DNA of 64,000 bases from Sulfobacillus thermosulfidooxidans DSM 9293 (GCF_900176145.1 NZ_FWWY01000002.1:62001-126000), one strand, 5' to 3'; positions 1 to 64,000 are shown, counted from the first letter of the stretch. The notes: generated from the letters alone by a model not told the origin. Program-made: numbers and translations.

Positions 1-932
1 GGCTTAAAAGGCATCGGCACGCTCCCCGATTTTGCCGAGGGGAACCCAGGCGTTGGCCGCCAAGGCGGCCGTTTTCGCCTCTTGCGCCGCCCGAAAGGTA
101 TCCGGACAACGCGAGAGAAAGCGGAGCGAACGGTCAGCCATCGCCTTTAAGTTGGGGCCCGTGACGAGAGCGGAATCGGCCACATAGACGAGTTGTTGCA
201 GTTGCTGGGGCGAAAAGTCATCGTCTAAGGCCGCAATCATCTCGGCATTGAGGGTTTTATCACTGAGATTCCCGTCTTGCACCGTGCCCACCACGGGAAT
301 GCCTTCCCGCGTCCCCAACAGCGTCAGAAGAATTTGACGAAGATCGGGACGATGATCCTTGGAATGGCCATAGGTGGGATGCACTCCGCTTGCCGAGTCA
401 GGGTCCGGATACGTGCCATAGACCGAGCGAGTCGTACGATCCCCGTGGACAAACACCGGATTATCGGGCGTCCACACGTGGTCGTGCAAGAGTGCTCGCG
501 TGGCGACGGCACTGAAAACGGTGGCACCGCCGGCAGCGGCGACTTTGTCCAAAGCGCGTCCGAGCGCATCATCGGTAAAATCGGCCGCGGTGCGGCCGGA
601 TCCCAATAACAAGGGCACATCGGTCAACTGAAACTGCGCGTGAACGCGATACAGCGGTTGACGAGCGGTGAGCAAATTGACGATGAGCGCGAAAATCCGT
701 TCACCGGGCGACAGATGGCAACGCTGCGCATCCCACGCAACGGTCTGATTCACGGTCTCGACCAATCCGATTTCCTCACAGAGGGCCCGGATGACCGGTC
801 CGGCGCCCACAACGAGGGGTGTAGGCATGGGTGTGTTCATAAGAGATGACTTCGCCAGGCAAGGCACCATCTCCTTTGCGATCAGCCCCCAAAAAATAAT
901 TTTTTGTTCTCACCACGTGCGGAAGGTAAGAT
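1..932 (-). mobile_element. IS1634-family element, end copy 1 (continues off the left edge)
   Basis: This segment matches, in inverted orientation and almost base for base, the segment at 6172-6629. The shared outer end is near 932 (GGAAGGTAAGAT read on the plus strand). The element body runs leftwards out of the window. With the second copy it encloses the defence island at 933-6171, a composite-transposon-like layout with the transposase 5' ends facing inwards. Confidence 0.75.
4..870 (-). pseudogene. IS1634-family transposase, N-terminal half
   Basis: The 288-aa frame begins with a DUF4277-like N-terminal region and enters an IS1634-type DDE domain. Typical strings are visible: HGDRTTRSVYG, then YGHSKDHRPDLRQ, then VQDGNLSD and VYVADSALVTGPNL. 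The frame stops with TAA at 4-6 after ADAF. Family members are usually about 500-560 aa, so this is either a prematurely stopped gene or the remainder lies in another frame beyond the edge. The first ATG (870) overlaps a GGAG; translation could instead begin at the ATG at 837 (MNTPMPT). The family is clear; functionality is doubtful. Confidence 0.75.
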
Positions 933-1484
933 TCAACATCATACTCAAGATCCAATCGGTCTTTATAAATTCGCGTAGCGCTTGGTCATCGTTGACAATC
1001 TCTTGTGGTAAATTCCACGCCACTGCGACACCTTAGCAGGATTTTCCATCCTCGTTGTCGAAGACTTCCCATGACGACTTAACAACGACCTCCCTGGCGG
1101 TGGGTCTTCGGCGTTACGCAGGGCAATGCCCATTCAGAAAAGAGACGCCCACGCCGCACATGGGGCACCCACAGGAATGAAAATGGGGGCCGGCACTCGG
1201 GGACGGTACCATATACCGTATCTTGCAAGTCAATGCCGCTAGATACGGTATGGAGCCGGCCAAGAAGTGTTTACGAAGGTTCGTGAGGTTGTCAGCGAAC
1301 AATGTGGCGAGAATTACAGCTAGGTGTCGCCACCCGTCCGCGGACTAGTTGGATTCAACGGGTGATTGAAAATGGGGAAGAATCATAGGAATGGTAAGTT
1401 ATTTTAAGAGTTGAGATGTGAATAGTTATCAGAGTGTGCCATTAAACAATCGCAATTTAGGTTATAGGAAGAGGTGGTTTTAGA
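933..1484. other. Intergenic region with an inverted repeat
   Basis: No convincing gene was found. A 10-bp perfect inverted repeat (ATACCGTATC at 1213-1222, GATACGGTAT at 1242-1251) with a 19-nt loop sits inside flanking GCCGGC arms, so a long hairpin is possible. The sequence turns AT-rich after about 1360, approaching the ATPase gene. Confidence 0.5.
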
Positions 1485-2744
1485 GTGAGGGTTCGAAAAC
1501 TTAAGATTTTCGGTTTGTATGACTTGTTTGATTTTGATGTTAGCTTTGAAGATAACGAAACGGTCATTCATGGAATCAATGGTTCTGGCAAAACCGGAAT
1601 ACTGCAGGTACTGGGGTGGTTTGTTACCGGGAACATTGAAAGATTAGCAAACGTGGAATTTACTCAGGCTGGTCTTGAATTCGAAGATGCTGGAGGACAT
1701 TTGATTGCATATCAGCTAGTACAAGATAAGCGGAGTTCTAAGGTGGAAATCTATAAGAATCAAAAAAAAATCGGACATTACATTCGATCCTCACGTGCTT
1801 ATGGCGAAAGTCAAGAGGATGAAGACACTTTGCAACAATGGCGAACTGAGTTGAGCCACAGTTTGAGGGCTTCTTTTATTGCCGTTTCCCGTTATGGGGA
1901 AACTCGTTTTCGGACTCGTTCGATAATACCCAAGGACCCCTATGACACGGCTTATTCACGAAGTACACGTTCGTCGCTTGAAAATGCTGTGTGGCGTGCG
2001 GAAAATATATTCGCCCGAGCACAGGCTGCCGCTACTAACCAAGAACGAGTGGTTTTGACAAAATTGCGCAACGATCTTATTAACCGTATTGCCGAGCCGT
2101 TTAGTTTAGATGATAGTACTAAAACTGGTGAATGGGAAGAACGGCTTTTGTCTGTCAGTGAAAAAATCGATCAATATTCAGATCATGGAACAAAATTAAT
2201 AGATATTGATCCTGACGCGCTGCTTGAGGCAATAGTGGGCGACGATACGAATAAGCGTCTGGCTGCTGTAGCAGTGGTGCAACAATTGGAACGACTTTCA
2301 GGGATTATTGGTCGTCATTTTAGCCAAGTCGAGCAAATCAGACAACGGACAAGAAGCTTTGCAGACGCCCTACAAAGCTTCTTTGGAGACACGTACAAAT
2401 CGGTGACCATAGACGAAAATAGGGCCACCTTGGTATTTACCTATGGGGAAAAGTCATTGTTCCCCAGACACTTTTCCTCCGGTGAAATGGAGATTTTTAT
2501 CATGTTAACGTATGCCGCATTTGGAGAGGACGGATTAGGACCTCCCGAGTTGCTGATAATTGACGAACCGGAATTATCACTACATACCGCATGGCAGGAG
2601 CGTCTATTGCCAACGATAAGGCAATTAAACCCGGTTGGGCAAATAATCATTGCGACCCATTCCCCCGAAATAGCCGCAACAAGCTTGGATCATTTGGTTG
2701 CCGTGGCGCCAATAAATGCACCTGCTAAGGAGGGTTTGGTTTGA
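1485..2744 (+). CDS. ABC-type ATPase of a PARIS-like anti-phage system (AriA-like)
   Basis: The protein has 419 aa. A Walker A motif GINGSGKT lies at residues 30-37 just after an N-terminal beta region typical of RecF/SMC/OLD-like ATPases. Near the C-terminus come an ABC-signature-like FSSGE (about residue 331), Walker B LLIIDEPE (about 356-363) and an ATHSPEI H-loop (about 390). Translation begins at GTG after AGAGGTGG. The stop overlaps the start of the DUF4435 gene, so the two are translationally coupled. In PARIS, AriA assembles into a sensor complex that holds and releases the DUF4435 nuclease AriB. The region is clearly AT-richer than its surroundings, which suggests recent transfer. 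An alternative is another ATPase + TOPRIM-like pair (OLD/Septu-like). Confidence 0.75.
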   Translation: MRVRKLKIFGLYDLFDFDVSFEDNETVIHGINGSGKTGILQVLGWFVTGNIERLANVEFTQAGLEFEDAGGHLIAYQLVQDKRSSKVEIYKNQKKIGHYIRSSRAYGESQEDEDTLQQWRTELSHSLRASFIAVSRYGETRFRTRSIIPKDPYDTAYSRSTRSSLENAVWRAENIFARAQAAATNQERVVLTKLRNDLINRIAEPFSLDDSTKTGEWEERLLSVSEKIDQYSDHGTKLIDIDPDALLEAIVGDDTNKRLAAVAVVQQLERLSGIIGRHFSQVEQIRQRTRSFADALQSFFGDTYKSVTIDENRATLVFTYGEKSLFPRHFSSGEMEIFIMLTYAAFGEDGLGPPELLIIDEPELSLHTAWQERLLPTIRQLNPVGQIIIATHSPEIAATSLDHLVAVAPINAPAKEGLV

Positions 2745-3571
2745 GCTTTCCTCACCATAAGGGACCCGCGAACTGGGCTAAAGCAGAAATGAATGCAGAT
2801 AGATATAGCGTTCAATTGTTTTTCGAAGATGAAAAGCTTCAACCTGTTTACGACACCATCGTCCGTAAGTTTCTCAACCAGTCGCAATATGCCGTGTATT
2901 GCTTAGGGGGAAAATCGGCTTGTATTAAACGTTGGCACGAAACTCAAAAGAATGGTACGAAGAATTTACGGGTGTTCGTTGTTGATAAAGACTTGGATGA
3001 TCTGTTGAATGTCATGATAACCGATCCGACAGACACATTGTGGTATTTGAACACACACTCTATAGAAAATGTTTTTTTACACCCAACATTGATTTACCGA
3101 GTAGTAGCACTTTTAAGAAATATTGAATTGAGACAGATCACAACACTTGTTGATATTGATGCATGGATTTCCCAAAGACGGCCCATTATTGTTGAGCTTG
3201 TTCAATCTGCGTTCCTAGCTCAGAAGCTTAACCTCAATGACATTGTTATTAATGATACCGATTTCGCAAATTTAGGCGAGGGGCTAATTGAAGATAAGGT
3301 CCATAACGTTGTCGTTGAAATATCGCATCGCGTAACGCAATCAGTTTCGTGGCAATTTCACGAGGAATTTCAGGAGATATCCCAAGATAAGCGTCACTGG
3401 TTCGGCAAGACGTTGATGCGGGACCTCATATGTCAGTGCTATAAAGATGTAAGACAAAGACCACCGGAGCATGTTGTTCTTCATCATTGTGCGGAATTAA
3501 TAACATCGGATCTCCTCGGAGTACTAGGACAAAAATTGGAGGCTCTGTCCAAAAGGCTCCAACTTGCTTAA
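2741..3571 (+). CDS. DUF4435 (TOPRIM-like) effector, AriB-like
   Basis: The protein has 276 aa and begins at TTG, overlapping the upstream stop (TTGA). The DUF4435 hallmarks are present: FFEDE around residues 27-31, with E29 in the place of the essential acidic residue of TOPRIM folds; LRVFVVDKDLDD around 76-87 with acidic residues D82, D84, D86 and D87; and HSIENVFL after it. In PARIS the DUF4435 partner AriB is the toxic nuclease released from AriA when an anti-restriction protein is sensed. The trigger of this copy cannot be read from sequence. Family assignment is good; membership in PARIS is inferred from the gene pair. Confidence 0.72.
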   Translation: MSFPHHKGPANWAKAEMNADRYSVQLFFEDEKLQPVYDTIVRKFLNQSQYAVYCLGGKSACIKRWHETQKNGTKNLRVFVVDKDLDDLLNVMITDPTDTLWYLNTHSIENVFLHPTLIYRVVALLRNIELRQITTLVDIDAWISQRRPIIVELVQSAFLAQKLNLNDIVINDTDFANLGEGLIEDKVHNVVVEISHRVTQSVSWQFHEEFQEISQDKRHWFGKTLMRDLICQCYKDVRQRPPEHVVLHHCAELITSDLLGVLGQKLEALSKRLQLA

Positions 3572-3719
3572 ATTGCGACTTAATTATTGCGGTCTCTTAT
3601 CAGAAATACCGATGACGTCGGAATTCGTTTTGTTTCACAAACGACCGTTTTGGCACACCTGGCGTTTCATAATAGACATGAAGCTTGAGTTCTGCAACGC
3701 TAGAGGGGGAGGAATCGTC

Positions 3720-4279
3720 ATGTTCATTGGGTACGTCCGCGTGTCGACCGCCGAGCAAACACTGGCCTTGCCAAGAAGACGCGCTGCAGCAGGTGGGCTG
3801 TGAAAAATCTTTCGGGATGCGATGTCCGGCAACACTACAGAGCGCCTGGGTCTTTCTGAGGCGCTAGCTATGCTCGATCGAGGGATGTCCTGGTCGTCTG
3901 GAAACTCGATCGGTTGGGACGGTCCCTGGCACATCTGATCCAAGTCGTCCAGCAACTGCATACGGAGGGCATCGGGTTTCGGAGTCACCAAGAAAACATG
4001 GACGCCACAACGGCGGGCGATCAGCTTATTTTTCACATTTTTGGGGCCCTGTCCGAGTTTGAGCGCGCACTGACTCGGGAGCATACTGAGGCGGGTTTGG
4101 CGGCTGCACGGGCTCGCGGGAGGATAGGAGGCCGGCCCCCGCGATTGTCCGCCGACCAGATTCGGATGGCGCAGCGATAATTGCAGGATCCCGACCTGAC
4201 GATGAGGGAGGTGGCCCATGCCTTTCATTTGTCACGAACTACACTCTACCGAGCATTGAAACAGGCAGCACGGGGGTGA
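3720..4279 (+). pseudogene. Serine recombinase (Tn3 resolvase/invertase family), decayed
   Basis: Fragments of one resolvase occur in different frames. They are MFIGYVRVSTAEQTLAL with the catalytic serine (3720-3770), DALQQVGCEK after a frameshift, KLDRLGRSLAHLIQ (about 3905-3950), and GALSEFERALTREHTEAGLAAARARG (split here by its own frame). A HTH tail (REVAHAFHLSRTTLYRAL) follows an in-frame TAA at 4178-4180. Several frameshifts and a stop make it inactive. It is distantly related to the intact tnpR at 60161-60751. Confidence 0.85.
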
Positions 4280-4424
4280 TGACAAAGCCATCCCCATCCA
4301 TCTCAGCAACGTACCCAAACAGGATCTTCATCACTCGTTACCTATATTCAAAGAACCGCAAGCGGATTCGTAAAGAGTAGAGTTGGCACCGTGAATTACT
4401 TCAATAGAAAGGGGCAAGTACAAT

Positions 4425-5495
4425 ATGAGTAACGGAGGATTTACCCTTCGCCAAGGTCTTAGTCTGAGGTGGCATTTGAAAAAAGGAACGCGTAGCTGTC
4501 ATCCGGAATCATCAGCGCTAACGCTTCACCTCTCCGTTGGGCCATTAAATCCTGTTCCCAGTCAACACAACCGAAAATCAGTGATTCAGATTCATTTAGG
4601 GTACCAACCCAGTCAATACTGTTCTGTGCAGGTTCATCAATTGCTGTCCTTTCAGTCGCGATTTATCGTAAGAACGGGTTCCAATCAAGGAGATGAAACC
4701 TATCCATTAGGATTGCTAGAATTCCAAGACCAATCGAATTTTATAAACTTTGGTCAATGGGCTACTGATGCCCCATCGTGGGGACATTGGGTCTGGAAAC
4801 TATCGGCTGACGATTTATGGCTTATGCATCGCATTTGTGGATCTCAAAAAGACGACGTGCATCCGATTTTCCAATGCTGGGGATCAGCTATCGTGTCCAG
4901 CGAAACCTCGACGAATGACGATTCAACAGAGTTGGCGACATTTACAGCAGAAGGATGGCTCCGAATTCCAGCATCAGATTGGGCAAAAATCGCTGAAACG
5001 ACCACTATCCTTCCTGCTAAGGTCCCAATGCCAATATTCTCGGGATTTGATCTTCAAACTCTGGAGGATCGTTTTAAAGAATTACAGGATGCTCGGAGAG
5101 CATTAGGCGAGGGGCGGGGCCACGACGCTGTAGCTAAATGCTTTGACGTACTCACGAACGTTGCGGAAACCATAGGAGAAGAACCGAGCCCTCCCATTTT
5201 TCTGTCTAACACATGGAAACGCGTGCTAGAAAAACTGGATGAGAAACCTAACCAGCGAATTATAGACAAAAAGTGGCGAGATAGGCAGGGCGCATTGCAG
5301 GATCTGCTCTATGGAATCAGTTCTGTTTGCAATACTCTCGGTCACCACGCAGGGCAGCAATCCGATCCCAATGGACATCCCACCGACGAATCGTTGGACC
5401 AATGGGAGGCCGACGTATTCGTGACCATGGCGTATCTGGCGGTGTATTATCTTCAACAACGCCAAAGCAATCAAAATCAAAAGCGTTCCCATTAG
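4425..5495 (+). CDS. Unrecognised 356-aa protein beside the PARIS-like pair
   Basis: I do not recognise a family. The N-terminal two thirds look beta-rich with many Trp/Phe/Ser residues. From about residue 210 the protein becomes helical and charged (LEDRFKELQDARRALGEG), then has a segment NTLGHHAG followed by a hydrophobic helix VFVTMAYLAVYYLQQ near the C-terminus. That arrangement loosely resembles HEPN/Abi-type C-terminal helices, but no diagnostic motif is present. Codon use is AT-richer like the neighbouring ATPase pair, and it lies in the same IS-flanked unit, so a defence role is a guess from position only. The ATG at 4425 is weakly preceded by GAAAGGGGC. Confidence 0.65.
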   Translation: MSNGGFTLRQGLSLRWHLKKGTRSCHPESSALTLHLSVGPLNPVPSQHNRKSVIQIHLGYQPSQYCSVQVHQLLSFQSRFIVRTGSNQGDETYPLGLLEFQDQSNFINFGQWATDAPSWGHWVWKLSADDLWLMHRICGSQKDDVHPIFQCWGSAIVSSETSTNDDSTELATFTAEGWLRIPASDWAKIAETTTILPAKVPMPIFSGFDLQTLEDRFKELQDARRALGEGRGHDAVAKCFDVLTNVAETIGEEPSPPIFLSNTWKRVLEKLDEKPNQRIIDKKWRDRQGALQDLLYGISSVCNTLGHHAGQQSDPNGHPTDESLDQWEADVFVTMAYLAVYYLQQRQSNQNQKRSH

Positions 5496-5545
5496 GTGTA
5501 GTCCTCGCAATCGTCCATTACCTGTGAAACTAGGAGGTAGTTGTT

Positions 5546-5668
5546 GTGATCTGTTCACATAGTTGGAAGGATATTACGTTTTTGGGGTCCGGAGCAGGAA
5601 AAGTTCATCAGCAGTGTATGCGGTGTAACGCAACCCGGACCATCGACTGTCCCAAACATGAATGGTAA
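5546..5668 (+). CDS. 40-aa putative zinc-binding small protein
   Basis: A GTG start follows a strong TAGGAGGTAG Shine-Dalgarno. The product carries CSHSW near the N-terminus, CMRC in the middle and CPKHEW at the end, giving a Cys/His pattern of a small zinc ribbon. It lies just downstream of the 356-aa gene in the same orientation, so the two may be co-transcribed. The function is unknown. Confidence 0.45.
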   Translation: MICSHSWKDITFLGSGAGKVHQQCMRCNATRTIDCPKHEW

Positions 5669-6171
5669 CCAATTGGTGTCTTTGGGTCGGGTTCCCCCAT
5701 TATGAAAATGTGTTCTCGATGCGGACTTCAAGGTTAGTGGATCGGTCGGACCGACAACGACTTTCTTTTAGAGCTTGTGTAGCAGTGGACCCAAAACCGG
5801 AATAAGGACGTCGTTGAAATGATTACTCGGCCACGAGAGGGCTTGAGGTCGTATAACCATCCTGTGTCACTGCTAATCATCACCCGCCATGGTGGTATCG
5901 CAGATCACACATGGCTCGTGGTCGTCGGTATCACGCTGGAGGGCTACAAAGTCGTCCTGGGTCTCTGGATTGGCGAACACATGGCGATCAGATGTTAAGA
6001 AACTTATTCTGCCGATTCGACCACAAGTATTAATGTCGCGGTTTAAATGGGCCAAATGTCGTTTTTTTAGATGCCGCGTAGCGAACGAACTCCCTTCAAT
6101 ATAAAGGCGCGTAGTGGAGCCCAAAACTCAGGTTGTTCGCAACTTGCCTCTTGAACGTCTCGAGTTATCTT
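5669..6171. other. Gene-poor stretch with transposase debris
   Basis: No complete gene was seen. It contains the IS256-type fragment listed separately and otherwise short open frames with no family resemblance. The right limit is the end of IS1634 copy 2. Confidence 0.5.
5915..5998 (+). pseudogene. IS256 (Mutator)-family transposase fragment
   Basis: The frame reads LVVVGITLEGYKVV then LGLWIGEH before a stop at 5996. This matches the stretch around the catalytic core of IS256/Mutator transposases (consensus like GI-LEG-KEVLGLWIGE). Only about 27 residues remain. It is unrelated in sequence detail to the intact IS256 at 16475-17740. Confidence 0.5.
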
Positions 6172-6629
6172 ATCTTACCTTCCGCACGTGGTGAGAACAA
6201 AAAAATTATTTTTTGGGGGCTGATCGCAAAGGAGATGGTGCCTTGCCTGGCGAAGTCATCTCTTATGAACACACCCATGCCTACACCCCTCGTTGTGGGC
6301 GCCGGACCGGTCATCCGGGCCCTCTGTGAGGAAATCGGATTGGTCGAGGCCGTGAATCAGACCGTTGCGTGGGATGCGCAGCGTTGCCATCTGTCGCCCG
6401 GTGAACGGATTTTCGCGCTCATCGTCAATTTGCTCACCGCTCGTCAACCGCTGTATCGCGTTCACGCGCAGTTTCAGTTGACCGATGTGCCCTTGTTATT
6501 GGGATCCGGCCGCACCGCGGCCGATTTTACCGATGATGCGCTCGGACGCGCTTTGGACAAAGTCGCCGCTGCCGGCGGTGCCACCGTTTTCAGTGCCGTC
6601 GCCACGCGAGCGCTCTTGCACGACCACTA
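6172..6629 (+). mobile_element. IS1634-family element, end copy 2 (truncated)
   Basis: The segment is nearly identical to the complement of 470-932, including the TTTTTTGGGGG region and the transposase start (ATG at 6232 or 6265). It encodes about 130 transposase residues differing by only one or two (for example EAVNQTV against ETVNQTV). Identity stops abruptly at CGACCAC (about 6627), where the next insert starts. It is a non-functional remnant. Confidence 0.8.
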
Positions 6630-6817
6630 TTAAGCCCCCTAACAAAGCTGGACAAAATGACGCGATAACGGGCGTGGGTGAGGGTCTCGCTGGAGGCGGA
6701 GAACGGGGCATGATAGGCTGGAATCGATTAAGCTATACCTCTTTGTCCCTATCATGTCCTGAGAGGATCCGGGTTCCGCGATCCATGACCGGTCTAGGTC
6801 TAGAATTAGGGGGTTAA
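6630..6817. mobile_element. MITE-like 188-bp insert
   Basis: The segment is bounded by TTAAGCCCCCTAA (6630-6642) and TTAGGGGGTTAA (6806-6817), which are inverted copies with one extra base. It encodes nothing. Its left end coincides exactly with the truncation point of IS1634 copy 2, and its right end precedes the truncated replication-type gene. No target duplication was identified, so it could also be a recombination scar carrying chance inverted ends. Confidence 0.4.
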
Positions 6818-6861
6818 ATCGCTATTAGGAATCTCATTAAACGGTCGAAGGATGGGCGAGA

Positions 6862-7605
6862 GTGCGAGCAGGACTAAGAGAGCTTAAAGAAGAAGGATAT
6901 ATCCAAGAAGTCATCGTGCGGAATGAACGCGGTCAAATCATCAAACACGAATATATAGTCTTTGAAGCACCAGATCCGGAAAATCCGGATCTGGATGAAA
7001 GACCACTTCCGGATTTTCCGGATCTGACAAAACCGGATACGGCAAACCCGCCACTACTAATAAATAAAGAAACTAATGAAAAAATACACACAAACGATAA
7101 GTGTGTTTTGAATAAACCTGATTTTTTGTCGCAGACCACGTGGCGGCGGTTTCTCAAGCGATATGGTGGGGAGCGCGTCCAAGAAGTACTAGGTTGGGTG
7201 GCCATCATCCAACCCGAGAATCCGGCGGGCTATGTGACCATGGCGTTAAAGGATGGGTGGATCGAGCCGGCAACCGTTCGCCAAGCCCGGGTGAAACGCG
7301 CACAAGCCGAACAGGCCGCGCAAGCGCAGCGTCAGGCGCAGGCGGAAGCCGAGGCGCTCAAGGCGCGGCAAGCCCAGGAGCTAGAGGTGCTTTACGCGTG
7401 GTGGACGCACTTGGCGCCGGAGATCCAAGATCGGTTAAGGGAGACGGTCGGCGTCGACGATGTGGTGCGGGCGGGATTGTCGGCGTTTGTGGCACCCACC
7501 ATTCTGATGCAGCCCGATCCTACGCAGCCGAGTCCATTGTGGCTCAAAGTCGCCCGGCATAAAATGCAGGAGCAGGGTATGGGGATACCAGGCCGGGGTG
7601 ATTGA
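6862..7605 (+). CDS. Replication-initiator-like protein, 5'-truncated
   Basis: The frame opens with RAGLRELKEEGYIQEVIV, the recognition-helix/wing end of a winged HTH as found at the N-terminus of plasmid and phage replication (DnaD-like) proteins. The first part of that domain is missing, as expected if the insert at 6630-6817 removed it. A proline/acid-rich linker with repeated PDPENPD/LPDFPDL, a Trp-rich DnaD-like segment (TTWRRFLKRYGGERVQEVL) and a Gln/Ala coiled coil (about residues 135-170) follow. GTG at 6862 is only the first usable start; there is no clear Shine-Dalgarno. Probably no longer functional. Confidence 0.55.
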   Translation: MRAGLRELKEEGYIQEVIVRNERGQIIKHEYIVFEAPDPENPDLDERPLPDFPDLTKPDTANPPLLINKETNEKIHTNDKCVLNKPDFLSQTTWRRFLKRYGGERVQEVLGWVAIIQPENPAGYVTMALKDGWIEPATVRQARVKRAQAEQAAQAQRQAQAEAEALKARQAQELEVLYAWWTHLAPEIQDRLRETVGVDDVVRAGLSAFVAPTILMQPDPTQPSPLWLKVARHKMQEQGMGIPGRGD

Positions 7606-7695
7606 GACGCGAGGTGAAACCCGTCTCTAAAAGTTCATGACCCCCGTATGGAATGAAAGGGGTCTGCTATGGTGTGTTTTGGCCCGTGTTAATGG

Positions 7696-7875
7696 TTATT
7701 GAGCCTTTTGTGCCTTGTTTCGCAGTTGTGTTAAAAGATCGTGCAATCGGCTGGCGTCATGGCCGTCGTGCTGCGGGATAAATTGCGCACGGATGGCCAT
7801 AGAGACCTGACTTAAATCGGGAATCTCGCTGTAGTCGATAGGTTTATGGGTCAAATCCCCAATGTTTTTTCTCAC
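7696..7875 (-). CDS. 59-aa antitoxin-like small protein
   Basis: GTG start after GGGGGAATCATC. The product contains KPIDYSEIPDLSQVSMAIRA, resembling the IDFSDIPEL segment of BrnA/CopG-type antitoxins, and ends in a basic helix. No adjacent toxin gene was found, so it would be an orphan. Confidence in the coding call is moderate and in the family low. Confidence 0.45.
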   Translation of the reverse strand: MRKNIGDLTHKPIDYSEIPDLSQVSMAIRAQFIPQHDGHDASRLHDLLTQLRNKAQKAQ

Positions 7876-7923
7876 GATGATTCCCCCTTCGCATAGACAT
7901 GACTCGAATAACGAGGAAAAAGC

Positions 7924-8079
7924 GAAATAGCGCTACAAGACGCTATTTCTCATACGCTTTAATTTGTGGGGTCTTCAGGCTATAAAGGTTCGCGGCCCGA
8001 AAGCCTGAAAATCCAAAGCCCCCGATTCGTCAAGCTGAACCGGTCCCGTCCGAGTGTACCCCACTCGGGCGGTTTTTAT
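7924..8079 (+). ncRNA. Structured RNA candidate, copy A
   Basis: Three hairpins in order: GAAATAGCG/CGCTATTTC at 7924-7949, TTCAGGCT (7974-7981) with AGCCTGAA (8002-8009), and a terminator-like stem CCGTCCGAG...CTCGGGCGG followed by TTTTTAT. The same order and much of the sequence recur at 9174-9297. It lies between genes on the other strand and has no open frame, so an independent plus-strand transcript is likely. Confidence 0.6.
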
Positions 8080-8192
8080 GTGGCATTTATTATCATTTAT
8101 TATCATCTTTTTTATAGCGTTTTGTGTTTTCTTTGTCAACGAGAGGAATAACAAGCCTCGTGTTAATGGTCCTATGCGGTGGGTGTCGCTGC

Positions 8193-8750
8193 TTATTCCG
8201 TGGTAGGCGGTTCTGGGGACGTGCGGGCTAAGGCGGTATGGCGTGGGGCCCGGCTGAGATTTTTTTGATGCGTGCGTTGAAAGATTTCAGCAATGGTGTC
8301 GGCATCCCACCCCATTTCGACGGCCCATCCAATCATGAGATAGAGCACATCGCCCCACTCATTTTGCATGGCGGTCCAATCGGCGTCGGTAAAGCCATGG
8401 TTTGCGCCTTTGGACGATTTGGTCACAGTTTCCGAGAGTTCTCCGATTTCTTGGATTAAGAGAGCGAGACGGAGTAGTAAATCGTTACGGTTCCCAGTGC
8501 CCACGACAAAATGGTTAAGATGGTGAAATGTTCTCACGGCGTTTAATAACATATTCAACGAAATGTTGGAGTCGTGTTTCTCATTGCGGAAAGCGGCAAG
8601 ACGTTCCTCGAGGCTTTTTCGTTCTATTTGTTCTTTGCCTCGGGCATCGCGTCGAGTGGTTAATTTTCCCTTTTTTATGAGCGCTTGGATGCGTGTGGGT
8701 GTAACCCCTAGCATGCGGGCAGCTTCCGCTTTGGTTATTAAATCTTTCAT
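8193..8750 (-). CDS. HTH-MazG fusion, NTP pyrophosphohydrolase-like
   Basis: The protein has 185 aa. Residues 1-50 form a DNA-binding helix-turn-helix of the excisionase/MerR type (TKAEAARMLGVTPTRIQALI). Residues 65-160 match the all-alpha MazG-like NTP pyrophosphohydrolase fold, with the EExxE-like LIQEIGELSE and the paired NEWGDVLYLMIG acidic motif that binds Mg2+. MazG-like enzymes hydrolyse NTPs or dNTPs, and (p)ppGpp in some cases. Fusion to a HTH is unusual and suggests a nucleotide-responsive regulator or an antitoxin-type role. Start: ATG at 8750; the sequence upstream (CCCCCATTTT) lacks a strong Shine-Dalgarno. Confidence 0.75.
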   Translation of the reverse strand: MKDLITKAEAARMLGVTPTRIQALIKKGKLTTRRDARGKEQIERKSLEERLAAFRNEKHDSNISLNMLLNAVRTFHHLNHFVVGTGNRNDLLLRLALLIQEIGELSETVTKSSKGANHGFTDADWTAMQNEWGDVLYLMIGWAVEMGWDADTIAEIFQRTHQKNLSRAPRHTALARTSPEPPTTE

Positions 8751-8804
8751 AAAATGGGGGACAGCTAAGCCAATAGGCTGCTGTCCCGTCCCTCCCTTCG
8801 AGAA

Positions 8805-9041
8805 TTAGTATCCTTCAGCATCTAAAAAGGCTTCGATTGATTCATAATTTTCCATTATCACACGATTGACTTGTGGTGAACCAAAAGGCCCATCGAATGC
8901 TTCGCCTCGTTGACTCCGAATAAACGCTTCATTACTACCATAATTGGCTGCAATGGCATTCGCGACAGCAATTTGATCGTGTCCTGGTAGAAAATGTCTA
9001 TTGCTATTTGTTTCCCCATCACAATAACACCTGCACTGCAT
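8805..9041 (-). CDS. 78-aa protein with CxCxC and PGHD motif
   Basis: It begins MQCRCYCDGETN and continues HFLPGHDQIAVANAIAANYG. A Cys-rich start followed by F-x-PGHD is shared with small phage/plasmid proteins of the C-x-CG...PGHD type, probably zinc-binding. The ATG follows AAAGGGAGGACATCTCAC. No further function can be read. Confidence 0.55.
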   Translation of the reverse strand: MQCRCYCDGETNSNRHFLPGHDQIAVANAIAANYGSNEAFIRSQRGEAFDGPFGSPQVNRVIMENYESIEAFLDAEGY

Positions 9042-9173
9042 GTGAGATGTCCTCCCTTTTTATTGGATTTTTTGGATGCATATGCAGCATAGCACGAAAT
9101 CTCATGAAACGCAACTGAGTGTTATAAACTTAGTATATTTTTTTGGATTAGCGAGTACCAGCCTGAAAAAGAA

Positions 9174-9297
9174 GAAATAGCGCCATAAGACACTATTTCT
9201 GATTTGTTTTTATTTGTTGGGATCTTCAGGTTTTACGGTTTGCGCCCAGAAAGCCTGAACCGGTCCGTTCGAGCTTATTCGCTTCGGACGGTTTTTA
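9174..9297 (+). ncRNA. Structured RNA candidate, copy B
   Basis: The layout follows copy A at 7924-8079: GAAATAGCG with CACTATTTC, TTCAGGTT (9225-9232) with AGCCTGAA (9252-9259) where a G-U pair replaces the G-C of copy A, then CCGGTCC and a terminator stem CCGTTCGAG...TTCGGACGG with TTTTTA. The loop sequences differ more than the stems. It lies between minus-strand genes. Confidence 0.6.
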
Positions 9298-9383
9298 GGC
9301 ATTCAGCTAGTCGTAGGATAGATGAGATGTAGAAGGTGCTATTTTCTTTAACGTCTAGCGGCATTAAAGCGATGTAAAGAAAT

Positions 9384-9743
9384 TCATTTTATGTTTATAT
9401 ATTCTTTATACCCAAATCCTTGTGTATGCAGATTCCATTCTTTGATGTGTAAACTGAATGGACGGTTATCCTCAATGTTTAGATAAGCGTCCAGTTCCAT
9501 ATCTTTACCGTCTTCAGAGATTTTTCCGGTCACATGGCGAAGAGAAATAATAAATTTTTCATTAGTATTAATTAAAATTTCTAATTCAATTACATTATTT
9601 GAGTTACGAGAAGAGAAAGCCGCTATGCTACGAAAAGTCATATTCTTTCCAGAAAATTCAAAAACATCCCCGTTAATTCCGCAATAGATTTTTTGGTCTT
9701 TCACGGCTTTATTACACAGTGTTAGTGCCTCAGTTATTGTCAA
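9384..9743 (-). CDS. AT-rich 119-aa hypothetical protein
   Basis: No family recognised. The product has alternating polar/hydrophobic beta-like strands (IAAFSSRNSNNVIELEILI) and an N-terminal helix. Base composition is much AT-richer than the surrounding genes. The first codon is ATG at 9743. Confidence 0.5.
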   Translation of the reverse strand: MTITEALTLCNKAVKDQKIYCGINGDVFEFSGKNMTFRSIAAFSSRNSNNVIELEILINTNEKFIISLRHVTGKISEDGKDMELDAYLNIEDNRPFSLHIKEWNLHTQGFGYKEYINIK

Positions 9744-9819
9744 AAAATCACCTTCTATGGTAAATATTGTTGTTACAATTTATTTTAGTGATTTTTCTTT
9801 TAAAATCTCAAATTTTAAT

Positions 9820-10389
9820 CTATAAATTCAACCCCAAATACACGGCGTCCCGATCTTCCCGCCGAATACCAATATAGGCCAGCGTCGTCCCCGGACTACT
9901 GTGATTCAAAATCTGCTGAATAATGGCGAGATCGACGCCCGAAGTGTACGCGAAATAGCCAAAGGTCTTACGGAGTGTGTGGGTACCAATCGGATCGGTG
10001 AGGCCTACGGCGCGGGCGGCATCCCGGAGGATCTGCCAGGCTTGGCCGCGTTGCAAGGGGCGGCCATGTTTCCGCGAGGGGAAGAGCGGATCGGAAGGCT
10101 TGGCCTCAGGCCGGGTAGCGAGATAGGCGGCCAGGGCTTTTTTGGCCGTGGCGCTCAAGGGAAAGTCTTTCGTCTTGCCGGTTTTCTGTTCGATGACGCG
10201 AATGCGATCCCGCCATTTCGTCGGTGTTTCGCGGACGTCACCGACCGTCAGGTGGAGAAGGTCGCCAATGCGTAATCCGCTGTTAATGCTCAGCGTAAAC
10301 CACGCCGCGTCGCGCAAGTTTTGGGCGGCCAGAATTTTGCGGATCGCGTCGATCTGCCGTTTATCACGGATCGGTTCGACGGTATTCAC
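9820..10389 (-). CDS. Short tyrosine recombinase (integrase, catalytic domain only)
   Basis: The 189-aa protein carries the complete catalytic set: Arg in SGLRIGDLLHL, Lys in the beta-hairpin (KTGKTKDFPL), HTLRKTFG (HxxR), and H...Y in NHSSPGTTLAYIGI. The usual SAM-like core-binding N-terminal domain is absent, as in many short plasmid integrases of Firmicutes. The final Tyr should attack DNA at a resolution or att site; no att site was identified. Upstream 10390-10802 is non-coding. Confidence 0.88.
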   Translation of the reverse strand: MNTVEPIRDKRQIDAIRKILAAQNLRDAAWFTLSINSGLRIGDLLHLTVGDVRETPTKWRDRIRVIEQKTGKTKDFPLSATAKKALAAYLATRPEAKPSDPLFPSRKHGRPLQRGQAWQILRDAARAVGLTDPIGTHTLRKTFGYFAYTSGVDLAIIQQILNHSSPGTTLAYIGIRREDRDAVYLGLNL

Positions 10390-10802
10390 CGGATCAATCG
10401 CTCCTTCACGGGATACGGTTTATAGTCACGGTATCCCCTACAAGTCTTCTCTGATGGGTATTATAACCGATTCAAAACACACCGTCCTCACAGAAGGGCT
10501 CTCCGGCGCGTTCACCGGGAACCGGAACCGTAGACCTCTTGGCGGTTTGCGGGGATTTTCCGGGGTTGTTCGCAATCAGACAGAATCCCCTTCTGTCCGA
10601 TACGGGATATGTCATATGAAGACGGGAAAAAAGAGAACAAGACGGGTTTTGTGGTCTATAGGGACAAATTGTTTTGATCATATCGTAAAATAATACATCA
10701 GACAGAGAGAGAGAAATGGGCCGGGATGATAGCAATCGGTGGGTGATAGACAACAATCTATGCTATACTACCGATAAATCCCGAGAAAGAGGACAGAAAC
10801 TC
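10390..10802. other. Intergenic region between integrase and AbrB-like gene
   Basis: No gene supported. Divergent promoters for the integrase (minus) and the AbrB-like gene (plus) are expected here. No repeat or RNA structure stood out. Confidence 0.4.
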
Positions 10803-11351
10803 ATGCACTTAACAACATTACAGAAACGCGGCGCTTTGACCGTCCCGCAAACGGATCGCACGACGTTGCAATGGACGGAGGGGCAATTGCTCTTAACGAC
10901 GGTCATCCCGCCCGACACGTTGTGTCTGCGGGCTATTCCTGATGCGGACACCTTTTGGTCGCGCTATACCCCCGCCGAAGGATTCGCCGAGCGCGAGATC
11001 GCCCTGCCGGCCACAACCGGCATCTGGTTACCGACGATGGCGTTGTGGCATGCTCAAGTGAACCCGGATAGTCCGTGGCGACCCATCTGGCAAGCTTTGA
11101 GTCACGGGATGACGACGCGGCGCTGTGATCCGACGATTGTGGCGACGTGGAGTGATCAAATCGCGGACGTCTTGCCGCACCTGGCGCGGCTGGAGCAGGC
11201 CCGGTATTTGCAAACGGTGTGCGCGTGGCCGGGGGTGGACCTGCCGGACCGGGTGTTTTGGCTGGCGGTCTGTGAGCGGTGGGGGCAAACGGATGACGTG
11301 TGGAGTGAGGTGGTCTGGACCTTGCGGAATGCCGAATCCGCAACAGAATAA
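10803..11351 (+). CDS. AbrB/MazE-like DNA-binding domain protein
   Basis: The ATG at 10803 follows AGAGGACAGAAACTC. The N-terminus TTLQKRGALTVPQTDR with TEGQLLLTTVIP matches the SpoVT/AbrB swapped-hairpin fold (TLQKRG-ITIP...L-EGD-L). About 120 further residues are unrelated to known domains and Trp-rich. AbrB-fold proteins are transition regulators or antitoxins. No toxin gene is adjacent. The open frame extends upstream to 10716, but the Shine-Dalgarno and homology favour 10803. Confidence 0.6.
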   Translation: MHLTTLQKRGALTVPQTDRTTLQWTEGQLLLTTVIPPDTLCLRAIPDADTFWSRYTPAEGFAEREIALPATTGIWLPTMALWHAQVNPDSPWRPIWQALSHGMTTRRCDPTIVATWSDQIADVLPHLARLEQARYLQTVCAWPGVDLPDRVFWLAVCERWGQTDDVWSEVVWTLRNAESATE

Positions 11352-11468
11352 GTCCCGCGGTTAAATGTCAAGAACCGATCAGCTTAGGACAACGACGAAC
11401 AGGGCCAGGTCAACATAAACCTGCCTAAAAGGAGGTGGTAGATAATGGCAAATCAGTTGTCAATCCCT

Positions 11469-12704
11469 TTAGTGCGGCATCAACTTCCTTTCGTCGTAGA
11501 TTTGGCCCCGGGTCAGCATCCCGTAGACCACGCCGACCCACTGGCGTGCCGTCAAGACCAACGCCCGCTTATGCGCGTGGTGCGTGGCTTCGTGGTACTT
11601 CTTCTCGTAAAAGGCTTTGAACTGCGGGTCCCGCACCCGGACCCTCTCCGCCGCTTCGATGAAGTAGTACCGCAAATAGACGTTCCCCGTCCGCGTCAGC
11701 GGACGGATGTCGGCATCAAAATTCCCCGATTGATGCGGGCGCCAGGTCAGCCCCGCATATTTGGCCAAGGCATTTTCCGACGGAAATCGTTCGATGGGAC
11801 CGATTTCGGCCAAGAGGCCCGCGCCATAGACCGGACCAATCCCCGGAATCGTGGTCAGGGTTTGGCGAAACGCCTGCATGTCACGGGCAATCACTTTGTC
11901 CAGCGCCTGTTGTTGATGTTCCAAGGCCCGGATGGTGTCCAAATGCAGGACCAAGCTTTGGTGCCGCGCGTCCTGCTCGTCCGGATGCAACCGAAAGGCG
12001 CGCCGCGCCAAGCGGTGCAAGGTCTGCGCAATGTCATCGGGCGCTTTCAGCCGTTGGCGACCGGCCGCCGCGATTTCCGCCACCAGATCCGCCAGCGGGA
12101 TGGCTGCCAGCGTATCGGGCGTGTAGCGTTCCAACACGGTTTGCGACGCTACCCCAAAGACGTTCGAGAAAAACGGCTCCTCCGTATGGGCATACTGCCC
12201 CCAGACACAAAACAATTGCACCAACGCGCGATTTTTTTCTTGGGTGATGAGGTGGCTCAGCTGCCGACGATGGCGGGTCAAGACCTGCAACGCCGCATAG
12301 CGCGGATCCGGCGGGGTCCAGGGCGTGACGCGCCCAAACCGCATGACATCCGCAATCAGGGCGGCATCCGCTCGGTCGGTTTTGCCCCGATCCACATAGG
12401 TCTCTCGGAATTTCTGGACGACTTTCGGATTGAGGACGTACCAGGTGGGTTGCCACCGCTGCAAGTCGGGGGTTTGCGTCAGCCATTCCATCAGCGGCAC
12501 ATAGTACACGGACGTGGCCTCGACGCCAATGGCCAGCCGCGCGTACGGCGCGGCGTGGGGGTGCAGCCAGGCGACGAATTGCTCGGCCCCCGCCTGATCG
12601 TTGGGGACGGTCGTCCGCGCGACGACCTGGCCATCCGCCGCCATCGCGCAGACGACGTGAGCCCCGAGACTGGTGTCAATACCGACGTACAACACGCTAT
12701 CCAT
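11469..12704 (-). CDS. IS110-family transposase (DEDD)
   Basis: The 411-aa protein starts with the RuvC-like DEDD domain: YVGIDTSLGAHV (D), IGVEATSVYYVP (E) and KTDRADAALIAD (paired D). The C-terminal Tnp_20 domain (TIPGIGPVYGAGLLAEIGP...GLTWRPHQSGN) holds the serine. IS110 elements move without terminal inverted repeats and are guided by a bridge RNA from a non-coding end; the long non-coding stretch upstream (12705-13080) is the likely location. Exact element ends were not determined. Confidence 0.92.
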   Translation of the reverse strand: MDSVLYVGIDTSLGAHVVCAMAADGQVVARTTVPNDQAGAEQFVAWLHPHAAPYARLAIGVEATSVYYVPLMEWLTQTPDLQRWQPTWYVLNPKVVQKFRETYVDRGKTDRADAALIADVMRFGRVTPWTPPDPRYAALQVLTRHRRQLSHLITQEKNRALVQLFCVWGQYAHTEEPFFSNVFGVASQTVLERYTPDTLAAIPLADLVAEIAAAGRQRLKAPDDIAQTLHRLARRAFRLHPDEQDARHQSLVLHLDTIRALEHQQQALDKVIARDMQAFRQTLTTIPGIGPVYGAGLLAEIGPIERFPSENALAKYAGLTWRPHQSGNFDADIRPLTRTGNVYLRYYFIEAAERVRVRDPQFKAFYEKKYHEATHHAHKRALVLTARQWVGVVYGMLTRGQIYDERKLMPH

Positions 12705-13186
12705 GGGATTTCACCTCCCTTCGCGGAGGAATGCATCGGGAACGGGATTTCGCCGACGCGCCGACGCCTTCGCCGCAACCTCGCTTATAAGCCGTCATCG
12801 CCACCCGCGGTGTGCGATAGACCGGTGCCACGGGTCTCCACGGGGGGAGCGGCATCCCGCGCGTTAACTGTGACGAAGCGGCGTCGCCGACTCACAGACT
12901 TTCGAAGCCGTCAATCCGGCAGGAGGAATGCAGTCTTGAATCGTCCCGATCTTCTTCGAGCATCGCCGACGAAACCCGATCTGGCAAGCCTGATCATCCC
13001 GAATGCCGATTGCTGCTGGCCGCGAGGCAGGCCTCAAGATAAAGCCTCAGGGTAGCAGAATCAATTTCTTTATACGAGAATCCTGTAATAAAGTGTCCGG
13101 GGCGTATTTAGGGATTGAGTAAAGAATGGCCCCTCTGATAGGGTTGGAGTAGCGAACAACAACCAAATTCAGGGGGGCACAGTTCA
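12705..13186. other. Non-coding gap between two divergent IS110 transposases
   Basis: GC-rich sequence without a supported gene. It should contain the left end of the 11469-12704 element (including a possible bridge-RNA region) and the left end of the next element. A Shine-Dalgarno AGGGGGGCACAG lies before 13187. Confidence 0.5.
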
Positions 13187-14440
13187 ATGGCTAAGCACAG
13201 TGTAGAGCAGAGCGACGGAAGAAAGCAAGGACTGGGGGTGGGCGGCATCGACGTGGCGAAGGACTGGCATTATGTGCAATGGCTGGACACGAACGGGCGG
13301 CCTGTCGGTAAAGCCTTTCGGTTCGCCAATACCCGTGCGGGATTTGAGGCGATGTGGGAGCGGCGGCCGTCCGAGGAGGTCCGCGTTGGCATGGAGTCCA
13401 CCGGGCACTATTGGGTTGGGTTGGCCCATTGGCTCCGTGCGCACGGCGCGGAGGTGGTGCTGGTGCAGCCGGCTCACGTCCATCGACTCAAGGAATTGGA
13501 TGACAATACCCCGACCAAGACCGACGCCAAGGATGCCCGGGTTATCGCCCGACTCGTCTATGATGGCCGGTGGTTCCGGTGGGAGCCGCGCGGCGGCGCG
13601 CTGGCCCAGCTGGCCACGTTGGCGGTGACGCGTCGGCAGCACCACCAGGACGTCATGCGATGGCGAGCGCGCATTGCCGGCTGGATCCATCAATACTTTC
13701 CGGAATTCTTCACGGTCTTCAAGGCGTGGGATGGGAAAGCGGCGCTGACGACGCTGGATACGCTCCCGACGCCGGACTTGGTGTTAGCGCAGTCCGTGGA
13801 TGCGATAGCGGACCAGTTTAAGGCCGCCACCACACATCGCGTCGGCGCTAAACGCGCCCACGCCTTGCACCAGGCCGCCGTGGACTCCATTGGGATTCCC
13901 GTAGGCCGGGCGACTGCGCGTCTCCAACTCGCCTCCTATCTTCGGAGTTGGCGCGCGGCGCTCGCCGCGCAAACGGCCATTGAAGCCGCGCAAGCCGCCA
14001 TTTTAGAGGACTGGACTCCTGCTCAGCCGTTATTCAGCATTCCGGGATTCGGGCCCCAGGTCATTGCCACGGTGTTGGGCGAGTTGGGGGACTTGTCCCG
14101 ATTCGCCGATGCGCGCCAAGCGCAGAAAATGGCGGGACTCAATCTCACCCAAACCAGCTCGGGACACCGCCAAGGCCCAACGCATATTGCCAAACGGGGA
14201 CGTCCCGCCGCGCGTGCCGTGCTGTATCAGGCCGCGTGCGTCGCGGTGGCCAAGGATCCCCAGTGGAAGGCCTGGTATCAGTCGCTCACCCGACGGGCGG
14301 CGCATCCGCTCGCCCCGAAAGCCGCCATGGTGGCGGTCGCGACGAAGCTCCTCCGGGTGGCCTGGGCGTGCATGAAGCACGGACAGGCGTATGATGCGGC
14401 GCGACTGTTCCCCCTGGGGGAGGTGTCGACCGCCGCGTAA
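13187..14440 (+). CDS. IS110-family transposase, second type
   Basis: 417 aa. The DEDD motifs are GGIDVAKDWHYVQ, GMESTGHYWVG and KTDAKDARVIARL. The Tnp_20 part has SIPGFGPQVIATVLGELGD and the serine region GLNLTQTSSGHRQG. It differs too much from the copy at 11469-12704 to be the same insertion sequence. The non-coding 14441-14728 downstream or the short 5' gap may hold its guide RNA. Ends were not mapped. Confidence 0.92.
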   Translation: MAKHSVEQSDGRKQGLGVGGIDVAKDWHYVQWLDTNGRPVGKAFRFANTRAGFEAMWERRPSEEVRVGMESTGHYWVGLAHWLRAHGAEVVLVQPAHVHRLKELDDNTPTKTDAKDARVIARLVYDGRWFRWEPRGGALAQLATLAVTRRQHHQDVMRWRARIAGWIHQYFPEFFTVFKAWDGKAALTTLDTLPTPDLVLAQSVDAIADQFKAATTHRVGAKRAHALHQAAVDSIGIPVGRATARLQLASYLRSWRAALAAQTAIEAAQAAILEDWTPAQPLFSIPGFGPQVIATVLGELGDLSRFADARQAQKMAGLNLTQTSSGHRQGPTHIAKRGRPAARAVLYQAACVAVAKDPQWKAWYQSLTRRAAHPLAPKAAMVAVATKLLRVAWACMKHGQAYDAARLFPLGEVSTAA

Positions 14441-14728
14441 CGATGGAGGGGCTTCGGTTCTGTCTCGGGCGTGGGAAGTCGTCTCCCTCCTGTTGGGCTT
14501 TCACTCGGTGAAATGACCCCGTATACGAGTCCGGCTCCCACGTCATTACTACCGCACGTCAAGCTGAACGAAGGATTGGTCGGGCATAGACCCTGTGAGA
14601 CATGGTAGGGTTCGCTAACGTGGTCACGGTAATGAAAGACCGTTCGAGAGGGAACCGAAGCGAAATCCCTTGAAAGATTGTGAAAGGGTTAGGAAACAGG
14701 ACAAAACATTGAGGTAGGAGGGAGACGG

Positions 14729-14926
14729 ATGGCCACAGTCCGGCCGATTTATTTGACGCTTGATGATATTGAGGAACTCTTACAGTGGTGCGAAGCGCAG
14801 TGGGACGAGCCGCAGCAGCCGACGCAATGGCTCTGGTGGCGGGTCCAGCAAGCGTGTACGCGGGCCCTGATGACCGCACAGCATCCGACTCGCGTGCGAG
14901 CACGCCGGAAATCCGTGATGCACTAG
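14729..14926 (+). CDS. 65-aa hypothetical protein
   Basis: ATG follows GAGGTAGGAGGGAGACGG. The product begins MATVRPIYLTLDDIEELL and has several Trp residues and a basic tail. No family recognised. It is convergent with the gene at 14933. Confidence 0.5.
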   Translation: MATVRPIYLTLDDIEELLQWCEAQWDEPQQPTQWLWWRVQQACTRALMTAQHPTRVRARRKSVMH

Positions 14927-14932
14927 ACTGGG

Positions 14933-15124
14933 CTAGCGGGGTTCAGACCGCGGACGATAGATGTTGAGCCCGATTTTCTCCGGGCGGTCGGGATGAATGG
15001 GGACATTCCCTTCGGTACTGGCAACAATAATGGTTTTGCCCGAACTGGACGGGCCAAACGCTTGGCGCAAATCGATGCGAATCGTTAGGATGTCGCCGTC
15101 GAGCGTCCATTCCACATTTTTCAT
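14933..15124 (-). CDS. Small conserved protein with FGPSSSGKT motif
   Basis: 63 aa starting at the ATG at 15124 after GAAAGGACGACTGCTCC. It contains VEWTLDGDILTIRIDL, then FGPSSSGKTIIVASTEGN. This matches a widespread short family of unknown function (K-x-W...LTI-vDL...FGPS-SGKTiiiASTeGN). The GKT is not a P-loop in this context. It is divergent from the WGR gene at 15214. Confidence 0.6.
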   Translation of the reverse strand: MKNVEWTLDGDILTIRIDLRQAFGPSSSGKTIIVASTEGNVPIHPDRPEKIGLNIYRPRSEPR

Positions 15125-15213
15125 GGAGCAGTCGTCCTTTCGGAATGTTGATGATCTCATTATACGACATGGGGCGCGTGACGGCGGTTTTGGGTATAAG
15201 AAGGAGCGCGATC

Positions 15214-15450
15214 ATGATCTGGTGGCACGGCCGGCGCGTCGATCCGGCGCACAATCAATTCCGGTGGTACAGCGTGATCCTGCAACCGACGTTATGGGCG
15301 TCGTGGGAATGTTGGGCATTGTGGGGCCGGATGGGGCAAGGGCCCCGGGGCCGGAAACGGGTCGCATCTGGCACGTATGACGAGGTGCTGCATGCGGCTT
15401 GGCAACACCGACGACGGAAGGAACGGCGGGGGTATCGTGAGAAGTGGTGA
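15214..15450 (+). CDS. WGR-domain protein (78 aa)
   Basis: ATG follows AAGGAGCGCGATC. The whole protein is one WGR domain: VDPAHNQFRWYSVIL, then WALWGRMGQGPRGRK, then GTYDEVLHAAWQHRRRKERRGY. WGR domains bind nucleic acids and occur in PARP and MolR-type proteins; stand-alone copies are common on bacterial plasmids. No partner is evident. The frame extends upstream to 15145, but the Shine-Dalgarno fixes 15214. Confidence 0.7.
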   Translation: MIWWHGRRVDPAHNQFRWYSVILQPTLWASWECWALWGRMGQGPRGRKRVASGTYDEVLHAAWQHRRRKERRGYREKW

Positions 15451-15490
15451 TGAGTTTATTCCGTTCCAATCCACTCCTGGGGACGTATCC

Positions 15491-15931
15491 CTAGGAGAAC
15501 CCTATGGCGGATATTCCGCACAGAGCTTTGTGCACAGTATACCATTGCGCGGATCGGGATAACAAGAGCTGATGACGAGCCAGCCAGACGTAGAGATCGG
15601 CAGCATGGAGAGCCTGTTCCGCACGGCGCAAATCTTCCGCGGTGACACACTGAGTCTGCGGATGAGGCGGTGGCGGTTTCAGTAATGTGTTGCGGGTGAT
15701 GACATCTTGCCAATAAGGTAAGATGTCTTCTGAAACAGGGGCCGTAATGAACCGGTAGGCCCGGGCGCGATCAGCTTGTTCGACAGCCCATGGAAGGCGG
15801 TCGGCTAACAGAATAAGAGATTGCAAGGTAGCAGGGAATACATGCGGCGGTAGTTGGGGTGCGATGTGTTGTTGCCAGAGACGGAGTGTGGCACCGAGGC
15901 GCAAGTTGTCTGGGAGTTCGTCTAATGTTGA
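15491..15931 (-). pseudogene. C-terminal remnant of a Suv3-like helicase
   Basis: The frame contains RAYRFITAPVSEDILPYW and LRRAEQALHAADLYVWLARH, which resemble the C-terminal helical region of Suv3-type RNA helicases (FC-APV...LYLWLSYR). All ATPase motifs are missing; the coding similarity ends at the CRISPR repeat at 15932. A frame continues through the repeat and spacer to 15988 but that part is repeat-derived. Family call moderate. Confidence 0.45.
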
Positions 15932-16020
15932 GGTCCATCCCCGCGTGTGCGGGGGAAACCCCGATTCCATGGATAGCCACCGGGCCATAATCGGTCCATC
16001 CCCGCGTGTGCGGGGGAAAC
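15932..16020 (-). CRISPR. Type I-E-like CRISPR remnant, two repeats and one spacer
   Basis: Two identical 28-bp copies (15932-15959 and 15993-16020) flank a 33-nt spacer; the period is 61, as in type I-E arrays. Read on the minus strand the repeat begins GTTTCCCCCGCACACGCGGG and ends ATGGACC, the usual I-E form with its CCCCGC/GCGGGG stem. No cas genes are in the window. It is probably a stranded remnant or a mobilised mini-array. Confidence 0.8.
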
Positions 16021-16250
16021 TCTTGACAGGAATAAAATCATGCGCGAAAATTTATTTTTTCTGACCAGTTGGGATTCTTCCTGCTAAAACGATTCCATCC
16101 ACCGGTAACAACGTAATTGGTGGGTATCCCAGAACTCTAACAGATCGACCTCCCGGTATCCCAGGATCTCTCCACAACATGATACCACGAAATGCTGCCT
16201 ACGGGTTGCGGCGCGTTGTCCCCTCTTATGATCAACAGATAGCCGATTGG
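16021..16250. other. Short gap with a possible gene tail
   Basis: On the minus strand an open segment reads GEILGYREVDLLEFWD, then a stop near 16090, with no start codon or family match. It may be the tail of a lost gene. Nothing else was seen. Confidence 0.3.
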
Positions 16251-16423
16251 TTAGGGAATAAACGTAATGCGATAGGTGTTCGGATCAACCGGGTAGGTGC
16301 CATCGCCCCACCCGCTTTCGACGACAAAACCGTGAGCGGCGGGACCGTAATGGGGGTGCTTGAGCGTGATGGCGCAACACGCATCATAGAGGCCGCCTGT
16401 GCCAAATTTGCCCCAATGTGGGA
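16251..16423 (-). pseudogene. DUF4241-like protein, C-terminal part cut off by IS256
   Basis: Removing the IS256 element and one copy of the duplicated target joins this segment in frame to 17836-18152 (YIPHWGKFGTGGLYDACC across the junction). It contains the FVVESGWGDGTYPV signature near the C-terminus, typical of DUF4241. The stop is at 16251-16253. Confidence 0.7.
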
Positions 16424-17835
16424 GAGGTTGTCCCAAGCTTCGTGGAATTTCGCTAGCGCATCCTTTCTCGTGATTTATCCGATTTGCTCGGTTTTTTGTT
16501 CCGGCGTTTTGGAACACGTGGCTTTTAAGGCCGTTTGCAACACGGGAATCTCGCGATAGCCGGGGATCCGCGTCAACGTGTCTTCGATAAAAAAGCTCGC
16601 CGACGCCAACCAGCGTAAGACTTGTTGCCCATTGGTCCAATGTTTGACATTTTGCGCATGGGTCCGAAATTGACTGTTGATGGATTCCATGGCATTGGTG
16701 TTCGCCAACGTTTGGCGTAAGAGGCCCGGCAGGCCCAATCGATGGACGGTTAACGTTTCCGCCAGTCCTTCCCGGAGACTCCCGGCGGCGCCGGGATGAT
16801 CCCGTTCGAGCTCTTTCGCGAGCGCTTCTAATGCCTGCGCGGCCCTGTCCGCATCCGGTTCTTGATACGCTTTCCGTAAGCGCTGGCGGACCCGATTTTC
16901 GGCCGATTTCGGCAGGTGGTCGAGCACATTCCGTTGCTTGTGGATTTGGCAGCGTTGGATGAGGACTTGGTCTCCCCAGACGTCGTGCACGGCTTTGGCT
17001 AAGGCCTTGGCCCCATCGATGACCACGAGTAATCCCTGCGCGGCCGTCAGGCCGCGAGTGATGAGATCCTGCAATAAGGCCATGACTACGGTATGATTTT
17101 CTGTCGCCCCTTCGACCAATCCCAAGACACGCTTGTGACCGTCCGCATCAATCCCTAAGGCGCCCACCACCAGATGGTCCGCTACACGCAAACCATCGAT
17201 CATCACCACCACCCACGTCCGGTCATCCAACCGGCGCTGGAGAAAGCGGTCAAGGGCCTGTTGGGTGGCTTGGATAAAGCGGCGGCTCACCGTGCTTTTG
17301 CTGGGGCCTGGCTGCTCCATCGCGGCTTCAAAGGCTGCATCGGCATGGCGCTGTTGGCGGCTCGCTAAGCCATACAGCATGCGTTCCAGTACGGCTTGTG
17401 TCGCCAGCGTCGGGTCCTGAAACTGATGGTAGGTGTCTAACGGAATTTCCTCCGAGCCATCAGCGGCCCGCACCCGGGGGTGCGGAACGGAGATTTTGCG
17501 ATCCCCCAAAAAGACGCTGCCGACTTCGGTCCCGTGTCGGACCGCTTGGCGTTGCGGATCATGACGGCCTTTAGGTCCCGCTAACTGCTCCACCTCGGCC
17601 GCCATCATCTGTTGCAAAACCTGCAATCCGACCCGGATCGACAGCGCCAATAACCCGTCTTCGGCATCCTGGAGGATGTCCACCCACGGCACCGTCACCG
17701 GCTGTTCGGGAAGCGATTTTTTCTTTATACTGGTACTCACTAGCGATTCCTCCTTATGATGGATCAGACCTCTCTAGTAAACCAGAGAGCCATCAGGATC
17801 GCTAGTTTCAATTTCCACGAAAAATGGGGCATTCT
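16424..17835 (-). mobile_element. IS256-family insertion sequence
   Basis: A 1412-bp element. Imperfect terminal inverted repeats share TG-CCCA---TTCGTGGAA at both ends. The target sequence CAATGTGGGA is present at 16414-16423 and 17836-17845, so the duplication is 8-10 bp. It interrupts a DUF4241-like gene. Confidence 0.85.
16475..17740 (-). CDS. IS256-family transposase
   Basis: 421 aa with the DDE triad in the usual context: VVVMIDGLRVADHL (first D), GLLVVIDGAKALAKAV (second D) and NTNAMESINSQFR (E). RCQIHKQRNVLDHLP is also typical. The protein looks complete and the element has intact ends, so it may be active. ATG at 17740 follows GGAGGAATCGCTAGTG. Confidence 0.95.
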   Translation of the reverse strand: MSTSIKKKSLPEQPVTVPWVDILQDAEDGLLALSIRVGLQVLQQMMAAEVEQLAGPKGRHDPQRQAVRHGTEVGSVFLGDRKISVPHPRVRAADGSEEIPLDTYHQFQDPTLATQAVLERMLYGLASRQQRHADAAFEAAMEQPGPSKSTVSRRFIQATQQALDRFLQRRLDDRTWVVVMIDGLRVADHLVVGALGIDADGHKRVLGLVEGATENHTVVMALLQDLITRGLTAAQGLLVVIDGAKALAKAVHDVWGDQVLIQRCQIHKQRNVLDHLPKSAENRVRQRLRKAYQEPDADRAAQALEALAKELERDHPGAAGSLREGLAETLTVHRLGLPGLLRQTLANTNAMESINSQFRTHAQNVKHWTNGQQVLRWLASASFFIEDTLTRIPGYREIPVLQTALKATCSKTPEQKTEQIG

Positions 17836-18152
17836 CAATGTGGGATGTAACTGGGATCGATAAACACGAGAAGGCCGCTGACAATAGTGAGCGGACCGTG
17901 GGGATCGGGAACGACCGTGGCGTGGCGAATCCGTCGGCTGTCGCCGTCTTCACACGTTTCGACCGCCACCGTATAGGAGCCGGGCGGAATAAGACAGGCG
18001 AGGCCATTGTGGGTCACGGGCAGGGTCGGCACGGGGATAAGATGCGGCGAGGATCCGATGAGCGTCCAATGAGGAAAAGGTTGGGCAGTGGGATCGATGT
18101 GGTGGAGATCGCCAATCCACACTTGACCGGAATCGACATCAATAGCAGGCAT
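17836..18152 (-). pseudogene. DUF4241-like protein, N-terminal part
   Basis: The open frame starts at ATG 18152 after GAAAGGATGGTCCTCTG. It reads VDSGQVWIGDLHHIDP and LIPPGSYTVAVETCED, which fit the N-terminal half of DUF4241 (function unknown; sometimes immunity-like). IS256 insertion after YIPH ends it. The restored protein would be about 160 aa. Confidence 0.65.
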
Positions 18153-18228
18153 CAGAGGACCATCCTTTCAGCGGGGACTATTTCCCAAACAACAGGGGAT
18201 CCCGTCCGGGAGGACGGGAGACGGCGAG

Positions 18229-18501
18229 TCAGTACACATCCACCAATTGGCCGGCTAAGACGTCGTCAATACGGATAGCTCGCCAGAAGAGGCCCTGGGG
18301 GTTTGGGAGGATGATCCGATCGGCATGGTAAGCGGCACAATGATCGGCAATGGCCTCGCGATCGGTGGAATCCATGTCAGCAAAGTTAGCTAATAGTGGG
18401 AGGACGGCTTCGGGAGTGGTGGGCACTTCTGAGACGGGAATAATCCAGACATCGGCGGCCTCGTCGTCCGGGATAATATACGGGATTAAGGCGAGGAGCA
18501 T
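18229..18501 (-). CDS. 90-aa hypothetical protein
   Basis: ATG follows GAAAGGAGACACGCCCC. The product starts MLLALIPYIIPDDEAADVWI and is acidic with no recognised domain. A hairpin CCCGTCC-GGGA-GGACGGG (18201-18218) lies just downstream, before the next gene. Confidence 0.55.
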   Translation of the reverse strand: MLLALIPYIIPDDEAADVWIIPVSEVPTTPEAVLPLLANFADMDSTDREAIADHCAAYHADRIILPNPQGLFWRAIRIDDVLAGQLVDVY

Positions 18502-18589
18502 GGGGCGTGTCTCCTTTCGAGGACGTATGCGGGAAAAGCCAAGAATGGCGTAAATTGATTGGTGCGGCGTTTTCGCCGCGCGGAATCCG

Positions 18590-18832
18590 TTAGAACAGGG
18601 CTTGTCGGCGGATTTGTTCGGGCGTCATGCGGGCTTGGCGGTGTTGAATGGCTGTGGTGATTTTCGCTTGTAACGTGGCATGGAGCCGACAGCGGCGTTG
18701 CCAGTCGCGCCGGGCCGCGCGGGCGAAGATGGGTGGCATATTGCCGAGCGATTCCAATTCGTCGTCTAAGACGGTGGCGTAGCGGGTGACTAAATCGTCG
18801 AGCAGCAAAAGTTCGCGGTAGGTGAAGCGCAT
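18590..18832 (-). CDS. 80-aa helical hypothetical protein
   Basis: The product starts MRFTYRELLLLDDLVTRYAT and is predicted mostly helical with a basic second half (RRDWQRRCRLHATLQAKI). ATG follows AAAAAGGAGTGATCTATT. Family unknown. Confidence 0.55.
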   Translation of the reverse strand: MRFTYRELLLLDDLVTRYATVLDDELESLGNMPPIFARAARRDWQRRCRLHATLQAKITTAIQHRQARMTPEQIRRQALF

Positions 18833-18882
18833 AATAGATCACTCCTTTTTCCGCAGTATTTTGTGGTTAGAGGGATTATGTT

Positions 18883-19107
18883 TTACGGTGAGACGAAGTT
18901 TTGGGTGATGATCCAGTGGTGTTGGCGAACCGCTAGACTGGCTAGGACATCGCCGGTGTGGGGATTGATGACCACGACCCGATCGTCGGGCTGGGGAGGC
19001 CAGGGGATATGAGCGCAAATCATGTCGGGCGTGAGACGGGGAAGTGTGGTACGGATCACGTCCCATCCTAGATGATGTCTTCGGCGGTATTCGACGGGAT
19101 AGGTCAT
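18883..19107 (-). CDS. 74-aa hypothetical protein
   Basis: Starts MTYPVEYRRRHHLGWD and ends RQHHWIITQNFVSP. The start overlaps the stop of the repeat protein upstream (ATGA, 19104-19107), so the two are probably coupled. No domain recognised. Confidence 0.5.
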   Translation of the reverse strand: MTYPVEYRRRHHLGWDVIRTTLPRLTPDMICAHIPWPPQPDDRVVVINPHTGDVLASLAVRQHHWIITQNFVSP

Positions 19108-19541
19108 GAGAGCGCTCCTTTCGGAGTCGGAAAGCGATGAGCGATGCCGTCACGCAGAGTGGTAGAGGCATGGGGATGCAGGGCGAGACATTGTTGCGTG
19201 AGGGCATCGGTCACAGGATTCTCGGCCAGTATATCGAGCACACGGCCGGCGGTGCGGGGATTGAGCGCGAGGTCGAGAAGCACTCGAGGATCGCCATCGT
19301 GGGCTAAAATCTCGGCAATGGCGGTGGTGAGCCGCGGGGAGCTGGCGAGCGCGCGCCGCACCACGGGCAACCCATAGCGTGCCAAATGGGTCAAGGCGTC
19401 CTGGGAGAGGCTAAGACGTATGGCGCCGTCCCACTGCACTGAGGGAGAGGCCGGCAATGGGTGATGCGGGGCGAGAGCCGTCAGAATGGTGTTGCGGAGA
19501 TTGGCGGGAAGGGCCGCCACATCCAGGGTGAGGGAAAACAT
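19104..19541 (-). CDS. LRV/HEAT-like repeat protein, copy 1
   Basis: 145 aa from the ATG at 19541 (AAAGGAGTGATAATGCG upstream). The central part has helical repeats with the motif ALNPRTAGRVLDILAENP, as in variant leucine-rich repeat proteins (NPRTP-x-L-x-L-x-NP). It is a paralogue of the neighbouring 19573-20001 gene, sharing DALTHLARYG/DALPLLAQSG, RALASSPRL/EALAYNNRL and the NPRT repeat. Presumably a protein-binding scaffold. Confidence 0.6.
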   Translation of the reverse strand: MFSLTLDVAALPANLRNTILTALAPHHPLPASPSVQWDGAIRLSLSQDALTHLARYGLPVVRRALASSPRLTTAIAEILAHDGDPRVLLDLALNPRTAGRVLDILAENPVTDALTQQCLALHPHASTTLRDGIAHRFPTPKGALS

Positions 19542-19572
19542 CGCATTATCACTCCTTTTTTCTGGTGCCGCC

Positions 19573-20001
19573 TTAAGACGCGGCGGTTGGGTCGGTGGCT
19601 TGGAGCTGGTGCGTGAGCGTGTCATAGAGCGTTTGCGAACAGTGTCGATGATGGCGCACGGCTTGGAGGGTTTGCTGGGAGGCGTGGGGGTTGTGGGTAA
19701 GGTTTTCGAGTGCCACCAGCGGAGTCCGCGGATTGCGCGCGAGGGCATATAAGACGCGATCATCGGCATCGTCTGCCAGAATGAGAGCGAGAGCGGTGTT
19801 GAGCCGGTTGTTGTACGCCAGCGCTTCGCGGACCGCCAAGGTGCCAGATTGGGCGAGTAAGGGCAGGGCGTCATCGGATACGGTTAGTCGAAAGAAGCCA
19901 TTCGTTTGTAAGGGGTCGGAGTCTGGCAATGGCTGGGTCGCTAGCACCATTGGGTATTGTTTGAGAAACAAGAGGTCCGCATTGAGCAGCAATGTGGTCA
20001 T
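19573..20001 (-). CDS. LRV/HEAT-like repeat protein, copy 2
   Basis: 142 aa. Repeats LARNPRTPLVALENLTHNP followed by QAVRHHRHCS suggest an alpha-solenoid. It is the tandem paralogue of the 19104-19541 gene; the pair probably arose by duplication. ATG follows AAAGAAGGGACCCCCC. Function unknown. Confidence 0.6.
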   Translation of the reverse strand: MTTLLLNADLLFLKQYPMVLATQPLPDSDPLQTNGFFRLTVSDDALPLLAQSGTLAVREALAYNNRLNTALALILADDADDRVLYALARNPRTPLVALENLTHNPHASQQTLQAVRHHRHCSQTLYDTLTHQLQATDPTAAS

Positions 20002-20020
20002 GGGGGGTCCCTTCTTTCGA

Positions 20021-20527
20021 TTAGAGTGAGAGGTGGAGAGATTTTAGCGGGGAGGATGGGGAATGGGGGGTTAAGGGAATGGCATCTGGAATCCAGCAGG
20101 CCCAGAAAGGATCCTGCCGGAGCAGATGCCGAATATGCCGGAGGCGCCAGAGATCCAGCGCGGTGGCATGCCGGGGATCGGCGAGGCGCCACGTTTTGTA
20201 CGTTTGATTGCAGGCGGCGTGGCTGATGCGGAAACTGAGCAGTTGTTCGAGCGGCCGCATGCGGTCCCAGACAGGCGACACAAAGGGGATGACGTGTTCG
20301 AGGGTGGCTTCCGAGAAGCGCACGGATCGTTGACACCAATAACAGTGTCCATCCTGGATAGTCCATAAGGCTTTTTTGAGGGGGGTGGGCAGTTGGTGCA
20401 CGTTCCACGGATACGTGCGCTGGACCCAGCGTTGGACCGTTTGATCGCCGTGCGAACAGCGCTCGTGGAGCCAGGTATTCCAACGGGTGGTGGTGTCATC
20501 CCACCGTTGGCACGCATTCCACGACAT
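20021..20527 (-). CDS. HNH endonuclease-like protein
   Basis: 168 aa beginning at ATG 20527 (GGAGGTGAACGCC upstream). The HNH core is DGHCYWCQRSV, then ATLEHVIPF (His), then ISHAACNQTYKTW (Asn). The Cys pair and the EHVIP/N pattern indicate a zinc-supported beta-beta-alpha metal nuclease. Such enzymes are frequent in phages and mobile elements. An upstream in-frame GTG at 20536 is too close to the Shine-Dalgarno. It overlaps the preceding gene. Confidence 0.75.
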   Translation of the reverse strand: MSWNACQRWDDTTTRWNTWLHERCSHGDQTVQRWVQRTYPWNVHQLPTPLKKALWTIQDGHCYWCQRSVRFSEATLEHVIPFVSPVWDRMRPLEQLLSFRISHAACNQTYKTWRLADPRHATALDLWRLRHIRHLLRQDPFWACWIPDAIPLTPHSPSSPLKSLHLSL

Positions 20528-20783
20528 GGCGTTCACCTCCGGTTATCTCGGTGAGCGCCGTCTGGGCCTTGGCAATCCACGTGTCATGAATGGCGGCTTG
20601 GGTGGCGCGGCGGTGAGGATCGCGAATGGACTCGAGATTGGTGTCGAAGGCCACGGTGGTGGATCCGAGGGTGAGGGTGACGGTGTCTAAGGTGGTGTTG
20701 CGGACCGTGACGACGAGACCGTGGTCGGCTATGGAGACGGTGTGGTTGTGAGGATCAACGGTAATAGTGGACAGGTAGGCCAT
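20496..20783 (-). CDS. 95-aa beta-rich hypothetical protein
   Basis: Starts MAYLSTITVDPHNHTVSIAD and alternates short beta-like strands (VTLTLGSTTVAFDT). The last 30 bases overlap the HNH gene. A 32-nt hairpin (20806-20837) sits between the ERF stop and this gene's Shine-Dalgarno (TTAGGAGCTG). No family recognised. Confidence 0.55.
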   Translation of the reverse strand: MAYLSTITVDPHNHTVSIADHGLVVTVRNTTLDTVTLTLGSTTVAFDTNLESIRDPHRRATQAAIHDTWIAKAQTALTEITGGERHVVECVPTVG

Positions 20784-20876
20784 CAGGAAATCAGCTCCTA
20801 AGGGGCCGTTCGTCCGCGAAGGGAAGCGGGCGAACGGACGGGAAATGGGATGAGATCATATCAAGAAGCCAACTGG

Positions 20877-21770
20877 TTAGCTGGCCTCTTTGTAATGTTG
20901 GTCTAGCCATTCGAGTAAAAGATCCATTTGATCGGCATTGAGTTCCCGAATGTTGGTAATGGGCCAGCCGAATTTGGAATGGATCAGCGGATACAGTTTT
21001 TCTTTACTGATGTGATGCGCCTTCATAAACGTCGCGAGCGCATTGAGTTGCTCTTGGGTCGGCGGCGCATCGAGAAGGGTGGCCGGTTTCCCGGCGTCGG
21101 GAGCGGGATCCGGTGCTTCGGCGGGAGGTGCCGCGGACGGAGCCGGAGCGGATGATGTCGCTTTGGACGATGATGCGGGAGCCGCCGTGGTGCGCGAGGA
21201 TTTCGGGGATGCCGCGGATCGGGTCGCGGAGCTGCGGGAGTCGGCTAAGGCATCGAGAGCCGTGTCGGCTTCGGGGTCATCGCCCGTCGCAATCAAGAAC
21301 GTGGTTTTGAGAAAGTACTTGGTGGCGGCGGTAATGGCTTTGGGCAGCCCTTTGTCCAGATTGTCAATGCCTTCGCCTTGGAAGGGGAGCGCAATGCTTT
21401 CGCCGGTTTCGGTGTCACAGAGGGTGAAGATGAGCGTCACAATGGTCTTAAATTGCAGCGGTTTGCCTGCACCTACATTCCAGTGTACTTGGCGCTTGTC
21501 GGCCATATAGCAAAAGAGGGCGAGACCGTTGTCGGCTAAGGGGCCGCGGACGGCCGCGAGAATATCGGCTTCGGTGGCATAGTCATATTTTTGATAATCG
21601 TTGCGGCCGCGTTTGGGGACGCGATGGATTTGACCGAGGGCCTTGGCCAGTTTGGTGAGGAACTTCGGTTCGAGTTTGAGGGGTTGGAATGCGGGCAGCG
21701 CCGCCTCGGGGAGGATGGAGGGCATCTCCGATTCCGGGAAAACGGATGGTGATTGAAATTCGGGCATCAT
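20877..21770 (-). CDS. ERF-family single-strand annealing protein
   Basis: 297 aa from ATG 21770 after AGAAAGGAGCTTGCCC. The ERF domain (about residues 30-170) shows YQKYDYATEADILAAVRGPL, GLALFCYMADKR, TGESIALPFQGEG, DKGLPKAITAATKYFL and TGDDPEADTALDAL. ERF proteins pair complementary ssDNA in phage recombination. A Pro/Ala/Ser-rich linker (about 180-225) joins a C-terminal domain (QEQLNALATFMKAH...LLEWLD), common in this family. The neighbouring exonuclease should produce its ssDNA substrate. Confidence 0.88.
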   Translation of the reverse strand: MMPEFQSPSVFPESEMPSILPEAALPAFQPLKLEPKFLTKLAKALGQIHRVPKRGRNDYQKYDYATEADILAAVRGPLADNGLALFCYMADKRQVHWNVGAGKPLQFKTIVTLIFTLCDTETGESIALPFQGEGIDNLDKGLPKAITAATKYFLKTTFLIATGDDPEADTALDALADSRSSATRSAASPKSSRTTAAPASSSKATSSAPAPSAAPPAEAPDPAPDAGKPATLLDAPPTQEQLNALATFMKAHHISKEKLYPLIHSKFGWPITNIRELNADQMDLLLEWLDQHYKEAS

Positions 21771-21856
21771 GGGCAAGCTCCTTTCTGAGGGTTAAATCGT
21801 GATCATCACACCGGATGGGCCACACGGCCGATGAGGCCGTGTGACACGGTCACCCG

Positions 21857-22915
21857 TTATGACGCAGAGTGGAGGCGTTCGGGGTCTTTCCACGTCCACG
21901 TCACCCGCGGTTGCGAGAGTTTGCGGTAGGGCGCAATTTGATCGAGGGTAATCTGCCCATCTTTGAGGGCGGCTTTAACGTCATAGGAGACGGTGGGCTG
22001 GCTCACGGTGCGGGTCAAAATGCCCCACGGGGTCGTAAGATGGGGTTGTTGGGTGTCATCGAGATACGCTCCGAGGGCCTTTTCGTACGTTTTCTTCTCG
22101 TCTTCTAACGCTTTGAGTTGCGCTTTCAGCTGTGCGATTTCGGCACTCAGGGCATAATGTGCGCGGAGGGTCTCGTCCCAGGCGGGATCGGCGGCGGCGT
22201 CTGGGGTCGGTTTTGGCGATTGCGCATGCGTCCAGCAGGCCCGCCAGAATTCGCAGCGCCGCCAGCCGCCGGTCGGGGTGCGCCACGCGCAGGGAAACCG
22301 CGCCGGAGCATAGTCCTCGGGAATCGGTAAGGGTTCTTCGTCAATCGTGACGGCGATGATCATGCGTTGGAGGCGATCGAGCAAGACCGGAATGCGGTCG
22401 GGATCATAGGGGACAGGAAAGGTGAGGACTTCGCCCGTGTCTTTGAGGACATAGGCGATTTCGGCCGTGGCTTGGTGATCATTCCCCCAAAAATGCAGAT
22501 ACAAATTGACTTGATCGAGATGTTCTTCTAAGGGGAGATCCTCGCGTTTTTTGCTGGTGGTGGTTTTGCATTCTACGAGATGATGGATGGGTTCGATCCA
22601 GAGATCGATATGGCCCGTGCCCCATTCGGTGTCGACCGTCACTTGGCGATTGACCTGACCCGGATAGCGGGCCTCCCACAAGCTGGCGAGGTAGTCTTCC
22701 CAGTAATGACCGGCGTGGAAAATGCTGAGTTGTTGGACCGAGGGAGGATCGGCTTCGTAATCGAGGATCCGCAGCGTTTGCTGGCGGGGACAGCCGCCAG
22801 TGGCGGACAGCCGGATTTCGTGGGGATCGAAGGGATTCTGGGCGTGCAGATCTTGCAGGTGGACCGTATGCAGCCATTCGGTGGTGGGACGGGCCAGGGG
22901 ATCATGGGCACTCAT
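21857..22915 (-). CDS. PD-(D/E)XK exonuclease, RecB/Cas4-like
   Basis: 352 aa. The nuclease core has GHIDLWIE followed by HLVECKTTTSKK (D...ExK). An N-terminal LSATGGCPRQQTLRIL and the C-terminal CEFWRACW provide the Cys residues seen in Cas4/AddB-type nucleases. The final third contains a coiled coil (LSAEIAQLKAQLKALEDEKK). It directly precedes the ERF gene in transcription order, making a two-gene recombination module like lambda Exo/Bet. Its start overlaps the stop of the 51-aa gene (ATGA). Confidence 0.82.
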   Translation of the reverse strand: MSAHDPLARPTTEWLHTVHLQDLHAQNPFDPHEIRLSATGGCPRQQTLRILDYEADPPSVQQLSIFHAGHYWEDYLASLWEARYPGQVNRQVTVDTEWGTGHIDLWIEPIHHLVECKTTTSKKREDLPLEEHLDQVNLYLHFWGNDHQATAEIAYVLKDTGEVLTFPVPYDPDRIPVLLDRLQRMIIAVTIDEEPLPIPEDYAPARFPCAWRTPTGGWRRCEFWRACWTHAQSPKPTPDAAADPAWDETLRAHYALSAEIAQLKAQLKALEDEKKTYEKALGAYLDDTQQPHLTTPWGILTRTVSQPTVSYDVKAALKDGQITLDQIAPYRKLSQPRVTWTWKDPERLHSAS

Positions 22916-23067
22916 AACGTTTCACGCTCCTTTTTCCATGGCGGGAGGGGTTTGGGGCGGCGACGCGCTTGCCAGAAGGCGAGGAACCGCCAAAACGGGT
23001 GACGGAGATAGAGACGGCGGGAGCCGAGACGGAGAACGGCCCACGGGAGATAGTGGGGAGGGCGCAT
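22912..23067 (-). CDS. 51-aa basic protein coupled to the exonuclease
   Basis: ATG at 23067 follows GGAAAGGACTGATCCTT. The protein MRPPHYLPWAVLRLGSRRLY... is Arg/Trp-rich and ends WKKERETL, with its TGA overlapping the exonuclease start. Coupling and strong basicity suggest a DNA- or protein-binding accessory, but no family is known. A double palindrome lies just upstream. Confidence 0.45.
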   Translation of the reverse strand: MRPPHYLPWAVLRLGSRRLYLRHPFWRFLAFWQARRRPKPLPPWKKERETL

Positions 23068-23097
23068 AAGGATCAGTCCTTTCCAGAGAAGACGGAG

Positions 23098-23133
23098 GTT
23101 TCCATACGGAAAAGAATTTCCGTATGGAAACGG
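23098..23133. promoter_or_regulatory. Double copy of the GTTTCC-N4-GGAAAC palindrome
   Basis: TTTCCATACGGAAA and TTTCCGTATGGAAAC follow one another, and together form one larger perfect inverted repeat. The site is between the stop of the 197-aa gene and the start of the 51-aa/exonuclease/ERF genes, a plausible operator position. Other copies occur at 26387, 30255, 34804, 45943 and 46452. Confidence 0.55.
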
Positions 23134-23142
23134 CACCCGACA

Positions 23143-23736
23143 TTATTGGCTGGCCCGGGTGCGAGCGGCTTTTTTCGCGGGAAACAGCGGGGCGTGCAGG
23201 AGCCGGGTGATGACCCGTTGGCGGCTTAAGGTGTCCGCGGGCGGTTGGGTTTTGAGGGGACCGACCAACGTCCAAAGGTGGTGCCGCACGTGAGACAAGG
23301 TGCTGGGTGTCGGCATGATGCGCCGCGCTTTAATGGCTTTGGTGATCCGTTCGCGGATCGTATGCCGGAGGAGGAGGATCCAGAGCGCAGCGAGATCCGG
23401 CGTCCATGCCTCGAGAACGGTGGTGGCGGTGGCAACTTGGCTAACGGGTAAGGCTTTGAGTTCGGGAATCTGGCAGGCTTGGAACAGAGCCCGGTAGCCG
23501 GCATTAAAGACGGCGGGTTTAATGGGGACAAAGTCGGGATGATCGGTGAGCCAGGCCGCGACGCGCTGATGCACCAGCGTACGGAGCATGGGCACATAAT
23601 CCGTGGCGACAATCGGCCAACGGGCTTGGAGACGGTGGAGCTCCTGATCAATGGCGGCACACCGGGTTTGTAACTCGCGATGCTGGTGTTCGAGCTCTTG
23701 GATAGCCTGGATAATATCAAGGGTGTTCAGGGACAT
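23143..23736 (-). CDS. 197-aa helical hypothetical protein
   Basis: Begins MSLNTLDIIQAIQELEHQ with a predicted coiled coil through residue 40 and ends in a basic tail (FPAKKAARTRASQ). ATG follows CGAAAGGATGATGCGTC. It heads the exonuclease-ERF gene run. No family recognised. Confidence 0.55.
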   Translation of the reverse strand: MSLNTLDIIQAIQELEHQHRELQTRCAAIDQELHRLQARWPIVATDYVPMLRTLVHQRVAAWLTDHPDFVPIKPAVFNAGYRALFQACQIPELKALPVSQVATATTVLEAWTPDLAALWILLLRHTIRERITKAIKARRIMPTPSTLSHVRHHLWTLVGPLKTQPPADTLSRQRVITRLLHAPLFPAKKAARTRASQ

Positions 23737-23814
23737 GACGCATCATCCTTTCGTATGAGAGATAAGACAAAACAGGGAAAACGGATTCGGCCCGATGAGG
23801 GCCGGGTACAGGGG

Positions 23815-24228
23815 TTACGCGGAGCAGGACAGGGTAAGGGCTGCCGCGATTTCGTGGTGGAAGGCCGTACGCCAGCGGGGCGGTAAAGCGGTCCACGCAA
23901 TCCGGCGATAGCCGGAGCGAGTCAGCGACGTTAAAGCCCGGAGCTCGTCGTAGCCGAGGGACGCCAGATTGCCGGGAATGCGGGCGAAAAAGAGATCGTA
24001 GTAATCCTGGCGGGGATGGGGGGTGCGCGGAAATACCATCGTATAATCGCCGTCATACGTCGCGGGGGCAAAGATGGTGCCCAGTAAGGTGTTCACATGA
24101 TCTGTCTGTCGCCACGGATTGCGGCGTAAGCGATAAAAGCGGAATCCGACAGCTTCCGGATCGGCTAAGACCGTGGGTAGAGCGAGGGTGTGGGTGGTCA
24201 GTTGGGTGATGAGGTCAGGAAAGGTCAT
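23815..24228 (-). CDS. 137-aa hypothetical protein
   Basis: Starts MTFPDLITQLTTHTLALPTV. Central RRNPWRQTDHVNTLLGTIF and YYDLFFARIPGNLASLGYDE look like a folded domain, unknown family. ATG follows GGAGGTGTTCTCTT. Confidence 0.55.
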   Translation of the reverse strand: MTFPDLITQLTTHTLALPTVLADPEAVGFRFYRLRRNPWRQTDHVNTLLGTIFAPATYDGDYTMVFPRTPHPRQDYYDLFFARIPGNLASLGYDELRALTSLTRSGYRRIAWTALPPRWRTAFHHEIAAALTLSCSA

Positions 24229-24246
24229 AAGAGAACACCTCCGGCG

Positions 24247-24519
24247 TTACATTTCATGGGGATCGAGGAACGGCACAAGGTCGGGAGGGAGCAAGGCATC
24301 GTGACGGAGGCAAAAGATCGCAGCTTCTTGGGGTTTGATGCGGGTATACGTATTGGATTGATTTTCCCACCGCGTATCGCGTTCGATCACGTATTGGCCG
24401 GTGGCGGTGCGATAGAGGATGTGGCGCACGCCGAGAGACAGTTCAGGCGAGGTGGCAAGGCGTGTGGCTTTGTCGCGGTCAAACCATTCGGGACCGCCGT
24501 CAATGAGACACCGTGTCAT
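24247..24519 (-). CDS. 90-aa hypothetical protein
   Basis: ATG at 24519 follows GGAGGGATCATCC. Contains TRCLIDGGPEWFDRDKATRL and YVIERDTRWENQSNTYTRI. No family recognised. A hairpin ACCCGGTCC/GGACCGGGT (24562-24584) lies upstream. Confidence 0.5.
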   Translation of the reverse strand: MTRCLIDGGPEWFDRDKATRLATSPELSLGVRHILYRTATGQYVIERDTRWENQSNTYTRIKPQEAAIFCLRHDALLPPDLVPFLDPHEM

Positions 24520-24600
24520 GGATGATCCCTCCTTGAGCAAGAGTATGATAGGGATGAGGATACCCGGTCCGCCCAGGACCGGGTACGAGAGGTCTGGGGA

Positions 24601-24825
24601 TTACAGGCGGATCACATCGGCAGAAAAGACGGCGCGACAGTGTTGGCATTGGATCAGTTCGTCAAACGTTTCGAGCGCGTGCGCGTCATTTAAGGCGAAG
24701 CCGTCGGCTGAGAGGGGAATACCCGATGTGGTAAAGCAGCCGCCAATAATGTGTAAGGTGTCGGTCGTATGACAATACGGACACTGGGTGGAAAAGGTCG
24801 CAAAGGGTGGCGTCGGATCGGTCAT
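24601..24825 (-). CDS. 74-aa zinc-ribbon protein
   Basis: CPYC near residue 15 and CQHC near residue 60 give two Cys knuckles. ATG follows TTAGGAGGGTTTCTGCC. Probably a small zinc-stabilised domain. A hairpin CCCCGGC/GCCGGGG (24872-24893) precedes it. Confidence 0.55.
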   Translation of the reverse strand: MTDPTPPFATFSTQCPYCHTTDTLHIIGGCFTTSGIPLSADGFALNDAHALETFDELIQCQHCRAVFSADVIRL

Positions 24826-24893
24826 GGCAGAAACCCTCCTAAGGGAATAGGATGATCAGAAAAGTCAACAACCCCGGCGGAGATCTGCCGGGG

Positions 24894-25469
24894 TTACGGG
24901 TTGGCGGTACAGCTTGTGGGCAGCGGCGGTAAGGCATCTAGGGGCACGTGGCAAACCACGTGATCGGGCGTTAACGCGGCGAGTTCCGCTTGCATGCCGG
25001 GACTGGGAGGCACGGCGAGCACATAGACCACGGAGCATTGGGCCAGTTGCTGGAGACCCCAGGCGAGACCGAGGGTGCGTTCAGCCGGATCGGTATCATC
25101 GAGGAATTGCGGCGCGTACAGATGAGGCACAATCGGCCAAAACCCGTGGGACCAGGCGAGGCGGGCCAGTTGTTGCGCCCAAATGCGGTGGCGCTGCTGC
25201 TGCGTGGCGGTCGGCGCCGCAAACGGGGAACACACATAAGCCCAGAGGCGGCGGGAGACGGGAACCGTGTCGGGACGAATGCCGAGCCATGCAGCGGCAC
25301 AGACGGCCATCCGTTCCGTATCGGGGGCGGCATCGCCCAAGGATTGCAGCACGGCGCCAAAATCTTGGGTGATAAACCGCACGGTGCCAGCGGGATCGAT
25401 GCCTTGGATGGCAGGGCCTTCGGGGATCAGTTGCCAACAGGGGATCGTGGGAATGGGCGCAAGAGCCAA
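24894..25469 (-). CDS. DUF7768-domain protein (deoxyribosyltransferase-like fold)
   Basis: The TTG at 25469 after GAAAGGAGTGTCTGAT is the likely start (191 aa). The domain reads LWAYVCSPF, HGFWPIVPHLYAPQFLDD, ERTLGLAWGLQQL and PPSPGMQAELAAL. This matches the phage/plasmid DUF7768 pattern (YICSPY...PIAPHL-FPQFLDD...GMA-EI), related to nucleoside 2-deoxyribosyltransferase-like proteins. The substrate is unknown. Confidence 0.7.
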   Translation of the reverse strand: MALAPIPTIPCWQLIPEGPAIQGIDPAGTVRFITQDFGAVLQSLGDAAPDTERMAVCAAAWLGIRPDTVPVSRRLWAYVCSPFAAPTATQQQRHRIWAQQLARLAWSHGFWPIVPHLYAPQFLDDTDPAERTLGLAWGLQQLAQCSVVYVLAVPPSPGMQAELAALTPDHVVCHVPLDALPPLPTSCTANP

Positions 25470-25575
25470 ATCAGACACTCCTTTCAAACAGGGTGTAGGA
25501 TGATAAGACCTATTGTGCGAGGACAGCGAGTGAGAAACAAGTGTTTGCGGTGAAATAGGGAAAGAGTTACCACGG

Positions 25576-25743
25576 TTAGAAGGATGACGCGTTGAGACGG
25601 AGGACAGGAGATTGTTTTTGATAGGGTATTTCATTCGAGTCGGCGGCCTGGGTCGCGTGACACTCGGGACAGCCCCACCAGGCATCGCCAGTGAGGGAAT
25701 CGGTAAAGGGAATCATGGGAATCAGACAGGATGGGCAAATCAT
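25576..25743 (-). CDS. 55-aa zinc-ribbon protein
   Basis: ATG at 25743 follows GCAGGAGGTATCTCCATC and overlaps the upstream stop by ATGA. It has CPSC near the N-terminus and WWGCPEC in the middle. The function is unknown. Confidence 0.5.
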   Translation of the reverse strand: MICPSCLIPMIPFTDSLTGDAWWGCPECHATQAADSNEIPYQKQSPVLRLNASSF

Positions 25744-26261
25744 GATGGAGATACCTCCTGCGATAAGGATGTTGTTAAAAAGCCGCGAGTTTGGGTGCGT
25801 GAAGCATCCCACCGGATGCCGCGGGTCCAGGCCGCGTGACTGAGGCGACTGACAAGCCAGCCTTGATCCGGATGGTAGAACGCATGGCCGGCGAGCCATT
25901 GCCCAGCCCGAATCGCTGTCACCAGCGAATCCGCCGGAACCCAGGTGAGATGGGTAAAGGGGGAACTCTGGGGAGTCGCGTTTCCCGATAAACCCCAGAC
26001 AATCGCGCCGTCGTGCGGATGCACCACGCGCCGATCGCGGCGCCAGAGGGCATGGAGTAAGGCCCAGGCCGCGTCAAATGAGGGACAGGGATAAAGCAGC
26101 GGCGTGAGTTGATGGGGCCGTGTCACGCCACAGGCCGCACTGGTATGCGACGGGTGCGCGGTGACAAACCAGAGTTGTTGATCGGGATCGTGCCAGCCGA
26201 TAATAGGTGGGTCATAATAGGGCACGAGAAAATCGGTTAACGCGGTGAGCGAGGTGTTCAT
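25740..26261 (-). CDS. 173-aa hypothetical protein
   Basis: Starts MNTSLTALTDFLVPYYDPPI. Trp/His-rich (WFVTAHPSHTSAACG, HAFYHPDQGWLVSRL) with no recognised domain. ATG follows CAGGAGGCCCTGCT. Its end overlaps the next zinc-ribbon gene. Confidence 0.55.
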   Translation of the reverse strand: MNTSLTALTDFLVPYYDPPIIGWHDPDQQLWFVTAHPSHTSAACGVTRPHQLTPLLYPCPSFDAAWALLHALWRRDRRVVHPHDGAIVWGLSGNATPQSSPFTHLTWVPADSLVTAIRAGQWLAGHAFYHPDQGWLVSRLSHAAWTRGIRWDASRTQTRGFLTTSLSQEVSPS

Positions 26262-26386
26262 AGCAGGGCCTCCTGGGACAACATCATAGAAAGTGGGGAA
26301 GCCTGCCGGGGACGGCAGGCTAAGGAACCATGAATTGATGATTGGTCGTCAGATCGTTTGGTATAATGATAGGAGAAGGCAACAGG

Positions 26387-26402
26387 GTTTCCATACGGAA
26401 AC
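26387..26402. promoter_or_regulatory. GTTTCC-N4-GGAAAC palindrome
   Basis: GTTTCCATACGGAAAC, a 16-bp imperfect dyad, lies between the stop of the 26421-26789 gene and the start of the 25740-26261 gene. A TATAAT occurs nearby on the plus strand (about 26361). Confidence 0.5.
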
Positions 26403-26420
26403 TCTCGATGACGGAGGAGA

Positions 26421-26789
26421 TTATCGGGAGTTGGGAGCGGTGAGGTGCGTGACGAGGGCTTGCGCGAGGCCCACGGGGCAATCGGGTTCACAGGGTTCCG
26501 GGCCTTCGGCTCCACAGATGAGACAGCGGGTCTGCGACGTTTCCGTCGCAATAAACAGCGTGAGTTGACGAAATAACTGATCACGCAGGGTATCGGCATC
26601 GACGTCGGGAAGGGTGTCATGATCATCGTTGCCCGTTTCGTCTTTGACCAAAGCGCGGAGCCGCCGCACTTCGGCAATCAAGGTGGGGAGGGCAGTACGG
26701 GCCTCCGCGATAAATTCCATACACCATCGTCCCGGCGTGGCATCGTCGCATAGATCTTGCCAACGGTTCAGTTCGTCATCGGTGATCAT
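26421..26789 (-). CDS. Phage-type protein with ATPG motif, copy 1
   Basis: 122 aa. LNRWQDLCDDATPGRWC followed by ALPTLIAEVRRLRALV matches the common phage architecture (W-x-L...ATPGPW...ALIAEV-RLR). A Cys cluster (RCLICGAEGPEPCEPDCP) in the second half suggests a zinc site. It is a paralogue of 26818-27186. Confidence 0.6.
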   Translation of the reverse strand: MITDDELNRWQDLCDDATPGRWCMEFIAEARTALPTLIAEVRRLRALVKDETGNDDHDTLPDVDADTLRDQLFRQLTLFIATETSQTRCLICGAEGPEPCEPDCPVGLAQALVTHLTAPNSR

Positions 26790-26817
26790 GATGATCCCTC
26801 CTTGATTTATAAGCTAG

Positions 26818-27186
26818 TTATTCATCGGGTTCTTCTGTCTCTTTAAGCAAATCGCGTATCTGATCCTCGACAGGCACCACACTATCGGCATTATCCAACA
26901 CAGTCTGAATATCCCGAACTAAGTGTTGATATCGCCGCACTTCGGCAATCAGCGCGGGAAATGCTTCATGGGCCGCGACAGCAAACCGGGCATTGTCCAC
27001 ACGGTATGGTTGGCTCATGGGTGGAAAGATGCGATAATCCGGCCATTCCCGAACCGATGCGGATTCCACATGCCAGTGGGAACAGGTAGAATCCATTTGA
27101 ACGCCGGTACATCGGACGCGCCACGGTCCCGGTGTCGTATCGTCGTATAGGGCTTGCCAACGGTTGAGGGTGTCTTCAGGGATCAT
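26818..27186 (-). CDS. Phage-type protein with ATPG motif, copy 2
   Basis: 122 aa. LNRWQALYDDTTPGPWRV and AFPALIAEVRRYQHLV are shared with copy 1; the middle (CTGVQMDSTCSHWHVES) differs. The start overlaps the stop of the 52-aa zinc gene (ATGA). Function unknown. Confidence 0.6.
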   Translation of the reverse strand: MIPEDTLNRWQALYDDTTPGPWRVRCTGVQMDSTCSHWHVESASVREWPDYRIFPPMSQPYRVDNARFAVAAHEAFPALIAEVRRYQHLVRDIQTVLDNADSVVPVEDQIRDLLKETEEPDE

Positions 27187-27341
27187 GGCGTGGGGTTCTC
27201 CTTGGGATGTGTTGTATCGCGCAGAGCGGGATCATAAGCGATCAAGATCAGCGTGGGCTGATCACAATGCGGACAACTGCCGATGTGCCGGAGGTAGTCC
27301 CGATCCGGTAGAAAGTATTCTCCACAGGTGGTGCAAAACAT
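27183..27341 (-). CDS. 52-aa zinc-ribbon protein
   Basis: MFCTTCGEYFLPDRDYLRHI continues to SCPHCDQPTL: CxxC...H...CxxC. The ATG follows AAAGGACGAGGATAAC. It overlaps the downstream 122-aa gene by ATGA, so the pair is coupled. Confidence 0.55.
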   Translation of the reverse strand: MFCTTCGEYFLPDRDYLRHIGSCPHCDQPTLILIAYDPALRDTTHPKENPTP

Positions 27342-27342
27342 G

Positions 27343-27789
27343 TTATCCTCGTCCTTTCAATTGGTGATAGTGGTGTTCTAATTCGCGCCAGATCGCGGGT
27401 TCTCCTTCATGGACAAAGACCCAATAGAGGGATCGGGCCGAACGATAGAAGATCTCGGAATAGCAGGATTGACCGGCTAAAAAGTCGCAATCGGGATGAG
27501 CGCGGTGATATGGATGTTGCGGAACGCAGGCGTGATAGCCGATTTCCAGGGAACGGGCTTGATAGGGCTGTTCGGCCCATCGTGTGGGATCGTAATGGTC
27601 TTGCACCGCGGATAGGGGATACCACTGGGTATCCAGGGCGAAATAAACGAGACCTTTGGGGCCGCTCACCGTAAAGCGAATCTCCATGCCGTCCACGCCC
27701 TGATTGTGGGCGGGATCCGGGTGGCGTCCATCATAACCGGGCAGAAAGGTGATCTGATGTTGGAGACCGTTATCGGGGGAATTGATCAT
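27343..27789 (-). CDS. 148-aa phage-type hypothetical protein
   Basis: ATG at 27789 follows GAAAGGACGGTCCAGCTC. It contains VDGMEIRFTVSGPKGLVYF, SLEIGYHACVPQHP and DFLAGQSCYSEIFY. The GYH...C-FL-G--CY arrangement recalls conserved phage proteins of unknown function. No catalytic motif identified. Confidence 0.55.
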   Translation of the reverse strand: MINSPDNGLQHQITFLPGYDGRHPDPAHNQGVDGMEIRFTVSGPKGLVYFALDTQWYPLSAVQDHYDPTRWAEQPYQARSLEIGYHACVPQHPYHRAHPDCDFLAGQSCYSEIFYRSARSLYWVFVHEGEPAIWRELEHHYHQLKGRG

Positions 27790-27829
27790 GAGCTGGACCG
27801 TCCTTTCGGAGGAGAGAGGCGCGTTATTG

Positions 27830-28048
27830 TCAGTCCGCATCGGGAGAAGCGAACCGGATCGCTTGTTTAGGTACCGTGATGACATCACCCAGCTGTTTCC
27901 AGCGGCCGCCGGGGAGTCGGAAGGATTCGTTGCACTGTACGCGGTAGCGTGTGGGGGTTTCCCCGATGACGGTCACGGCAAACCACCGAAGACCGGCCCA
28001 GCTCTGGAGACCTAACCAGGCGCGAGTAGGACGCAGGGGAGTCGTCAA
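27830..28048 (-). CDS. 72-aa hypothetical protein
   Basis: Contains WLGLQSWAGLRWFAVTVI and VQCNESFRLPGGRWKQLGD. A TTG start at 28048 fits the AGTGAGG Shine-Dalgarno best; an in-frame GTG at 28057 is too close to it. The fold looks beta-rich. Confidence 0.45.
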   Translation of the reverse strand: MTTPLRPTRAWLGLQSWAGLRWFAVTVIGETPTRYRVQCNESFRLPGGRWKQLGDVITVPKQAIRFASPDAD

Positions 28049-28086
28049 CGAAGACACCTCACTTTCGAGATATCCTCACGCAAAAT

Positions 28087-28293
28087 TTACCGCGCCGGGG
28101 ATTTGCGGCGCGATTTCGGTGAGGATGCGGCTTGCGTGACGATGGCTTCCACATCGAGGGTGAGGAGAATGCCTTCGGTGGGATAACTCTCGATCCATTC
28201 CGCGAGGCCGCGGAGGCAATCGGCGGCTTCGCGGCGCGTGAGGGGTTTGTGGTCAAGGGGCAATAAGGAATGTGAGGCCAAAAGAATCACCAA
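28087..28293 (-). CDS. 68-aa hypothetical protein
   Basis: Contains LTRREAADCLRGLAEWIESY and a basic tail (SSPKSRRKSPAR). The start is uncertain (TTG at 28293 or GTG at 28290, both very near AAAGG). A hairpin GCGCCG/CGGCGC overlaps its end. Confidence 0.4.
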   Translation of the reverse strand: MVILLASHSLLPLDHKPLTRREAADCLRGLAEWIESYPTEGILLTLDVEAIVTQAASSPKSRRKSPAR

Positions 28294-28312
28294 CCTTTGA
28301 CGGAGAAGTGGA

Positions 28313-28534
28313 TTAATCTAAGAATCCTGTGAAATCGACAGGATCGACGTCATAATATTCACAGTCGGAACGGACACAATACCATTCGCGTTCGCAGCTT
28401 TCGCGATATTCGTTGAGGCGTGGAAAATACAAAGAAGCTTGACGGGATCGGGTCATCACAGGGCTGCCACACAGAGGACAGGGATAGCCGGCGTCGTGGG
28501 GAGCGGTATAGGGACCGTATCGAGGGTGAGACAA
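28313..28534 (-). CDS. 73-aa zinc-ribbon protein
   Basis: CPLCGSPV near residue 19 and a second cluster ESCEREWYCVRSDC near 46-57. It resembles small treble-clef or ribbon proteins. ATG follows TAGGAGGCGATCTTCCC. Confidence 0.55.
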   Translation of the reverse strand: MSHPRYGPYTAPHDAGYPCPLCGSPVMTRSRQASLYFPRLNEYRESCEREWYCVRSDCEYYDVDPVDFTGFLD

Positions 28535-28565
28535 GGGAAGATCGCCTCCTAAGGGATAAAATGTC

Positions 28566-28832
28566 TTAGCGCATTCCTCGATTGGGATGCCACAGGGCTA
28601 AGGTCGGTTCGGCACAAAACGCGAGAGCGGCGTCTTGGGCGGCGTCTAGGGTCAAAAAGGTCTGGGGTTGATTGGTGTTTGGATGCCAGAGCCAGCCGCC
28701 GCGGGGGGGATCGTAGCGTTCCAGTTGAACGAGCCACCGGTGTTGGTGGTGCGAAAACCACGGTTTGGCGGACCACCCGGGCACGGTGATGACACCGGTG
28801 GGAAAGGCGGATGAGACGAGAACGGGAGGCAT
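28566..28832 (-). CDS. 88-aa hypothetical protein
   Basis: ATG at 28832 follows GAAAGGATCCTGACATT. Trp-rich (PGWSAKPWFSHHQHRW, GGWLWHPNTN), ending in a helix. No family recognised. Confidence 0.45.
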   Translation of the reverse strand: MPPVLVSSAFPTGVITVPGWSAKPWFSHHQHRWLVQLERYDPPRGGWLWHPNTNQPQTFLTLDAAQDAALAFCAEPTLALWHPNRGMR

Positions 28833-28857
28833 AATGTCAGGATCCTTTCCGAGGGAT

Positions 28858-28950
28858 TTAGTGAAGGGCGTGCATGAGCGTGGTGGCCACGGAATAAACA
28901 AGCCAGCCAATGCCGGTCGTTAGAATGGCAGCGGGAATGACACCATACAT
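28858..28950 (-). CDS. 30-aa single-pass membrane peptide
   Basis: ATG follows TAAGGAGCTGATCATCC. The peptide is hydrophobic almost throughout (VIPAAILTTGIGWLVYSVAT) and ends HALH. Its good ribosome binding site and place in the operon argue that it is translated. Such peptides can act as membrane regulators or toxins; nothing more can be said. Confidence 0.45.
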   Translation of the reverse strand: MYGVIPAAILTTGIGWLVYSVATTLMHALH

Positions 28951-28990
28951 GGATGATCAGCTCCTTAGCGGGAAGAATGGGCAGAAAAAA

Positions 28991-29013
28991 AGCCCGGCGT
29001 GCGGCGCCGGGCT
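28991..29013 (-). terminator. Rho-independent terminator
   Basis: On the minus strand, AGCCCGGC and GCCGGGCT pair and are followed by a run of T. It lies just after the zinc-finger/HTH gene stop at 29012 and could isolate that gene from the downstream run. Confidence 0.7.
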
Positions 29014-29326
29014 ATTCGTAGCGGGTGACACGACGAATGTTGAGGCGGTCGAGCCATTGGTAGAGGGCTTGACGCTGAACGCCGCAGAGACCGGCGACGG
29101 CGGTAAGCGAGCGATGGTTGAGTTGGGTAATGAGCCATTGGCGGAACGCGGTGTCGTCGGGCAGGTTGTACGCGGCCTTCACTGCGTTCATTTTGGCCCA
29201 GCTTTGCGCACGCTGAGCGCAGGTGGGCGAGCAATAGCGTTGCCACCGGCCATGATGCCGGTGGGGGAGAAAAGGCCGGTGGCAGAGGGCGCAATGGGTA
29301 ACGTCTGTGGAAGTCACAGTGGCCAT
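29012..29326 (-). CDS. Zinc-finger plus HTH DNA-binding protein
   Basis: 104 aa. The N-terminal half has CALCHRPF and RYCSPTCAQRA, a zinc knuckle pair. The C-terminal half is a helix-turn-helix (SLTAVAGLCGVQRQALYQWL). It is monocistronic: terminator after it and the CRISPR-like array promoter region before it. It is a candidate regulator of the block. Confidence 0.65.
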   Translation of the reverse strand: MATVTSTDVTHCALCHRPFLPHRHHGRWQRYCSPTCAQRAQSWAKMNAVKAAYNLPDDTAFRQWLITQLNHRSLTAVAGLCGVQRQALYQWLDRLNIRRVTRYE

Positions 29327-29401
29327 GGGTCACACTCCCCGTAAGAAATTAACAGGATGGGAGGTGAGCCGGGCGGTTACGACCGGCTACCGGAGAAGGA
29401 T

Positions 29402-29430
29402 TTGAGGCAGAAAAGCGTTTGCGGTATACT
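29402..29430 (+). promoter_or_regulatory. Sigma-A type promoter before the CRISPR-like array
   Basis: TTGAGG (29402-29407), 17-bp spacer, TATACT (29425-29430). It points toward the repeat array beginning 130 bp downstream and away from the divergent minus-strand gene. Predicted only. Confidence 0.55.
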
Positions 29431-29560
29431 GCAAGAGACGAACTTCGGTGGGGAAAAAGGGCGGTTATACCGGGGATCGAAGAATCGAGCATACGGTTTC
29501 AGGTCACGAGAAGCTGTGCAGCGGGTCGGATGAGAGTGGAAAAGCGGGATAAAAGCAGGG

Positions 29561-30160
29561 GTTTCAAGCGGCTATGGGTAGTGACAAGCCGCTACTCGGT
29601 ATTGCCAGCGCTCACCATCCCATTCGTTTCAAGCGGCTATGGGTAGTGACAAGTTAGGTATTCGTTTACGGCAAGCACGCCGTGCGCGCGTTTCAAGCAG
29701 CTAGAGGTAGTGAAAAGGTTGTAACCGGGTTCAAATTATTAATCCGCGTGGTGAGTTTCAAGCAGCCATAGCATAGGTAGTGACAAGCGCTCAAGATGTT
29801 AAGGTGATGAACCTCGGGTCTGGGGTTTCAAGCGGCTATGGGTAGTGAAAAGCTTTTTACTGCACATCAACTTAACCGATTACAATGCGGTTCAAGCAGT
29901 TAGAGGTCGTAATCAGTTTGATATATGAGATGTGTCAGTTGTGGCTTTTTGCGATTCGTGATAGTAATAAGATAGACCTATTGAGGGTTTCTACTGTGCC
30001 ATATAGCGTTTCAATCGGTCAGCGATAGTGACAAAATTTAGAACAGCATACAGCAGAAAGATGCGGAAGGTTCAAGCGGCCATCGGTAGTGAAAAGGATT
30101 TTGAGTTTGATGTCGTTGGCGATCTCGATGAGGTTTCAAACGGCCAAGGGTAGTAACAAG
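29561..30160. CRISPR. Degenerate CRISPR-like repeat array (about 9-10 units)
   Basis: A 28-bp repeat starting GTTTCAAGCGGCTATGG and ending TAGTGACAAG recurs at 29561, 29626, 29690, 29755 (5-nt insertion), 29825, 29889, about 29943 (decayed), 30008, 30069 and 30133. The spacers are unique, mostly 36-37 nt, and the period is about 65. Copies 1 and 2 are identical; copies to the right are increasingly mutated, and a last half repeat starts at 30197. On the minus strand the repeat ends in CTTGAAAC, like the 5' tag of type I-B/III crRNAs. No cas genes are in the window. Iterons of a replication origin are the main alternative. Confidence 0.65.
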
Positions 30161-30204
30161 AAAACGAAATTGATCTTCGCAGTTAATTCTCTGTCGGTTT
30201 CAAA

Positions 30205-30233
30205 CCCCGCAAGGTCAACTAAGCCTTGCGGGG
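30205..30233. terminator. Hairpin closing the repeat array
   Basis: CCCCGCAAGG and CCTTGCGGGG form a perfect 10-bp stem with a 9-nt loop, followed on the plus strand by TGTTTGG. The preceding half repeat GTTTCAAAC runs into it. It could terminate an array transcript. Confidence 0.5.
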
Positions 30234-30254
30234 TGTTTGGCTGTGAGCGATAGG

Positions 30255-30270
30255 GTTTCCATTTGGAAAC
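30255..30270. promoter_or_regulatory. GTTTCC-N4-GGAAAC palindrome
   Basis: GTTTCCATTTGGAAAC, adjacent to the stop of the 30272 gene and to the array end. Confidence 0.5.
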
Positions 30271-30271
30271 G

Positions 30272-30562
30272 TTATCGCGGTGTGGCACAGGATAATGTGT
30301 CTGTCCAGTGGGCTAGCCACTGGGTATAACGGGGTTCATCAAAATCCTCGGCTACGTCCGCGGGATCGTAAAGGCGTTTTAACGTGTCTTGCAACAGCGG
30401 AAGGGTCCACGGGGTATCGCTGATGAGTAAAAACGCTTCTTCGGCATATAGGCCAGGTCCGGCTAGCACATAGCACGGTTGCGGAAGAGTATTCCAGCGT
30501 TGGGCTTTGTCTTGACGGCTGGCCCAGGAATCGTCTGCATCAAGGGTAATCCATGTTGTCAT
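30272..30562 (-). CDS. 96-aa hypothetical protein
   Basis: Starts MTTWITLDADDSWASRQDKA, acidic, with no known domain. ATG follows GAAAGGAGCACACCTCTC. Confidence 0.5.
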   Translation of the reverse strand: MTTWITLDADDSWASRQDKAQRWNTLPQPCYVLAGPGLYAEEAFLLISDTPWTLPLLQDTLKRLYDPADVAEDFDEPRYTQWLAHWTDTLSCATPR

Positions 30563-30700
30563 GAGAGGTGTGCTCCTTTCTTACAACGTCGAGCGTGGGG
30601 CGTTTTGTTCCTAATCCGTTAATATAGCGAGGTCCTTGGTGGCTATGTCTAAGAACGGTTGGGTTGCCTCACAAGATAGCGTCGCATGGGGATTATCCTT

Positions 30701-30943
30701 TCAGGGCGCGTCGGGTTCGGGACCGTCATGAAAAACCCATTGTTGGGTCGCCTGGCCCAATTGGGCGGCTTCGGCGCGCAACGTGTCATCGACGGGATCG
30801 GTCGTGTTGGCGTAGTGCCTGAGGTCTTCGTGCACTTCGCGGACCCAGCGGCGGAACTCGGCGTCGGAGACGGCGGGGTCATCCAAACAGGCATCGAGGC
30901 GGGCGACATAATAATGTAACCCATGATCATCGAAGCAGGGCAT
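30701..30943 (-). CDS. 80-aa hypothetical protein
   Basis: Starts MPCFDDHGLHYYVARLDACL; acidic and helical (EFRRWVREVHEDLRHYAN). ATG follows AGAAAGGAGCTCTCGCC. No family recognised. Confidence 0.5.
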   Translation of the reverse strand: MPCFDDHGLHYYVARLDACLDDPAVSDAEFRRWVREVHEDLRHYANTTDPVDDTLRAEAAQLGQATQQWVFHDGPEPDAP

Positions 30944-31003
30944 GGCGAGAGCTCCTTTCTGAGGGAAGAAATGGTGGAAGCATGAATGCTCACGTGATGG
31001 GCG

Positions 31004-31510
31004 TTATGTGTGGGAGGGAGGCGGTTCCAGGGGAAGATCCGATAACGGAAAGGCCGTGTGGCACGCTAGACAACGGATGGTCACGGTCTCCGGGGTATCG
31101 TCCGGCGTCAGGAGGGCGCCGTGTCGGGTGATGGCGGGACCATGTTGAAAGGTCGCAGCGATCACCTGGAAGACGGGATTCTCGGCCGTGCAGTGCGGAC
31201 AACGGAGCTGGTACAGGGGCTGATTGGCGGAGTCCGAGTCCGGGCGCCAGGTCTCGAACCAGACCGGATCCTCGAGCAAGGCGCGTAAAATGGCAGGATG
31301 GTTGCGGGGGTCGGTGGGGTCGTAATCGGCGACCGGAAAGTCCCGAATATCAAAGACACTCTCCGCTTCGTATTCCGTGGCTAAGGGATTCAGGGTGTAT
31401 CCATAGATCAGCGGGTCGTCATAATCGTCGGCGCGATAGGCGTGATAGACCGGAATGCCGCGGTGGACGAGCACAACAGCGGGCGGCATCCAAAAGGTCG
31501 CATAGGGCAT
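31004..31510 (-). CDS. 168-aa zinc-ribbon-containing protein
   Basis: The likely start is ATG 31510 (GGAG 10 nt upstream); an in-frame GTG at 31519 sits inside the Shine-Dalgarno. The C-terminal half has LRCPHCTAENP and IRCLACHTAFP, a two-knuckle zinc ribbon. The N-terminal half is Tyr/Asp-rich. Function unknown. Confidence 0.55.
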   Translation of the reverse strand: MPYATFWMPPAVVLVHRGIPVYHAYRADDYDDPLIYGYTLNPLATEYEAESVFDIRDFPVADYDPTDPRNHPAILRALLEDPVWFETWRPDSDSANQPLYQLRCPHCTAENPVFQVIAATFQHGPAITRHGALLTPDDTPETVTIRCLACHTAFPLSDLPLEPPPSHT

Positions 31511-31559
31511 AGGCGTCACACTCCGGGTGTAGGATGCGGAGAAACTGTGGGATCAAAAC

Positions 31560-31581
31560 AGCCCGTCCGGGAGGACGGGCT
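31560..31581 (-). terminator. Rho-independent terminator
   Basis: On the minus strand, AGCCCGTCC-TCCC-GGACGGGCT is followed by GTTTTG. It sits after the 75-aa membrane protein gene. Confidence 0.6.
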
Positions 31582-31598
31582 ACCGAACGATCCAGGGA

Positions 31599-31826
31599 TT
31601 ACGATCGATGCGAGGAAAATTTGTCGGGGCGAACCCGCATTTGGAACACGATGGTGACGAGTTCGAGGGTGCCCCAAAATCCGAGCAGCAGGGTTTTGCC
31701 GAGACTGTGCACCCCACTGACGAGAATCAGGGTAATAATGGTCGCGTTAAACGCACTCCAGCCGGCTAGCCATTGGGCTTGTTGGCGGTTCGTGAGGTGT
31801 TGCCAGCGGTATCGTAAGGTTTTCAT
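31599..31826 (-). CDS. 75-aa two-pass membrane protein
   Basis: ATG at 31826 follows AAGGAGGTTACACC. Two hydrophobic segments (AFNATIITLILVSGVHS and LLLGFWGTLELVTIVF) with a basic N-terminus. No family recognised. Confidence 0.55.
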   Translation of the reverse strand: MKTLRYRWQHLTNRQQAQWLAGWSAFNATIITLILVSGVHSLGKTLLLGFWGTLELVTIVFQMRVRPDKFSSHRS

Positions 31827-31930
31827 GGTGTAACCTCCTTGCCACGAGTATAGCAAAATCCGTGTTGTGAGGGCTTTGATGGATAGGGTTTTGCGTGATT
31901 TGGGAAAATGTGTACAGAAAAAGGGGCACG

Positions 31931-32548
31931 CTATATGTTGCGCGGTTTCTGGCCAGACGGTAACGTGCGCCGCAAATAGGCAGAGATCGGCTGTTTGATG
32001 GCTTGGTGAATCGATGGCCCAGCTCCTAGGTCTTGCTCGACCTCGACAAAATACCAGAGGCGGCGCAAAAGATTTGCGAGATTGCAGGACGGCGTGGACA
32101 CGACTACCGCGTCGAAGATATCCGTGAGTGACACGCCGTCGAGCACTAGGGCATAGAGGTCGAGGAAATCTTGTCGGGTGCCCCGATGGGTAATCATGTC
32201 ACACGTCTGAACGGCTTGCTTCAAGAGGGAATGAGGCGTGGGATTCGTCAGAGAAGGGAACGGCTCGGCCCCAGTGAAGGAATCGTCGGGAGAGAAATAC
32301 GGGGTCCAAAAACGGCGGATGTGATCAGGCACGCCCCGCTGCGTGAGCGCGTGCTGGATGGTGGCTGCTGGATAACAGCGAAAGAGCGCGAGCCATTCGT
32401 CCCACGTTCCAAATTGAAGAATCCGGGCGATAATCCACGCGGCATGGCGCTGGGGATCGAGGGTGGTTGGGTTGACATCCCAAAAGGCGGCGGACTGTTG
32501 AAGCCGGTGCCAATCGGCGGAGTGCATATCAACACAGGGCCTATGCAT
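31931..32548 (-). CDS. DUF6922-like protein
   Basis: 205 aa from ATG 32548 after AAAGGGCGATCACGC. SAAFWDVNPTTLDPQRHAA and IIARILQFGTWDEWLALF match the DUF6922 pattern (FWDVD...LD...RVL-YG---W-WL). The second half is helical. Family members often sit by nucleotidyltransferase toxins, but none is adjacent. Related proteins are at 36211 and 44855. Confidence 0.55.
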   Translation of the reverse strand: MHRPCVDMHSADWHRLQQSAAFWDVNPTTLDPQRHAAWIIARILQFGTWDEWLALFRCYPAATIQHALTQRGVPDHIRRFWTPYFSPDDSFTGAEPFPSLTNPTPHSLLKQAVQTCDMITHRGTRQDFLDLYALVLDGVSLTDIFDAVVVSTPSCNLANLLRRLWYFVEVEQDLGAGPSIHQAIKQPISAYLRRTLPSGQKPRNI

Positions 32549-32643
32549 CGCGTGATCGCCCTTTCTTTCGGGGTTCGTGATTTGTGTAACGCCAGAGCCG
32601 CTCGCATCCCATCCATTCGACCCCGCCGTGGACCCCGCGCGCA

Positions 32644-32811
32644 TTAGTCTTGGGCGTCGGGGGAAGAACGGACCGTCGGAATAGCGGGCACGTGCCAGCT
32701 CTTTTGAATGGTCAAGTGATATTGAACCGGCATGGGTTGAGGCAAGGGACGGCGTGGCCCATTGGCCGAGTCGAGCGACGGAGTGTGATCGGTTGGGGCT
32801 TTTTTAGCCAT
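32644..32811 (-). CDS. 55-aa proline-rich hypothetical protein
   Basis: ATG at 32811 follows AGAGGAACGTTCA. Starts MAKKAPTDHTPSL with a PRRPLPQPMPVQYHL segment. No family recognised. Confidence 0.45.
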   Translation of the reverse strand: MAKKAPTDHTPSLDSANGPRRPLPQPMPVQYHLTIQKSWHVPAIPTVRSSPDAQD

Positions 32812-32881
32812 TGAACGTTCCTCTTTTTCTAGCTGACGAAGCGGATGCCCACGATGATTACGCCAACAACCCTCGTTAAAA

Positions 32882-32905
32882 AGCCCGTCAAATTCCTGAC
32901 GGGCT
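32882..32905 (-). terminator. Rho-independent terminator
   Basis: AGCCCGTCA and TGACGGGCT pair; on the minus strand a T run follows. It would end transcription coming from the right, upstream of the 32811 gene. Confidence 0.65.
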
Positions 32906-32961
32906 ATAATGGGAGTGAGGGAATGCCCCTTTGGCAACCTCCTAGGAGGGAGGTGGGGGCA

Positions 32962-33048
32962 ATGCACATCACGATCACAGTGTCAATTTCGTTACCAGCG
33001 ACTGCACTGTATCTCTGGTGGCGCACTACACGGCGAAAACGTCGGTAG
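32962..33048 (+). CDS. 28-aa hydrophobic peptide with basic tail, opposite strand
   Basis: ATG follows CTAGGAGGGAGGTGGGGGCA. A hydrophobic stretch (TVSISLPATALYLWW) ends in RTTRRKRR. It lies on the plus strand within a minus-strand block, with TATAAT at 32905-32910 upstream and a terminator hairpin at 33061-33088. This is the layout of small membrane toxins of type I systems, but no antisense RNA was identified. Confidence 0.4.
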   Translation: MHITITVSISLPATALYLWWRTTRRKRR

Positions 33049-33060
33049 ACCCTCACAAGG

Positions 33061-33088
33061 CCGCTCCGGCTCCCCCGGAGCGGTTCTT
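33061..33088 (+). terminator. Terminator after the 28-aa peptide
   Basis: CCGCTCCGG and CCGGAGCGG pair around CTCCC and are followed by TTCTT. Confidence 0.55.
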
Positions 33089-33171
33089 ACATATACTATA
33101 CGTCACCGCGAATGCTTATGCAAATTGAGGGGATTGAAGAAGTGATTGAGGTTCTGAACAGATCGTTTGCG

Positions 33172-34443
33172 TTAATGATCCACTACAGCGACAAGATGTT
33201 GGTCAACAAAATACACGGTGGCCGTCGGATAGACCCACGCGATTTGCGCTTGCCCGTGATAGGTGGTGGGATAGGTGCGGGTGGGCGCGCCCCAGAGGTG
33301 CCGGACCGTAGTCATCGACGCGCCGTTTGGCAGCCACGGGCGAGACGTGGCGGAAGCAGACGATGAGGAAGGGGAAGCCGATGGAGCAGACGCGCCGGTT
33401 GGCGTCCACGGCGTTGCTTGCGACCACCAGTGGGCAAACCACCGGGCGAGCGCTTGACGGGTGGAACCGGAGACGATCAGGCCCATTTCCCGGTTGTCTT
33501 GGAGGGAGACGGACGACAGATTTTGGGAACCGAGAAAGGCTTGGCTGGCCGTGATGATCGTCTTGGCGTGGACATACGGCGTCGCCAGCGTCCGAATCTG
33601 CACGCCCGCTGCGGCTAAGGTAGCCAGCCGGGCTTGGGCCGCGGAATTCGAGGGGGCGGGACATAAAAGATGCAGATCCGATCCTTTGGCGGCCATCGCG
33701 GCGAGGACGGTCGGGTCATCCCCGATTTCTTCGGTGGTCATGGCAATCAGGCCGGGCGTGTGCAAGAGCCGGAGCCATGGGATAGTAGCCCCAGGGGAGA
33801 GCACGAGCGTCTGGCGGGGAGATGAGCCGGCGAGGTGGTCTGTCCAGTCCGCCTGAAAGACCTGAGCGGCCGCTTGCGCGGCGGAGCCGGTCACGGTGGC
33901 GGCCACCTCGAGATGGGCCCCATCGAACGCGCTATCCGTAAAATTGGGACTGCCAATGATGGCGGCGACGTGGGAGGTGCCCGGATTGATGATCAGGTAT
34001 TTCGCGTGGTCAAAGGCATACGCCTGATCGAAACGCGGGGGCGCATAACGGACAGTGCAATCCGGGATGGTGGCGAGTGCTTGGCGTTCTTGCGCCACGG
34101 CGGCATTATCGTCATAAGGGTTGGGGGCGAGAATCACGTGGATGGGCACCCCGCGTTGTCCGGCGTGTCGCAAGGCGGCGAGAATCGCGGAATTGTCGAT
34201 CAAATACGCATTGAGATCGATCCTGGTCCGGGCCTGCCCAATGAGTGTGACCCAGGGCGTGACGCCCGCACCAGGTTCTAAGATCAGTGCGGGCGTGTGG
34301 GTTGAGGCCGTAGTGGTGGCCAGAGGCGGAGCTGACGGCAACAGGGACGGGATCGCAGCGGCTGAGGGCGTGGAAAGACCGCACCCGGTAAGGCTGATGA
34401 GAAACACAAGAGGACTGATGGCGCGAATGCGGTGAGACGACAT
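33172..34443 (-). CDS. Phospholipase D-like lipoprotein
   Basis: 423 aa. A signal peptide ends in the lipobox LTGC (about residue 21), so the protein is predicted to be lipid-anchored outside the cell. Two HKD half-sites are present: FDHAKYLIIN with GSPNF, and YVHAKTIITA with GSQNL. They form one PLD active site for phosphodiester cleavage of lipid or DNA. A Ser/Ala linker leads to a C-terminal BamE/SmpA-like module (GASMTTVRHLWGAP...VAVVDH). ATG follows CAAGGAGTTGTGCC. Secreted PLD nucleases occur on mobile elements; the true substrate is unknown. Confidence 0.8.
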   Translation of the reverse strand: MSSHRIRAISPLVFLISLTGCGLSTPSAAAIPSLLPSAPPLATTTASTHTPALILEPGAGVTPWVTLIGQARTRIDLNAYLIDNSAILAALRHAGQRGVPIHVILAPNPYDDNAAVAQERQALATIPDCTVRYAPPRFDQAYAFDHAKYLIINPGTSHVAAIIGSPNFTDSAFDGAHLEVAATVTGSAAQAAAQVFQADWTDHLAGSSPRQTLVLSPGATIPWLRLLHTPGLIAMTTEEIGDDPTVLAAMAAKGSDLHLLCPAPSNSAAQARLATLAAAGVQIRTLATPYVHAKTIITASQAFLGSQNLSSVSLQDNREMGLIVSGSTRQALARWFAHWWSQATPWTPTGASAPSASPSSSSASATSRPWLPNGASMTTVRHLWGAPTRTYPTTYHGQAQIAWVYPTATVYFVDQHLVAVVDH

Positions 34444-34461
34444 GGCACAACTCCTTGATCG

Positions 34462-34707
34462 TTAATCGGATACGGCATCTAAGGTGGCTTTGGCCTGTTC
34501 TAACGCCATGCGGAGCGCAGCGTGAGCCGCTATGAGGGCGTTATCGGCATCGGGACAGCGCGCGAGATCTGCTTGGAGCTGATTATAGAGCGTTTGCGCG
34601 GCGTGGTGCAGATCCTGAAGGCTGCGCCAGAGCTGATTGCGTTGGCGCACTTCGCCTTGAAGTTGGGTGAAATCGGTGAGGAAATATTGGTCCAAATATT
34701 GTTCCAT
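34462..34707 (-). CDS. 81-aa helical protein
   Basis: Almost entirely helical with heptad-like Leu/Ala spacing (LQDLHHAAQTLYNQLQADL). ATG follows AAAGGAGGCTCTCTC. No family recognised. A hairpin TGACGCGGCG/CGCCGCGTCA (34750-34774) is upstream. Confidence 0.5.
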   Translation of the reverse strand: MEQYLDQYFLTDFTQLQGEVRQRNQLWRSLQDLHHAAQTLYNQLQADLARCPDADNALIAAHAALRMALEQAKATLDAVSD

Positions 34708-34803
34708 GAGAGAGAGCCTCCTTTAAGAATCAGGATGAGAACAGGGGGATGACGCGGCGAAATGCGCCGCGTCACAGCATGAAGGGTTTGGAATGAAAAG
34801 AAT

Positions 34804-34819
34804 GTTTCCACACGGAAAT
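34804..34819. promoter_or_regulatory. GTTTCC-N4-GGAAAC palindrome variant
   Basis: GTTTCCACACGGAAAT, upstream of the 34707 gene in a 340-bp gap after the YafQ-like stop (35050). The rest of the gap shows no gene. Confidence 0.45.
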
Positions 34820-35049
34820 CCTAAACCGTCGGTGCATAAAGGAACGGGTTTACTTGGGAGCAGACGAATGCGTGTTGGTTCCTCCCGGTCTTTCTGACCT
34901 TCGTCGTAATCGTAATTCGTATAAGCTCCAGCCGTACGTTATGGCAGACGGTTGCGGAAGCGGATAGGGATTGAGGTAGGTCGGCGGCCCGGGAGTGCAC
35001 AATCGGACATGCGACGAGATATTATTATACCGTGCTGGGGTTGGCAGTG

Positions 35050-35331
35050 TTATTCCTCAAAAATGTCAGCGTGTGTTCCAGTCCGCAGTAATATGAGTTC
35101 GGAGATGGAGTGATTGATCCGATAGATTAAAAGCCAATCGGGTTCAATATGGAGGTCGCGCCACCCATGCAGGTCGCCCGTTAAGGCATGATCGCGATAA
35201 CGTGAAGGAAGCGGCTTTTCGGCCACTAACAGGGCAATGGCCGCTTTCAATTTGGTTAAATCTTTATGGCGGCGTGCCATTTTTTTCAGATCTCGCTCAA
35301 ATCGTGTAGTGACGCGAATACTAAGAGACAT
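35050..35331 (-). CDS. yafQ: YafQ-family mRNA-interferase toxin
   Basis: 93 aa. RYRDHALTGDLHGWRDLHIE, PDWLLIYRI and RTGTHADIF are diagnostic of YafQ (RelE superfamily), including the His/Asp/Trp residues of the active site. It cleaves ribosome-bound mRNA. It directly follows the DinJ-like antitoxin, as in the classical locus. Confidence 0.9.
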   Translation of the reverse strand: MSLSIRVTTRFERDLKKMARRHKDLTKLKAAIALLVAEKPLPSRYRDHALTGDLHGWRDLHIEPDWLLIYRINHSISELILLRTGTHADIFEE

Positions 35332-35338
35332 CTACGGT

Positions 35339-35596
35339 TTACTGGGGAAACTGTTGAAACAGGTCATCGAGCTCCTGAAAAGAATGACCGCCACCGGTCT
35401 CCACTTCGTCAAGGGCTTCTCGTGTGGTTTTATTGGGCACCTCGACGGCAAACGGGAGACGTTCTTCTTCGGCCACGCGTAGAAACGTCAGACGGATCAG
35501 GTCCGAAGCGGTCAAGCCCATTTTCTCTAAGACCGCCAGGGCCTTGTCTTTAGTTTCTGCGGGAATGCGTGCTCGCACGATTGCATTCGCTTTCAT
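35339..35596 (-). CDS. dinJ: DinJ/RelB-family antitoxin
   Basis: 85 aa. The ribbon-helix-helix N-terminus is IVRARIPAETKDKALAVLEK, then MGLTASDLIRLTFLRV. The C-terminal part (VPNKTTREALDEVETGGG) wraps the toxin. It neutralises YafQ and should autorepress the operon; the ATTATAGCTAC...GTAGCTACG sequence upstream could be the operator. Confidence 0.9.
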   Translation of the reverse strand: MKANAIVRARIPAETKDKALAVLEKMGLTASDLIRLTFLRVAEEERLPFAVEVPNKTTREALDEVETGGGHSFQELDDLFQQFPQ

Positions 35597-35681
35597 CAGT
35601 ATCCCCCACTTTGTCGAGTTTATACATCTATTATAGCTACATTGTAGCTACGTTATCAAGAGTGCCTTTTGTTTTTAGCGT

Positions 35682-35801
35682 TCATGAGGACTTTTGATTG
35701 TTGGTGGAATTGTCGTCATCGTAGAGGCCCAAGATCTGAGAAATCCGGATGATTTCCGCGAGTGATGATGAGAGCCGCGGCGGATTGTTGTCGGTAGACA
35801 T
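35682..35801 (-). CDS. 39-aa hypothetical peptide
   Basis: ATG follows CAGGAGGTGAATTCCCC. Sequence MSTDNNPPRLSSSLAEIIRI then a short acidic Asn-rich tail. A strong Shine-Dalgarno is the main support. Confidence 0.4.
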   Translation of the reverse strand: MSTDNNPPRLSSSLAEIIRISQILGLYDDDNSTNNQKSS

Positions 35802-35942
35802 GGGGAATTCACCTCCTGAATGATGAGATGGGGCGGGAGCGAATTAGCGGTGATAGACGACAGACAGGATGCCGAGAATCAGGGTCCAGACGGAAAAAAT
35901 AGGGAGAGGTTGGTGATTATCGGGAACTCTCCGGTTAACGAG

Positions 35943-36137
35943 TTAAGACCGATGCGTGGTCAGATACCAGAGTCCCCAACCACCGAGGCTGACGATGCCG
36001 ATCCAGGCGAGCCACCACGCCCAGGAGGGCCAAGAAGGCAATCCATAAGACCCCGTGAGACCGTAGACCGAGAGGCCCAGAACCACCACAGATCCCGTGG
36101 CGAGTCCGCGCACGAGACGCGACGATAACGAAAACAT
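35943..36137 (-). CDS. 64-aa two-pass membrane protein
   Basis: ATG at 36137 follows GGAGGTGTCTTCG. Hydrophobic segments GLATGSVVVLGLSVYGL and WWLAWIGIVSLGGWGLWYL. No family recognised. Confidence 0.5.
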   Translation of the reverse strand: MFSLSSRLVRGLATGSVVVLGLSVYGLTGSYGLPSWPSWAWWLAWIGIVSLGGWGLWYLTTHRS

Positions 36138-36210
36138 CGAAGACACCTCCGCATGGCTTTGCCGTCATGATATCACGGATTTGGGGGGGAATGCGACCGC
36201 GTTAAGAAGG

Positions 36211-36546
36211 TTAACGCCATTCGGGTGGAAACCACGCCGGCAGGGCGTCGGGCGGCACCGAACGACGCGCATTCCCGCCGGACCACCGAGGTGTTTCCTG
36301 TGGTGTGCCGAGCAGAATGGCGGTCCACAGCCATTCCATGGGTGGGGGGAGGGACGCGGCGTGGCCGGGTTCCTGAATCCACTGCTGAATGGTATCCCAG
36401 CCATAGACGGCAAAGAGCCAGTCCCAATCGGGGAAGTCGCCATCGGCCAACACGGTGGGGATAATGAGGGCGGCATGGCGCTCCGTATCGAGCTGATCCG
36501 CGTGATACCGATAAAAGAGCCGATGCAGAGATGGCGGGAGAGTCAT
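36211..36546 (-). CDS. DUF6922-like protein, short
   Basis: 111 aa. LHRLFYRYHADQLDTERHAA and FPDWDWLFAVYGWDTIQQW match the N-terminal DUF6922 region seen at 31931-32548. The family pattern is weaker here. Confidence 0.45.
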   Translation of the reverse strand: MTLPPSLHRLFYRYHADQLDTERHAALIIPTVLADGDFPDWDWLFAVYGWDTIQQWIQEPGHAASLPPPMEWLWTAILLGTPQETPRWSGGNARRSVPPDALPAWFPPEWR

Positions 36547-36673
36547 AGCGCACTACGGCGTCTCTGAACGGGAATGATCGATGCGTGGGGCATAGCGTGC
36601 GATGGTGGTTTTGAAGTTCGGCATTGGTAAGGAAGATGCTATTGATTCTTGGATCGGGCTAGTTCCGTCTACG

Positions 36674-37015
36674 TTACCAGGGGTATACGAGATGTTTTTT
36701 TTCAGGGACGTAAGAAAAGCGCATATAGATGTTTTCGGTGGAAACTACGAATGTCTTACCGCAGACCGCACAAGTAATAGTCTTGCCCAAATCGAGACGT
36801 TGGTCGTCCAGTGCGTTGGCGCAAAATGGGCACATGATGTGAAGTTGCTGGCCTAGAAATCCTAAGTCGGTGAGTTTAACCATAGCTTCAAAAACAGTCT
36901 GCGGATCAAGTTGCAGCATCCTGGCCACAAATCCAGGCGTAATAGACCGAATTCCGCCGGGTGCCGATATTTCTTGAATCACATGGTAAACCTTCGATGT
37001 TACGTGACTTTCCAT
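36674..37015 (-). CDS. Winged-helix plus zinc-ribbon protein
   Basis: 113 aa. The N-terminal part (ITPGFVARMLQLDPQTVFEA...LTDLGFLG) looks like a winged helix. The C-terminal part has MCPFCANAL and ITCAVCGKTF, a zinc ribbon. A transcription-factor-like role is plausible. It is AT-richer than its neighbours. Confidence 0.55.
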   Translation of the reverse strand: MESHVTSKVYHVIQEISAPGGIRSITPGFVARMLQLDPQTVFEAMVKLTDLGFLGQQLHIMCPFCANALDDQRLDLGKTITCAVCGKTFVVSTENIYMRFSYVPEKKHLVYPW

Positions 37016-37098
37016 ACAACGTGCCTCCTCTAAATGCTTTGCTGGGGCATTGTTAGGGTTGACGCATCAGCTTTTACATACAGTCTTTTTGGGGATGG

Positions 37099-37170
37099 TT
37101 ATTGACGTTGTTGGGTGTTTAACAAGGTGTTGACTTGTTGACCTGACAGAACTGGCGTACGGGGACTCAT
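37099..37170 (-). pseudogene. hicA: HicA toxin remnant
   Basis: The ATG overlaps the hicB stop (ATGA). The 23-residue frame MSPRTPVLSGQQVNTLLN matches the HicA N-terminus (SPR-PVLSG-EV-KAL) and then stops before the catalytic His region. The downstream DNA has no continuation. HicB is therefore orphaned. Confidence 0.6.
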
Positions 37171-37388
37171 GGTTGCGGCAGCTCAATGGTTATGGGAGCT
37201 AAAATCGGTGTTGCGGGTCGCTCTGTCAGGTCCATATCTTCAAAATACAATGCTAAGGCTTCCCGCAGGTTATCCAGAGCCTGGTCGAGCGATGAGCCCT
37301 GACTGGTTACGTCGACTTCTAAACAGCGTGCAACAACCCACGGCCCTTCGTGCGTGATGGCGGCCGTCAATCGGACGGGATGGGTCAT
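37167..37388 (-). CDS. hicB: HicB-family antitoxin
   Basis: 73 aa. LTAAITHEGPWVVARCLEVD, then TSQGSSLDQALDNLREALALYFED is the HicB degenerate RNase-H-like fold. It normally neutralises HicA. The DNA-binding C-terminal extension is absent. Confidence 0.85.
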   Translation of the reverse strand: MTHPVRLTAAITHEGPWVVARCLEVDVTSQGSSLDQALDNLREALALYFEDMDLTERPATPILAPITIELPQP

Positions 37389-37520
37389 TGGGATGCCCTC
37401 CTTTTGCTATCCAGTATACCGCACGACGATAATGGGGAAAATCCCGGACAAGGGATAGGCAGTGAGGGATCCGATGGCCACGTGATGCGGGGGATATTGC
37501 ATGATAACCGCTCGTGAGCT

Positions 37521-38066
37521 TTAAGGGGAATGTTCTTCCTGCGTTGGAATAGGTGGGCGGTAATTGGCCATCAGGGCGCGAGCACTATCTAAAGGAAGCC
37601 AGAATCGTTGGTTGCTTAATGGGGTGAAACCATAACGCATATAAAATGTTTGAGAATCTTCCAAGGTATCTACCACTAAGGCGACAGTGGCAATAGTCGA
37701 TGCCGTGTCGATGACGCGGCGTAAGGCATCGACAAGTAAAAATTCCCCGAGATGTTGACCGCGATAAGATACGTCGATCGCCAGACGGCCTAATAAGGTG
37801 ACGCCCACATCGGGATAGCGAGCCAGTTTGTGCCGATAGTCGGCCGGAATGTCGGCCAGTTTGATGCTTAAGGACGACAGGGTGTAATAGCCTAAAATTC
37901 TTTGAGGTGTGGCCGAAGGGACGGCGACGAACACGGCCGCCGCCCGGCGCTTGATGTCTTGTGTCGCGCGTTGACGAAGGTAATCGTCTAGTCCTCCCGT
38001 GGGACAATGGAAATGCTTGCGATCATGGTAGCTGGCTAAGGCTTCAACGCGGATTAATGCGTTCAT
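37521..38066 (-). CDS. GNAT-family toxin (TacT/AtaT-like)
   Basis: 181 aa. LDDYLRQRATQDIKRRAAAV, then ILGYYTLSS, then LLGRLAIDVSYRGQHLGEFLL (acetyl-CoA binding loop) and FYMRYGFTPL are typical of TacT-type acetyltransferases, which acetylate charged tRNAs. The start overlaps the antitoxin stop (ATGA). Confidence 0.88.
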   Translation of the reverse strand: MNALIRVEALASYHDRKHFHCPTGGLDDYLRQRATQDIKRRAAAVFVAVPSATPQRILGYYTLSSLSIKLADIPADYRHKLARYPDVGVTLLGRLAIDVSYRGQHLGEFLLVDALRRVIDTASTIATVALVVDTLEDSQTFYMRYGFTPLSNQRFWLPLDSARALMANYRPPIPTQEEHSP

Positions 38067-38362
38067 GACGAAGTTTGATCAACCCGCGACCAATAGCGTG
38101 CAACCGCTTTCTGTAGGGTCTCAGACGGTTGGGGAGGATTTAATAATTGCTCAACAAAGGCTTGACTTTCTTCAGCGTTTAAGGTCATCACCGTTTTTTC
38201 TTGGACGATGGCTTGAGCGCGTGGGGTCACGGTGGCTAACACAAAGGCGGATGTACTGAGTCCGAGAGATTCAGCCGCTTCATCGAGTAACTTTTTCGTT
38301 TCTGCAGAAACGCGAATTTCTAAACGCGACTCGCGTCGCGGGTTCGTTGTTTCGGTAGGCAT
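38063..38362 (-). CDS. DUF1778 antitoxin (TacA-like)
   Basis: 99 aa from ATG 38362 (GGCGAGGACATGTC upstream). RRESRLEIRVSAETKKLLDE then AAESLGLSTSAFVLATV is the DUF1778 ribbon-helix-helix. It neutralises the adjacent GNAT toxin and should autoregulate. Confidence 0.88.
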   Translation of the reverse strand: MPTETTNPRRESRLEIRVSAETKKLLDEAAESLGLSTSAFVLATVTPRAQAIVQEKTVMTLNAEESQAFVEQLLNPPQPSETLQKAVARYWSRVDQTSS

Positions 38363-38531
38363 GACATGTCCTCGCCTTCTTTGAGTCGATATGATCTTAA
38401 ATGTACGGCATTTGTCCATACGTGTCAATCCTCCTCAACATGATCATATGGACTGTGACGAGCAAAGTATTCTACGACGCATGAGATGGAAAGATATCGG
38501 GAGAATCCAAGGGAGAGGATTGAGCATGTTT

Positions 38532-38852
38532 TTAGGCGTCATTGTGCCGGGGGTGTGACGCTGTGTTCCGATGTGCCAGCACAAACTGCCATATGGCGTG
38601 ATTGTTGGCGTTGAGGTGGCGCACCCGAATCAGGGTCCGCAGGGTGTCATGGGGCACGTGATCCCAGAGTTGGCCGAAGCATTCATCCATAAAGGCACTC
38701 GTGAGCACCTCGACGCCGCGAAAGTCGCAAATGACCGGATGGTTCTGGGCGATGTGGGTTTCTAACAGGGTGCGGAGGGGCTGCGCTTGAGCGCGTTGCC
38801 CTAAGATGGGGGAGTGACAAAACGCGGCGCAATCAATGATGAGGGGTTCCAT
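38532..38852 (-). CDS. STAS-like DUF4325 protein
   Basis: 106 aa. HPVICDFRGVEVLTSAFMDE then CFGQLWDH matches DUF4325 (VLDF-GVE-VTSSFLDE--G). The family is a STAS-like fold often beside ATPases or defence genes. It follows the DUF5131 gene by 6 nt and is probably co-transcribed. Confidence 0.7.
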   Translation of the reverse strand: MEPLIIDCAAFCHSPILGQRAQAQPLRTLLETHIAQNHPVICDFRGVEVLTSAFMDECFGQLWDHVPHDTLRTLIRVRHLNANNHAIWQFVLAHRNTASHPRHNDA

Positions 38853-38858
38853 GGATAA

Positions 38859-39584
38859 TCATGCCTCCTCATGAAAGATAATAGGGAATTCGTCCCATGT
38901 TCGTCCGTCGAGCAACCGACCGGCGCGCTGTCGTTGGATCCCGCCCCATTGCTTGAAGAAAAACGGGATACCGTGGGTTATACATTGATCGCGGATCTCA
39001 ATCACCCATTCGCGGGCCATCGGTCGGGCATGGGGACCGGATTCACCGCCGACAATAACCCAGTGAATGTTGTCGAGCGGCAAATCGGGGAGCGGTCCCA
39101 ACAACGGTTCGCATGACAGAAAGCGTATGGCGGCAGGTACTTGTTGAAGCCAGGCAATTCGGTAAAGTACATCTTGCGACTCGATACTTGTTCCAATCCA
39201 GACGTTGGCCGGAAATGGAAGTTTCTGTGCGAGACGAGCAAGACGTTCGGGGCGCTTGGTTAACACTTGATAGATATGTTGAGGTGTTTGGGACATAATG
39301 GAAAAAATATCTGCAATAAACTCATCCGGGACGTCCGGATGAAACACGTCACTCATTGAATTAACAAAGATTCGCCGGGACTTAAGCCAATGGAGAGGAA
39401 CTGTTAACACCTCGGGATGCAAGGTAACCCGAAACTCGTTGACATATCGGGACGACCCCATAGCTTGCAATCGATGGGCCATGCGTTCTGCGTAGCAATG
39501 TTTACATCCTTGACTCACTTTCGTACAACCAGTAACGGGATTCCATGTGGCATCCGTCCACTCGATAAGACTTCGGTTGGCCAT
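38859..39584 (-). CDS. DUF5131 (phage Gp37-like) protein
   Basis: 241 aa. [20 protein letters not shown] then [12 protein letters not shown] is the family signature, with Cys 20, 27 and 30. Other hallmarks are [61 protein letters not shown] and FFFKQWGG. The fold resembles radical-SAM TIM barrels; the reaction is unknown. Phages and mobile elements often carry it. Confidence 0.9.
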
Positions 39585-39613
39585 ACGTAATCATCTCCTA
39601 ATTGAGAAAATAA

Positions 39614-39817
39614 TTAAGACGAGGGTGGGGCATCGCCCCAAAACGTGTCCCATCCGGCGTGATCGAGAATGATCCAGTGCCCACAAGCCAAGCAGGTATG
39701 GGCCACGCGAGTTTCGGATTTCGGCACACGCTCCCAAAGGGCGATCACATTTTCCGTGCCGCAGGCGGGACAACGTTTGGTATCTTTAGCGGCATTGCCG
39801 CGGCTATTTTTAATCAT
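39614..39817 (-). CDS. 67-aa zinc-ribbon protein
   Basis: KRCPACGTENV and HTCLACGHWIIL form a two-knuckle ribbon. The start overlaps the stop of the upstream small gene (ATGA). Function unknown. Confidence 0.55.
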   Translation of the reverse strand: MIKNSRGNAAKDTKRCPACGTENVIALWERVPKSETRVAHTCLACGHWIILDHAGWDTFWGDAPPSS

Positions 39818-39957
39818 GGCATACAGCGCTCCAAGGCTTGACCAATTTGTTCTCTACGCGATCCGAGACTGGCAGAAGAATAGAGATTAATAAGCGTCAC
39901 AGCGTGGAGGGATTCATCGAACGGGGAAGAAGACGTGTCATTTCTAAGATGAGGCAT
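39814..39957 (-). CDS. 47-aa small protein, uncertain start
   Basis: The C-terminal part TLINLYSSASLGSRREQIGQ then ALERCMP is plausible coding sequence and its stop overlaps the next ATG. No Shine-Dalgarno is visible; alternative start at 39996, which would overlap the ASCH-like gene. Confidence 0.35.
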   Translation of the reverse strand: MPHLRNDTSSSPFDESLHAVTLINLYSSASLGSRREQIGQALERCMP

Positions 39958-40222
39958 ACGATGGAAAAATGGGACGAATGGACAAGGCGGCGACATGCGG
40001 CGCCAGCCACTGGCCTTGCGGATCGCGGAGAATATGGGTTACTTGGACGGCTATGCGTCGTCCTGTGTAATGGGGGGATGGGCTAGGCACATATTCTTGT
40101 AGCCATAAGATGTCTCCGACGGCAAAGATGCGATCGGTTTCGGCACGCAGTTCAACGGTTTTGACGCCGGTATCAATGGCGCGGAAATAAGCCGGCCAAA
40201 TTTTTAAGCAATGAATGGTCAT
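39944..40222 (-). CDS. ASCH-like DUF3850 protein
   Basis: 92 aa. HCLKIWPAYFRAIDTGVKTV then ELRAETDRIFAVGDILWLQE and YTGRRIAVQVTHIL match DUF3850, a phage branch of ASCH/PUA-like RNA-binding domains. ATG follows AAGGAGGATGCC. Confidence 0.8.
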   Translation of the reverse strand: MTIHCLKIWPAYFRAIDTGVKTVELRAETDRIFAVGDILWLQEYVPSPSPHYTGRRIAVQVTHILRDPQGQWLAPHVAALSIRPIFPSYASS

Positions 40223-40232
40223 GGCATCCTCC

Positions 40233-40634
40233 TTAGGGCAGAGTGTGAGACATTAGGCGATGGAGACACACGGGGGCAGGCCCTCGACAGCCCATTGGCT
40301 CCACAAGTCGTCGGGGTAGGGCAGCCACGTGCGTTGATCGCCGTCCATAATCGTCCAGGAGTCGTGCCAGCCGGTGACGGTGTCCCCAGAAGACATGCCA
40401 GGTGAAACGACAGTGCGAGACCGGATGCCAGAGGGTGAGGACGCGGTGGAATTGAACGGCATCCGCTTTGATGAGGGTGGACAGTTGGCCCCCCAGATCG
40501 GTGGCCAGCGTATAGGCCCACCCGTGCGCCGGTTGATCGGGATCGGCCGGGCCCAAGGGGCAATGCGTAGCATGACGGGCTAAAAAGGCGAGTTCGTCGA
40601 GGTAGTGGGCGTAGACATCACTGAGGGTAATCAT
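40233..40634 (-). CDS. 133-aa hypothetical protein
   Basis: ATG at 40634 follows CAGGAGGTCACCG. Starts MITLSDVYAHYLDELAFLAR; His/Arg/Trp-rich later. No family recognised. Confidence 0.5.
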   Translation of the reverse strand: MITLSDVYAHYLDELAFLARHATHCPLGPADPDQPAHGWAYTLATDLGGQLSTLIKADAVQFHRVLTLWHPVSHCRFTWHVFWGHRHRLARLLDDYGRRSTHVAALPRRLVEPMGCRGPAPVCLHRLMSHTLP

Positions 40635-40755
40635 CGGTGACCTCCTGATGAGATGCGTGTGGGAAACCGTACGCGGTGGTGTTGAGAGGACAAGGCTCAG
40701 CCCAGCGGACAATCACCGTGTGGGGGCCTTCTGGAGAGGCTAATTGCGGGCAGTC

Positions 40756-41013
40756 TCAGGGGTTCTGGAACAGAGCCCATCCATTCCCTGGAATGCGGAC
40801 CCGCTTCTCGCGAAAGACGGTCATCAAGCGATCGATATCAATCATTTCGTCAGAAAGACGCGGCATGTCGAGGAGATAAGCTACCGCGTCCGTACTGGAG
40901 ACAAAGATGAGCTGGGTCTCATCGTCGTTAATGTAGACTTGCCACGTTTCCCACGGCCAGAGTGCGGTAAATACGCGACCGTGGTAGCGCAGGGTGTCAG
41001 GAAATGGCAACAT
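40756..41013 (-). CDS. 85-aa hypothetical protein
   Basis: ATG at 41013 follows CCAAGGAGCCATGATGCC. Contains YHGRVFTALWPWETWQVYIN and LSDEMIDIDRLMTVF. The 270 bp upstream hold no gene. Confidence 0.5.
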   Translation of the reverse strand: MLPFPDTLRYHGRVFTALWPWETWQVYINDDETQLIFVSSTDAVAYLLDMPRLSDEMIDIDRLMTVFREKRVRIPGNGWALFQNP

Positions 41014-41283
41014 GGCATCATGGCTCCTTGGGTCATTATTAAAGGGGAAAACAAAAAAACAGGTCGTGCTGTTGAACATTTGCGTACTTCCTTGGGTCAA
41101 GAAAGCGCCTTACACCGCGATCTCGCCGTGATGTCCAACACGAGGCAGGAACCTGTTACGGTTAGCATATCATAAATGGGACATGGTTTCAAGCAGGGGA
41201 TGGACTGTGACGCCCCCATGTTAGGGTGAGAGGTGTCCTTGTGGGACCTCTCATAGAATGCGGAAGGATAACGAGGGAACGGT

Positions 41284-41466
41284 TTATCGAATACGGGAAA
41301 TTTTGTGACGAATTTTTTCGGTTACGATGCGCCCTTGCCCATCGATCACGCGGCGTCGCACGGCGACGGCTTGGCCGCGGTTGACGGGACGGTTTTGGGC
41401 ATCGAGATAGGTGATTTCCAGACGATAGAGAGCAGATTCTTGGGAATCGGGGAAACGGGTCTTCAT
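41284..41466 (-). CDS. 60-aa small protein after the E1 gene
   Basis: ATG overlaps the ThiF stop (ATGA) and follows CAGGAGGTCCTCCC. Basic, beta-rich (YRLEITYLDAQNRPV, RRRVIDGQGRIVTEKI). It closes the ubiquitin-like operon; its role there is unknown. Confidence 0.5.
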   Translation of the reverse strand: MKTRFPDSQESALYRLEITYLDAQNRPVNRGQAVAVRRRVIDGQGRIVTEKIRHKISRIR

Positions 41467-42356
41467 GGGAGGACCTCCTGGGTGTTCCATTGGGCCCATA
41501 TCGAGGGGGTCAGGGCTTGGGCCTGACACACTGCGTTTTGGGCATGAAAATTAGCGACATGCCAGCGGATTTGCTGATCGGCTAAGAGCGTGTTGATGGC
41601 ACTGAGCACCGTCATCGCCGCCCAAACATTGGTGAGCATCCGTTGGGGTTGGCTGACGGCTTGGTGTCCACAGGCTTGGCCCGGCAGGGCCGAGGACGCA
41701 TCGGTGAGAATATCGGGATACACGGCGCCAACCGGCGGTAGCACGACATGGCCGAACAGTTTGGCGCCGATGACGACGTGGCCGCTATAGCCGCTGGTGC
41801 GGACGGTTTCCGCGTCGGCGGGATCGTCTGAGAGATAGACCCCATCGTTGCCGGCGTCGATGTATACAATATGAGCAAAGCGGGCGAAAATCTGATGCAG
41901 TAATTGCCGGGTAGCGTGGTTATCCACGCACCCGATGAGGACCGGCAGAGTGTGAAGGCTGGCGTACGGGCTGGGGTTTGGCCACACGGCGTAGCGATCT
42001 TGGCGATCGCTGGTGATGAAGGCATCGAGATCCGACGCTTGGGTCAGATAGGTGGGCATGGCGAACACGGGTAAACCATAGACCGCGCCAAAGCGGTCGG
42101 CCAGAATTTGTGCCTTGGGTTGCCCCACGTCTTGGGGGAGGAAGTGTTGGCGGAGCAGATTGGCCTCTTCCACCCGATCGCCGTCAATGAGCGTCAGCGT
42201 GACGGTCGTGGCATGGGTGGATTGTAATGCGTAGAGTAATCGCGCGAGATATTGAACGACGTAGCCGCCGGTACCTCCGGTGCCAACGACAAACAGTTGG
42301 AAGTGGGGGCGATAGAAAAAGGGGATGGTGAGAGGTTGAAGGGGTTCCAGCATCAT
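41463..42356 (-). CDS. ThiF/E1-like adenylyltransferase (PRTRC type)
   Basis: 297 aa from ATG 42356 (GGAGGTGTCCCCATC upstream), overlapping the 125-aa gene stop by ATGA. The nucleotide-binding loop VVGTGGTGGYVV lies at about residues 23-34; LIDGDRVEEANLLRQHF and GQPKAQILADRFG follow, as in ThiF/MoeB/E1 enzymes that adenylate a ubiquitin-like C-terminus. Cysteines in IGCVDNHATRQLL or GQACGHQ could carry the thioester. The best match is to ThiF proteins of plasmid PRTRC clusters. Neighbours are a Ubl, a JAB protease and an E2-like protein. Confidence 0.82.
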   Translation of the reverse strand: MMLEPLQPLTIPFFYRPHFQLFVVGTGGTGGYVVQYLARLLYALQSTHATTVTLTLIDGDRVEEANLLRQHFLPQDVGQPKAQILADRFGAVYGLPVFAMPTYLTQASDLDAFITSDRQDRYAVWPNPSPYASLHTLPVLIGCVDNHATRQLLHQIFARFAHIVYIDAGNDGVYLSDDPADAETVRTSGYSGHVVIGAKLFGHVVLPPVGAVYPDILTDASSALPGQACGHQAVSQPQRMLTNVWAAMTVLSAINTLLADQQIRWHVANFHAQNAVCQAQALTPSIWAQWNTQEVLP

Positions 42357-42730
42357 GATGGGGACACCTCCCAAGCGGTTGGCGAGCGGCGTTGACACCA
42401 AGCGCAGGAACAGGGCCGAGCTTGGCGGTCCACCCACGTCCAATGTTTTTGCCGGGCGGTGGCTTCTAAGTCGCGCAGGGCCAGAGAGGGAAAGGCGGCA
42501 GCCGTATCCTGCCATTGGCGTAAGCCGTCGGGCGTGAGCCATTGGTGTATCGCGTGCAGAAGCCGGGGATTGCGGGCAGCTCGGTGCATGAGGGCAGCGA
42601 CGACTTCAGCGCCGTCTCCCATTTCAAAGCAGGTATCGAAGGTGCGCGTATGCGTGCGGCCGTGCATCAGACAACGGGCAGCATACGCCACGCGATACCG
42701 AAATTGGGCGGGATCGGTAACGCGCAACAT
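42353..42730 (-). CDS. 125-aa Cys-cluster protein between JAB and E1 genes
   Basis: ATG follows GAAAGGAGTGCAAC. The helical body (LLHAIHQWLTPDGLRQWQDT) ends with CSCAWCQRR, a likely metal site. No family recognised; translation coupling to the E1 gene suggests a shared pathway. Confidence 0.55.
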   Translation of the reverse strand: MLRVTDPAQFRYRVAYAARCLMHGRTHTRTFDTCFEMGDGAEVVAALMHRAARNPRLLHAIHQWLTPDGLRQWQDTAAAFPSLALRDLEATARQKHWTWVDRQARPCSCAWCQRRSPTAWEVSPS

Positions 42731-42749
42731 GTTGCACTCCTTTCGTGGG

Positions 42750-43343
42750 TTACATAAATAAGTTAGAGACGGTCAAGGATACAAACCGTCCTCCACAACT
42801 CATCCGCCACACCATATCGGGGCGGGGCTGATCGCAGCGGCCGATGACGCCATAACAGCCCGTGGCTTGTTCATCGGCATCATCGGTGGCGGAGAAAAAG
42901 GCCGGAAGCGTGCCGTGGGAGTGGATTTGAACGACGCGCGGAAATAACGGGTCATAGGGATCCCGCAGGGCGTCGGTGGTGACTGAGGTGGCTGTCGCCT
43001 GCTGATGGGGAATCAGAATGCGGAAGCACTGGCGGCGCACGTCCCATCGCACTTCCAGGAGCAGTTCGTGCGGCAGAGCGCGGCGGCATTCCGTCACGAT
43101 CGTTGGTAAGAAATCATAAGGAATCCGGGGAATGGTGAAAGTCACGCCTTCGGTCCCGGCGGTCAGCGGAACCGATGCCGAGATCGCCGGGCGCGGGATA
43201 TCGGGTCGAGCGACACGAAAGAGTCCAATGGGGGTTGTGCGATATTCGACAACGCCGGTGGGTGTGATGAGGAACCGCACGGGTTCGTTTCCGGCGGCAC
43301 ATGCCGCGGGATCCGTATACCAGCCGATCCAGGCCGGGGTCAT
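42750..43343 (-). CDS. JAB/Mov34 metalloprotease (PRTRC protein A-like)
   Basis: 197 aa. The JAMM zinc motif is complete: H141-S-H143, then seven residues, S151, two residues, D154 (from HSHGTLPAFFSATDD), with E97/E98 upstream as the likely catalytic acid. GCYGVIGRCDQPRPDMVWRM continues the MPN fold. Bacterial JAB proteins remove or mature ubiquitin-like tails. The start overlaps the Ubl stop (ATGA). Confidence 0.82.
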   Translation of the reverse strand: MTPAWIGWYTDPAACAAGNEPVRFLITPTGVVEYRTTPIGLFRVARPDIPRPAISASVPLTAGTEGVTFTIPRIPYDFLPTIVTECRRALPHELLLEVRWDVRRQCFRILIPHQQATATSVTTDALRDPYDPLFPRVVQIHSHGTLPAFFSATDDADEQATGCYGVIGRCDQPRPDMVWRMSCGGRFVSLTVSNLFM

Positions 43344-43618
43344 CGACCTCCCGCACCTTTCCGCGATCCTTTGACGATGGGCACAATGAGACCGGTTTTC
43401 GCATTATACGTCATTTCACATCGGTCTTTTGAGAGTTCCGGATAGAGCCGTTCCATCATTTGCCGGATTTGTTCGAGGGTCAACGTTCGGTCGGTAATGA
43501 TATGCTGGTGGCCAGCATAGGCCACCACCCGATCTTTATCAACAGGTGCCGTTTCGGGGGAGGCAGAGGAATCTTTGGGAGAGGGGTCGTCCGGGAGAAA
43601 GGATATTTGTTCGGCCAT
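43340..43618 (-). CDS. Ubiquitin-like protein (PRTRC protein C-like), GG-R tail
   Basis: 92 aa. After a disordered N-terminus (PDDPSPKDSSASPETAP) the compact domain reads LTLEQIRQMMERLYPELSKD then CEMTYNAKTGLIVPIVKG. This resembles PRTRC-C Ubl proteins (spe-v---YpeLt-a-v). The very C-terminus is GAGGR, a diglycine followed by one Arg. ATG follows AAAGGAGTGTCGTAACTT. It lies between the E2-like and JAB genes. Confidence 0.7.
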   Translation of the reverse strand: MAEQISFLPDDPSPKDSSASPETAPVDKDRVVAYAGHQHIITDRTLTLEQIRQMMERLYPELSKDRCEMTYNAKTGLIVPIVKGSRKGAGGR

Positions 43619-43634
43619 AAGTTACGACACTCCT

Positions 43635-44288
43635 TTACGTCAGTAGTGAGGTGATCCACGTCGACCACGGGAAGCCGAGGGGTTGGAGCCATTCGGGGGG
43701 AAAGACGGATCGGGTGCTCAGCGCGGCCACGAGGCCGCGGTAATCGAGGCCGCTGCGGTTGGTCTGATGGGTCAGATCCCAATTGTTGGGAGTGCTAAAG
43801 AAGATGCGGACCAGGCTGGGCCAATCAGCGGGGGTATACGGACGGTGAGGCACGGTCCAGCAACAGGTGGTATTCTCATAAACATTGCTCAACGGATACC
43901 GGTACAACGGGGTGTCCGGCTGGAGCGGGGCGTTGTCCGCGACGGCCACGATGGCGGCTTGGATGATGTGGGTGTCGCGCTGTTTGAGGAAAAACAGGAG
44001 GCGCGGCAAGGGAATCACGGTGGATTCGCGGGAGCCTTCGAGGACCCAAGGATAGGCGGCAGCCGGCAGATCGCCAACCCAGCACTGTTCGGATCCCCGC
44101 CCGGCCCAAAACACGGTTTGCGGGGGCAAGAGCGGGCTGGTGGTCCACGGGCGAGACGACGCGCTGTCGTCGTGCAGGCGTTCCACGAGGGTCTCGAGCG
44201 GCAGTTGATAGCGGCGTTCGCGCACACCATCCGTGACATGGACGTGCGGCATTTGCCCGTCTTCCAACGTAATCGTGACACGGGTCAT
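43635..44288 (-). CDS. E2-like protein (PRTRC protein B / prokaryotic E2 family D-like)
   Basis: 217 aa from ATG 44288 (GGAGGAGGTGACCTGGAC), overlapping the upstream stop by ATGA. LPPQTVFWAGRGS, IPLPRLLFFLKQRD, YRYPLSNVYENTTCCW and WPSLVRIFFSTPNNW follow the order of PRTRC-B proteins (P-LLF...aPL-NVy--g-vC-G...FF-S-FTH). Cys in TTCCW could be the conjugating residue. Assignment is by pattern and context. Confidence 0.65.
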   Translation of the reverse strand: MTRVTITLEDGQMPHVHVTDGVRERRYQLPLETLVERLHDDSASSRPWTTSPLLPPQTVFWAGRGSEQCWVGDLPAAAYPWVLEGSRESTVIPLPRLLFFLKQRDTHIIQAAIVAVADNAPLQPDTPLYRYPLSNVYENTTCCWTVPHRPYTPADWPSLVRIFFSTPNNWDLTHQTNRSGLDYRGLVAALSTRSVFPPEWLQPLGFPWSTWITSLLT

Positions 44289-44833
44289 GTCCAGGTCACC
44301 TCCTCCAGGGGCCGGATTAAATCGGTGAGGACCGCGAGCCAATGGACCCAGCGCACCAGCATGGGCTCATACTCGTCCCAATTGTCATAATCCAGGTCCC
44401 ATTGCCACGTCCAGCGGCGGCCTTGCGCGGTGACGGTCGCTTGCATGGCATAATCCTGACTTTTGGCGAGAAAATCTTGGACGGTGGCCCAGACCTGAGC
44501 ATAGGTTTGGGCTGCGGTGCGGCGAATGGACGGGGGCAACGCGGGATCGCGCAGGCGAGTGAGCCAGGTGGTCCACGCGGGATCGGTCCACGTGAGACGA
44601 AGGATCGATGTCTCGTCGGTATCATCGGTGGTCAGGATCTGTGCGGTGGGAATCCAACAGGTGAGCAAGCGACGAGCGTGGTCGGAGCGCGATACGGGGC
44701 CTTGTCGCCATGTCAGGGCTAACGGGGGGACGGGGCGGCCTTGATCAGCCGTCCACTTATATGCCATAAGCGTTTCCCACCAAGTGCTCCACTCGAGAAT
44801 ATCGTCTTCACTGAGGTACGCGGAATACGTCAT
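44285..44833 (-). CDS. 182-aa protein heading the ubiquitin-like run
   Basis: Starts MTYSAYLSEDDILEWSTWWE. Strongly Trp/Asp-rich (RRWTWQWDLDYDNWDEYE). No family recognised. ATG follows GGAGGTGACACCCT; its stop overlaps the E2-like start. Confidence 0.55.
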   Translation of the reverse strand: MTYSAYLSEDDILEWSTWWETLMAYKWTADQGRPVPPLALTWRQGPVSRSDHARRLLTCWIPTAQILTTDDTDETSILRLTWTDPAWTTWLTRLRDPALPPSIRRTAAQTYAQVWATVQDFLAKSQDYAMQATVTAQGRRWTWQWDLDYDNWDEYEPMLVRWVHWLAVLTDLIRPLEEVTWT

Positions 44834-44854
44834 AGGGTGTCACCTCCCGAGCGA

Positions 44855-45184
44855 TTAGTAAAAGGGAATGGTTGGCGGACAGAATCCGGGTTCCATCGCG
44901 AGCGTGTCAATGAGGGTCGAGACCTGGAGCAGGGGATGCCATAAATTGTCGCGATTGACATCGCCGTCGTCCTCATCGTCATAGTCGTCGATATGCTCAA
45001 TGGGGGTGTAGAACAGCAGATCAATATAGGCGGCTTGCACGTCCGAAAAGGTAAAGGTGTGCCAATCCGTGATCGTGTCTTCTTGGAGAAAGCGAGCAAT
45101 CAGGGTGACGGCGGGCGATAGCGGGGGCGGATCGGCATCCCAGAAGGCGGCGAGGTTGGTCACGGGGGCAAGACGGGGCGGCAT
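44855..45184 (-). CDS. DUF6922-like protein, third copy
   Basis: 109 aa from ATG 45184, overlapping the SLOG gene stop (TGATG). LAAFWDADPPPLSPAVTLIA then RFLQEDTITDWHTF resembles the FWDVD...RVL...W pattern of 31931-32548. An acidic run (DDYDDEDDGD) follows. Confidence 0.45.
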   Translation of the reverse strand: MPPRLAPVTNLAAFWDADPPPLSPAVTLIARFLQEDTITDWHTFTFSDVQAAYIDLLFYTPIEHIDDYDDEDDGDVNRDNLWHPLLQVSTLIDTLAMEPGFCPPTIPFY

Positions 45185-45543
45185 CAGACAGATCCCTCCG
45201 GCATCAGACATTTGACGGGAATGTGGGCTGCCCGGGCTTGCCGAATCATGTCATCCGTGCCGGGACTGGCGCCGGGCAGGCGGAAGGCATAGACGGCATC
45301 GACGCCGGTGGCCAGCATCTGGGCATTGCGGCGCGGACCGGCGGCGCGGCCGTAGGTGGCCCAATCGGCGGGATAGACTTCGGTGGGCAACCCGCGTTGT
45401 TGAGCCAGACGGTGGGCGATGGCATCGGCGCCGCGGGCCCCGCCGGTAATGACGGTGGTGTCCGGGGGCAAGGCGTCGATCCAGCGGGCGATAGTAGCGG
45501 CATCGGTCCAATGGCGGCTGCCGCAGAAGATGACACGGCGCAT
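45184..45543 (-). CDS. SLOG-family DUF2493 protein (YspA/YpsA-related)
   Basis: 119 aa. VIFCGSRHWTDAATIARWID, then VITGGARGADAIAHRLAQQR and YGRAAGPRRNAQML match the Rossmannoid SLOG superfamily that binds nucleotide-derived ligands. ATG 45543 has GGAGGTGTGCCC upstream. It could sense or process a nucleotide signal. Confidence 0.85.
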   Translation of the reverse strand: MRRVIFCGSRHWTDAATIARWIDALPPDTTVITGGARGADAIAHRLAQQRGLPTEVYPADWATYGRAAGPRRNAQMLATGVDAVYAFRLPGASPGTDDMIRQARAAHIPVKCLMPEGSV

Positions 45544-45609
45544 GGGCACACCTCCCGATTAGTGTCACGTTCCCATGAGCCGGCCCGCGGCGGCGGGTCG
45601 GCTACGACA

Positions 45610-45882
45610 CTAAGGCATCTCATCATGGGGCGATGAGGAGGAGTCCGTATACGGGAGCGTGCGGTGCGTCCAGGCGGGGCCTGTCCACGAGCTATTGTCC
45701 CGGAGAATCGTGAGGGTAAAGCCTTCGCCGTCGGCGGTAAACACCGTTGCGGTGCCCTGTCCGGTTGTCATGGCGTCGGCCAGGGCGCGAGCGAGCAGGC
45801 GTAAGCCGGCCGTGGTGCCCACGATCTGGACGGAATCGTGGGCGGTGGCTTGCGGATAGACATGGAGTAACGGAGGATTCAT
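45610..45882 (-). CDS. 90-aa hypothetical protein
   Basis: ATG follows AAAGAGGAGATTAAG. DSVQIVGTTAGLRLLARALA then DAMTTGQGTATVFTADGEGF resembles small immunity-type proteins (GL--LA-AL--A) but the match is weak. Confidence 0.45.
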   Translation of the reverse strand: MNPPLLHVYPQATAHDSVQIVGTTAGLRLLARALADAMTTGQGTATVFTADGEGFTLTILRDNSSWTGPAWTHRTLPYTDSSSSPHDEMP

Positions 45883-45883
45883 C

Positions 45884-46414
45884 TTAATCTCCTCTTTCTT
45901 TGGAGGTAGGCGTCGAGACAGGGGAAAGGGGTTCTGAAAGGGTTTTCCGTATGGAAAGAGAAGCCGTTGCGAGTTTTTGACATTCATCGACGACGATTGC
46001 TTGGATGCGGGCGGTCATCGCGTCAGGGGAGCGTGATCCGTCGTCGTCGCCAAAGGTATCCGGATCATACAAAATGTCGGCTTCGGCGGGACCGAGGCGT
46101 TCCGCGATGCGGCGGCCGAGGTCCTGCCAGACCGTCAATAAATCGGGCTGGGGCGTGTAAAAGGCCATGCCTTCTTCATAGGGATCGGGCGGAGTATACG
46201 GTGTTAGAGGACCAAACGCCCAGTCGATCAGCGGGCCATCGGTGAGAAAGGTTTCATGATCGCGGAAAATGCTGTTGAGACAATCGGTCGCCGCGGCGGG
46301 ATCGGCGGCATCGACCAAAAGGGTGACAGAGACCCGCATTTTAGGACCGGGCGAGACCGGTAAGATGGTTGGATTATCGGTGTCCGGGGATTGCCCGGCG
46401 CGAAAATAGCGCAT
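45884..46414 (-). CDS. 176-aa hypothetical protein
   Basis: ATG 46414 follows CAGGAGGCAGACTTT. Contains MRVSVTLLVDAADPAAATDC and an acidic stretch DPDTFGDDDGSRSPD. No family recognised. Its last part overlaps a palindrome at 45943-45958. Confidence 0.5.
   Translation of the reverse strand: MRYFRAGQSPDTDNPTILPVSPGPKMRVSVTLLVDAADPAAATDCLNSIFRDHETFLTDGPLIDWAFGPLTPYTPPDPYEEGMAFYTPQPDLLTVWQDLGRRIAERLGPAEADILYDPDTFGDDDGSRSPDAMTARIQAIVVDECQKLATASLSIRKTLSEPLSPVSTPTSKERGD
45943..45958. promoter_or_regulatory. GTTTCC-N4-GGAAAC palindrome variant
   Basis: TTTTCCGTATGGAAAG, inside the 3' end of the 176-aa gene and about 60 bp before the next start. A weaker relative (GTTTCCATAGGGAATG) is at 46452-46467, upstream of the 176-aa gene. 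Confidence 0.4.
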
Positions 46415-46484
46415 AAAGTCTGCCTCCTGGTGGTCATAATGAGAGCTACGGGTTTCCATAGGGAATGATGAGACGATCACGGGG

Positions 46485-46772
46485 CTAGAACTCAGAGGAT
46501 CGGGTCGGCGTACAGGGGGTGCCAAAGTGTTGATGGAGAAGTTGGCAGAGATGGGTCAAAGCGGCATCGAGGGACCGAAAGCCAGAGCCGCCGCGGGTGT
46601 GATCTGCACTCCACCACGCCCAAACGCCGTGGTCGTCATAGACCATGACAGTGATGGTGACGCCCGTTGGTGTCACGGGAATGTTGGCATAGGTCAGACC
46701 CGATGCGCGGGTGCCCGTCGGGGTGATGGTGCCCCACGGCGTCGTCAGAGCGGGCCACACGGAAGAAGTCAT
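46485..46772 (-). CDS. 95-aa hypothetical protein
   Basis: ATG follows TAAGGAGGAATAGCGCG. Beta-rich (ITPTGTRASGLTYANIPV, VTITVMVYDDHGVWAWW). No family recognised. Confidence 0.5.
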   Translation of the reverse strand: MTSSVWPALTTPWGTITPTGTRASGLTYANIPVTPTGVTITVMVYDDHGVWAWWSADHTRGGSGFRSLDAALTHLCQLLHQHFGTPCTPTRSSEF

Positions 46773-46776
46773 CGCG

Positions 46777-46965
46777 CTATTCCTCCTTATCCGAACAACA
46801 AGACCGATCCGCGGGTATGCGAGCATCGGCCCGACGGCGCGGCTGGCGGCGATACGGAGCGTGCCGGCCTTTTTGAGGCGGCACGGACCGGGTAACGGGA
46901 ACGATGCCCTGCCACGAACCACGTGGCAACCGGTCGCCGTGTCGTAAATGGTCAGAGACTTTCAT
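46777..46965 (-). CDS. 62-aa Arg-rich hypothetical protein
   Basis: ATG follows CCAGGAGGTCGATATC. Basic (PPQKGRHAPYRRQPRRRADA) with a Cys pair near the end (RSCCSDKEE). Possibly nucleic-acid binding. It nearly abuts the next gene. Confidence 0.5.
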   Translation of the reverse strand: MKVSDHLRHGDRLPRGSWQGIVPVTRSVPPQKGRHAPYRRQPRRRADARIPADRSCCSDKEE

Positions 46966-47038
46966 GATATCGACCTCCTGGCGGATTGTCATGCACAATA
47001 TGGATAACCAGGACAGCCCATCCGACGTGCGGATGGGC

Positions 47039-47206
47039 TTAATGCGAGCATCCCGTCGCCCACGCGCGCCGCAGTTTGCGTTTGACGCGTTGTAGGGTGT
47101 TGTCGATATGTTTGGGACTTTTCTGATAGCGGGCGGCGATGGCCGCATAAGACTGGCCGGCGAGCCAGGCCCACAGAATTTCCCATTCCCGATCGCTGAG
47201 CAAATT
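47039..47206 (-). pseudogene. Sigma-region-4/LuxR-like HTH protein, C-terminal part split by Tn3
   Basis: LLSDREWEILWAWLAGQSYA then AIAARYQKSPKHIDNTLQRV is a region-4 or LuxR-type helix-turn-helix. The transposon inserted at 47202-47206. Deleting it joins this frame to WAELVQQAAN at 63938-64000. The gene heads the minus-strand block, so it may once have controlled it. Confidence 0.7.
47202..47206. repeat. Target-site duplication, left (AAATT)
   Basis: AAATT directly before the left inverted repeat; the identical AAATT lies at 63938-63942 after the right inverted repeat. A 5-bp duplication is typical of Tn3-family insertion. Confidence 0.9.
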
Positions 47207-47540
47207 GGGGTATCTGTAGCAATGGAACGAAAATGGCAATAGATTGGTTGAGGACTTATCGGCATTCTGAGAGAATTCCTTGATACGAACGGGCCGGCGA
47301 CACAGCAGAATTTTCTGTGAAATAGACAGTAGAGTGAAGCACCGAGTCGGCGCGCATTGCTCCCCAAAGCTGGGACGCGAGGTTTCTACAATGGCACGAC
47401 AATGGCTCTAGCGGATCTAGTAACGCTGGTCCCGACCTATCCCAAGCCCGTTGTGGCCCCAAACCCGGGTCCGCGGCTTGATTGTGGGGGTTTACCCGTG
47501 TCGCGCCCCATGTGTTAACCCAATCTTAACACCACGATCC

Positions 47541-47592
47541 TTGAAATATCACAAGGCCTTCTTATGATAAGCACATCACCATATCGCGATGG
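47541..47592 (+). promoter_or_regulatory. Promoter and ArsR-like operator before the MFS gene
   Basis: TTGAAA (47541-47546), 16-bp spacer, TATGAT (47563-47568). Overlapping and following the -10 is ATAAGCACATCACCATATCG (from 47567), which matches closely the site before arsR at 49467. Binding by ArsR is inferred. Confidence 0.55.
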
Positions 47593-47654
47593 GATTATGC
47601 GACGTAGGTGACAGACATTTTGACATCCTTATTACAGGGGGGGCTTTTTTCCAT

Positions 47655-49082
47655 ATGGACACGCAATCATCGTCATCCACCGTGCGCGATCACGTGCTGC
47701 AGCCGCTGGAAGAGGCGGGCCTTTCGGGGTTTCATTGGCGGACCTGGCTCACGGCGGGTATGGGATTTTTTACGGATGCCTATGATCTCTTTATTATCGG
47801 CGTCGTGACGTCGCTGTTAACGCCGCTGTGGCACCTGACGACCTTGGATCTGATGCTGTTGAACAGCACCGCCCTCTTTGCGGCCGTGCTGGGCGCGTTG
47901 ATCTTTGGACGCCTGATGGATCGCCTCGGACGCAAAACGGTCTATGGCATTGAAGCGATGCTCCTGACGGGTGGCGCGATCCTCTCCGCCTTCGCGCCCA
48001 ACGTCTGGCTGTTGCTGGTCTTTCGGTTCATTGTGGGCATGGGCGTCGGGGGCGACTACCCCATGAGCGGCATCATCATGAGCGAATACTCGAACCGCAA
48101 GCGCCGGGGCTTCTTGGTCAATGCGGTGTTTGCCATGCAGGGATTCGGCTTGTTGGTCGGCCCGGCGGTCGCCGCGGCCTTGTTGGCCAGTGGCGTGCCG
48201 GACGCGACCGCGTGGCGGCTGATGTTGGGGCTCGGGGCGATTCCGGCCGGGTCGGTCATTTGGCTACGGCGCTCGATTGCAGAAACGCCGCATTTTATGC
48301 TCGGGGCGCGGGGGGATGCGGCGGGGGCCGCCCAGGTGGTGGGCACATTGACCGCCAAAACCGTGGCTGCCGCGACCCAATCCGTGAAGCCGCTGGCGAA
48401 TTCCGCGCGGGTCTTGTTCACCAATCGGCGGTTTCTCCTGACGTTGATCGGGACCGCGTTTTCCTGGATGTTCCTGGACATGGCCTTTTACGGCAACAGC
48501 GTCTCCTCGTCGCTCATCATGAAAGCGTTGTCGCCGACCGGCTCCTTGCTCACGCATACCCTCACCTCCATGGTCATCTTCCTCGTCGCGGCCGTGCCGG
48601 GGTACTGGATCTCGGCCTTGACCATTGATCGCTTGGGTCGAAAATTCATCCAGGTCATGGGCTTTGCGGTGATGGCGGTGGCGTATGGAATCTTGTGGCT
48701 GGCGCCCGGCATTGCGCAGCAGACCACGGAGTTTTTGCTGGTGTATGGCGTGAGCTACCTCTTTATCGAATTCGGCCCGAACAGTACGACGTTTGTGTTT
48801 CCCTCCGAGGTTTTTCCGGTGACGGTGCGGGGCTTGGGATTCGGCATCTCCGCGTCGGCGGGGAAATTCGGCGCCGCCATTGCCGCGTTCCTGTTTCCGG
48901 TCTTGCTCGTCCGGTTGCAGCTGTCGGGGACGATGGGACTCTTAGCCGGCATTTCGGCCTTGGGCGTGGTGTTGACCCTGTTGGCCCTGCGCGAGTCCAA
49001 AGGCCTTACGCTTCGGGAGGCCTCGCAGGAAGCCCTCTTGGAGGCCCCAGCGGCCGACGGGACCCTCGCTCAGGGGAATTAA
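47655..49082 (+). CDS. MFS transporter, phosphate:H+ symporter (PHS) type
   Basis: 475 aa from the ATG at 47655 (MDTQSSSS); 12 hydrophobic segments are visible. FFTDAYDLFIIGVV, GRLMDRLGRKTVYG (motif A) and GVGGDYPMSGIIMSEYSNR are hallmarks of the PHS branch that takes up phosphate. In an arsenic island it may supply phosphate while excluding arsenate, or move an arsenic species; this cannot be told from sequence. An alternative ATG lies at 47589. Confidence 0.8.
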   Translation: MDTQSSSSTVRDHVLQPLEEAGLSGFHWRTWLTAGMGFFTDAYDLFIIGVVTSLLTPLWHLTTLDLMLLNSTALFAAVLGALIFGRLMDRLGRKTVYGIEAMLLTGGAILSAFAPNVWLLLVFRFIVGMGVGGDYPMSGIIMSEYSNRKRRGFLVNAVFAMQGFGLLVGPAVAAALLASGVPDATAWRLMLGLGAIPAGSVIWLRRSIAETPHFMLGARGDAAGAAQVVGTLTAKTVAAATQSVKPLANSARVLFTNRRFLLTLIGTAFSWMFLDMAFYGNSVSSSLIMKALSPTGSLLTHTLTSMVIFLVAAVPGYWISALTIDRLGRKFIQVMGFAVMAVAYGILWLAPGIAQQTTEFLLVYGVSYLFIEFGPNSTTFVFPSEVFPVTVRGLGFGISASAGKFGAAIAAFLFPVLLVRLQLSGTMGLLAGISALGVVLTLLALRESKGLTLREASQEALLEAPAADGTLAQGN

Positions 49083-49127
49083 GCGGCTGGCGTCGCTCAT
49101 ATCCGGTGTAGCAGGAGGGGAATCCGG

Positions 49128-49421
49128 ATGACCAAGACGTCGGAACCGGAGAGAATCGGCCGATCGCCGCGGCGCTCTAGGGTCATCCCGTTCCCGACCC
49201 TGCGGCAGCGCCGCCGCCACTGGGTGCTGGCGATGACGGTGGTGCCGGTCGGTCTTGGCGGTCTGGACGCCGGCTGGCACTGCGTCCAGGCCGCCCCGGT
49301 CTGGTGGTGGCAAGGCATTCTGGCGGTGCTGTGGCTCGGGTTGCTCGGCATTGTGGGCGCGGTCTATCATCTGCTGTGGCACGCAGGCGACGACACCCCC
49401 CACCCGTCGGACCGCCGCTAA
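49128..49421 (+). CDS. 97-aa membrane protein
   Basis: ATG follows AGGAGGGGAATCCGG. Basic N-terminus (RRSRVIPFPTLRQRRRHW) and two hydrophobic segments (VLAMTVVPVGLGGLDAGW, ILAVLWLGLLGIVGAVYHLL). Function unknown; located between the MFS gene and arsR. Confidence 0.55.
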   Translation: MTKTSEPERIGRSPRRSRVIPFPTLRQRRRHWVLAMTVVPVGLGGLDAGWHCVQAAPVWWWQGILAVLWLGLLGIVGAVYHLLWHAGDDTPHPSDRR

Positions 49422-49466
49422 TCGTCGCCGCACAAAAAATTCGGCGGGACTGGTCATTTTCTCGAT

Positions 49467-49492
49467 ATAAGCATATCATGATGTCGTGATGG
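49467..49492 (+). promoter_or_regulatory. ArsR-like operator before arsR
   Basis: ATAAGCATATCATGATGTCG followed by TGATGG shares about 20 of 26 positions with 47567-47592. It sits immediately before the arsR Shine-Dalgarno (GGAGGTGAGG), as expected for autorepression. Confidence 0.5.
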
Positions 49493-49503
49493 AGGTGAGG
49501 GGC

Positions 49504-49902
49504 ATGTTCGCCGATTGGGCGGAGCGGTTTCGGGTCTTAGGCGATGCCACCCGGCTCAGGATTTTGAGTTTACTGACGGTGCGCGATGCCTGCGTCTGCG
49601 AATTGGTCGAGCTGTTGCCCGTGAGCCAGCCGGCGGTCTCGCAGCACTTGCGCCGGTTGAAGGAGGCGGGCTTGGTGACGGAGTATCGGCAGAAGGCATG
49701 GACGTATTACCGTCTTCGCACCGATGTGCCGCCGGCCCTGGCGGCCTGTTTGGCGGCGTTGCCTGCAAACGCCGAAGACGCCGCCTGGCTCCACAGCCAT
49801 CATGTCGGGTTGTCGTGTGCGGTGATGGATCCGTCATCTCCAGCATTGGGGGCGGCGGACCTCGTGCCAACCAAGGAGGAGATGTCATGGAAACGACAGT
49901 GA
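49504..49902 (+). CDS. arsR: ArsR-family arsenic-responsive repressor
   Basis: 132 aa from ATG 49504 (GGAGGTGAGGGGC upstream). The winged-helix core has RFRVLGDATRLRILSLL, VRDACVCELVELL (the CVC metal-binding motif of ArsR in helix 3) and SQPAVSQHLRRLKEAGLV. As(III) binding to the Cys pair should release it from the operators at 49467 and 47567. Confidence 0.92.
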   Translation: MFADWAERFRVLGDATRLRILSLLTVRDACVCELVELLPVSQPAVSQHLRRLKEAGLVTEYRQKAWTYYRLRTDVPPALAACLAALPANAEDAAWLHSHHVGLSCAVMDPSSPALGAADLVPTKEEMSWKRQ

Positions 49903-50153
49903 AGGAACTGATCGCCATCGGCGCGGCCGTGGCCAGTGGATGTGAGCCCTGTCTGAGAACGCATGTGGGCCTGGCGCGGACGGCTGGGGCCGATGCGCGC
50001 GAGATCGACACCGCGGTCAATGTTGCGCGGGCGGTGCGTCTGCAAGCGGTGACCGGATTTGACGACGCTGCCGGTCGGGTCTTACGGGGCGAGCCGATCC
50101 CGGTTATGGCCACGGACAGCGGCTGTGGTTGCGGCCCCGGATGTCAGTGCTAG
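49887..50153 (+). CDS. AhpD/carboxymuconolactone decarboxylase-like protein with Cys tail
   Basis: 88 aa; ATG 49887 follows AAGGAGGAGATGTC and overlaps the arsR end. VASGCEPCLRTHVGLARTAG holds the CxxC redox pair of AhpD-like proteins. The C-terminus ends SGCGCGPGCQC, five Cys in ten residues, which looks like a metalloid-binding tail. Similar proteins recur in ars operons; the role is not established. Confidence 0.75.
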   Translation: METTVKELIAIGAAVASGCEPCLRTHVGLARTAGADAREIDTAVNVARAVRLQAVTGFDDAAGRVLRGEPIPVMATDSGCGCGPGCQC

Positions 50154-50166
50154 GAGGGGATGGGGA

Positions 50167-50481
50167 ATGCGCGTCGAGATTTTTGACCCGGAACTGTGCT
50201 GCACGAGCGGCGTGTGCGGATCCGCGCCCGATCCGACCCTGATTCGGGTCGAGGAGATGCTGGAACAATTGAAGGCGGAGGGCGCCACCGTGGCGCGCTA
50301 CCAAATGAGTCGGCAGGCGACGGCGTTTACCGAAAACCCGACCGTGTACCGGACCCTGTTAGAGTCGGGGACGGCGGCCCTGCCCATCACCGCCATTGAT
50401 GGGGTGGTGCAGTTCGTCGGGCGGTATCCGACCTACGCCGAGCTTCACGGGACCTGGGCGTCGTCGGGACGGGAGGCGTAA
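50167..50481 (+). CDS. arsD: ArsD arsenic chaperone
   Basis: 104 aa. EIFDPELCCTSGVCG contains Cys 11, 12 and 17, equivalent to C12/C13/C18 of ArsD that carry As(III) to ArsA. VARYQMSRQATAFTENPTVY and ALPITAIDG complete the thioredoxin-like fold. The C-terminal Cys pairs of some ArsD proteins are absent. The ArsA gene follows by 3 nt. Confidence 0.93.
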   Translation: MRVEIFDPELCCTSGVCGSAPDPTLIRVEEMLEQLKAEGATVARYQMSRQATAFTENPTVYRTLLESGTAALPITAIDGVVQFVGRYPTYAELHGTWASSGREA

Positions 50482-50484
50482 CCG

Positions 50485-51363
50485 ATGGGCTATTGGTTCT
50501 TTTCCGGCAAAGGCGGCGTGGGGAAGACCTCCCTCGCCTCCGCCACGGCGGTGGCGCTGGCCGCGGCCGGGCAGCGCATCCTCTTGGTGACGACCGATCC
50601 GGCGTCCAATTTGGCGGACGTGTTTCAGCAGGCGATTGGGCCGGCACCCCGGGCGATTACCGGGGTGCCGGGCCTGATGGCGCAAGAAATTGATGCGGAG
50701 GCCGCCGCGGCCGCCTATCGGCAACAGGCGTTGGAACCCCTGCGCGGCATCTTGCCGGACGCCATGCTGGCCACCGTGGAGGAGCAAATGAGCGGGCCGT
50801 GTACGGTCGAAGTGGCGGGTTTTGACGAATTTGTGCACTGTATGCTGGCGACCGATTATGACGGGGTCGTGTTTGACACGGCGCCGACGGGGCATACTTT
50901 GCGGCTGTTGGCCTTGCCGGCCGCCTGGTCCGCGCACATTACGGACGCCAGTCAAGGCTCCGGGCAAACCTGCCTGGGGCCGGTGGACCAGTTACGCACG
51001 TCCCAGGCGCAATATGACAGGGCCCTCCAGGCGCTGCAGGATCCCGCCCGGACGACGTTTGTCTTGGTGACCCAACCCGAGCGGGCGGCGGTCGCGGAGA
51101 CGCTCCGGGCCGCCGACGAACTGCGGGCGTTGGGGTTGGTGGAACCGCAGATGGTGGTCAATGGCGTCATCCCGCGGGAGGCCGCCGATCACCCGTTTTT
51201 TGCCGCACGCCAGGCGATGCAGGAGGCGGCTATCGCATCCTTGGAACAGGCGTGGGGCCGTCCGGCCCGCCGCATTCCGCTGCAGGCGGGCGAAGTGACG
51301 GGGTTAGCGGCCTTGCGCGATTTGGGAAGGTGGGTGATGGCGGATGTCCCCAGTGCCCGCTAA
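50485..51363 (+). CDS. arsA1: ArsA ATPase, first half protein
   Basis: 292 aa. FSGKGGVGKTSLA is the P-loop; DTAPTGHTLRLLALP is the DTAP signature transducing ATP hydrolysis. Cys in SGPCTVEV and GQTCLGP correspond to metalloid-site Cys 113 and 172 of E. coli ArsA. It resembles the A1 half of the usual 580-aa ArsA. Confidence 0.92.
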   Translation: MGYWFFSGKGGVGKTSLASATAVALAAAGQRILLVTTDPASNLADVFQQAIGPAPRAITGVPGLMAQEIDAEAAAAAYRQQALEPLRGILPDAMLATVEEQMSGPCTVEVAGFDEFVHCMLATDYDGVVFDTAPTGHTLRLLALPAAWSAHITDASQGSGQTCLGPVDQLRTSQAQYDRALQALQDPARTTFVLVTQPERAAVAETLRAADELRALGLVEPQMVVNGVIPREAADHPFFAARQAMQEAAIASLEQAWGRPARRIPLQAGEVTGLAALRDLGRWVMADVPSAR

Positions 51364-52243
51364 GGGGTCCCGGCAGCGCATCTTTCTCGCGGGCAAGGGC
51401 GGCGTCGGGAAAACCACCCTGGCGACGGCGGTGGCCGTGGGGCAGGCCCACGGGGGGCGGAAGACCCTGCTGTTGACCACCGATCCCGCGGCCCACACCG
51501 GGCTCGTCTTGGGCACGGCGGTCGGGGAGGATCCAGTGGCGGTCCCCGGGGTGCCACACCTCGACGTCGCCCGCATCGACCCCGCCGAGGCCACCGCCCG
51601 ATACCAGGCGGATATCCTGCGCGAGGCCGAGATGCGGTACGCGCCGGAGACGGTCGCACGCTTGCGCGAGGAGCTGAATTCCCCGTGCACCGAAGAAGTC
51701 GCCGTCTTCCGCCGGTTCTTATGGGCACTCCTGACGGATGCGTATGAGACCGTGGTGTTTGATACGGCGCCGACTGGCCATACGGTGCGGCTCCTCAGCC
51801 TGCCGCTCAGCTACCAGCAGCAGTTGCAGGTGAAAGCCGCCGGGATGGAGGAGAGCCGGGCGGTCGACGACGCCGAAGCGGCCACGATGGCGCAGGCGTT
51901 GGCCGTGCTGCGCGACCCCCACCAGACGATCTGGGCATGGGTGGTCTACCCGGAAGCGACGCCCATCCGGGAAGCGCAGCGCGGAGCCGCCGAAATGGAT
52001 GCCCTCGGCGTTCCCCCGGGGTGGGTGTTCGTCAACCAAGTGTTGCCGGAAGCGGCGTGTGTCCATCCGTTGTTTCGGCAACGCTACGCCATGCAGCAAG
52101 GCTATCTGGACGGCTTGAGCGGTCAGTTTCCCGGCGCGGTCCAGATGCCCGTGCCGCTCTTGGCGACCGACGTGGTCGGTTTGGTGGCGGTGGAAGAGCT
52201 GTTGGCGGCCATGCCGCCAGGAGTGGCAATGGGGGCCCATTAA
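51344..52243 (+). CDS. arsA2: ArsA ATPase, second half protein
   Basis: 299 aa, overlapping arsA1 by 20 bp. LAGKGGVGKTTLA and DTAPTGHTVRLLSLP are present. SPCTEEV and the EAACVHPLF Cys (C422 equivalent) complete the metal site. The two proteins probably form a heterodimer in place of the fused A1-A2. They energise ArsB. Confidence 0.92.
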   Translation: MSPVPAKGSRQRIFLAGKGGVGKTTLATAVAVGQAHGGRKTLLLTTDPAAHTGLVLGTAVGEDPVAVPGVPHLDVARIDPAEATARYQADILREAEMRYAPETVARLREELNSPCTEEVAVFRRFLWALLTDAYETVVFDTAPTGHTVRLLSLPLSYQQQLQVKAAGMEESRAVDDAEAATMAQALAVLRDPHQTIWAWVVYPEATPIREAQRGAAEMDALGVPPGWVFVNQVLPEAACVHPLFRQRYAMQQGYLDGLSGQFPGAVQMPVPLLATDVVGLVAVEELLAAMPPGVAMGAH

Positions 52244-52275
52244 GGGCCCCACGATATCACAGGAGGGATCGTACG

Positions 52276-52591
52276 ATGGCGAACCTGGCGATTGTGCTGT
52301 TGTCCGGCCAGGACAACCCCAGCCGCGCGAGTGCCGGCTTGCATGTGGCGAAGCGAATTTACGACGCGCGGGTGGAGAACGGCATTGATGCGGTGGAAGT
52401 CTTTTTGTTTACGGAGGGTCTGAAGGTGCTGGGCGAGACCGACAGCGACCTCCGCCAGCTCATCCAATGTACTGCAGGGGCTGTCGATTTCGGAGGACGA
52501 GGCCACGTGGCTGCGGAGTCACCAAGTGGGGGCCGCGTGCGCCATCCCCGTGGCGGCTCCGGTGGAGGATGTCTTGGGGGCCTCGGAATGA
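52276..52591 (+). pseudogene. DsrE-like sulfur-relay family protein, frameshifted
   Basis: MANLAIVLLSGQDNPSRASA, then VFLFTEGLKVLGETDSDLRQ is DsrE-like. The frame is lost near 52470 and the sensible continuation LSISEDEATWLRSHQVGAAC then AIPVAAPVEDVLG is in another frame, ending at TGA 52589-52591. Either a real frameshift or a sequencing error. Confidence 0.6.
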
Positions 52592-52637
52592 TGGTGTTGC
52601 GACGCCGCAGGCCGTGGATGGCGGAGGAGACCCGGGC

Positions 52638-53933
52638 ATGGCGGTAGCATTAGCCGTCGGACTATTTCTCGTGGTTCTTGTGCTCATTATTGCCCAACCG
52701 CGGGGTCTCTCGATTGGATGGACCGCGCTGGGTGGGGCGATCGTGGCCCTCCTGCTGGGGATTGTCTCGTGGACCAACGTCGGCACGGTGGTGGGGATTG
52801 TCTGGGATGCCACCCTCACCTTTGTCGCGGTGATTCTCATTTCGCTCATTCTCGATGCCGTGGGCTTCTTTGAGTGGTCGGCGCTGCACATGATTCGCGT
52901 CGCCCGCGGGCATGGCCTGCGCTTGTTTCTGCTCTTGGGTGTCCTGGGAGCGCTGGTGGCCATGCTGTTTGCGAATGATGGGGCTGCCCTCATCCTCACG
53001 CCGATTGTGTATGAACAAGCGAAAGCGCTCAAACTGGATCCCAAGGCGACCGTGGCCCTTATCATGGCCAGCGGCTTTATTGCGGATACCACGTCGTTGC
53101 CACTGGTGGTCTCCAACCTGGTCAATATAGTCTCGGCCGGCTATTTCCATTGGGGATTCGGATCGTATGCCCTCCGCATGGTGCCGGTAGACCTGGTGGC
53201 GTTGGGGGCGAGTCTGGGGGTGTTGTACCTCTTTTATCGTCGCTCCATACCGGCTTCGGTGACGACGGCCGACTTGCGATCGCCGGTGTCGGCCATTAAG
53301 GACCCCCGGGTCTTTCGGGCGGCGTGGGTCGTGTTGGGCCTGTTGCTTGTCGGCTATTTCGCGAGCCAGTTCCTGCATTGGCCGGTGGCGATTTTTGCGG
53401 GGGCGGCGGCGGTGGGTTTATTGGTCATCGCCCACCGGAGCCCGGTGGTCCCCATCCCGTCGTTGGTGAAAAATGCCCCCTGGAAAATCGTCGTGTTTTC
53501 GATCGGCATGTATGTCGTGGTCTTTGGTTTGCGGAACGTGGGGCTCACCCATCTGTTGGGCACGGTGTTGACAGCCCTGGGGACCCATGGCGCCGTCGCC
53601 GGCATTGTGGGCACGGGGGTCGTGGCGGCCGCGCTCTCCTCGGTGATGAACAATATGCCGACCGTGCTGATCAATGCCTTGGCGATCCATGACGCGGCGG
53701 TGGGACCGACCCTGCACACGGCCATGGCGTATGCGAACGTGGTGGGCTGTGACTTGGGGCCCAAGTTCACCCCCATTGGCTCGCTGGCCACGCTCCTCTG
53801 GCTGCACGTGTTAGAGCAGCGCGGGGTGCGCATTACCTGGGGCTATTACATGCGGGTGGGCGTGACGCTCACCATTCCGGTGCTCTTGGTCACGTTGATA
53901 GCGCTTTGGGGCTGGTCTGCCGTCATTGGATAG
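52638..53933 (+). CDS. arsB: ArsB arsenite efflux permease
   Basis: 431 aa, the usual ArsB length, with about 12 membrane segments. FANDGAALILTPIVYEQAKA, FIADTTSLPLVVSNLVNIV, SVMNNMPTVLINALAI and NVVGCDLGPKFTPIGSLATL are ArsB hallmarks, the last carrying the conserved Cys. ATG 52638 follows GGAGGAGACCCGGGC. With ArsA1/A2 it would form an ATP-driven pump. Confidence 0.95.
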   Translation: MAVALAVGLFLVVLVLIIAQPRGLSIGWTALGGAIVALLLGIVSWTNVGTVVGIVWDATLTFVAVILISLILDAVGFFEWSALHMIRVARGHGLRLFLLLGVLGALVAMLFANDGAALILTPIVYEQAKALKLDPKATVALIMASGFIADTTSLPLVVSNLVNIVSAGYFHWGFGSYALRMVPVDLVALGASLGVLYLFYRRSIPASVTTADLRSPVSAIKDPRVFRAAWVVLGLLLVGYFASQFLHWPVAIFAGAAAVGLLVIAHRSPVVPIPSLVKNAPWKIVVFSIGMYVVVFGLRNVGLTHLLGTVLTALGTHGAVAGIVGTGVVAAALSSVMNNMPTVLINALAIHDAAVGPTLHTAMAYANVVGCDLGPKFTPIGSLATLLWLHVLEQRGVRITWGYYMRVGVTLTIPVLLVTLIALWGWSAVIG

Positions 53934-53945
53934 GAGGGATGTCTC

Positions 53946-54309
53946 ATGCAAACCTATGCGGTGGACGTGCGACGAAACAATGCCCAGCACGTCGTGGCGA
54001 CGACCCGGGATTTTTCCCTGACGTTGGGGGCGCGGCGGGGCGACGCCACCGCCGGGTGCAATCCGGTCGAAATGCTGTTGTCGGCCCATCACGGCCATGG
54101 CCATTCAGCTGACCGGGGTGCGCCACGATCAGCCGCCCCAATTGGTCTCGGTGACCTATCCATCGACGGTCCAGACCGCCGTGGCCGAGGCCCGGCTGAC
54201 GCGCTTGGTGGAGACGGCGAAACGGAACAGCACCGTCTTTCAAACCATGGCACTCGCGATCCCGGTATCCGGCACCGTGGTGCGGACCGACGAAGCCGCG
54301 CCCATCTAA
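53946..54309 (+). pseudogene. OsmC-like protein, broken
   Basis: The first 45 codons (LGARRGDATAGCNPVEMLLS) match OsmC (GG...NPLELLLA). The rest of the domain (LVSVTYPSTVQTAVAEARLT, FQTMALAIPVSGTV) is in a second frame from about 54097. A short deletion or frameshift near 54090 has removed the ALGAC-type helix, so the peroxide/thiol site is lost. Confidence 0.55.
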
Positions 54310-54322
54310 GGAGGTTATCCCT

Positions 54323-55690
54323 ATGGCTCATATTCTGATCATCGGCGGCAGTGATGCCGGCATCAGCGCGGCGCTGCGCGCCCGAGAAGTGGATCCCACC
54401 GCCCCCGTCACCATGCTGGTGGCCGATGCCTTTCCCAACTACAGCATCTGCGGTCTGCCCTTCTATCTCAGCGGCGAGGTGGCCGATTGGCACCAGCTCG
54501 CGCATCGCACGCTGGGCGACATTGAATCAGCGGGCATCCGGGTCCGGTTGAACACCCGGGCGCTCGCCATCGATCCGGCGTCACATACGGTGCGGGTGCA
54601 AACTGAGAGCCAAGCCCCCGAGACGGTACCGTATGACAAGCTGGTGATCGGCACGGGAGCAGAACCCATTCGACCGCCCATACCGGGGGTGGATCACCCG
54701 GGAGTCTTCTTGCTCCATAGTATGGCGGATAGTTTCCGGGTGGCGGCCCATCTGGACACCCACCAGCCCCAGCGCGCGCTCATCATTGGGGCGGGCTACA
54801 TCGGACTGGAAATGGCCGATGCCTTGCGGCACCGCGGACTGGCCGTGACGGTGGCGGAACAGGCGCCGGCCGTCTTACCGACCATCGATCCTGACTTGGG
54901 CGGGCGCCTGGGGACGCATCTCACCGCCCACGGTGTTGCGGTCCGGACGGGCATCCGGATCGAGCGCATCACGCGAACGGGTGACACGTTGCACGTCACG
55001 GGGTCCCCCAGCTTCGCGGAGGACACCGACCTGGTCTTGGTGGTGGTCGGGGTTCAACCCGTCACGGACCTGGCGCACGCGGCGGGGTTGGCCCTGGGCC
55101 TGAAAGGCGCCATTCCGGTGGACCGGACGATGGCCACGGCACTGCCCGACATTTACGCCGCGGGTGACTGTGTTGAAACCTATCATCGGTTGCTCGGCGC
55201 GCCGACCTATTTGCCGCTGGGGACGACGGCGCACAAGCAGGGACGGGTCGCGGGTGACAATGCGGCCGGGGGTGACGCGCACTTCGCCGGATCCCTCGGC
55301 ACCCAGGTGGTCAAAGTGTTCGACTGGGCCATTGCGCGCACGGGCTTTCGCGATCACGAAGCCGTGGCGGCCGGCTATCAGCCGCAGACGGTCGAATTCA
55401 CGGCATGGGACCACAAGGCTTACTATCCCGGTGCCCGCGAGCTGACGTTTCGCATCACCGGCGATCGTGAAACGGGCCGCCTCTTAGGCGCCCAGATGCT
55501 GGGGCACTGGCAAGCCGCGGTGGCCAAGCGCATCGATTTCTTTGCCATGGCGCTGTATCACCAGATGACGGTGGCCCAATGCTTGGAGGTGGACCTCAGC
55601 TACACACCGCCTTTGGGGAGCCCCTGGGATGCGGTGCAAATGGCCGCGGAGCATTGGTTGCGCGTGGCGCGATCGGGCCGTTCGAGATGA
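54323..55690 (+). CDS. FAD-dependent pyridine nucleotide-disulfide oxidoreductase (CoA-disulfide reductase/NADH oxidase-like)
   Basis: 455 aa. [20 protein letters not shown] is the FAD loop; [14 protein letters not shown] contains the single redox Cys (about residue 44) of CoADR/Nox. [17 protein letters not shown] is the NAD loop; IYAAGDCVE is the second FAD motif. A dimerisation domain ends the protein. It could keep thiols reduced for arsenic handling. Confidence 0.85.
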
Positions 55691-55766
55691 CGATCGGGCG
55701 CCCGTTTGCGCCCCGGCGTCACCATCGCGCGGCAGTCAAAAATCCGAAGAACGCAGGAGGACATCG

Positions 55767-56087
55767 ATGCTTCGAGCTTATGTCCTGTTTTTTTTCGCAG
55801 GTCTCGCCGAAATTGGCGGCGGTTACCTCGTCTGGCAATGGCTGCGCCATGGTCGATCCCTTGTGGTGGGGTTGTTAGGGGGCGCCATCCTCTTTTTGTA
55901 TGGCATCATTGCCACGCGTCAGGAGTTTGCGTCGTTCGGCAAGGTGTATGCGGCTTACGGCGGGGTGTTCATTGTCCTCGCCGTGCTCTGGGGTTGGGGC
56001 ATTGACCATCGACGCCCCGATGTCTCGGAATGGATCGGCGCCGCCATCTGTCTTGTCGGCGTGACCGTCATGCTCTGGCGGCGGTAA
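55767..56087 (+). CDS. YnfA-family membrane protein
   Basis: 106 aa with four membrane segments. [40 protein letters not shown] and DRRP-like [16 protein letters not shown] match YnfA/UPF0060, a small drug-transporter relative. ATG follows AGGAGGACATCG. It is the last plus-strand gene of the ars run. Confidence 0.9.
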
Positions 56088-56099
56088 CGGGCACCCGGT

Positions 56100-56369
56100 C
56101 TAGATGAAGTACTGCGCAAACGCCGTTTTGATTTCGGCAATTTTCGCCTCGGCGTTGCCGGTCTCGACCGCGTCGACAATGCAACTGTCCATGTGGTCCT
56201 CAAAGACCAGACGGGCGACCCCATCCAGTGCCGCGCGAATCGCCGCCAGCTGAATCAAAATCTCCGGGCAGTCCCGATCGCTGACGAGCATCTCCCGGAC
56301 TGCGCGGACATGCCCCTCGATCCGCGCCATGCGATGAACCATCGGTTGGCGATTACGCGTGCGTGACAT
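56100..56369 (-). CDS. CsoR/FrmR-family metal-sensing repressor
   Basis: 89 aa from ATG 56369 (GGAGGGACACG). HRMARIEGHVRAVREMLVSD, then DCPEILIQLAAIRAALDG, then DHMDSCIVDAV gives the Cys-His-Cys set of CsoR-like sensors. It follows the CDF gene on the same strand and likely regulates it in response to a metal. Confidence 0.88.
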   Translation of the reverse strand: MSRTRNRQPMVHRMARIEGHVRAVREMLVSDRDCPEILIQLAAIRAALDGVARLVFEDHMDSCIVDAVETGNAEAKIAEIKTAFAQYFI

Positions 56370-56413
56370 CGTGTCCCTCCTCGATCCTTTCGTTGCGTCG
56401 GCGGGGCGTGCCC

Positions 56414-57337
56414 TTACCAGGGCGGCTCCGGATGGGCTTCGTCGCCCGTTTCGACCTGGATCGTGGAATGCGTGATCCCATATGGCACCAGCACCTCGTG
56501 CAACTGGCAGAGCACGTCTTGGGGTGGTGGCGCGGCGGCGGTCAATGTGACATGGCAGGCCAACGCCGGGGCCTCGCTGCTCACGGTCCACACGTGCAAA
56601 TCATGGACGGCATCCACGCCGGGGACGGCAGCCATCTGGGCTTCGATTTGCGCCAGCGGGATCGAGGCCGGGGCGGCTTCCAGCAACACCCGCACGGTAT
56701 CCCGGACGACCCCCCAGCCGCCCCAGACCATCAGGACGGCAATCACCAGGGTCACCACAGCATTGACCGGACTCCACCCGGTCCGCCACAACACGGCGGC
56801 CGCGAGCAAGACCCCGAGGGACCCCGCACTGTCTGTCGCCAAATGCCAGAGCGCGCTCCGGCGATTGAAATCCTGCGGATCGCGAAAACCCCAGGCTAAG
56901 ACGCCATTCGCGATCAGCGAGACGCCTGCGGCCACCGCCATGATGCCCGCGTTCGCTGCCGGCTGCCGCCAGTGTTGTAGGGCATCCCACCCTAACGCGC
57001 CGGCCATCACCCACAACAGGAGCGCGTTGGCGAGGCCGGCGAGCACTTCCAGACGCCCCCAGCCAAATGTAAAGTGGGCGGTCGGTGGCCGGCGCCGCTG
57101 GCGATCGGCATACCAAGCCAGCCCCAGCGCGCCCACATCCCCCAGCGAATGCGCCGCATCCGCACCCAAGGCGAGGCTGTGGCCCCACCAGGCGCCGAGT
57201 GCTTTGGCGACAATGAGGACCACGGTCACGGCGATGGCGCGGCCGAACCCGTTTGCGGGCCCGTGACTGTGGTGATGATGCTCGGCCGTGGCGACAACCT
57301 CCTCTGTTTTCGCGTGGTGGGGATTCCGCCTTGCCAT
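56414..57337 (-). CDS. Cation diffusion facilitator (CDF) metal exporter
   Basis: 307 aa. A His-rich start (EHHHHSHG) precedes six membrane segments. LALGADAAHSLGDVGAL and LWHLATDSAGSLGVLL provide the zinc-site His/Asp residues of helices 2 and 5. The cytoplasmic domain has VHDLHVWTVSSEAPAL. It probably exports Zn/Co/Cd. Same transcription unit as the CsoR-like gene. Confidence 0.9.
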   Translation of the reverse strand: MARRNPHHAKTEEVVATAEHHHHSHGPANGFGRAIAVTVVLIVAKALGAWWGHSLALGADAAHSLGDVGALGLAWYADRQRRRPPTAHFTFGWGRLEVLAGLANALLLWVMAGALGWDALQHWRQPAANAGIMAVAAGVSLIANGVLAWGFRDPQDFNRRSALWHLATDSAGSLGVLLAAAVLWRTGWSPVNAVVTLVIAVLMVWGGWGVVRDTVRVLLEAAPASIPLAQIEAQMAAVPGVDAVHDLHVWTVSSEAPALACHVTLTAAAPPPQDVLCQLHEVLVPYGITHSTIQVETGDEAHPEPPW

Positions 57338-57491
57338 ATCCCCCCTGAGGGGATCGTATGCGAAGGAAGACGCTAATGCAATCCACCAATTTTAGGGGCG
57401 TCGCGGATCGATCCATGACGGGCCAGCATTTGACAGCACCGAGGAGGATGGGCGTGCGTTCACGGATCCTCACAGGCTCTGCGGGCGCGAG

Positions 57492-57698
57492 ATGGCGTGG
57501 CTGTCTCACCATGGGATTGCCTTTGAAGAGCGTGATATTACGCAAAACGAACAGTGGATGGACGAGTTAATGGCGCTGGGTGCCAGCGCCACCCCGACCA
57601 CGGTGATTGAATGGGACGACCAACGCGAGGTTATCGTCGGTTTTAACCAGGCGAAACTCACTGACCTATTGCTTCACGATGATTCTCAGCGCGAGTGA
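57492..57698 (+). pseudogene. Glutaredoxin-like protein, 5'-damaged
   Basis: WLSHHGIAFEERDITQNEQW then MDELMALGASATPTTVIEWD fits the glutaredoxin fold with its cis-Pro (ATPTTV). In frame upstream, TDPHRLCGRE keeps one Cys, but no start codon lies in this frame; the ATG after GAGGAGG (57449) is in another frame. A one-base shift probably killed the gene. Confidence 0.55.
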
Positions 57699-57743
57699 CG
57701 CGGGAAACGTGGCCGCTCGGGACAGCTCGTGCATGCGGCGGCG

Positions 57744-57779
57744 AAACGGCGGCACTGTTATCAGACGGTGCCGCCGTTT
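57744..57779 (+). terminator. Terminator
   Basis: AAACGGCGGCAC and GTGCCGCCGTTT pair around a 12-nt loop and are followed by ATTTCCTT. Confidence 0.65.
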
Positions 57780-57890
57780 ATTTCCTTAAGGAGACCTGAA
57801 ATTACAACATACGAATAGGAACATTTGCTGGACATTGGCTCTACGTCTTGTTATGCTGCGTTGGGAAACTCTAACAAGGGAGCGAACACG

Positions 57891-59147
57891 ATGCAGGCTT
57901 TTGATTGGAACGAGGCGGAGCGAGAGCATTATCGTCGGATGTTTGAACTGTTAGCCGGCCATCTCGATGAGAAGTCCACTCGGCTCGTAGGGGCAGCGAT
58001 GGCGTTGTCGCTAGGAGCAGGCAGTCACAGTGCCGTTCGGGGGATCACGGGGCTGGCCATGGATACCCTACAACTCGGCGTCGCACAACTGCGCGGTGAC
58101 GTGGCTCTTCCGGCCGAGAGAATCCGCCGCCACGGCGGCGGCCGTAAGGAGATTACCGAGATTTATCCGGATCTGGTTCCTGCCTTACGCAAACTGGTGG
58201 AAGCGGATACACAAGGGGATCCGGAATCGCCCTTACTGTGGACCTCGAAGAGTCTCAGTCATCTGGCGGATGAGCTGACGACACAAGGGATGCCGGTAAG
58301 TGGGAAGACGGTCTCCCGCTTGCTAGCTGCCGAAGGTTATTCGATGCAAGCGAATCGCAAGCGATTCGACCGGGGGAGCGATCACCCGGACCGCGACCAA
58401 CAATTTCAGTACATTGCCGCGCAAGCCCAGGATTTTCAAGACCGCGGCCAGCCGGTGATTTCCGTGGACGCCAAAAAGAAGGAAACCATCGGCAACTTTA
58501 AAAACGGGGGCCAAGAATATCAGCCGACGGGCGAGCCCGTCGCAGTGAATGCGCATGACTTTCCCGACCCGGCGCTCGGTAAGGCCATCCCGTATGGTAT
58601 TTATGATCCGGTGAGCAACACCGGTTGGGTGAGTGTGGGGATTGATCACGATACGGCCGAGTTCGCCGTCGCGAGTATCCGCCAATGGTGGGACCAGATG
58701 GGCCGTACTGCCTACCCAAACGCGACCGAGCTTTTCATCACCCCCGACGGGGGTGGTAGTAACGGGTATCGGCTCCACGGCTTCAAGCTCGAACTACAGA
58801 AGTTCGCGGACGAGACAGGCCTCACCCTGCGGGTCAGTCACTTTCCGCCCGGCACGAGCAAGTGGAATCGCATCGAGCACCGCATGTTTTCGGCCATCAG
58901 TCTCAATTGGCGCGGACGCCCCCTCACGAGCCACGCCATCGTCGTGAAATTAATTGGGCATACGCGTACCAAGACCGGTCTAAAAATTCAGGCTGCGTTG
59001 GACACCAACGCCTATGCGACCGGAAAAACGATCGATAAGGAGGCCTTAGCAGCGTTGAACATTGAACGACCCGACGATCAAAATTCACAGTGGAACTACA
59101 TTATCCGGCCCCATGTCAATGCCGATCACTCAGAGGTCGTAGGTTAA
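57891..59147 (+). CDS. ISAzo13-family transposase
   Basis: 418 aa from ATG 57891. RRHGGGRKEITEIYPDL, SGKTVSRLLAAEGYSMQANR, VISVDAKKKETIGNFKNGGQ, FITPDGGGSNGYRLHGFK and SKWNRIEHRMFSAIS are typical of ISAzo13 and include the DDE acids. It lies inside the Tn3 transposon, between the Grx remnant and the second CDF-like gene. Element ends were not mapped. Confidence 0.93.
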   Translation: MQAFDWNEAEREHYRRMFELLAGHLDEKSTRLVGAAMALSLGAGSHSAVRGITGLAMDTLQLGVAQLRGDVALPAERIRRHGGGRKEITEIYPDLVPALRKLVEADTQGDPESPLLWTSKSLSHLADELTTQGMPVSGKTVSRLLAAEGYSMQANRKRFDRGSDHPDRDQQFQYIAAQAQDFQDRGQPVISVDAKKKETIGNFKNGGQEYQPTGEPVAVNAHDFPDPALGKAIPYGIYDPVSNTGWVSVGIDHDTAEFAVASIRQWWDQMGRTAYPNATELFITPDGGGSNGYRLHGFKLELQKFADETGLTLRVSHFPPGTSKWNRIEHRMFSAISLNWRGRPLTSHAIVVKLIGHTRTKTGLKIQAALDTNAYATGKTIDKEALAALNIERPDDQNSQWNYIIRPHVNADHSEVVG

Positions 59148-59263
59148 AATTTTATGGCTCCTAACGTGGTGAATCACGGGCGATTGGGGGCGAATAAGCA
59201 GAACGTGCCGCCAGGTGGTTTAGCGTACAGGACTTCGTGGGGTTCTTTTGACCATCGACGCGG

Positions 59264-59875
59264 TCATTCTTCGTGCGCTTCTTCCCAGGCCTCCCGCGCT
59301 TCCCGGACCACCCAATAGGCGATCAGTAAAGCGGCCAGGGGATCGACCCATGTCCAGTGAAAGGCCCAATTCGCGGCCAGACTCACCAAGGCCGTGGCCG
59401 CCATCCACGCACACACCACGCTTTCGGCGGCGTCGGCCTGCAAGGCTGCGCTGCCCAAGGCCTGCCCCAGCACCCGTTTGGATCGGGCCAGCCAGACCAT
59501 CAGCGCGACAGAAACCGCCGCCAAGATCATTCCCAAGGGACTCGCGGTTTCGTGGAGATGGCCGAACAGCTCCCACGCCGCCGCCCCAACAAGGTACAGC
59601 GCCAATAGGCCCAAGAGGCCGGCGGCCCATCGGGCAGCGCGATGCTCAGCCGCCTCCACGGTTTCGGCATCGCCCCCGCGCACCTGGAGCGTCAACCGCT
59701 GAACTAAAATGCCGGCGGATAGCTGCTCAATCAGACTATCGGCACCGAACCCGGTTAACGCGACGGAGTGGGCTTGGACTCCCGCCCAGAGAGCGCCGGT
59801 GGCTTCAATGATTATCCAACCGATGGACACCCACTCCAACCGGAGCGCACGACGCGCCATCTGTAGGGCTTCCAT
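59264..59875 (-). CDS. CDF-like cation transporter, membrane domain only
   Basis: 203 aa with six hydrophobic segments. SVALTGFGADSLIEQLSAG and AALQADAAESVVCAW mirror helices 2 and 5 of CDF proteins. The C-terminal cytoplasmic metal-binding domain is missing, ending in EAWEEAHEE. ATG is followed upstream by GAGGAGTGGATCGGA. Confidence 0.8.
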   Translation of the reverse strand: MEALQMARRALRLEWVSIGWIIIEATGALWAGVQAHSVALTGFGADSLIEQLSAGILVQRLTLQVRGGDAETVEAAEHRAARWAAGLLGLLALYLVGAAAWELFGHLHETASPLGMILAAVSVALMVWLARSKRVLGQALGSAALQADAAESVVCAWMAATALVSLAANWAFHWTWVDPLAALLIAYWVVREAREAWEEAHEE

Positions 59876-60123
59876 TCCGATCCACTCCTCTCGTGGACGA
59901 TGCTACGGGAGTCCGCCCGGACCATCCGTCCCCGCGCCGACCTACTCCTTGGGAACACCGCACCGCCGTTGGTATTCATGGCCAATTATACGGGACCGCG
60001 GTGGGTATCACCACACCATGCGGTCCATTCCGGAAGCATTTGCGGACCTTGCGATGCCTTCCGGATGGGTCGTCGTGGGAGGAAGGTTTCGGGACATTCG
60101 GGGGCGTTAGTACCGTAACGATG

Positions 60124-60147
60124 GGGCTGAACGGCACCGTTCAGCCC
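60124..60147. terminator. Hairpin downstream of tnpR
   Basis: GGGCTGAACGG and CCGTTCAGCCC form an 11-bp perfect stem with a CA loop, followed on the plus strand by TCTTCCT. Confidence 0.55.
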
Positions 60148-60160
60148 TCTTCCTAGCGCC

Positions 60161-60751
60161 CTATTCCGGGTGCCCGATCTGGCGTGCTAAACGATACAAT
60201 GTTGCGCGACTCACCTGCGTCATCGCACAAATATCATTGACCGTCAGATGATTGCGATCCCGGGCCGCCAAGAGTTCCAGCGCATGGGCGAGGCCTTTGT
60301 GATGGGCCGTGTAGGTCCGGGGACGTCCTTTGTAGACCCCACGGGCTTTGGCCGCGGCAATGCCTTCGAGCTGACGTTCCTTGATCAGGTCGGCCTCAAA
60401 TTCGGCAATCCCGGCCAACACCGTGATAAGGAGCTTGCCAATCGCGGTGGACGTGTCGACCACATCCCCGCCCATATTCAAGACGACGAGCGACACCCCC
60501 CGCTCGGTCAAGGTCGCCATGGTATTGAGGGCATCTTGCGTACTGTGGGCAAAGCGGTCCAGTTTCGTGACCACGACCGTGTCACCCATCGTGAGGCGAT
60601 CAAGGAGCGCCGAAAATTGGGTGCGATGTTTGAGGGATCGCCCGGACAACTTTTCTTGGAAAATTTTCTCGCAGCCGTAGGCGGTCAATTGCGCGACCTG
60701 CGTGTCCAGACTTTGGGTGGTCGAACTCACCCGGGCATAGCCGTAAATCAT
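60161..60751 (-). CDS. tnpR: TnpR serine resolvase
   Basis: 196 aa. GYARVSSTTQSLDTQVAQL carries the catalytic Ser near residue 9; KLDRFAHSTQDALNTM and AGIAEFEADLIKERQLEGIA are core resolvase motifs. A C-terminal HTH (LTVNDICAMTQVSRATLYRL) binds res. It is divergent from tnpA across the res region. Confidence 0.94.
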   Translation of the reverse strand: MIYGYARVSSTTQSLDTQVAQLTAYGCEKIFQEKLSGRSLKHRTQFSALLDRLTMGDTVVVTKLDRFAHSTQDALNTMATLTERGVSLVVLNMGGDVVDTSTAIGKLLITVLAGIAEFEADLIKERQLEGIAAAKARGVYKGRPRTYTAHHKGLAHALELLAARDRNHLTVNDICAMTQVSRATLYRLARQIGHPE

Positions 60752-60782
60752 GGGGTTTTCGCTCCCGTTTCGGTATGATTAA

Positions 60783-60864
60783 TGAGACAAGCATACGATA
60801 CGCCGGAAACGGCGACAACCCGTAGCTGGCAACCTGTCTTAACTGGGTGTACCCATGTGAGACA
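60783..60864. promoter_or_regulatory. res site of the Tn3 transposon
   Basis: The tnpR-tnpA gap has repeated TGAGACA/TGTCTTA half-sites: TGAGACA at 60783, TGTCTTA at 60835 and an inverted TGAGACA at 60858. The last two form a 30-bp subsite. Such dyads bind TnpR for cointegrate resolution. Confidence 0.6.
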
Positions 60865-60897
60865 TGAGCGCAATTTCCCACGGGAGGAGGGATTCCC

Positions 60898-63891
60898 ACG
60901 CCGGTCAATTTCCTCACCGAGGAGCAGGCGACGCAATACGGCCAGTATGCCGGCGACCCGTCCCCGGCCCAACTCGCCCAGTATTTCTATCTGGACGATA
61001 CGGATCGCCAATTCCTTCGTCCGCTCCGCGGGGATCGTCAACAGCTGGGATGGGCGGTGCAACTGGGGACCCTCCGGTTTCTCGGCACGTTTGTGGAGGA
61101 CTGGACGACCATCCCCACGGCGGTTATCGATTATGTTGCTGGCCAGTTGGCCATGGCCGTTCCCGATGGTATGGCGCGATACGGGAGTAGTCGTACCCGT
61201 CGAGAGCATACCCTCCGGATGACGGCGTTGTACGAATATCAACCCTTTGAGGCCCAACCCGGCCACTGGCGTGTGGTGCGGTGGTTATACCAGCGCGCCT
61301 GGCTCACGGCCGAACGTCCGAGCGTGTTGTTTGATCGGGCAACGGCGTATCTCGTGGAACACAAAATTCTCTTGCCCGGGGTGACCACCCTCACCCGGCT
61401 GGTAGCCCAGGTCCGCGATCGGGCCCAAGGACGACTCTGGCGGCGTCTCGCCGCCGTGCCGAGTGCCACCCAACGAGACGCGTTGGAAAGCATCTTAGCC
61501 GTCGACCCCAAGACCCGCCAAACCGCGCTGGATGGGCTCCGCCGTGCGCCCACCCGCCCCAGCATTCGAGGATTCCACTACGCCCTCGACCGGCTCGATC
61601 AGCTGCGGGCGTTCGGGGCCGCGGGCTGGAACCTCCGCGCTATTCCCCCAACGCGATTGGCCGCCTTGGCGCGTCATGCGGCCACGGTCCGGGCGCAAGC
61701 ACTGGATCGGATGCCGCCGGACCGGCGGCTGGCGACCCTCGTAGCCTTTGTCGTCGTCTTCACGATGCGGGCCCAAGATGACGTAATTGCACTCTTTGAC
61801 CGCTACCTGACCGAGCTGTCCGCCCGCACGCAGCGCCGTTCCGACAAAAAACGACTGCGCACGCTCCGGGACTTGGATGCGGCGGCCCGCGCGCTGCGCG
61901 AGGCGTGTGCGGTCCTCCTGCAAGACGAGGATCCCAAAACGGATTTACGGACCGCCATTTTTGCCCGGGTGTCAAAGGAGGCGCTCGCCACCGCCATCCG
62001 CCAGGTGGATACGTTGACCCATCCGCCGGATCAAAGGATCGCATTCCAGGAGCTCTGGCCCCACTACCCGATGATTCGTCAGGTACTCCCACGACTCCTC
62101 GCCACCATGCCCTGGCAGGCGACACCGGCGGGTCAAGGCACCTTAGAGGCCTGGCACTTTCTCCGGGATCACGAAGGCCATGCCACGCGGAGTTGGCCCG
62201 AAGCGCCCATGACCGGCATGACGACCACCTGGCGAGCCGTCGTCGTGGGGGAAAACGGCCGGGTGTCGAAGAAAGCTTATACCTTCTGGGTGTTGTTCCG
62301 GATGCTGGAATTGATGCAGTCGCACGACCTGTATGTCACCCCGAGCGAACGCTATGGCGATCCCCGGTCCCAACTCCTGCAAGGCGCGGCGTGGGAGGCG
62401 GTACGCCCGCAGGTTCTACGCACGCTCAACTGGGCTGCAGATGCGGAATCGGCCTTAGGCCCGTTGCGAGAGGCGCTCGACACGGCTTACCAAACGACCG
62501 CCGCGCATTGGGAAACCAATCCCGCCGTCCGACTGGAAGCGTTTGCGGGTAAAGACCGCCTGGTGTTGAGCCCGCTAGACCGGCTGGAGGACCCGGTCTC
62601 TCTGCGCCGGCTACGGAGCCGGGTGGCGAGCTTGCTTCCGCGGCCCACGTTGCCGGATTTACTTCTGGAAGTCCATCACTGGACAGGCTTTGCCGACGCC
62701 TTCACCCACGTAAGTCAGGGGGGCGAACGGGTCAAGGATTTGGCGCTCAGTGTCTGTGCCGTTCTACTGGCGCAGGCGTGCAATATCGGTCTCGACCCCG
62801 TGGTACATGCGGGGATCCCGGCGTTGGAATATGATCGGCTCACCTGGGTGGCGCAAAATTACGTCCGGGCTGAAACGCTCACGGCCGCCAACACCTTATT
62901 GGTGGACTACCATGCGCAACGCCCGCTCGCGCAGATCTGGGGGCAAGGCGAGGTCGCCTCGGCCGATGGTCTGCGCTTTGTCGTGCCAGTTCGCACCCTG
63001 CATGCCGGCGCTAACCCGAAGTATTTCGGCGCGGGCCGGGGCGTCACCTATTACAACTTTACCAGCGACCAGTTTAGTGGATTTAATGCCTTAGTCATCG
63101 CCGGGACTCTTCGCGACTCCCTGAACGTGTTAGAAGGGGTCCTTGACCAGCAAACCGGACTGCATCCCCACGAAATCATGACGGATACGGCCGGGTACAG
63201 CGATCTGATTTTTGGCCTGTTTGGGTTGCTGGGCTACCAATTCAGCCCACGTCTCGCCGATATCGGCGAGGCCCGCTTTTGGCGCATCGATGCGGAGGCC
63301 GATTACGGGGTGCTCAATCGCCTGGCCCGCCAGCGCATTCGTGCCGACCTCATTCTCCGCCATTGGGACGACATGTTGCGGGTCGCGGGATCGTTGAAGT
63401 GGGGGACCGTGAATGCCACCGCACTGATTCAAGCTCTGCAGCACGGGGGGCGACCGACCCTGCTGGGGCGCGCCATCGGGGAACTCGGTCGGATTTACAA
63501 AACTCGGTACCTGTTGGCTTATTTGGATGACGAAAGCTACCGGCGGCGGATTCTCACCCAGCTGAATCGGGGCGAAGCGCGACACAGTCTCGCCCGGACG
63601 GTGTTCTACGGGAAACGGGGCGAATTGCATCAAGCCTACCGCGAAGGTCAAGAGGATCAACTGAACGCGCTGGGGTTGGTCGTCAATGCCATTGTGCTGT
63701 GGAATACGCGATACATGGAACAGGCGCTGGCATTAATCCGCCAGCGCGGAACCACGGTGTTGGACGACGACGTGGCGCGTCTCTCCCCGCTCGGGCATGA
63801 CCACATTACCATGTTGGGGCACTACTCCTTCGAGGTCCCCGAGGTCGTCGCGCAAGGTCATCTCCGGCCACTATCGTCGTTGGATGAGTAG
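60898..63891 (+). CDS. tnpA: TnpA Tn3-family transposase
   Basis: 997 aa if translation begins at ACG 60898 (GGAGGAGG seven bases upstream), giving PVNFLTEEQATQYGQYAGDP, the usual TnpA N-terminus. The first standard start in frame is GTG 61057, which would remove 53 residues. The catalytic region includes EIMTDTAGYSDLIFGLFGLL, RLADIGEARFWRI and VLWNTRYMEQAL; LGHDHITMLGHYSF is the C-terminal signature. It mobilises the element at 47207-63937. Confidence 0.94.
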   Translation, partial: TPVNFLTEEQATQYGQYAGDPSPAQLAQYFYLDDTDRQFLRPLRGDRQQLGWAVQLGTLRFLGTFVEDWTTIPTAVIDYVAGQLAMAVPDGMARYGSSRTRREHTLRMTALYEYQPFEAQPGHWRVVRWLYQRAWLTAERPSVLFDRATAYLVEHKILLPGVTTLTRLVAQVRDRAQGRLWRRLAAVPSATQRDALESILAVDPKTRQTALDGLRRAPTRPSIRGFHYALDRLDQLRAFGAAGWNLRAIPPTRLAALARHAATVRAQALDRMPPDRRLATLVAFVVVFTMRAQDDVIALFDRYLTELSARTQRRSDKKRLRTLRDLDAAARALREACAVLLQDEDPKTDLRTAIFARVSKEALATAIRQVDTLTHPPDQRIAFQELWPHYPMIRQVLPRLLATMPWQATPAGQGTLEAWHFLRDHEGHATRSWPEAPMTGMTTTWRAVVVGENGRVSKKAYTFWVLFRMLELMQSHDLYVTPSERYGDPRSQLLQGAAWEAVRPQVLRTLNWAADAESALGPLREALDTAYQTTAAHWETNPAVRLEAFAGKDRLVLSPLDRLEDPVSLRRLRSRVASLLPRPTLPDLLLEVHHWTGFADAFTHVSQGGERVKDLALSVCAVLLAQACNIGLDPVVHAGIPALEYDRLTWVAQNYVRAETLTAANTLLVDYHAQRPLAQIWGQGEVASADGLRFVVPVRTLHAGANPKYFGAGRGVTYYNFTSDQFSGFNALVIAGTLRDSLNVLEGVLDQQTGLHPHEIMTDTAGYSDLIFGLFGLLGYQFSPRLADIGEARFWRIDAEADYGVLNRLARQRIRADLILRHWDDMLRVAGSLKWGTVNATALIQALQHGGRPTLLGRAIGELGRIYKTRYLLAYLDDESYRRRILTQLNRGEARHSLARTVFYGKRGELHQAYREGQEDQLNALGLVVNAIVLWNTRYMEQALALIRQRGTTVLDDDVARLSPLGHDHITMLGHYSFEVPEVVAQGHLRPLSSLDE

Positions 63892-63937
63892 GTACCCAAT
63901 CCTATTGCCATTTTCGTTCCATTGCTACAGAAACCCC

Positions 63938-64000
63938 AAATTAGCGGCTTGTTGCACAAGTTCGGCCCATAGTTCCTGGGTCTCCCAGGTGTCGCTGGGA
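63938..64000 (-). pseudogene. Sigma-region-4-like protein, N-terminal side of the split gene (runs off the edge)
   Basis: Beyond the right target duplication (AAATT, 63938-63942) the minus frame reads SDTWETQELWAELVQQAAN. It joins in phase to LLSDREWEILWAWL at 47206 once the transposon and one AAATT are removed. The gene continues outside the window. Confidence 0.65.

Follow-up and report, generated by a model that had tools for sequence, protein, structure and literature searches.

The 64,000-nucleotide stretch of Sulfobacillus thermosulfidooxidans DSM 9293 analyzed here (the window) carries a compact operon that is predicted, with considerable confidence, to encode a machine for conjugating a ubiquitin-like modifier (Ubl) to proteins. 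As an explanation of the whole, a dedicated, reversible Ubl protein-conjugation system on a probable plasmid is one that we regard as reasonably probable. Judged from its sequence, the operon is real and intact, and it comes from a class that was described from sequence in 2006 (Iyer, Burroughs and Aravind; PMC1779556) and that has apparently never been tested for function; a literature search found no functional study of the class, PRTRC appearing mostly in transcriptomic and genomic reports. Comparison of the sequences adds three new regularities: a rule that ties the KG motif of the Ubl to JAB, an aromatic-hydrophobic end of the protein X, and clamp-like N-terminal tails of the Ubls. These rules make the role of the system directly testable, since they name a JAB cleavage site, the partners X and Y, the passenger genes and a candidate address, the replication sliding clamp.

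Gene content of the operon

All seven ORFs described in the earlier note were recovered on the minus strand between 41284 and 44833, in the same order (Y, E2, Ubl, JAB, cys125, ThiF and p60; Table 1), together with the ATGA overlaps claimed for four of their junctions (Y/E2, Ubl/JAB, cys125/ThiF and ThiF/p60). For all seven genes, only the called frame shows the codon use of a coding sequence, with 0.32 to 0.58 bits per codon against <=0.03 in the other frames. The 5' limit proposed for the operon did not hold, as X (up118) is an earlier first gene. The nearest two relatives (loci L030 and L031), in which ThiF is 63-66% identical to that of the window, carry X, Y, E2, Ubl, JAB and ThiF. By this comparison the conserved unit is X-Y-E2-Ubl-JAB-ThiF, that is, five of the seven genes originally listed plus X. 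A further close relative carrying the unit is the Sulfobacillus sp. locus L034, apparently on the same contig as L031.

A chance origin of the unit is excluded, because the set of E2, Ubl, JAB and ThiF is found again in dozens of loci. Its range takes in Bacillota, Rubrobacter, Thermosipho, Nitrospira, Myxococcales and one archaeal bin, and across these loci the Ubl is often fused in front of JAB.

Table 1. Features of the operon (positions counted from the first letter of the window)
Feature	Position	Strand	Remarks
X (up118)	44855..45211	-	first gene of conserved unit; C-terminus ...PPTIPFY
Y (p182)	44285..44833	-	182 aa; conserved partner of unit
E2-like conjugating enzyme (Prok-E2_D)	43635..44288	-	217 aa; catalytic C143, N135 (predicted)
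Ubl	43340..43618	-	92 aa; beta-grasp-type modifier by homology; core, -SRKG, tail AGGR
Putative non-canonical beta-clamp-binding motif QISFL, Ubl residues 4-8	43595..43609	-	relatives QMSFF, QMSFL
Ubl C-terminal tail AGGR after RKG	43343..43354	-	removal by JAB predicted
JAB/JAMM metalloprotease, N-terminal domain, PRTRC_A-like	42750..43343	-	197 aa; PF14464
cys125	42353..42730	-	125 aa; inserted passenger gene
ThiF-family E1-like activating enzyme, conserved C229	41463..42356	-	297 aa; PF00899
p60	41284..41466	-	60 aa; after ThiF; not conserved with unit

Enzyme families and catalytic residues

The JAMM motif of JAB is complete, as had been claimed (E93, H141, S142, H143, S151 and D154), and H141, S142, H143, S151 and D154 are invariant in 58 homologues. 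The GxGGxG loop of the E1 is likewise intact, along with D58xD60, K81, D145 and C229 of ThiF, and the adenylation residues are invariant among homologues. N135 and C143 of E2 are invariant (51/51), with the N-to-Cys spacing of eight residues seen in eukaryotic E2s. E2 and JAB pass the cut-offs of 25 bits for Prok-E2_D (PF14460, 33 bits) and Prok-JAB (PF14464, 32.6 bits), and ThiF scores above the cut-off for PF00899 (52.9 bits). The Ubl has no HMM family match in Pfam or NCBIfam; an iterative HMM connects it to 58 Ubls. Among solved structures, ThiF matches ThiF, UBA6 and MccB, the JAB profile aligns weakly to chains of BilC and BubCD (E 0.085 and 0.029, respectively), and the E2 profile has no match.

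An E1 of the ThiF/MoeB fold would also suit a sulfur carrier system, in which ThiF and the Ubl would yield a thiocarboxylate serving cofactor or tRNA chemistry instead of protein conjugates, and a gene of the phosphoadenosine phosphosulfate reductase family is found near the loci of some relatives. However, such a system is hard to reconcile with a dedicated E2 with an invariant catalytic Cys, accompanied by JAB, or with a unit in which no rhodanese or metabolic gene is recognised, and we consider it very unlikely.

Relation to described systems

The conjugation operon invites comparison with PRTRC (TIGR03735-TIGR03738, TIGR03742), the type to which the earlier note had assigned it. The assignment is correct as to a Ubl-conjugation operon but applies in a broad sense only. 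Homologues of A, B and ThiF are present in the order B-A-ThiF, and the operon Ubl is related to C, the -KG end being common to both. All scores are nevertheless under the NCBIfam cut-offs: PRTRC_A gives 72.5 bits with JAB (cut-off 101.8, E 3e-20), PRTRC_B 27.7 bits with E2 (cut-off 131.45, E 1.6e-6) and PRTRC_ThiF 90.7 bits with ThiF (cut-off 144.75, E 9e-26), while the PRTRC_C and PRTRC_F models match nothing anywhere in the genome at E<=10. When the operon proteins were aligned by hhalign with Sulfuricystis and Burkholderia plasmid PRTRC sequences, the probabilities were 98.7 (B) and 98.6 (A), and the Ubl aligned to PRTRC_C with a probability of 89 (E 2e-6). The assignment was to be abandoned if the Ubl and E2 lacked PRTRC profile matches or the E1 lacked ATP-binding geometry; a match was found for E2 and none for the Ubl, and the ATP-binding residues of the E1 are intact. 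Neither X nor Y could be equated with PRTRC_E or PRTRC_F, the X profile being unalignable to two E sequences and p182 to F. A further difference from PRTRC is that ParB is distant from the unit on the contig that carries it.

Operon type 6d, as described in PMC1779556, comprises a Ubl, an E2, a JAB with an N-terminal domain, an E1 and a rapidly diverging protein. Set against that description, the present operon shares the Ubl, E2, JAB and unfused E1 in one operon, the conserved C-terminal glycine of the Ubl, and an E2 that is without the HPN His and keeps the Cys. The same description gives the type 6d E2 an absolutely conserved His downstream of the Cys, whereas no such His is conserved in the 51 sequences compared here, in which the Cys and Asn are invariant. 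Since this His is unconserved, the operon falls, by its sequence, in the broad Prok-E2_D/Ubl/JAB/ThiF class as a variant of type 6d and not as a strict member. Y stands at the position of the rapidly diverging protein and is diverging itself, but its model is alpha/beta, where the type 6d protein is given as largely helical. Not part of that type 6d description are X and the conserved end of its sequence, fusion of the Ubl to JAB, the rule for processing at KG and the clamp-like Ubl tails.

The Ubl, E2, JAB and E1 logic is shared with Bil and Bub as well, although only JAB matches by sequence, weakly, and no E2 relative is found among solved structures. Bil (BilABCD) uses a Ubl, E2, JAB and E1, and these same four enzyme types could indicate anti-phage defence, in which phage structural or other proteins would be tagged as by Bil. 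The weak similarity of JAB to BilC and BubCD favors such a role, as does the sporadic distribution of the unit (3/398 genomes of the phylum and 3/154 of the class). Apart from weak E1-E2 matches of the ThiF fold, no defence model matched, an absence that carries little weight because PADLOC 2023 may lack Bil models. Defence is also opposed by the replication genes that are neighbours in several relatives, and by the occurrence of related E1/E2/JAB sets on large viral contigs themselves (IMG/VR; a first viral-contig scan with a single protein as query gave no match). On balance, defence appears unlikely.

Replicon

The genome consists of two contigs, one of 3.6 Mb and the other, C2, of 248,656 bases, on which the window lies. 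C2 is probably a plasmid, given its size and the presence of a ParB gene, so the plasmid location implied in the earlier note is likely. In contig coordinates, ParB is ~140 kb from the cassette; elsewhere, it adjoins the cassette in one genome (G001) and is ~6 kb off in another (G027). C2 thus breaks any general rule that would place ParB next to the cassette.

Probable maturation of the Ubl by JAB

The C-terminal form of the Ubl varies with the presence of JAB. At the discovery loci lacking JAB, the Ubl stops exactly at the final G in 13/13 cases (12 KG, one KNG), and it stops at KG in 24/24 held-out JAB-less IMG/VR loci, some of whose Ubls nearly duplicate one another or a discovery sequence. 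Where both JAB and an identifiable KG are present, the Ubl is tailed or fused to JAB in 24 of the 26 loci, the exceptions being L125 and L127, with JAB present and the Ubl bare at KG. The association of JAB with a tail or fusion has a Fisher p of 1e-8, with shared ancestry ignored. In the window, K87-G88 aligns with the bare KG end of the JAB-less Ubls and is followed by AGGR; other tails are GR (L030), ATAR (L031) and SEKYE (L040). Searches of whole genomes or records for ten of the JAB-less cases found JAB absent in eight, and two plasmids with a JAB elsewhere. The Oscillospiraceae differ, with the Ubl fused to JAB and a degenerate KG motif. Because a tail or fusion goes with JAB and a bare KG with its absence, JAB quite probably matures the Ubl, cutting after KG.

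The loci without JAB also bear on plasmid addiction, an idea speculated upon by Iyer et al. in 2006 (PMC1779556) and in line with the opposing activities of E1/E2 and JAB. Tagging and untagging of a host protein would then form a toxin-antitoxin-like balance, in keeping with the probable plasmid location. However, several lineages keep E1, E2 and Ubl without any JAB, and therefore the opposing activity is not required; we regard addiction as quite unlikely.

For the conjugation system that we favor, the following mechanism can be proposed. JAB would trim the Ubl precursor after RKG, and ThiF would adenylate the exposed glycine and then hold the Ubl as a thioester, probably on C229. E2 would carry the Ubl to lysines of target proteins on C143, a role suggested by the N135/C143 motif, and JAB could detach it from the targets again. 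X and Y would be conserved co-factors, with substrate selection as their most likely task, since no E3 gene is recognisable.

A possible link to the sliding clamp

The replication sliding clamp is the ring that keeps DNA polymerase on DNA. In the wider family, the Ubl tag may act at this clamp, as suggested by clamp-like Ubl tails and by dnaN or dnaX genes beside the operon. The published beta-clamp-binding consensus is QL[S/D]LF or QxxLF (PMC12309361; PMC4549789), and the N-terminal tails of the Ubls contain QLSLF in Metabacillus, QLDLF in Cytobacillus, QMDLF in Thermobacillus, QLALF in Bacillus, QSSLF in Alicyclobacillus and QTNLF in Priestia. The pattern Q[LIMVFSTAE][SDATGN][LIMF][FL], which was set after viewing the sequences, was searched for in the first 40 residues. 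With the Oscillospiraceae and Erysipelotrichaceae groups left out, it matches 19/33 Ubls against 0.30 in shuffles; of the 374 ORFs at these loci, 21 have a matching N-terminus, 17 of them Ubls, and in all these counts related plasmids are non-independent. The strict motif is absent from the Oscillospiraceae (0/30) and Erysipelotrichaceae (0/7) Ubls. Replication in held-out Ubls is weak: 2/23 carry it against 0.11 expected, one of the two being nearly identical to a known Ubl, and a less stringent pattern, [LIMV]F[DGSAE], is present in 7/23, where 1.2 would be expected. The QISFL of the window Ubl is off the QxxLF consensus at positions 4 and 5.

As to gene context, 9/28 plasmids compared have dnaN upstream of the ThiF match, at a distance of 2.7 to 3.0 kb. 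It is co-oriented with ThiF in 26/28 records, which are not a random sample because they are those nearest to one query DnaN. Among the loci inspected, dnaN is directly in front of X in Priestia (L133) and Virgibacillus (L132); it is directly upstream of PRTRC_E in Sulfuricystis, and in Lysinibacillus and Sporosarcina dnaX overlaps ThiF or comes after it. A search of the present genome found no plasmid dnaN, and C2 is without dnaN. The PRTRC_E C-termini QAQLF, QAGLFE and TAELF were considered as clamp motifs and rejected, the Burkholderia (ASLLD) and Shewanella (DEESL) counterparts having no such motif.

From these sequences, a general clamp-docking function in the Bacillota branch is quite possible, short of probable; for the operon in the window, clamp docking is doubtful. 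Tentatively, and with less than even expectation, the Ubl could be a portable sliding-clamp address label that JAB removes, X being a further widespread unrecognised component. The probably disordered N-tail of the Ubl would hold the clamp-binding peptide, and the tag would recruit tagged proteins to the clamp, which is often plasmid-encoded, at plasmid replication forks. If the clamp link is true, bacteria own a form of ubiquitin-like signalling at the replication fork, and a Ubl acting as the label would be the reverse mirror of eukaryotic PCNA ubiquitin/SUMO signalling. A role at the clamp thus has the standing of a specific hypothesis open to testing, not of a result.

X, Y, cys125 and p60

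Homologues of X are found at the same place in L030 (39%, E 6e-21) and L031 (42%, E 2e-23), and Met10, the first residue invariant among the three sequences, may be the true start. Elsewhere, the positional counterparts are ~70-190 aa proteins encoded upstream of Y-E2. They are otherwise hard to align but end in a penultimate F or Y followed by a hydrophobic residue in 40/41 discovery sequences, part of which were picked with a filter allowing F, Y, V, I or L at the penultimate site (the unfiltered list agrees), and in 13/16 held-out loci, some repeating discovery sequences. This tail is not claimed as a clamp motif, because it has no conserved Gln. The AF2 model of X was discarded (pLDDT 43).

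Y has homologues in L030 and L031 (36-38%, E 1e-29 and 3e-26), and loci of the adjacent type have a gene occupying the same position. Its AF2 model (pLDDT 73.5, pTM 0.74) is alpha/beta, with the order H-H-EE-H-H-EE-H; Foldseek gave no match at E<=0.001, and VIA-align gave Z <=5.1 among unrelated folds, which is not interpretable. For both X and Y, profile comparison supports homology within groups only, and not across all groups.

The earlier note had placed Y, cys125 and p60 outside the described set, which is borne out for cys125, an unrelated insertion, and fails for Y, a conserved part of the unit. In L030 and L031, cys125 is missing between JAB and ThiF, and there is no room for it. Homologues of cys125 occur on alphaproteobacterial plasmids, from Aminobacter (35%, E 8e-14), Mesorhizobium and Shinella, and those of Aminobacter and Shinella adjoin large helicase genes, with no Ubl genes nearby. 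By its sequence relationships, cys125 is an inserted passenger outside the conserved unit. A zinc-finger adaptor role was rejected for it because the homologues do not preserve its C-terminal Cys cluster and the gene is absent from the relatives. The gene p60 has no homologue at other loci of the unit; it is coding-like, and within the class its only matches are weak ones, in three other genomes.

Variant, decayed and viral forms of the conjugation operon

The loci of Oscillospiraceae (L043, L049, L074 and others) contain the parts of the conserved unit, X-Y-E2-Ubl-JAB-ThiF, in a different arrangement. There the Ubl is fused to the JAB protease, with degeneration of the Lys-Gly (KG) motif at which JAB is predicted to cleave, and the E2, preceded by X and Y, lies ~3–6 kb downstream of ThiF. 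At the Y position of the Erysipelotrichaceae-type loci (L084, L087, L091, L095 and others) is a protein of ~255–306 aa, ending in a short hydrophobic tail, e.g. EVIL or QVLL; this protein may be a combination of X and Y. In the Sporosarcina and Lysinibacillus plasmids (L124, L126, L128), ThiF is followed immediately by dnaX, and in L124 and L128 the next gene encodes delta-prime.

A decayed copy is present on the chromosome of a member of the same genus (L032; G003, 306000-325000), where broken fragments of the same ThiF family persist; that genome yielded no E2.

E2, JAB and ThiF were also identified in large viral contigs of 70–340 kb from IMG/VR (L164, L166, L168, L191, L213) and in Bacillus phage KLEB27-3 (L220). 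In these loci the Ubl is divergent or undetected, and the X tails again have F-I at their end.

Other genes in the window

The passenger gene between JAB and ThiF, cys125, belongs with its L156 and L158 counterparts to an uncharacterised plasmid protein family, the conserved core of which surrounds FDTCFE..D..EV. Members are otherwise found on alphaproteobacterial plasmids, near large helicases.

Coordinates of further genes in the window
Feature	Position	Remarks
AAA ATPase	1485-2741	PF13304/PF13175; resembles OLD on inspection by eye; may have a role in defence
ERF single-strand annealing recombinase	20880-21776	In the same co-oriented block; QMDLL close to C-terminus
GNAT acetyltransferase and small upstream gene	37524-38428	Resembles a toxin-antitoxin pair; antitoxin called by eye
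cys125	42353-42730	
YspA-type SLOG protein	45187-45549	Directly adjoins X on its upstream side
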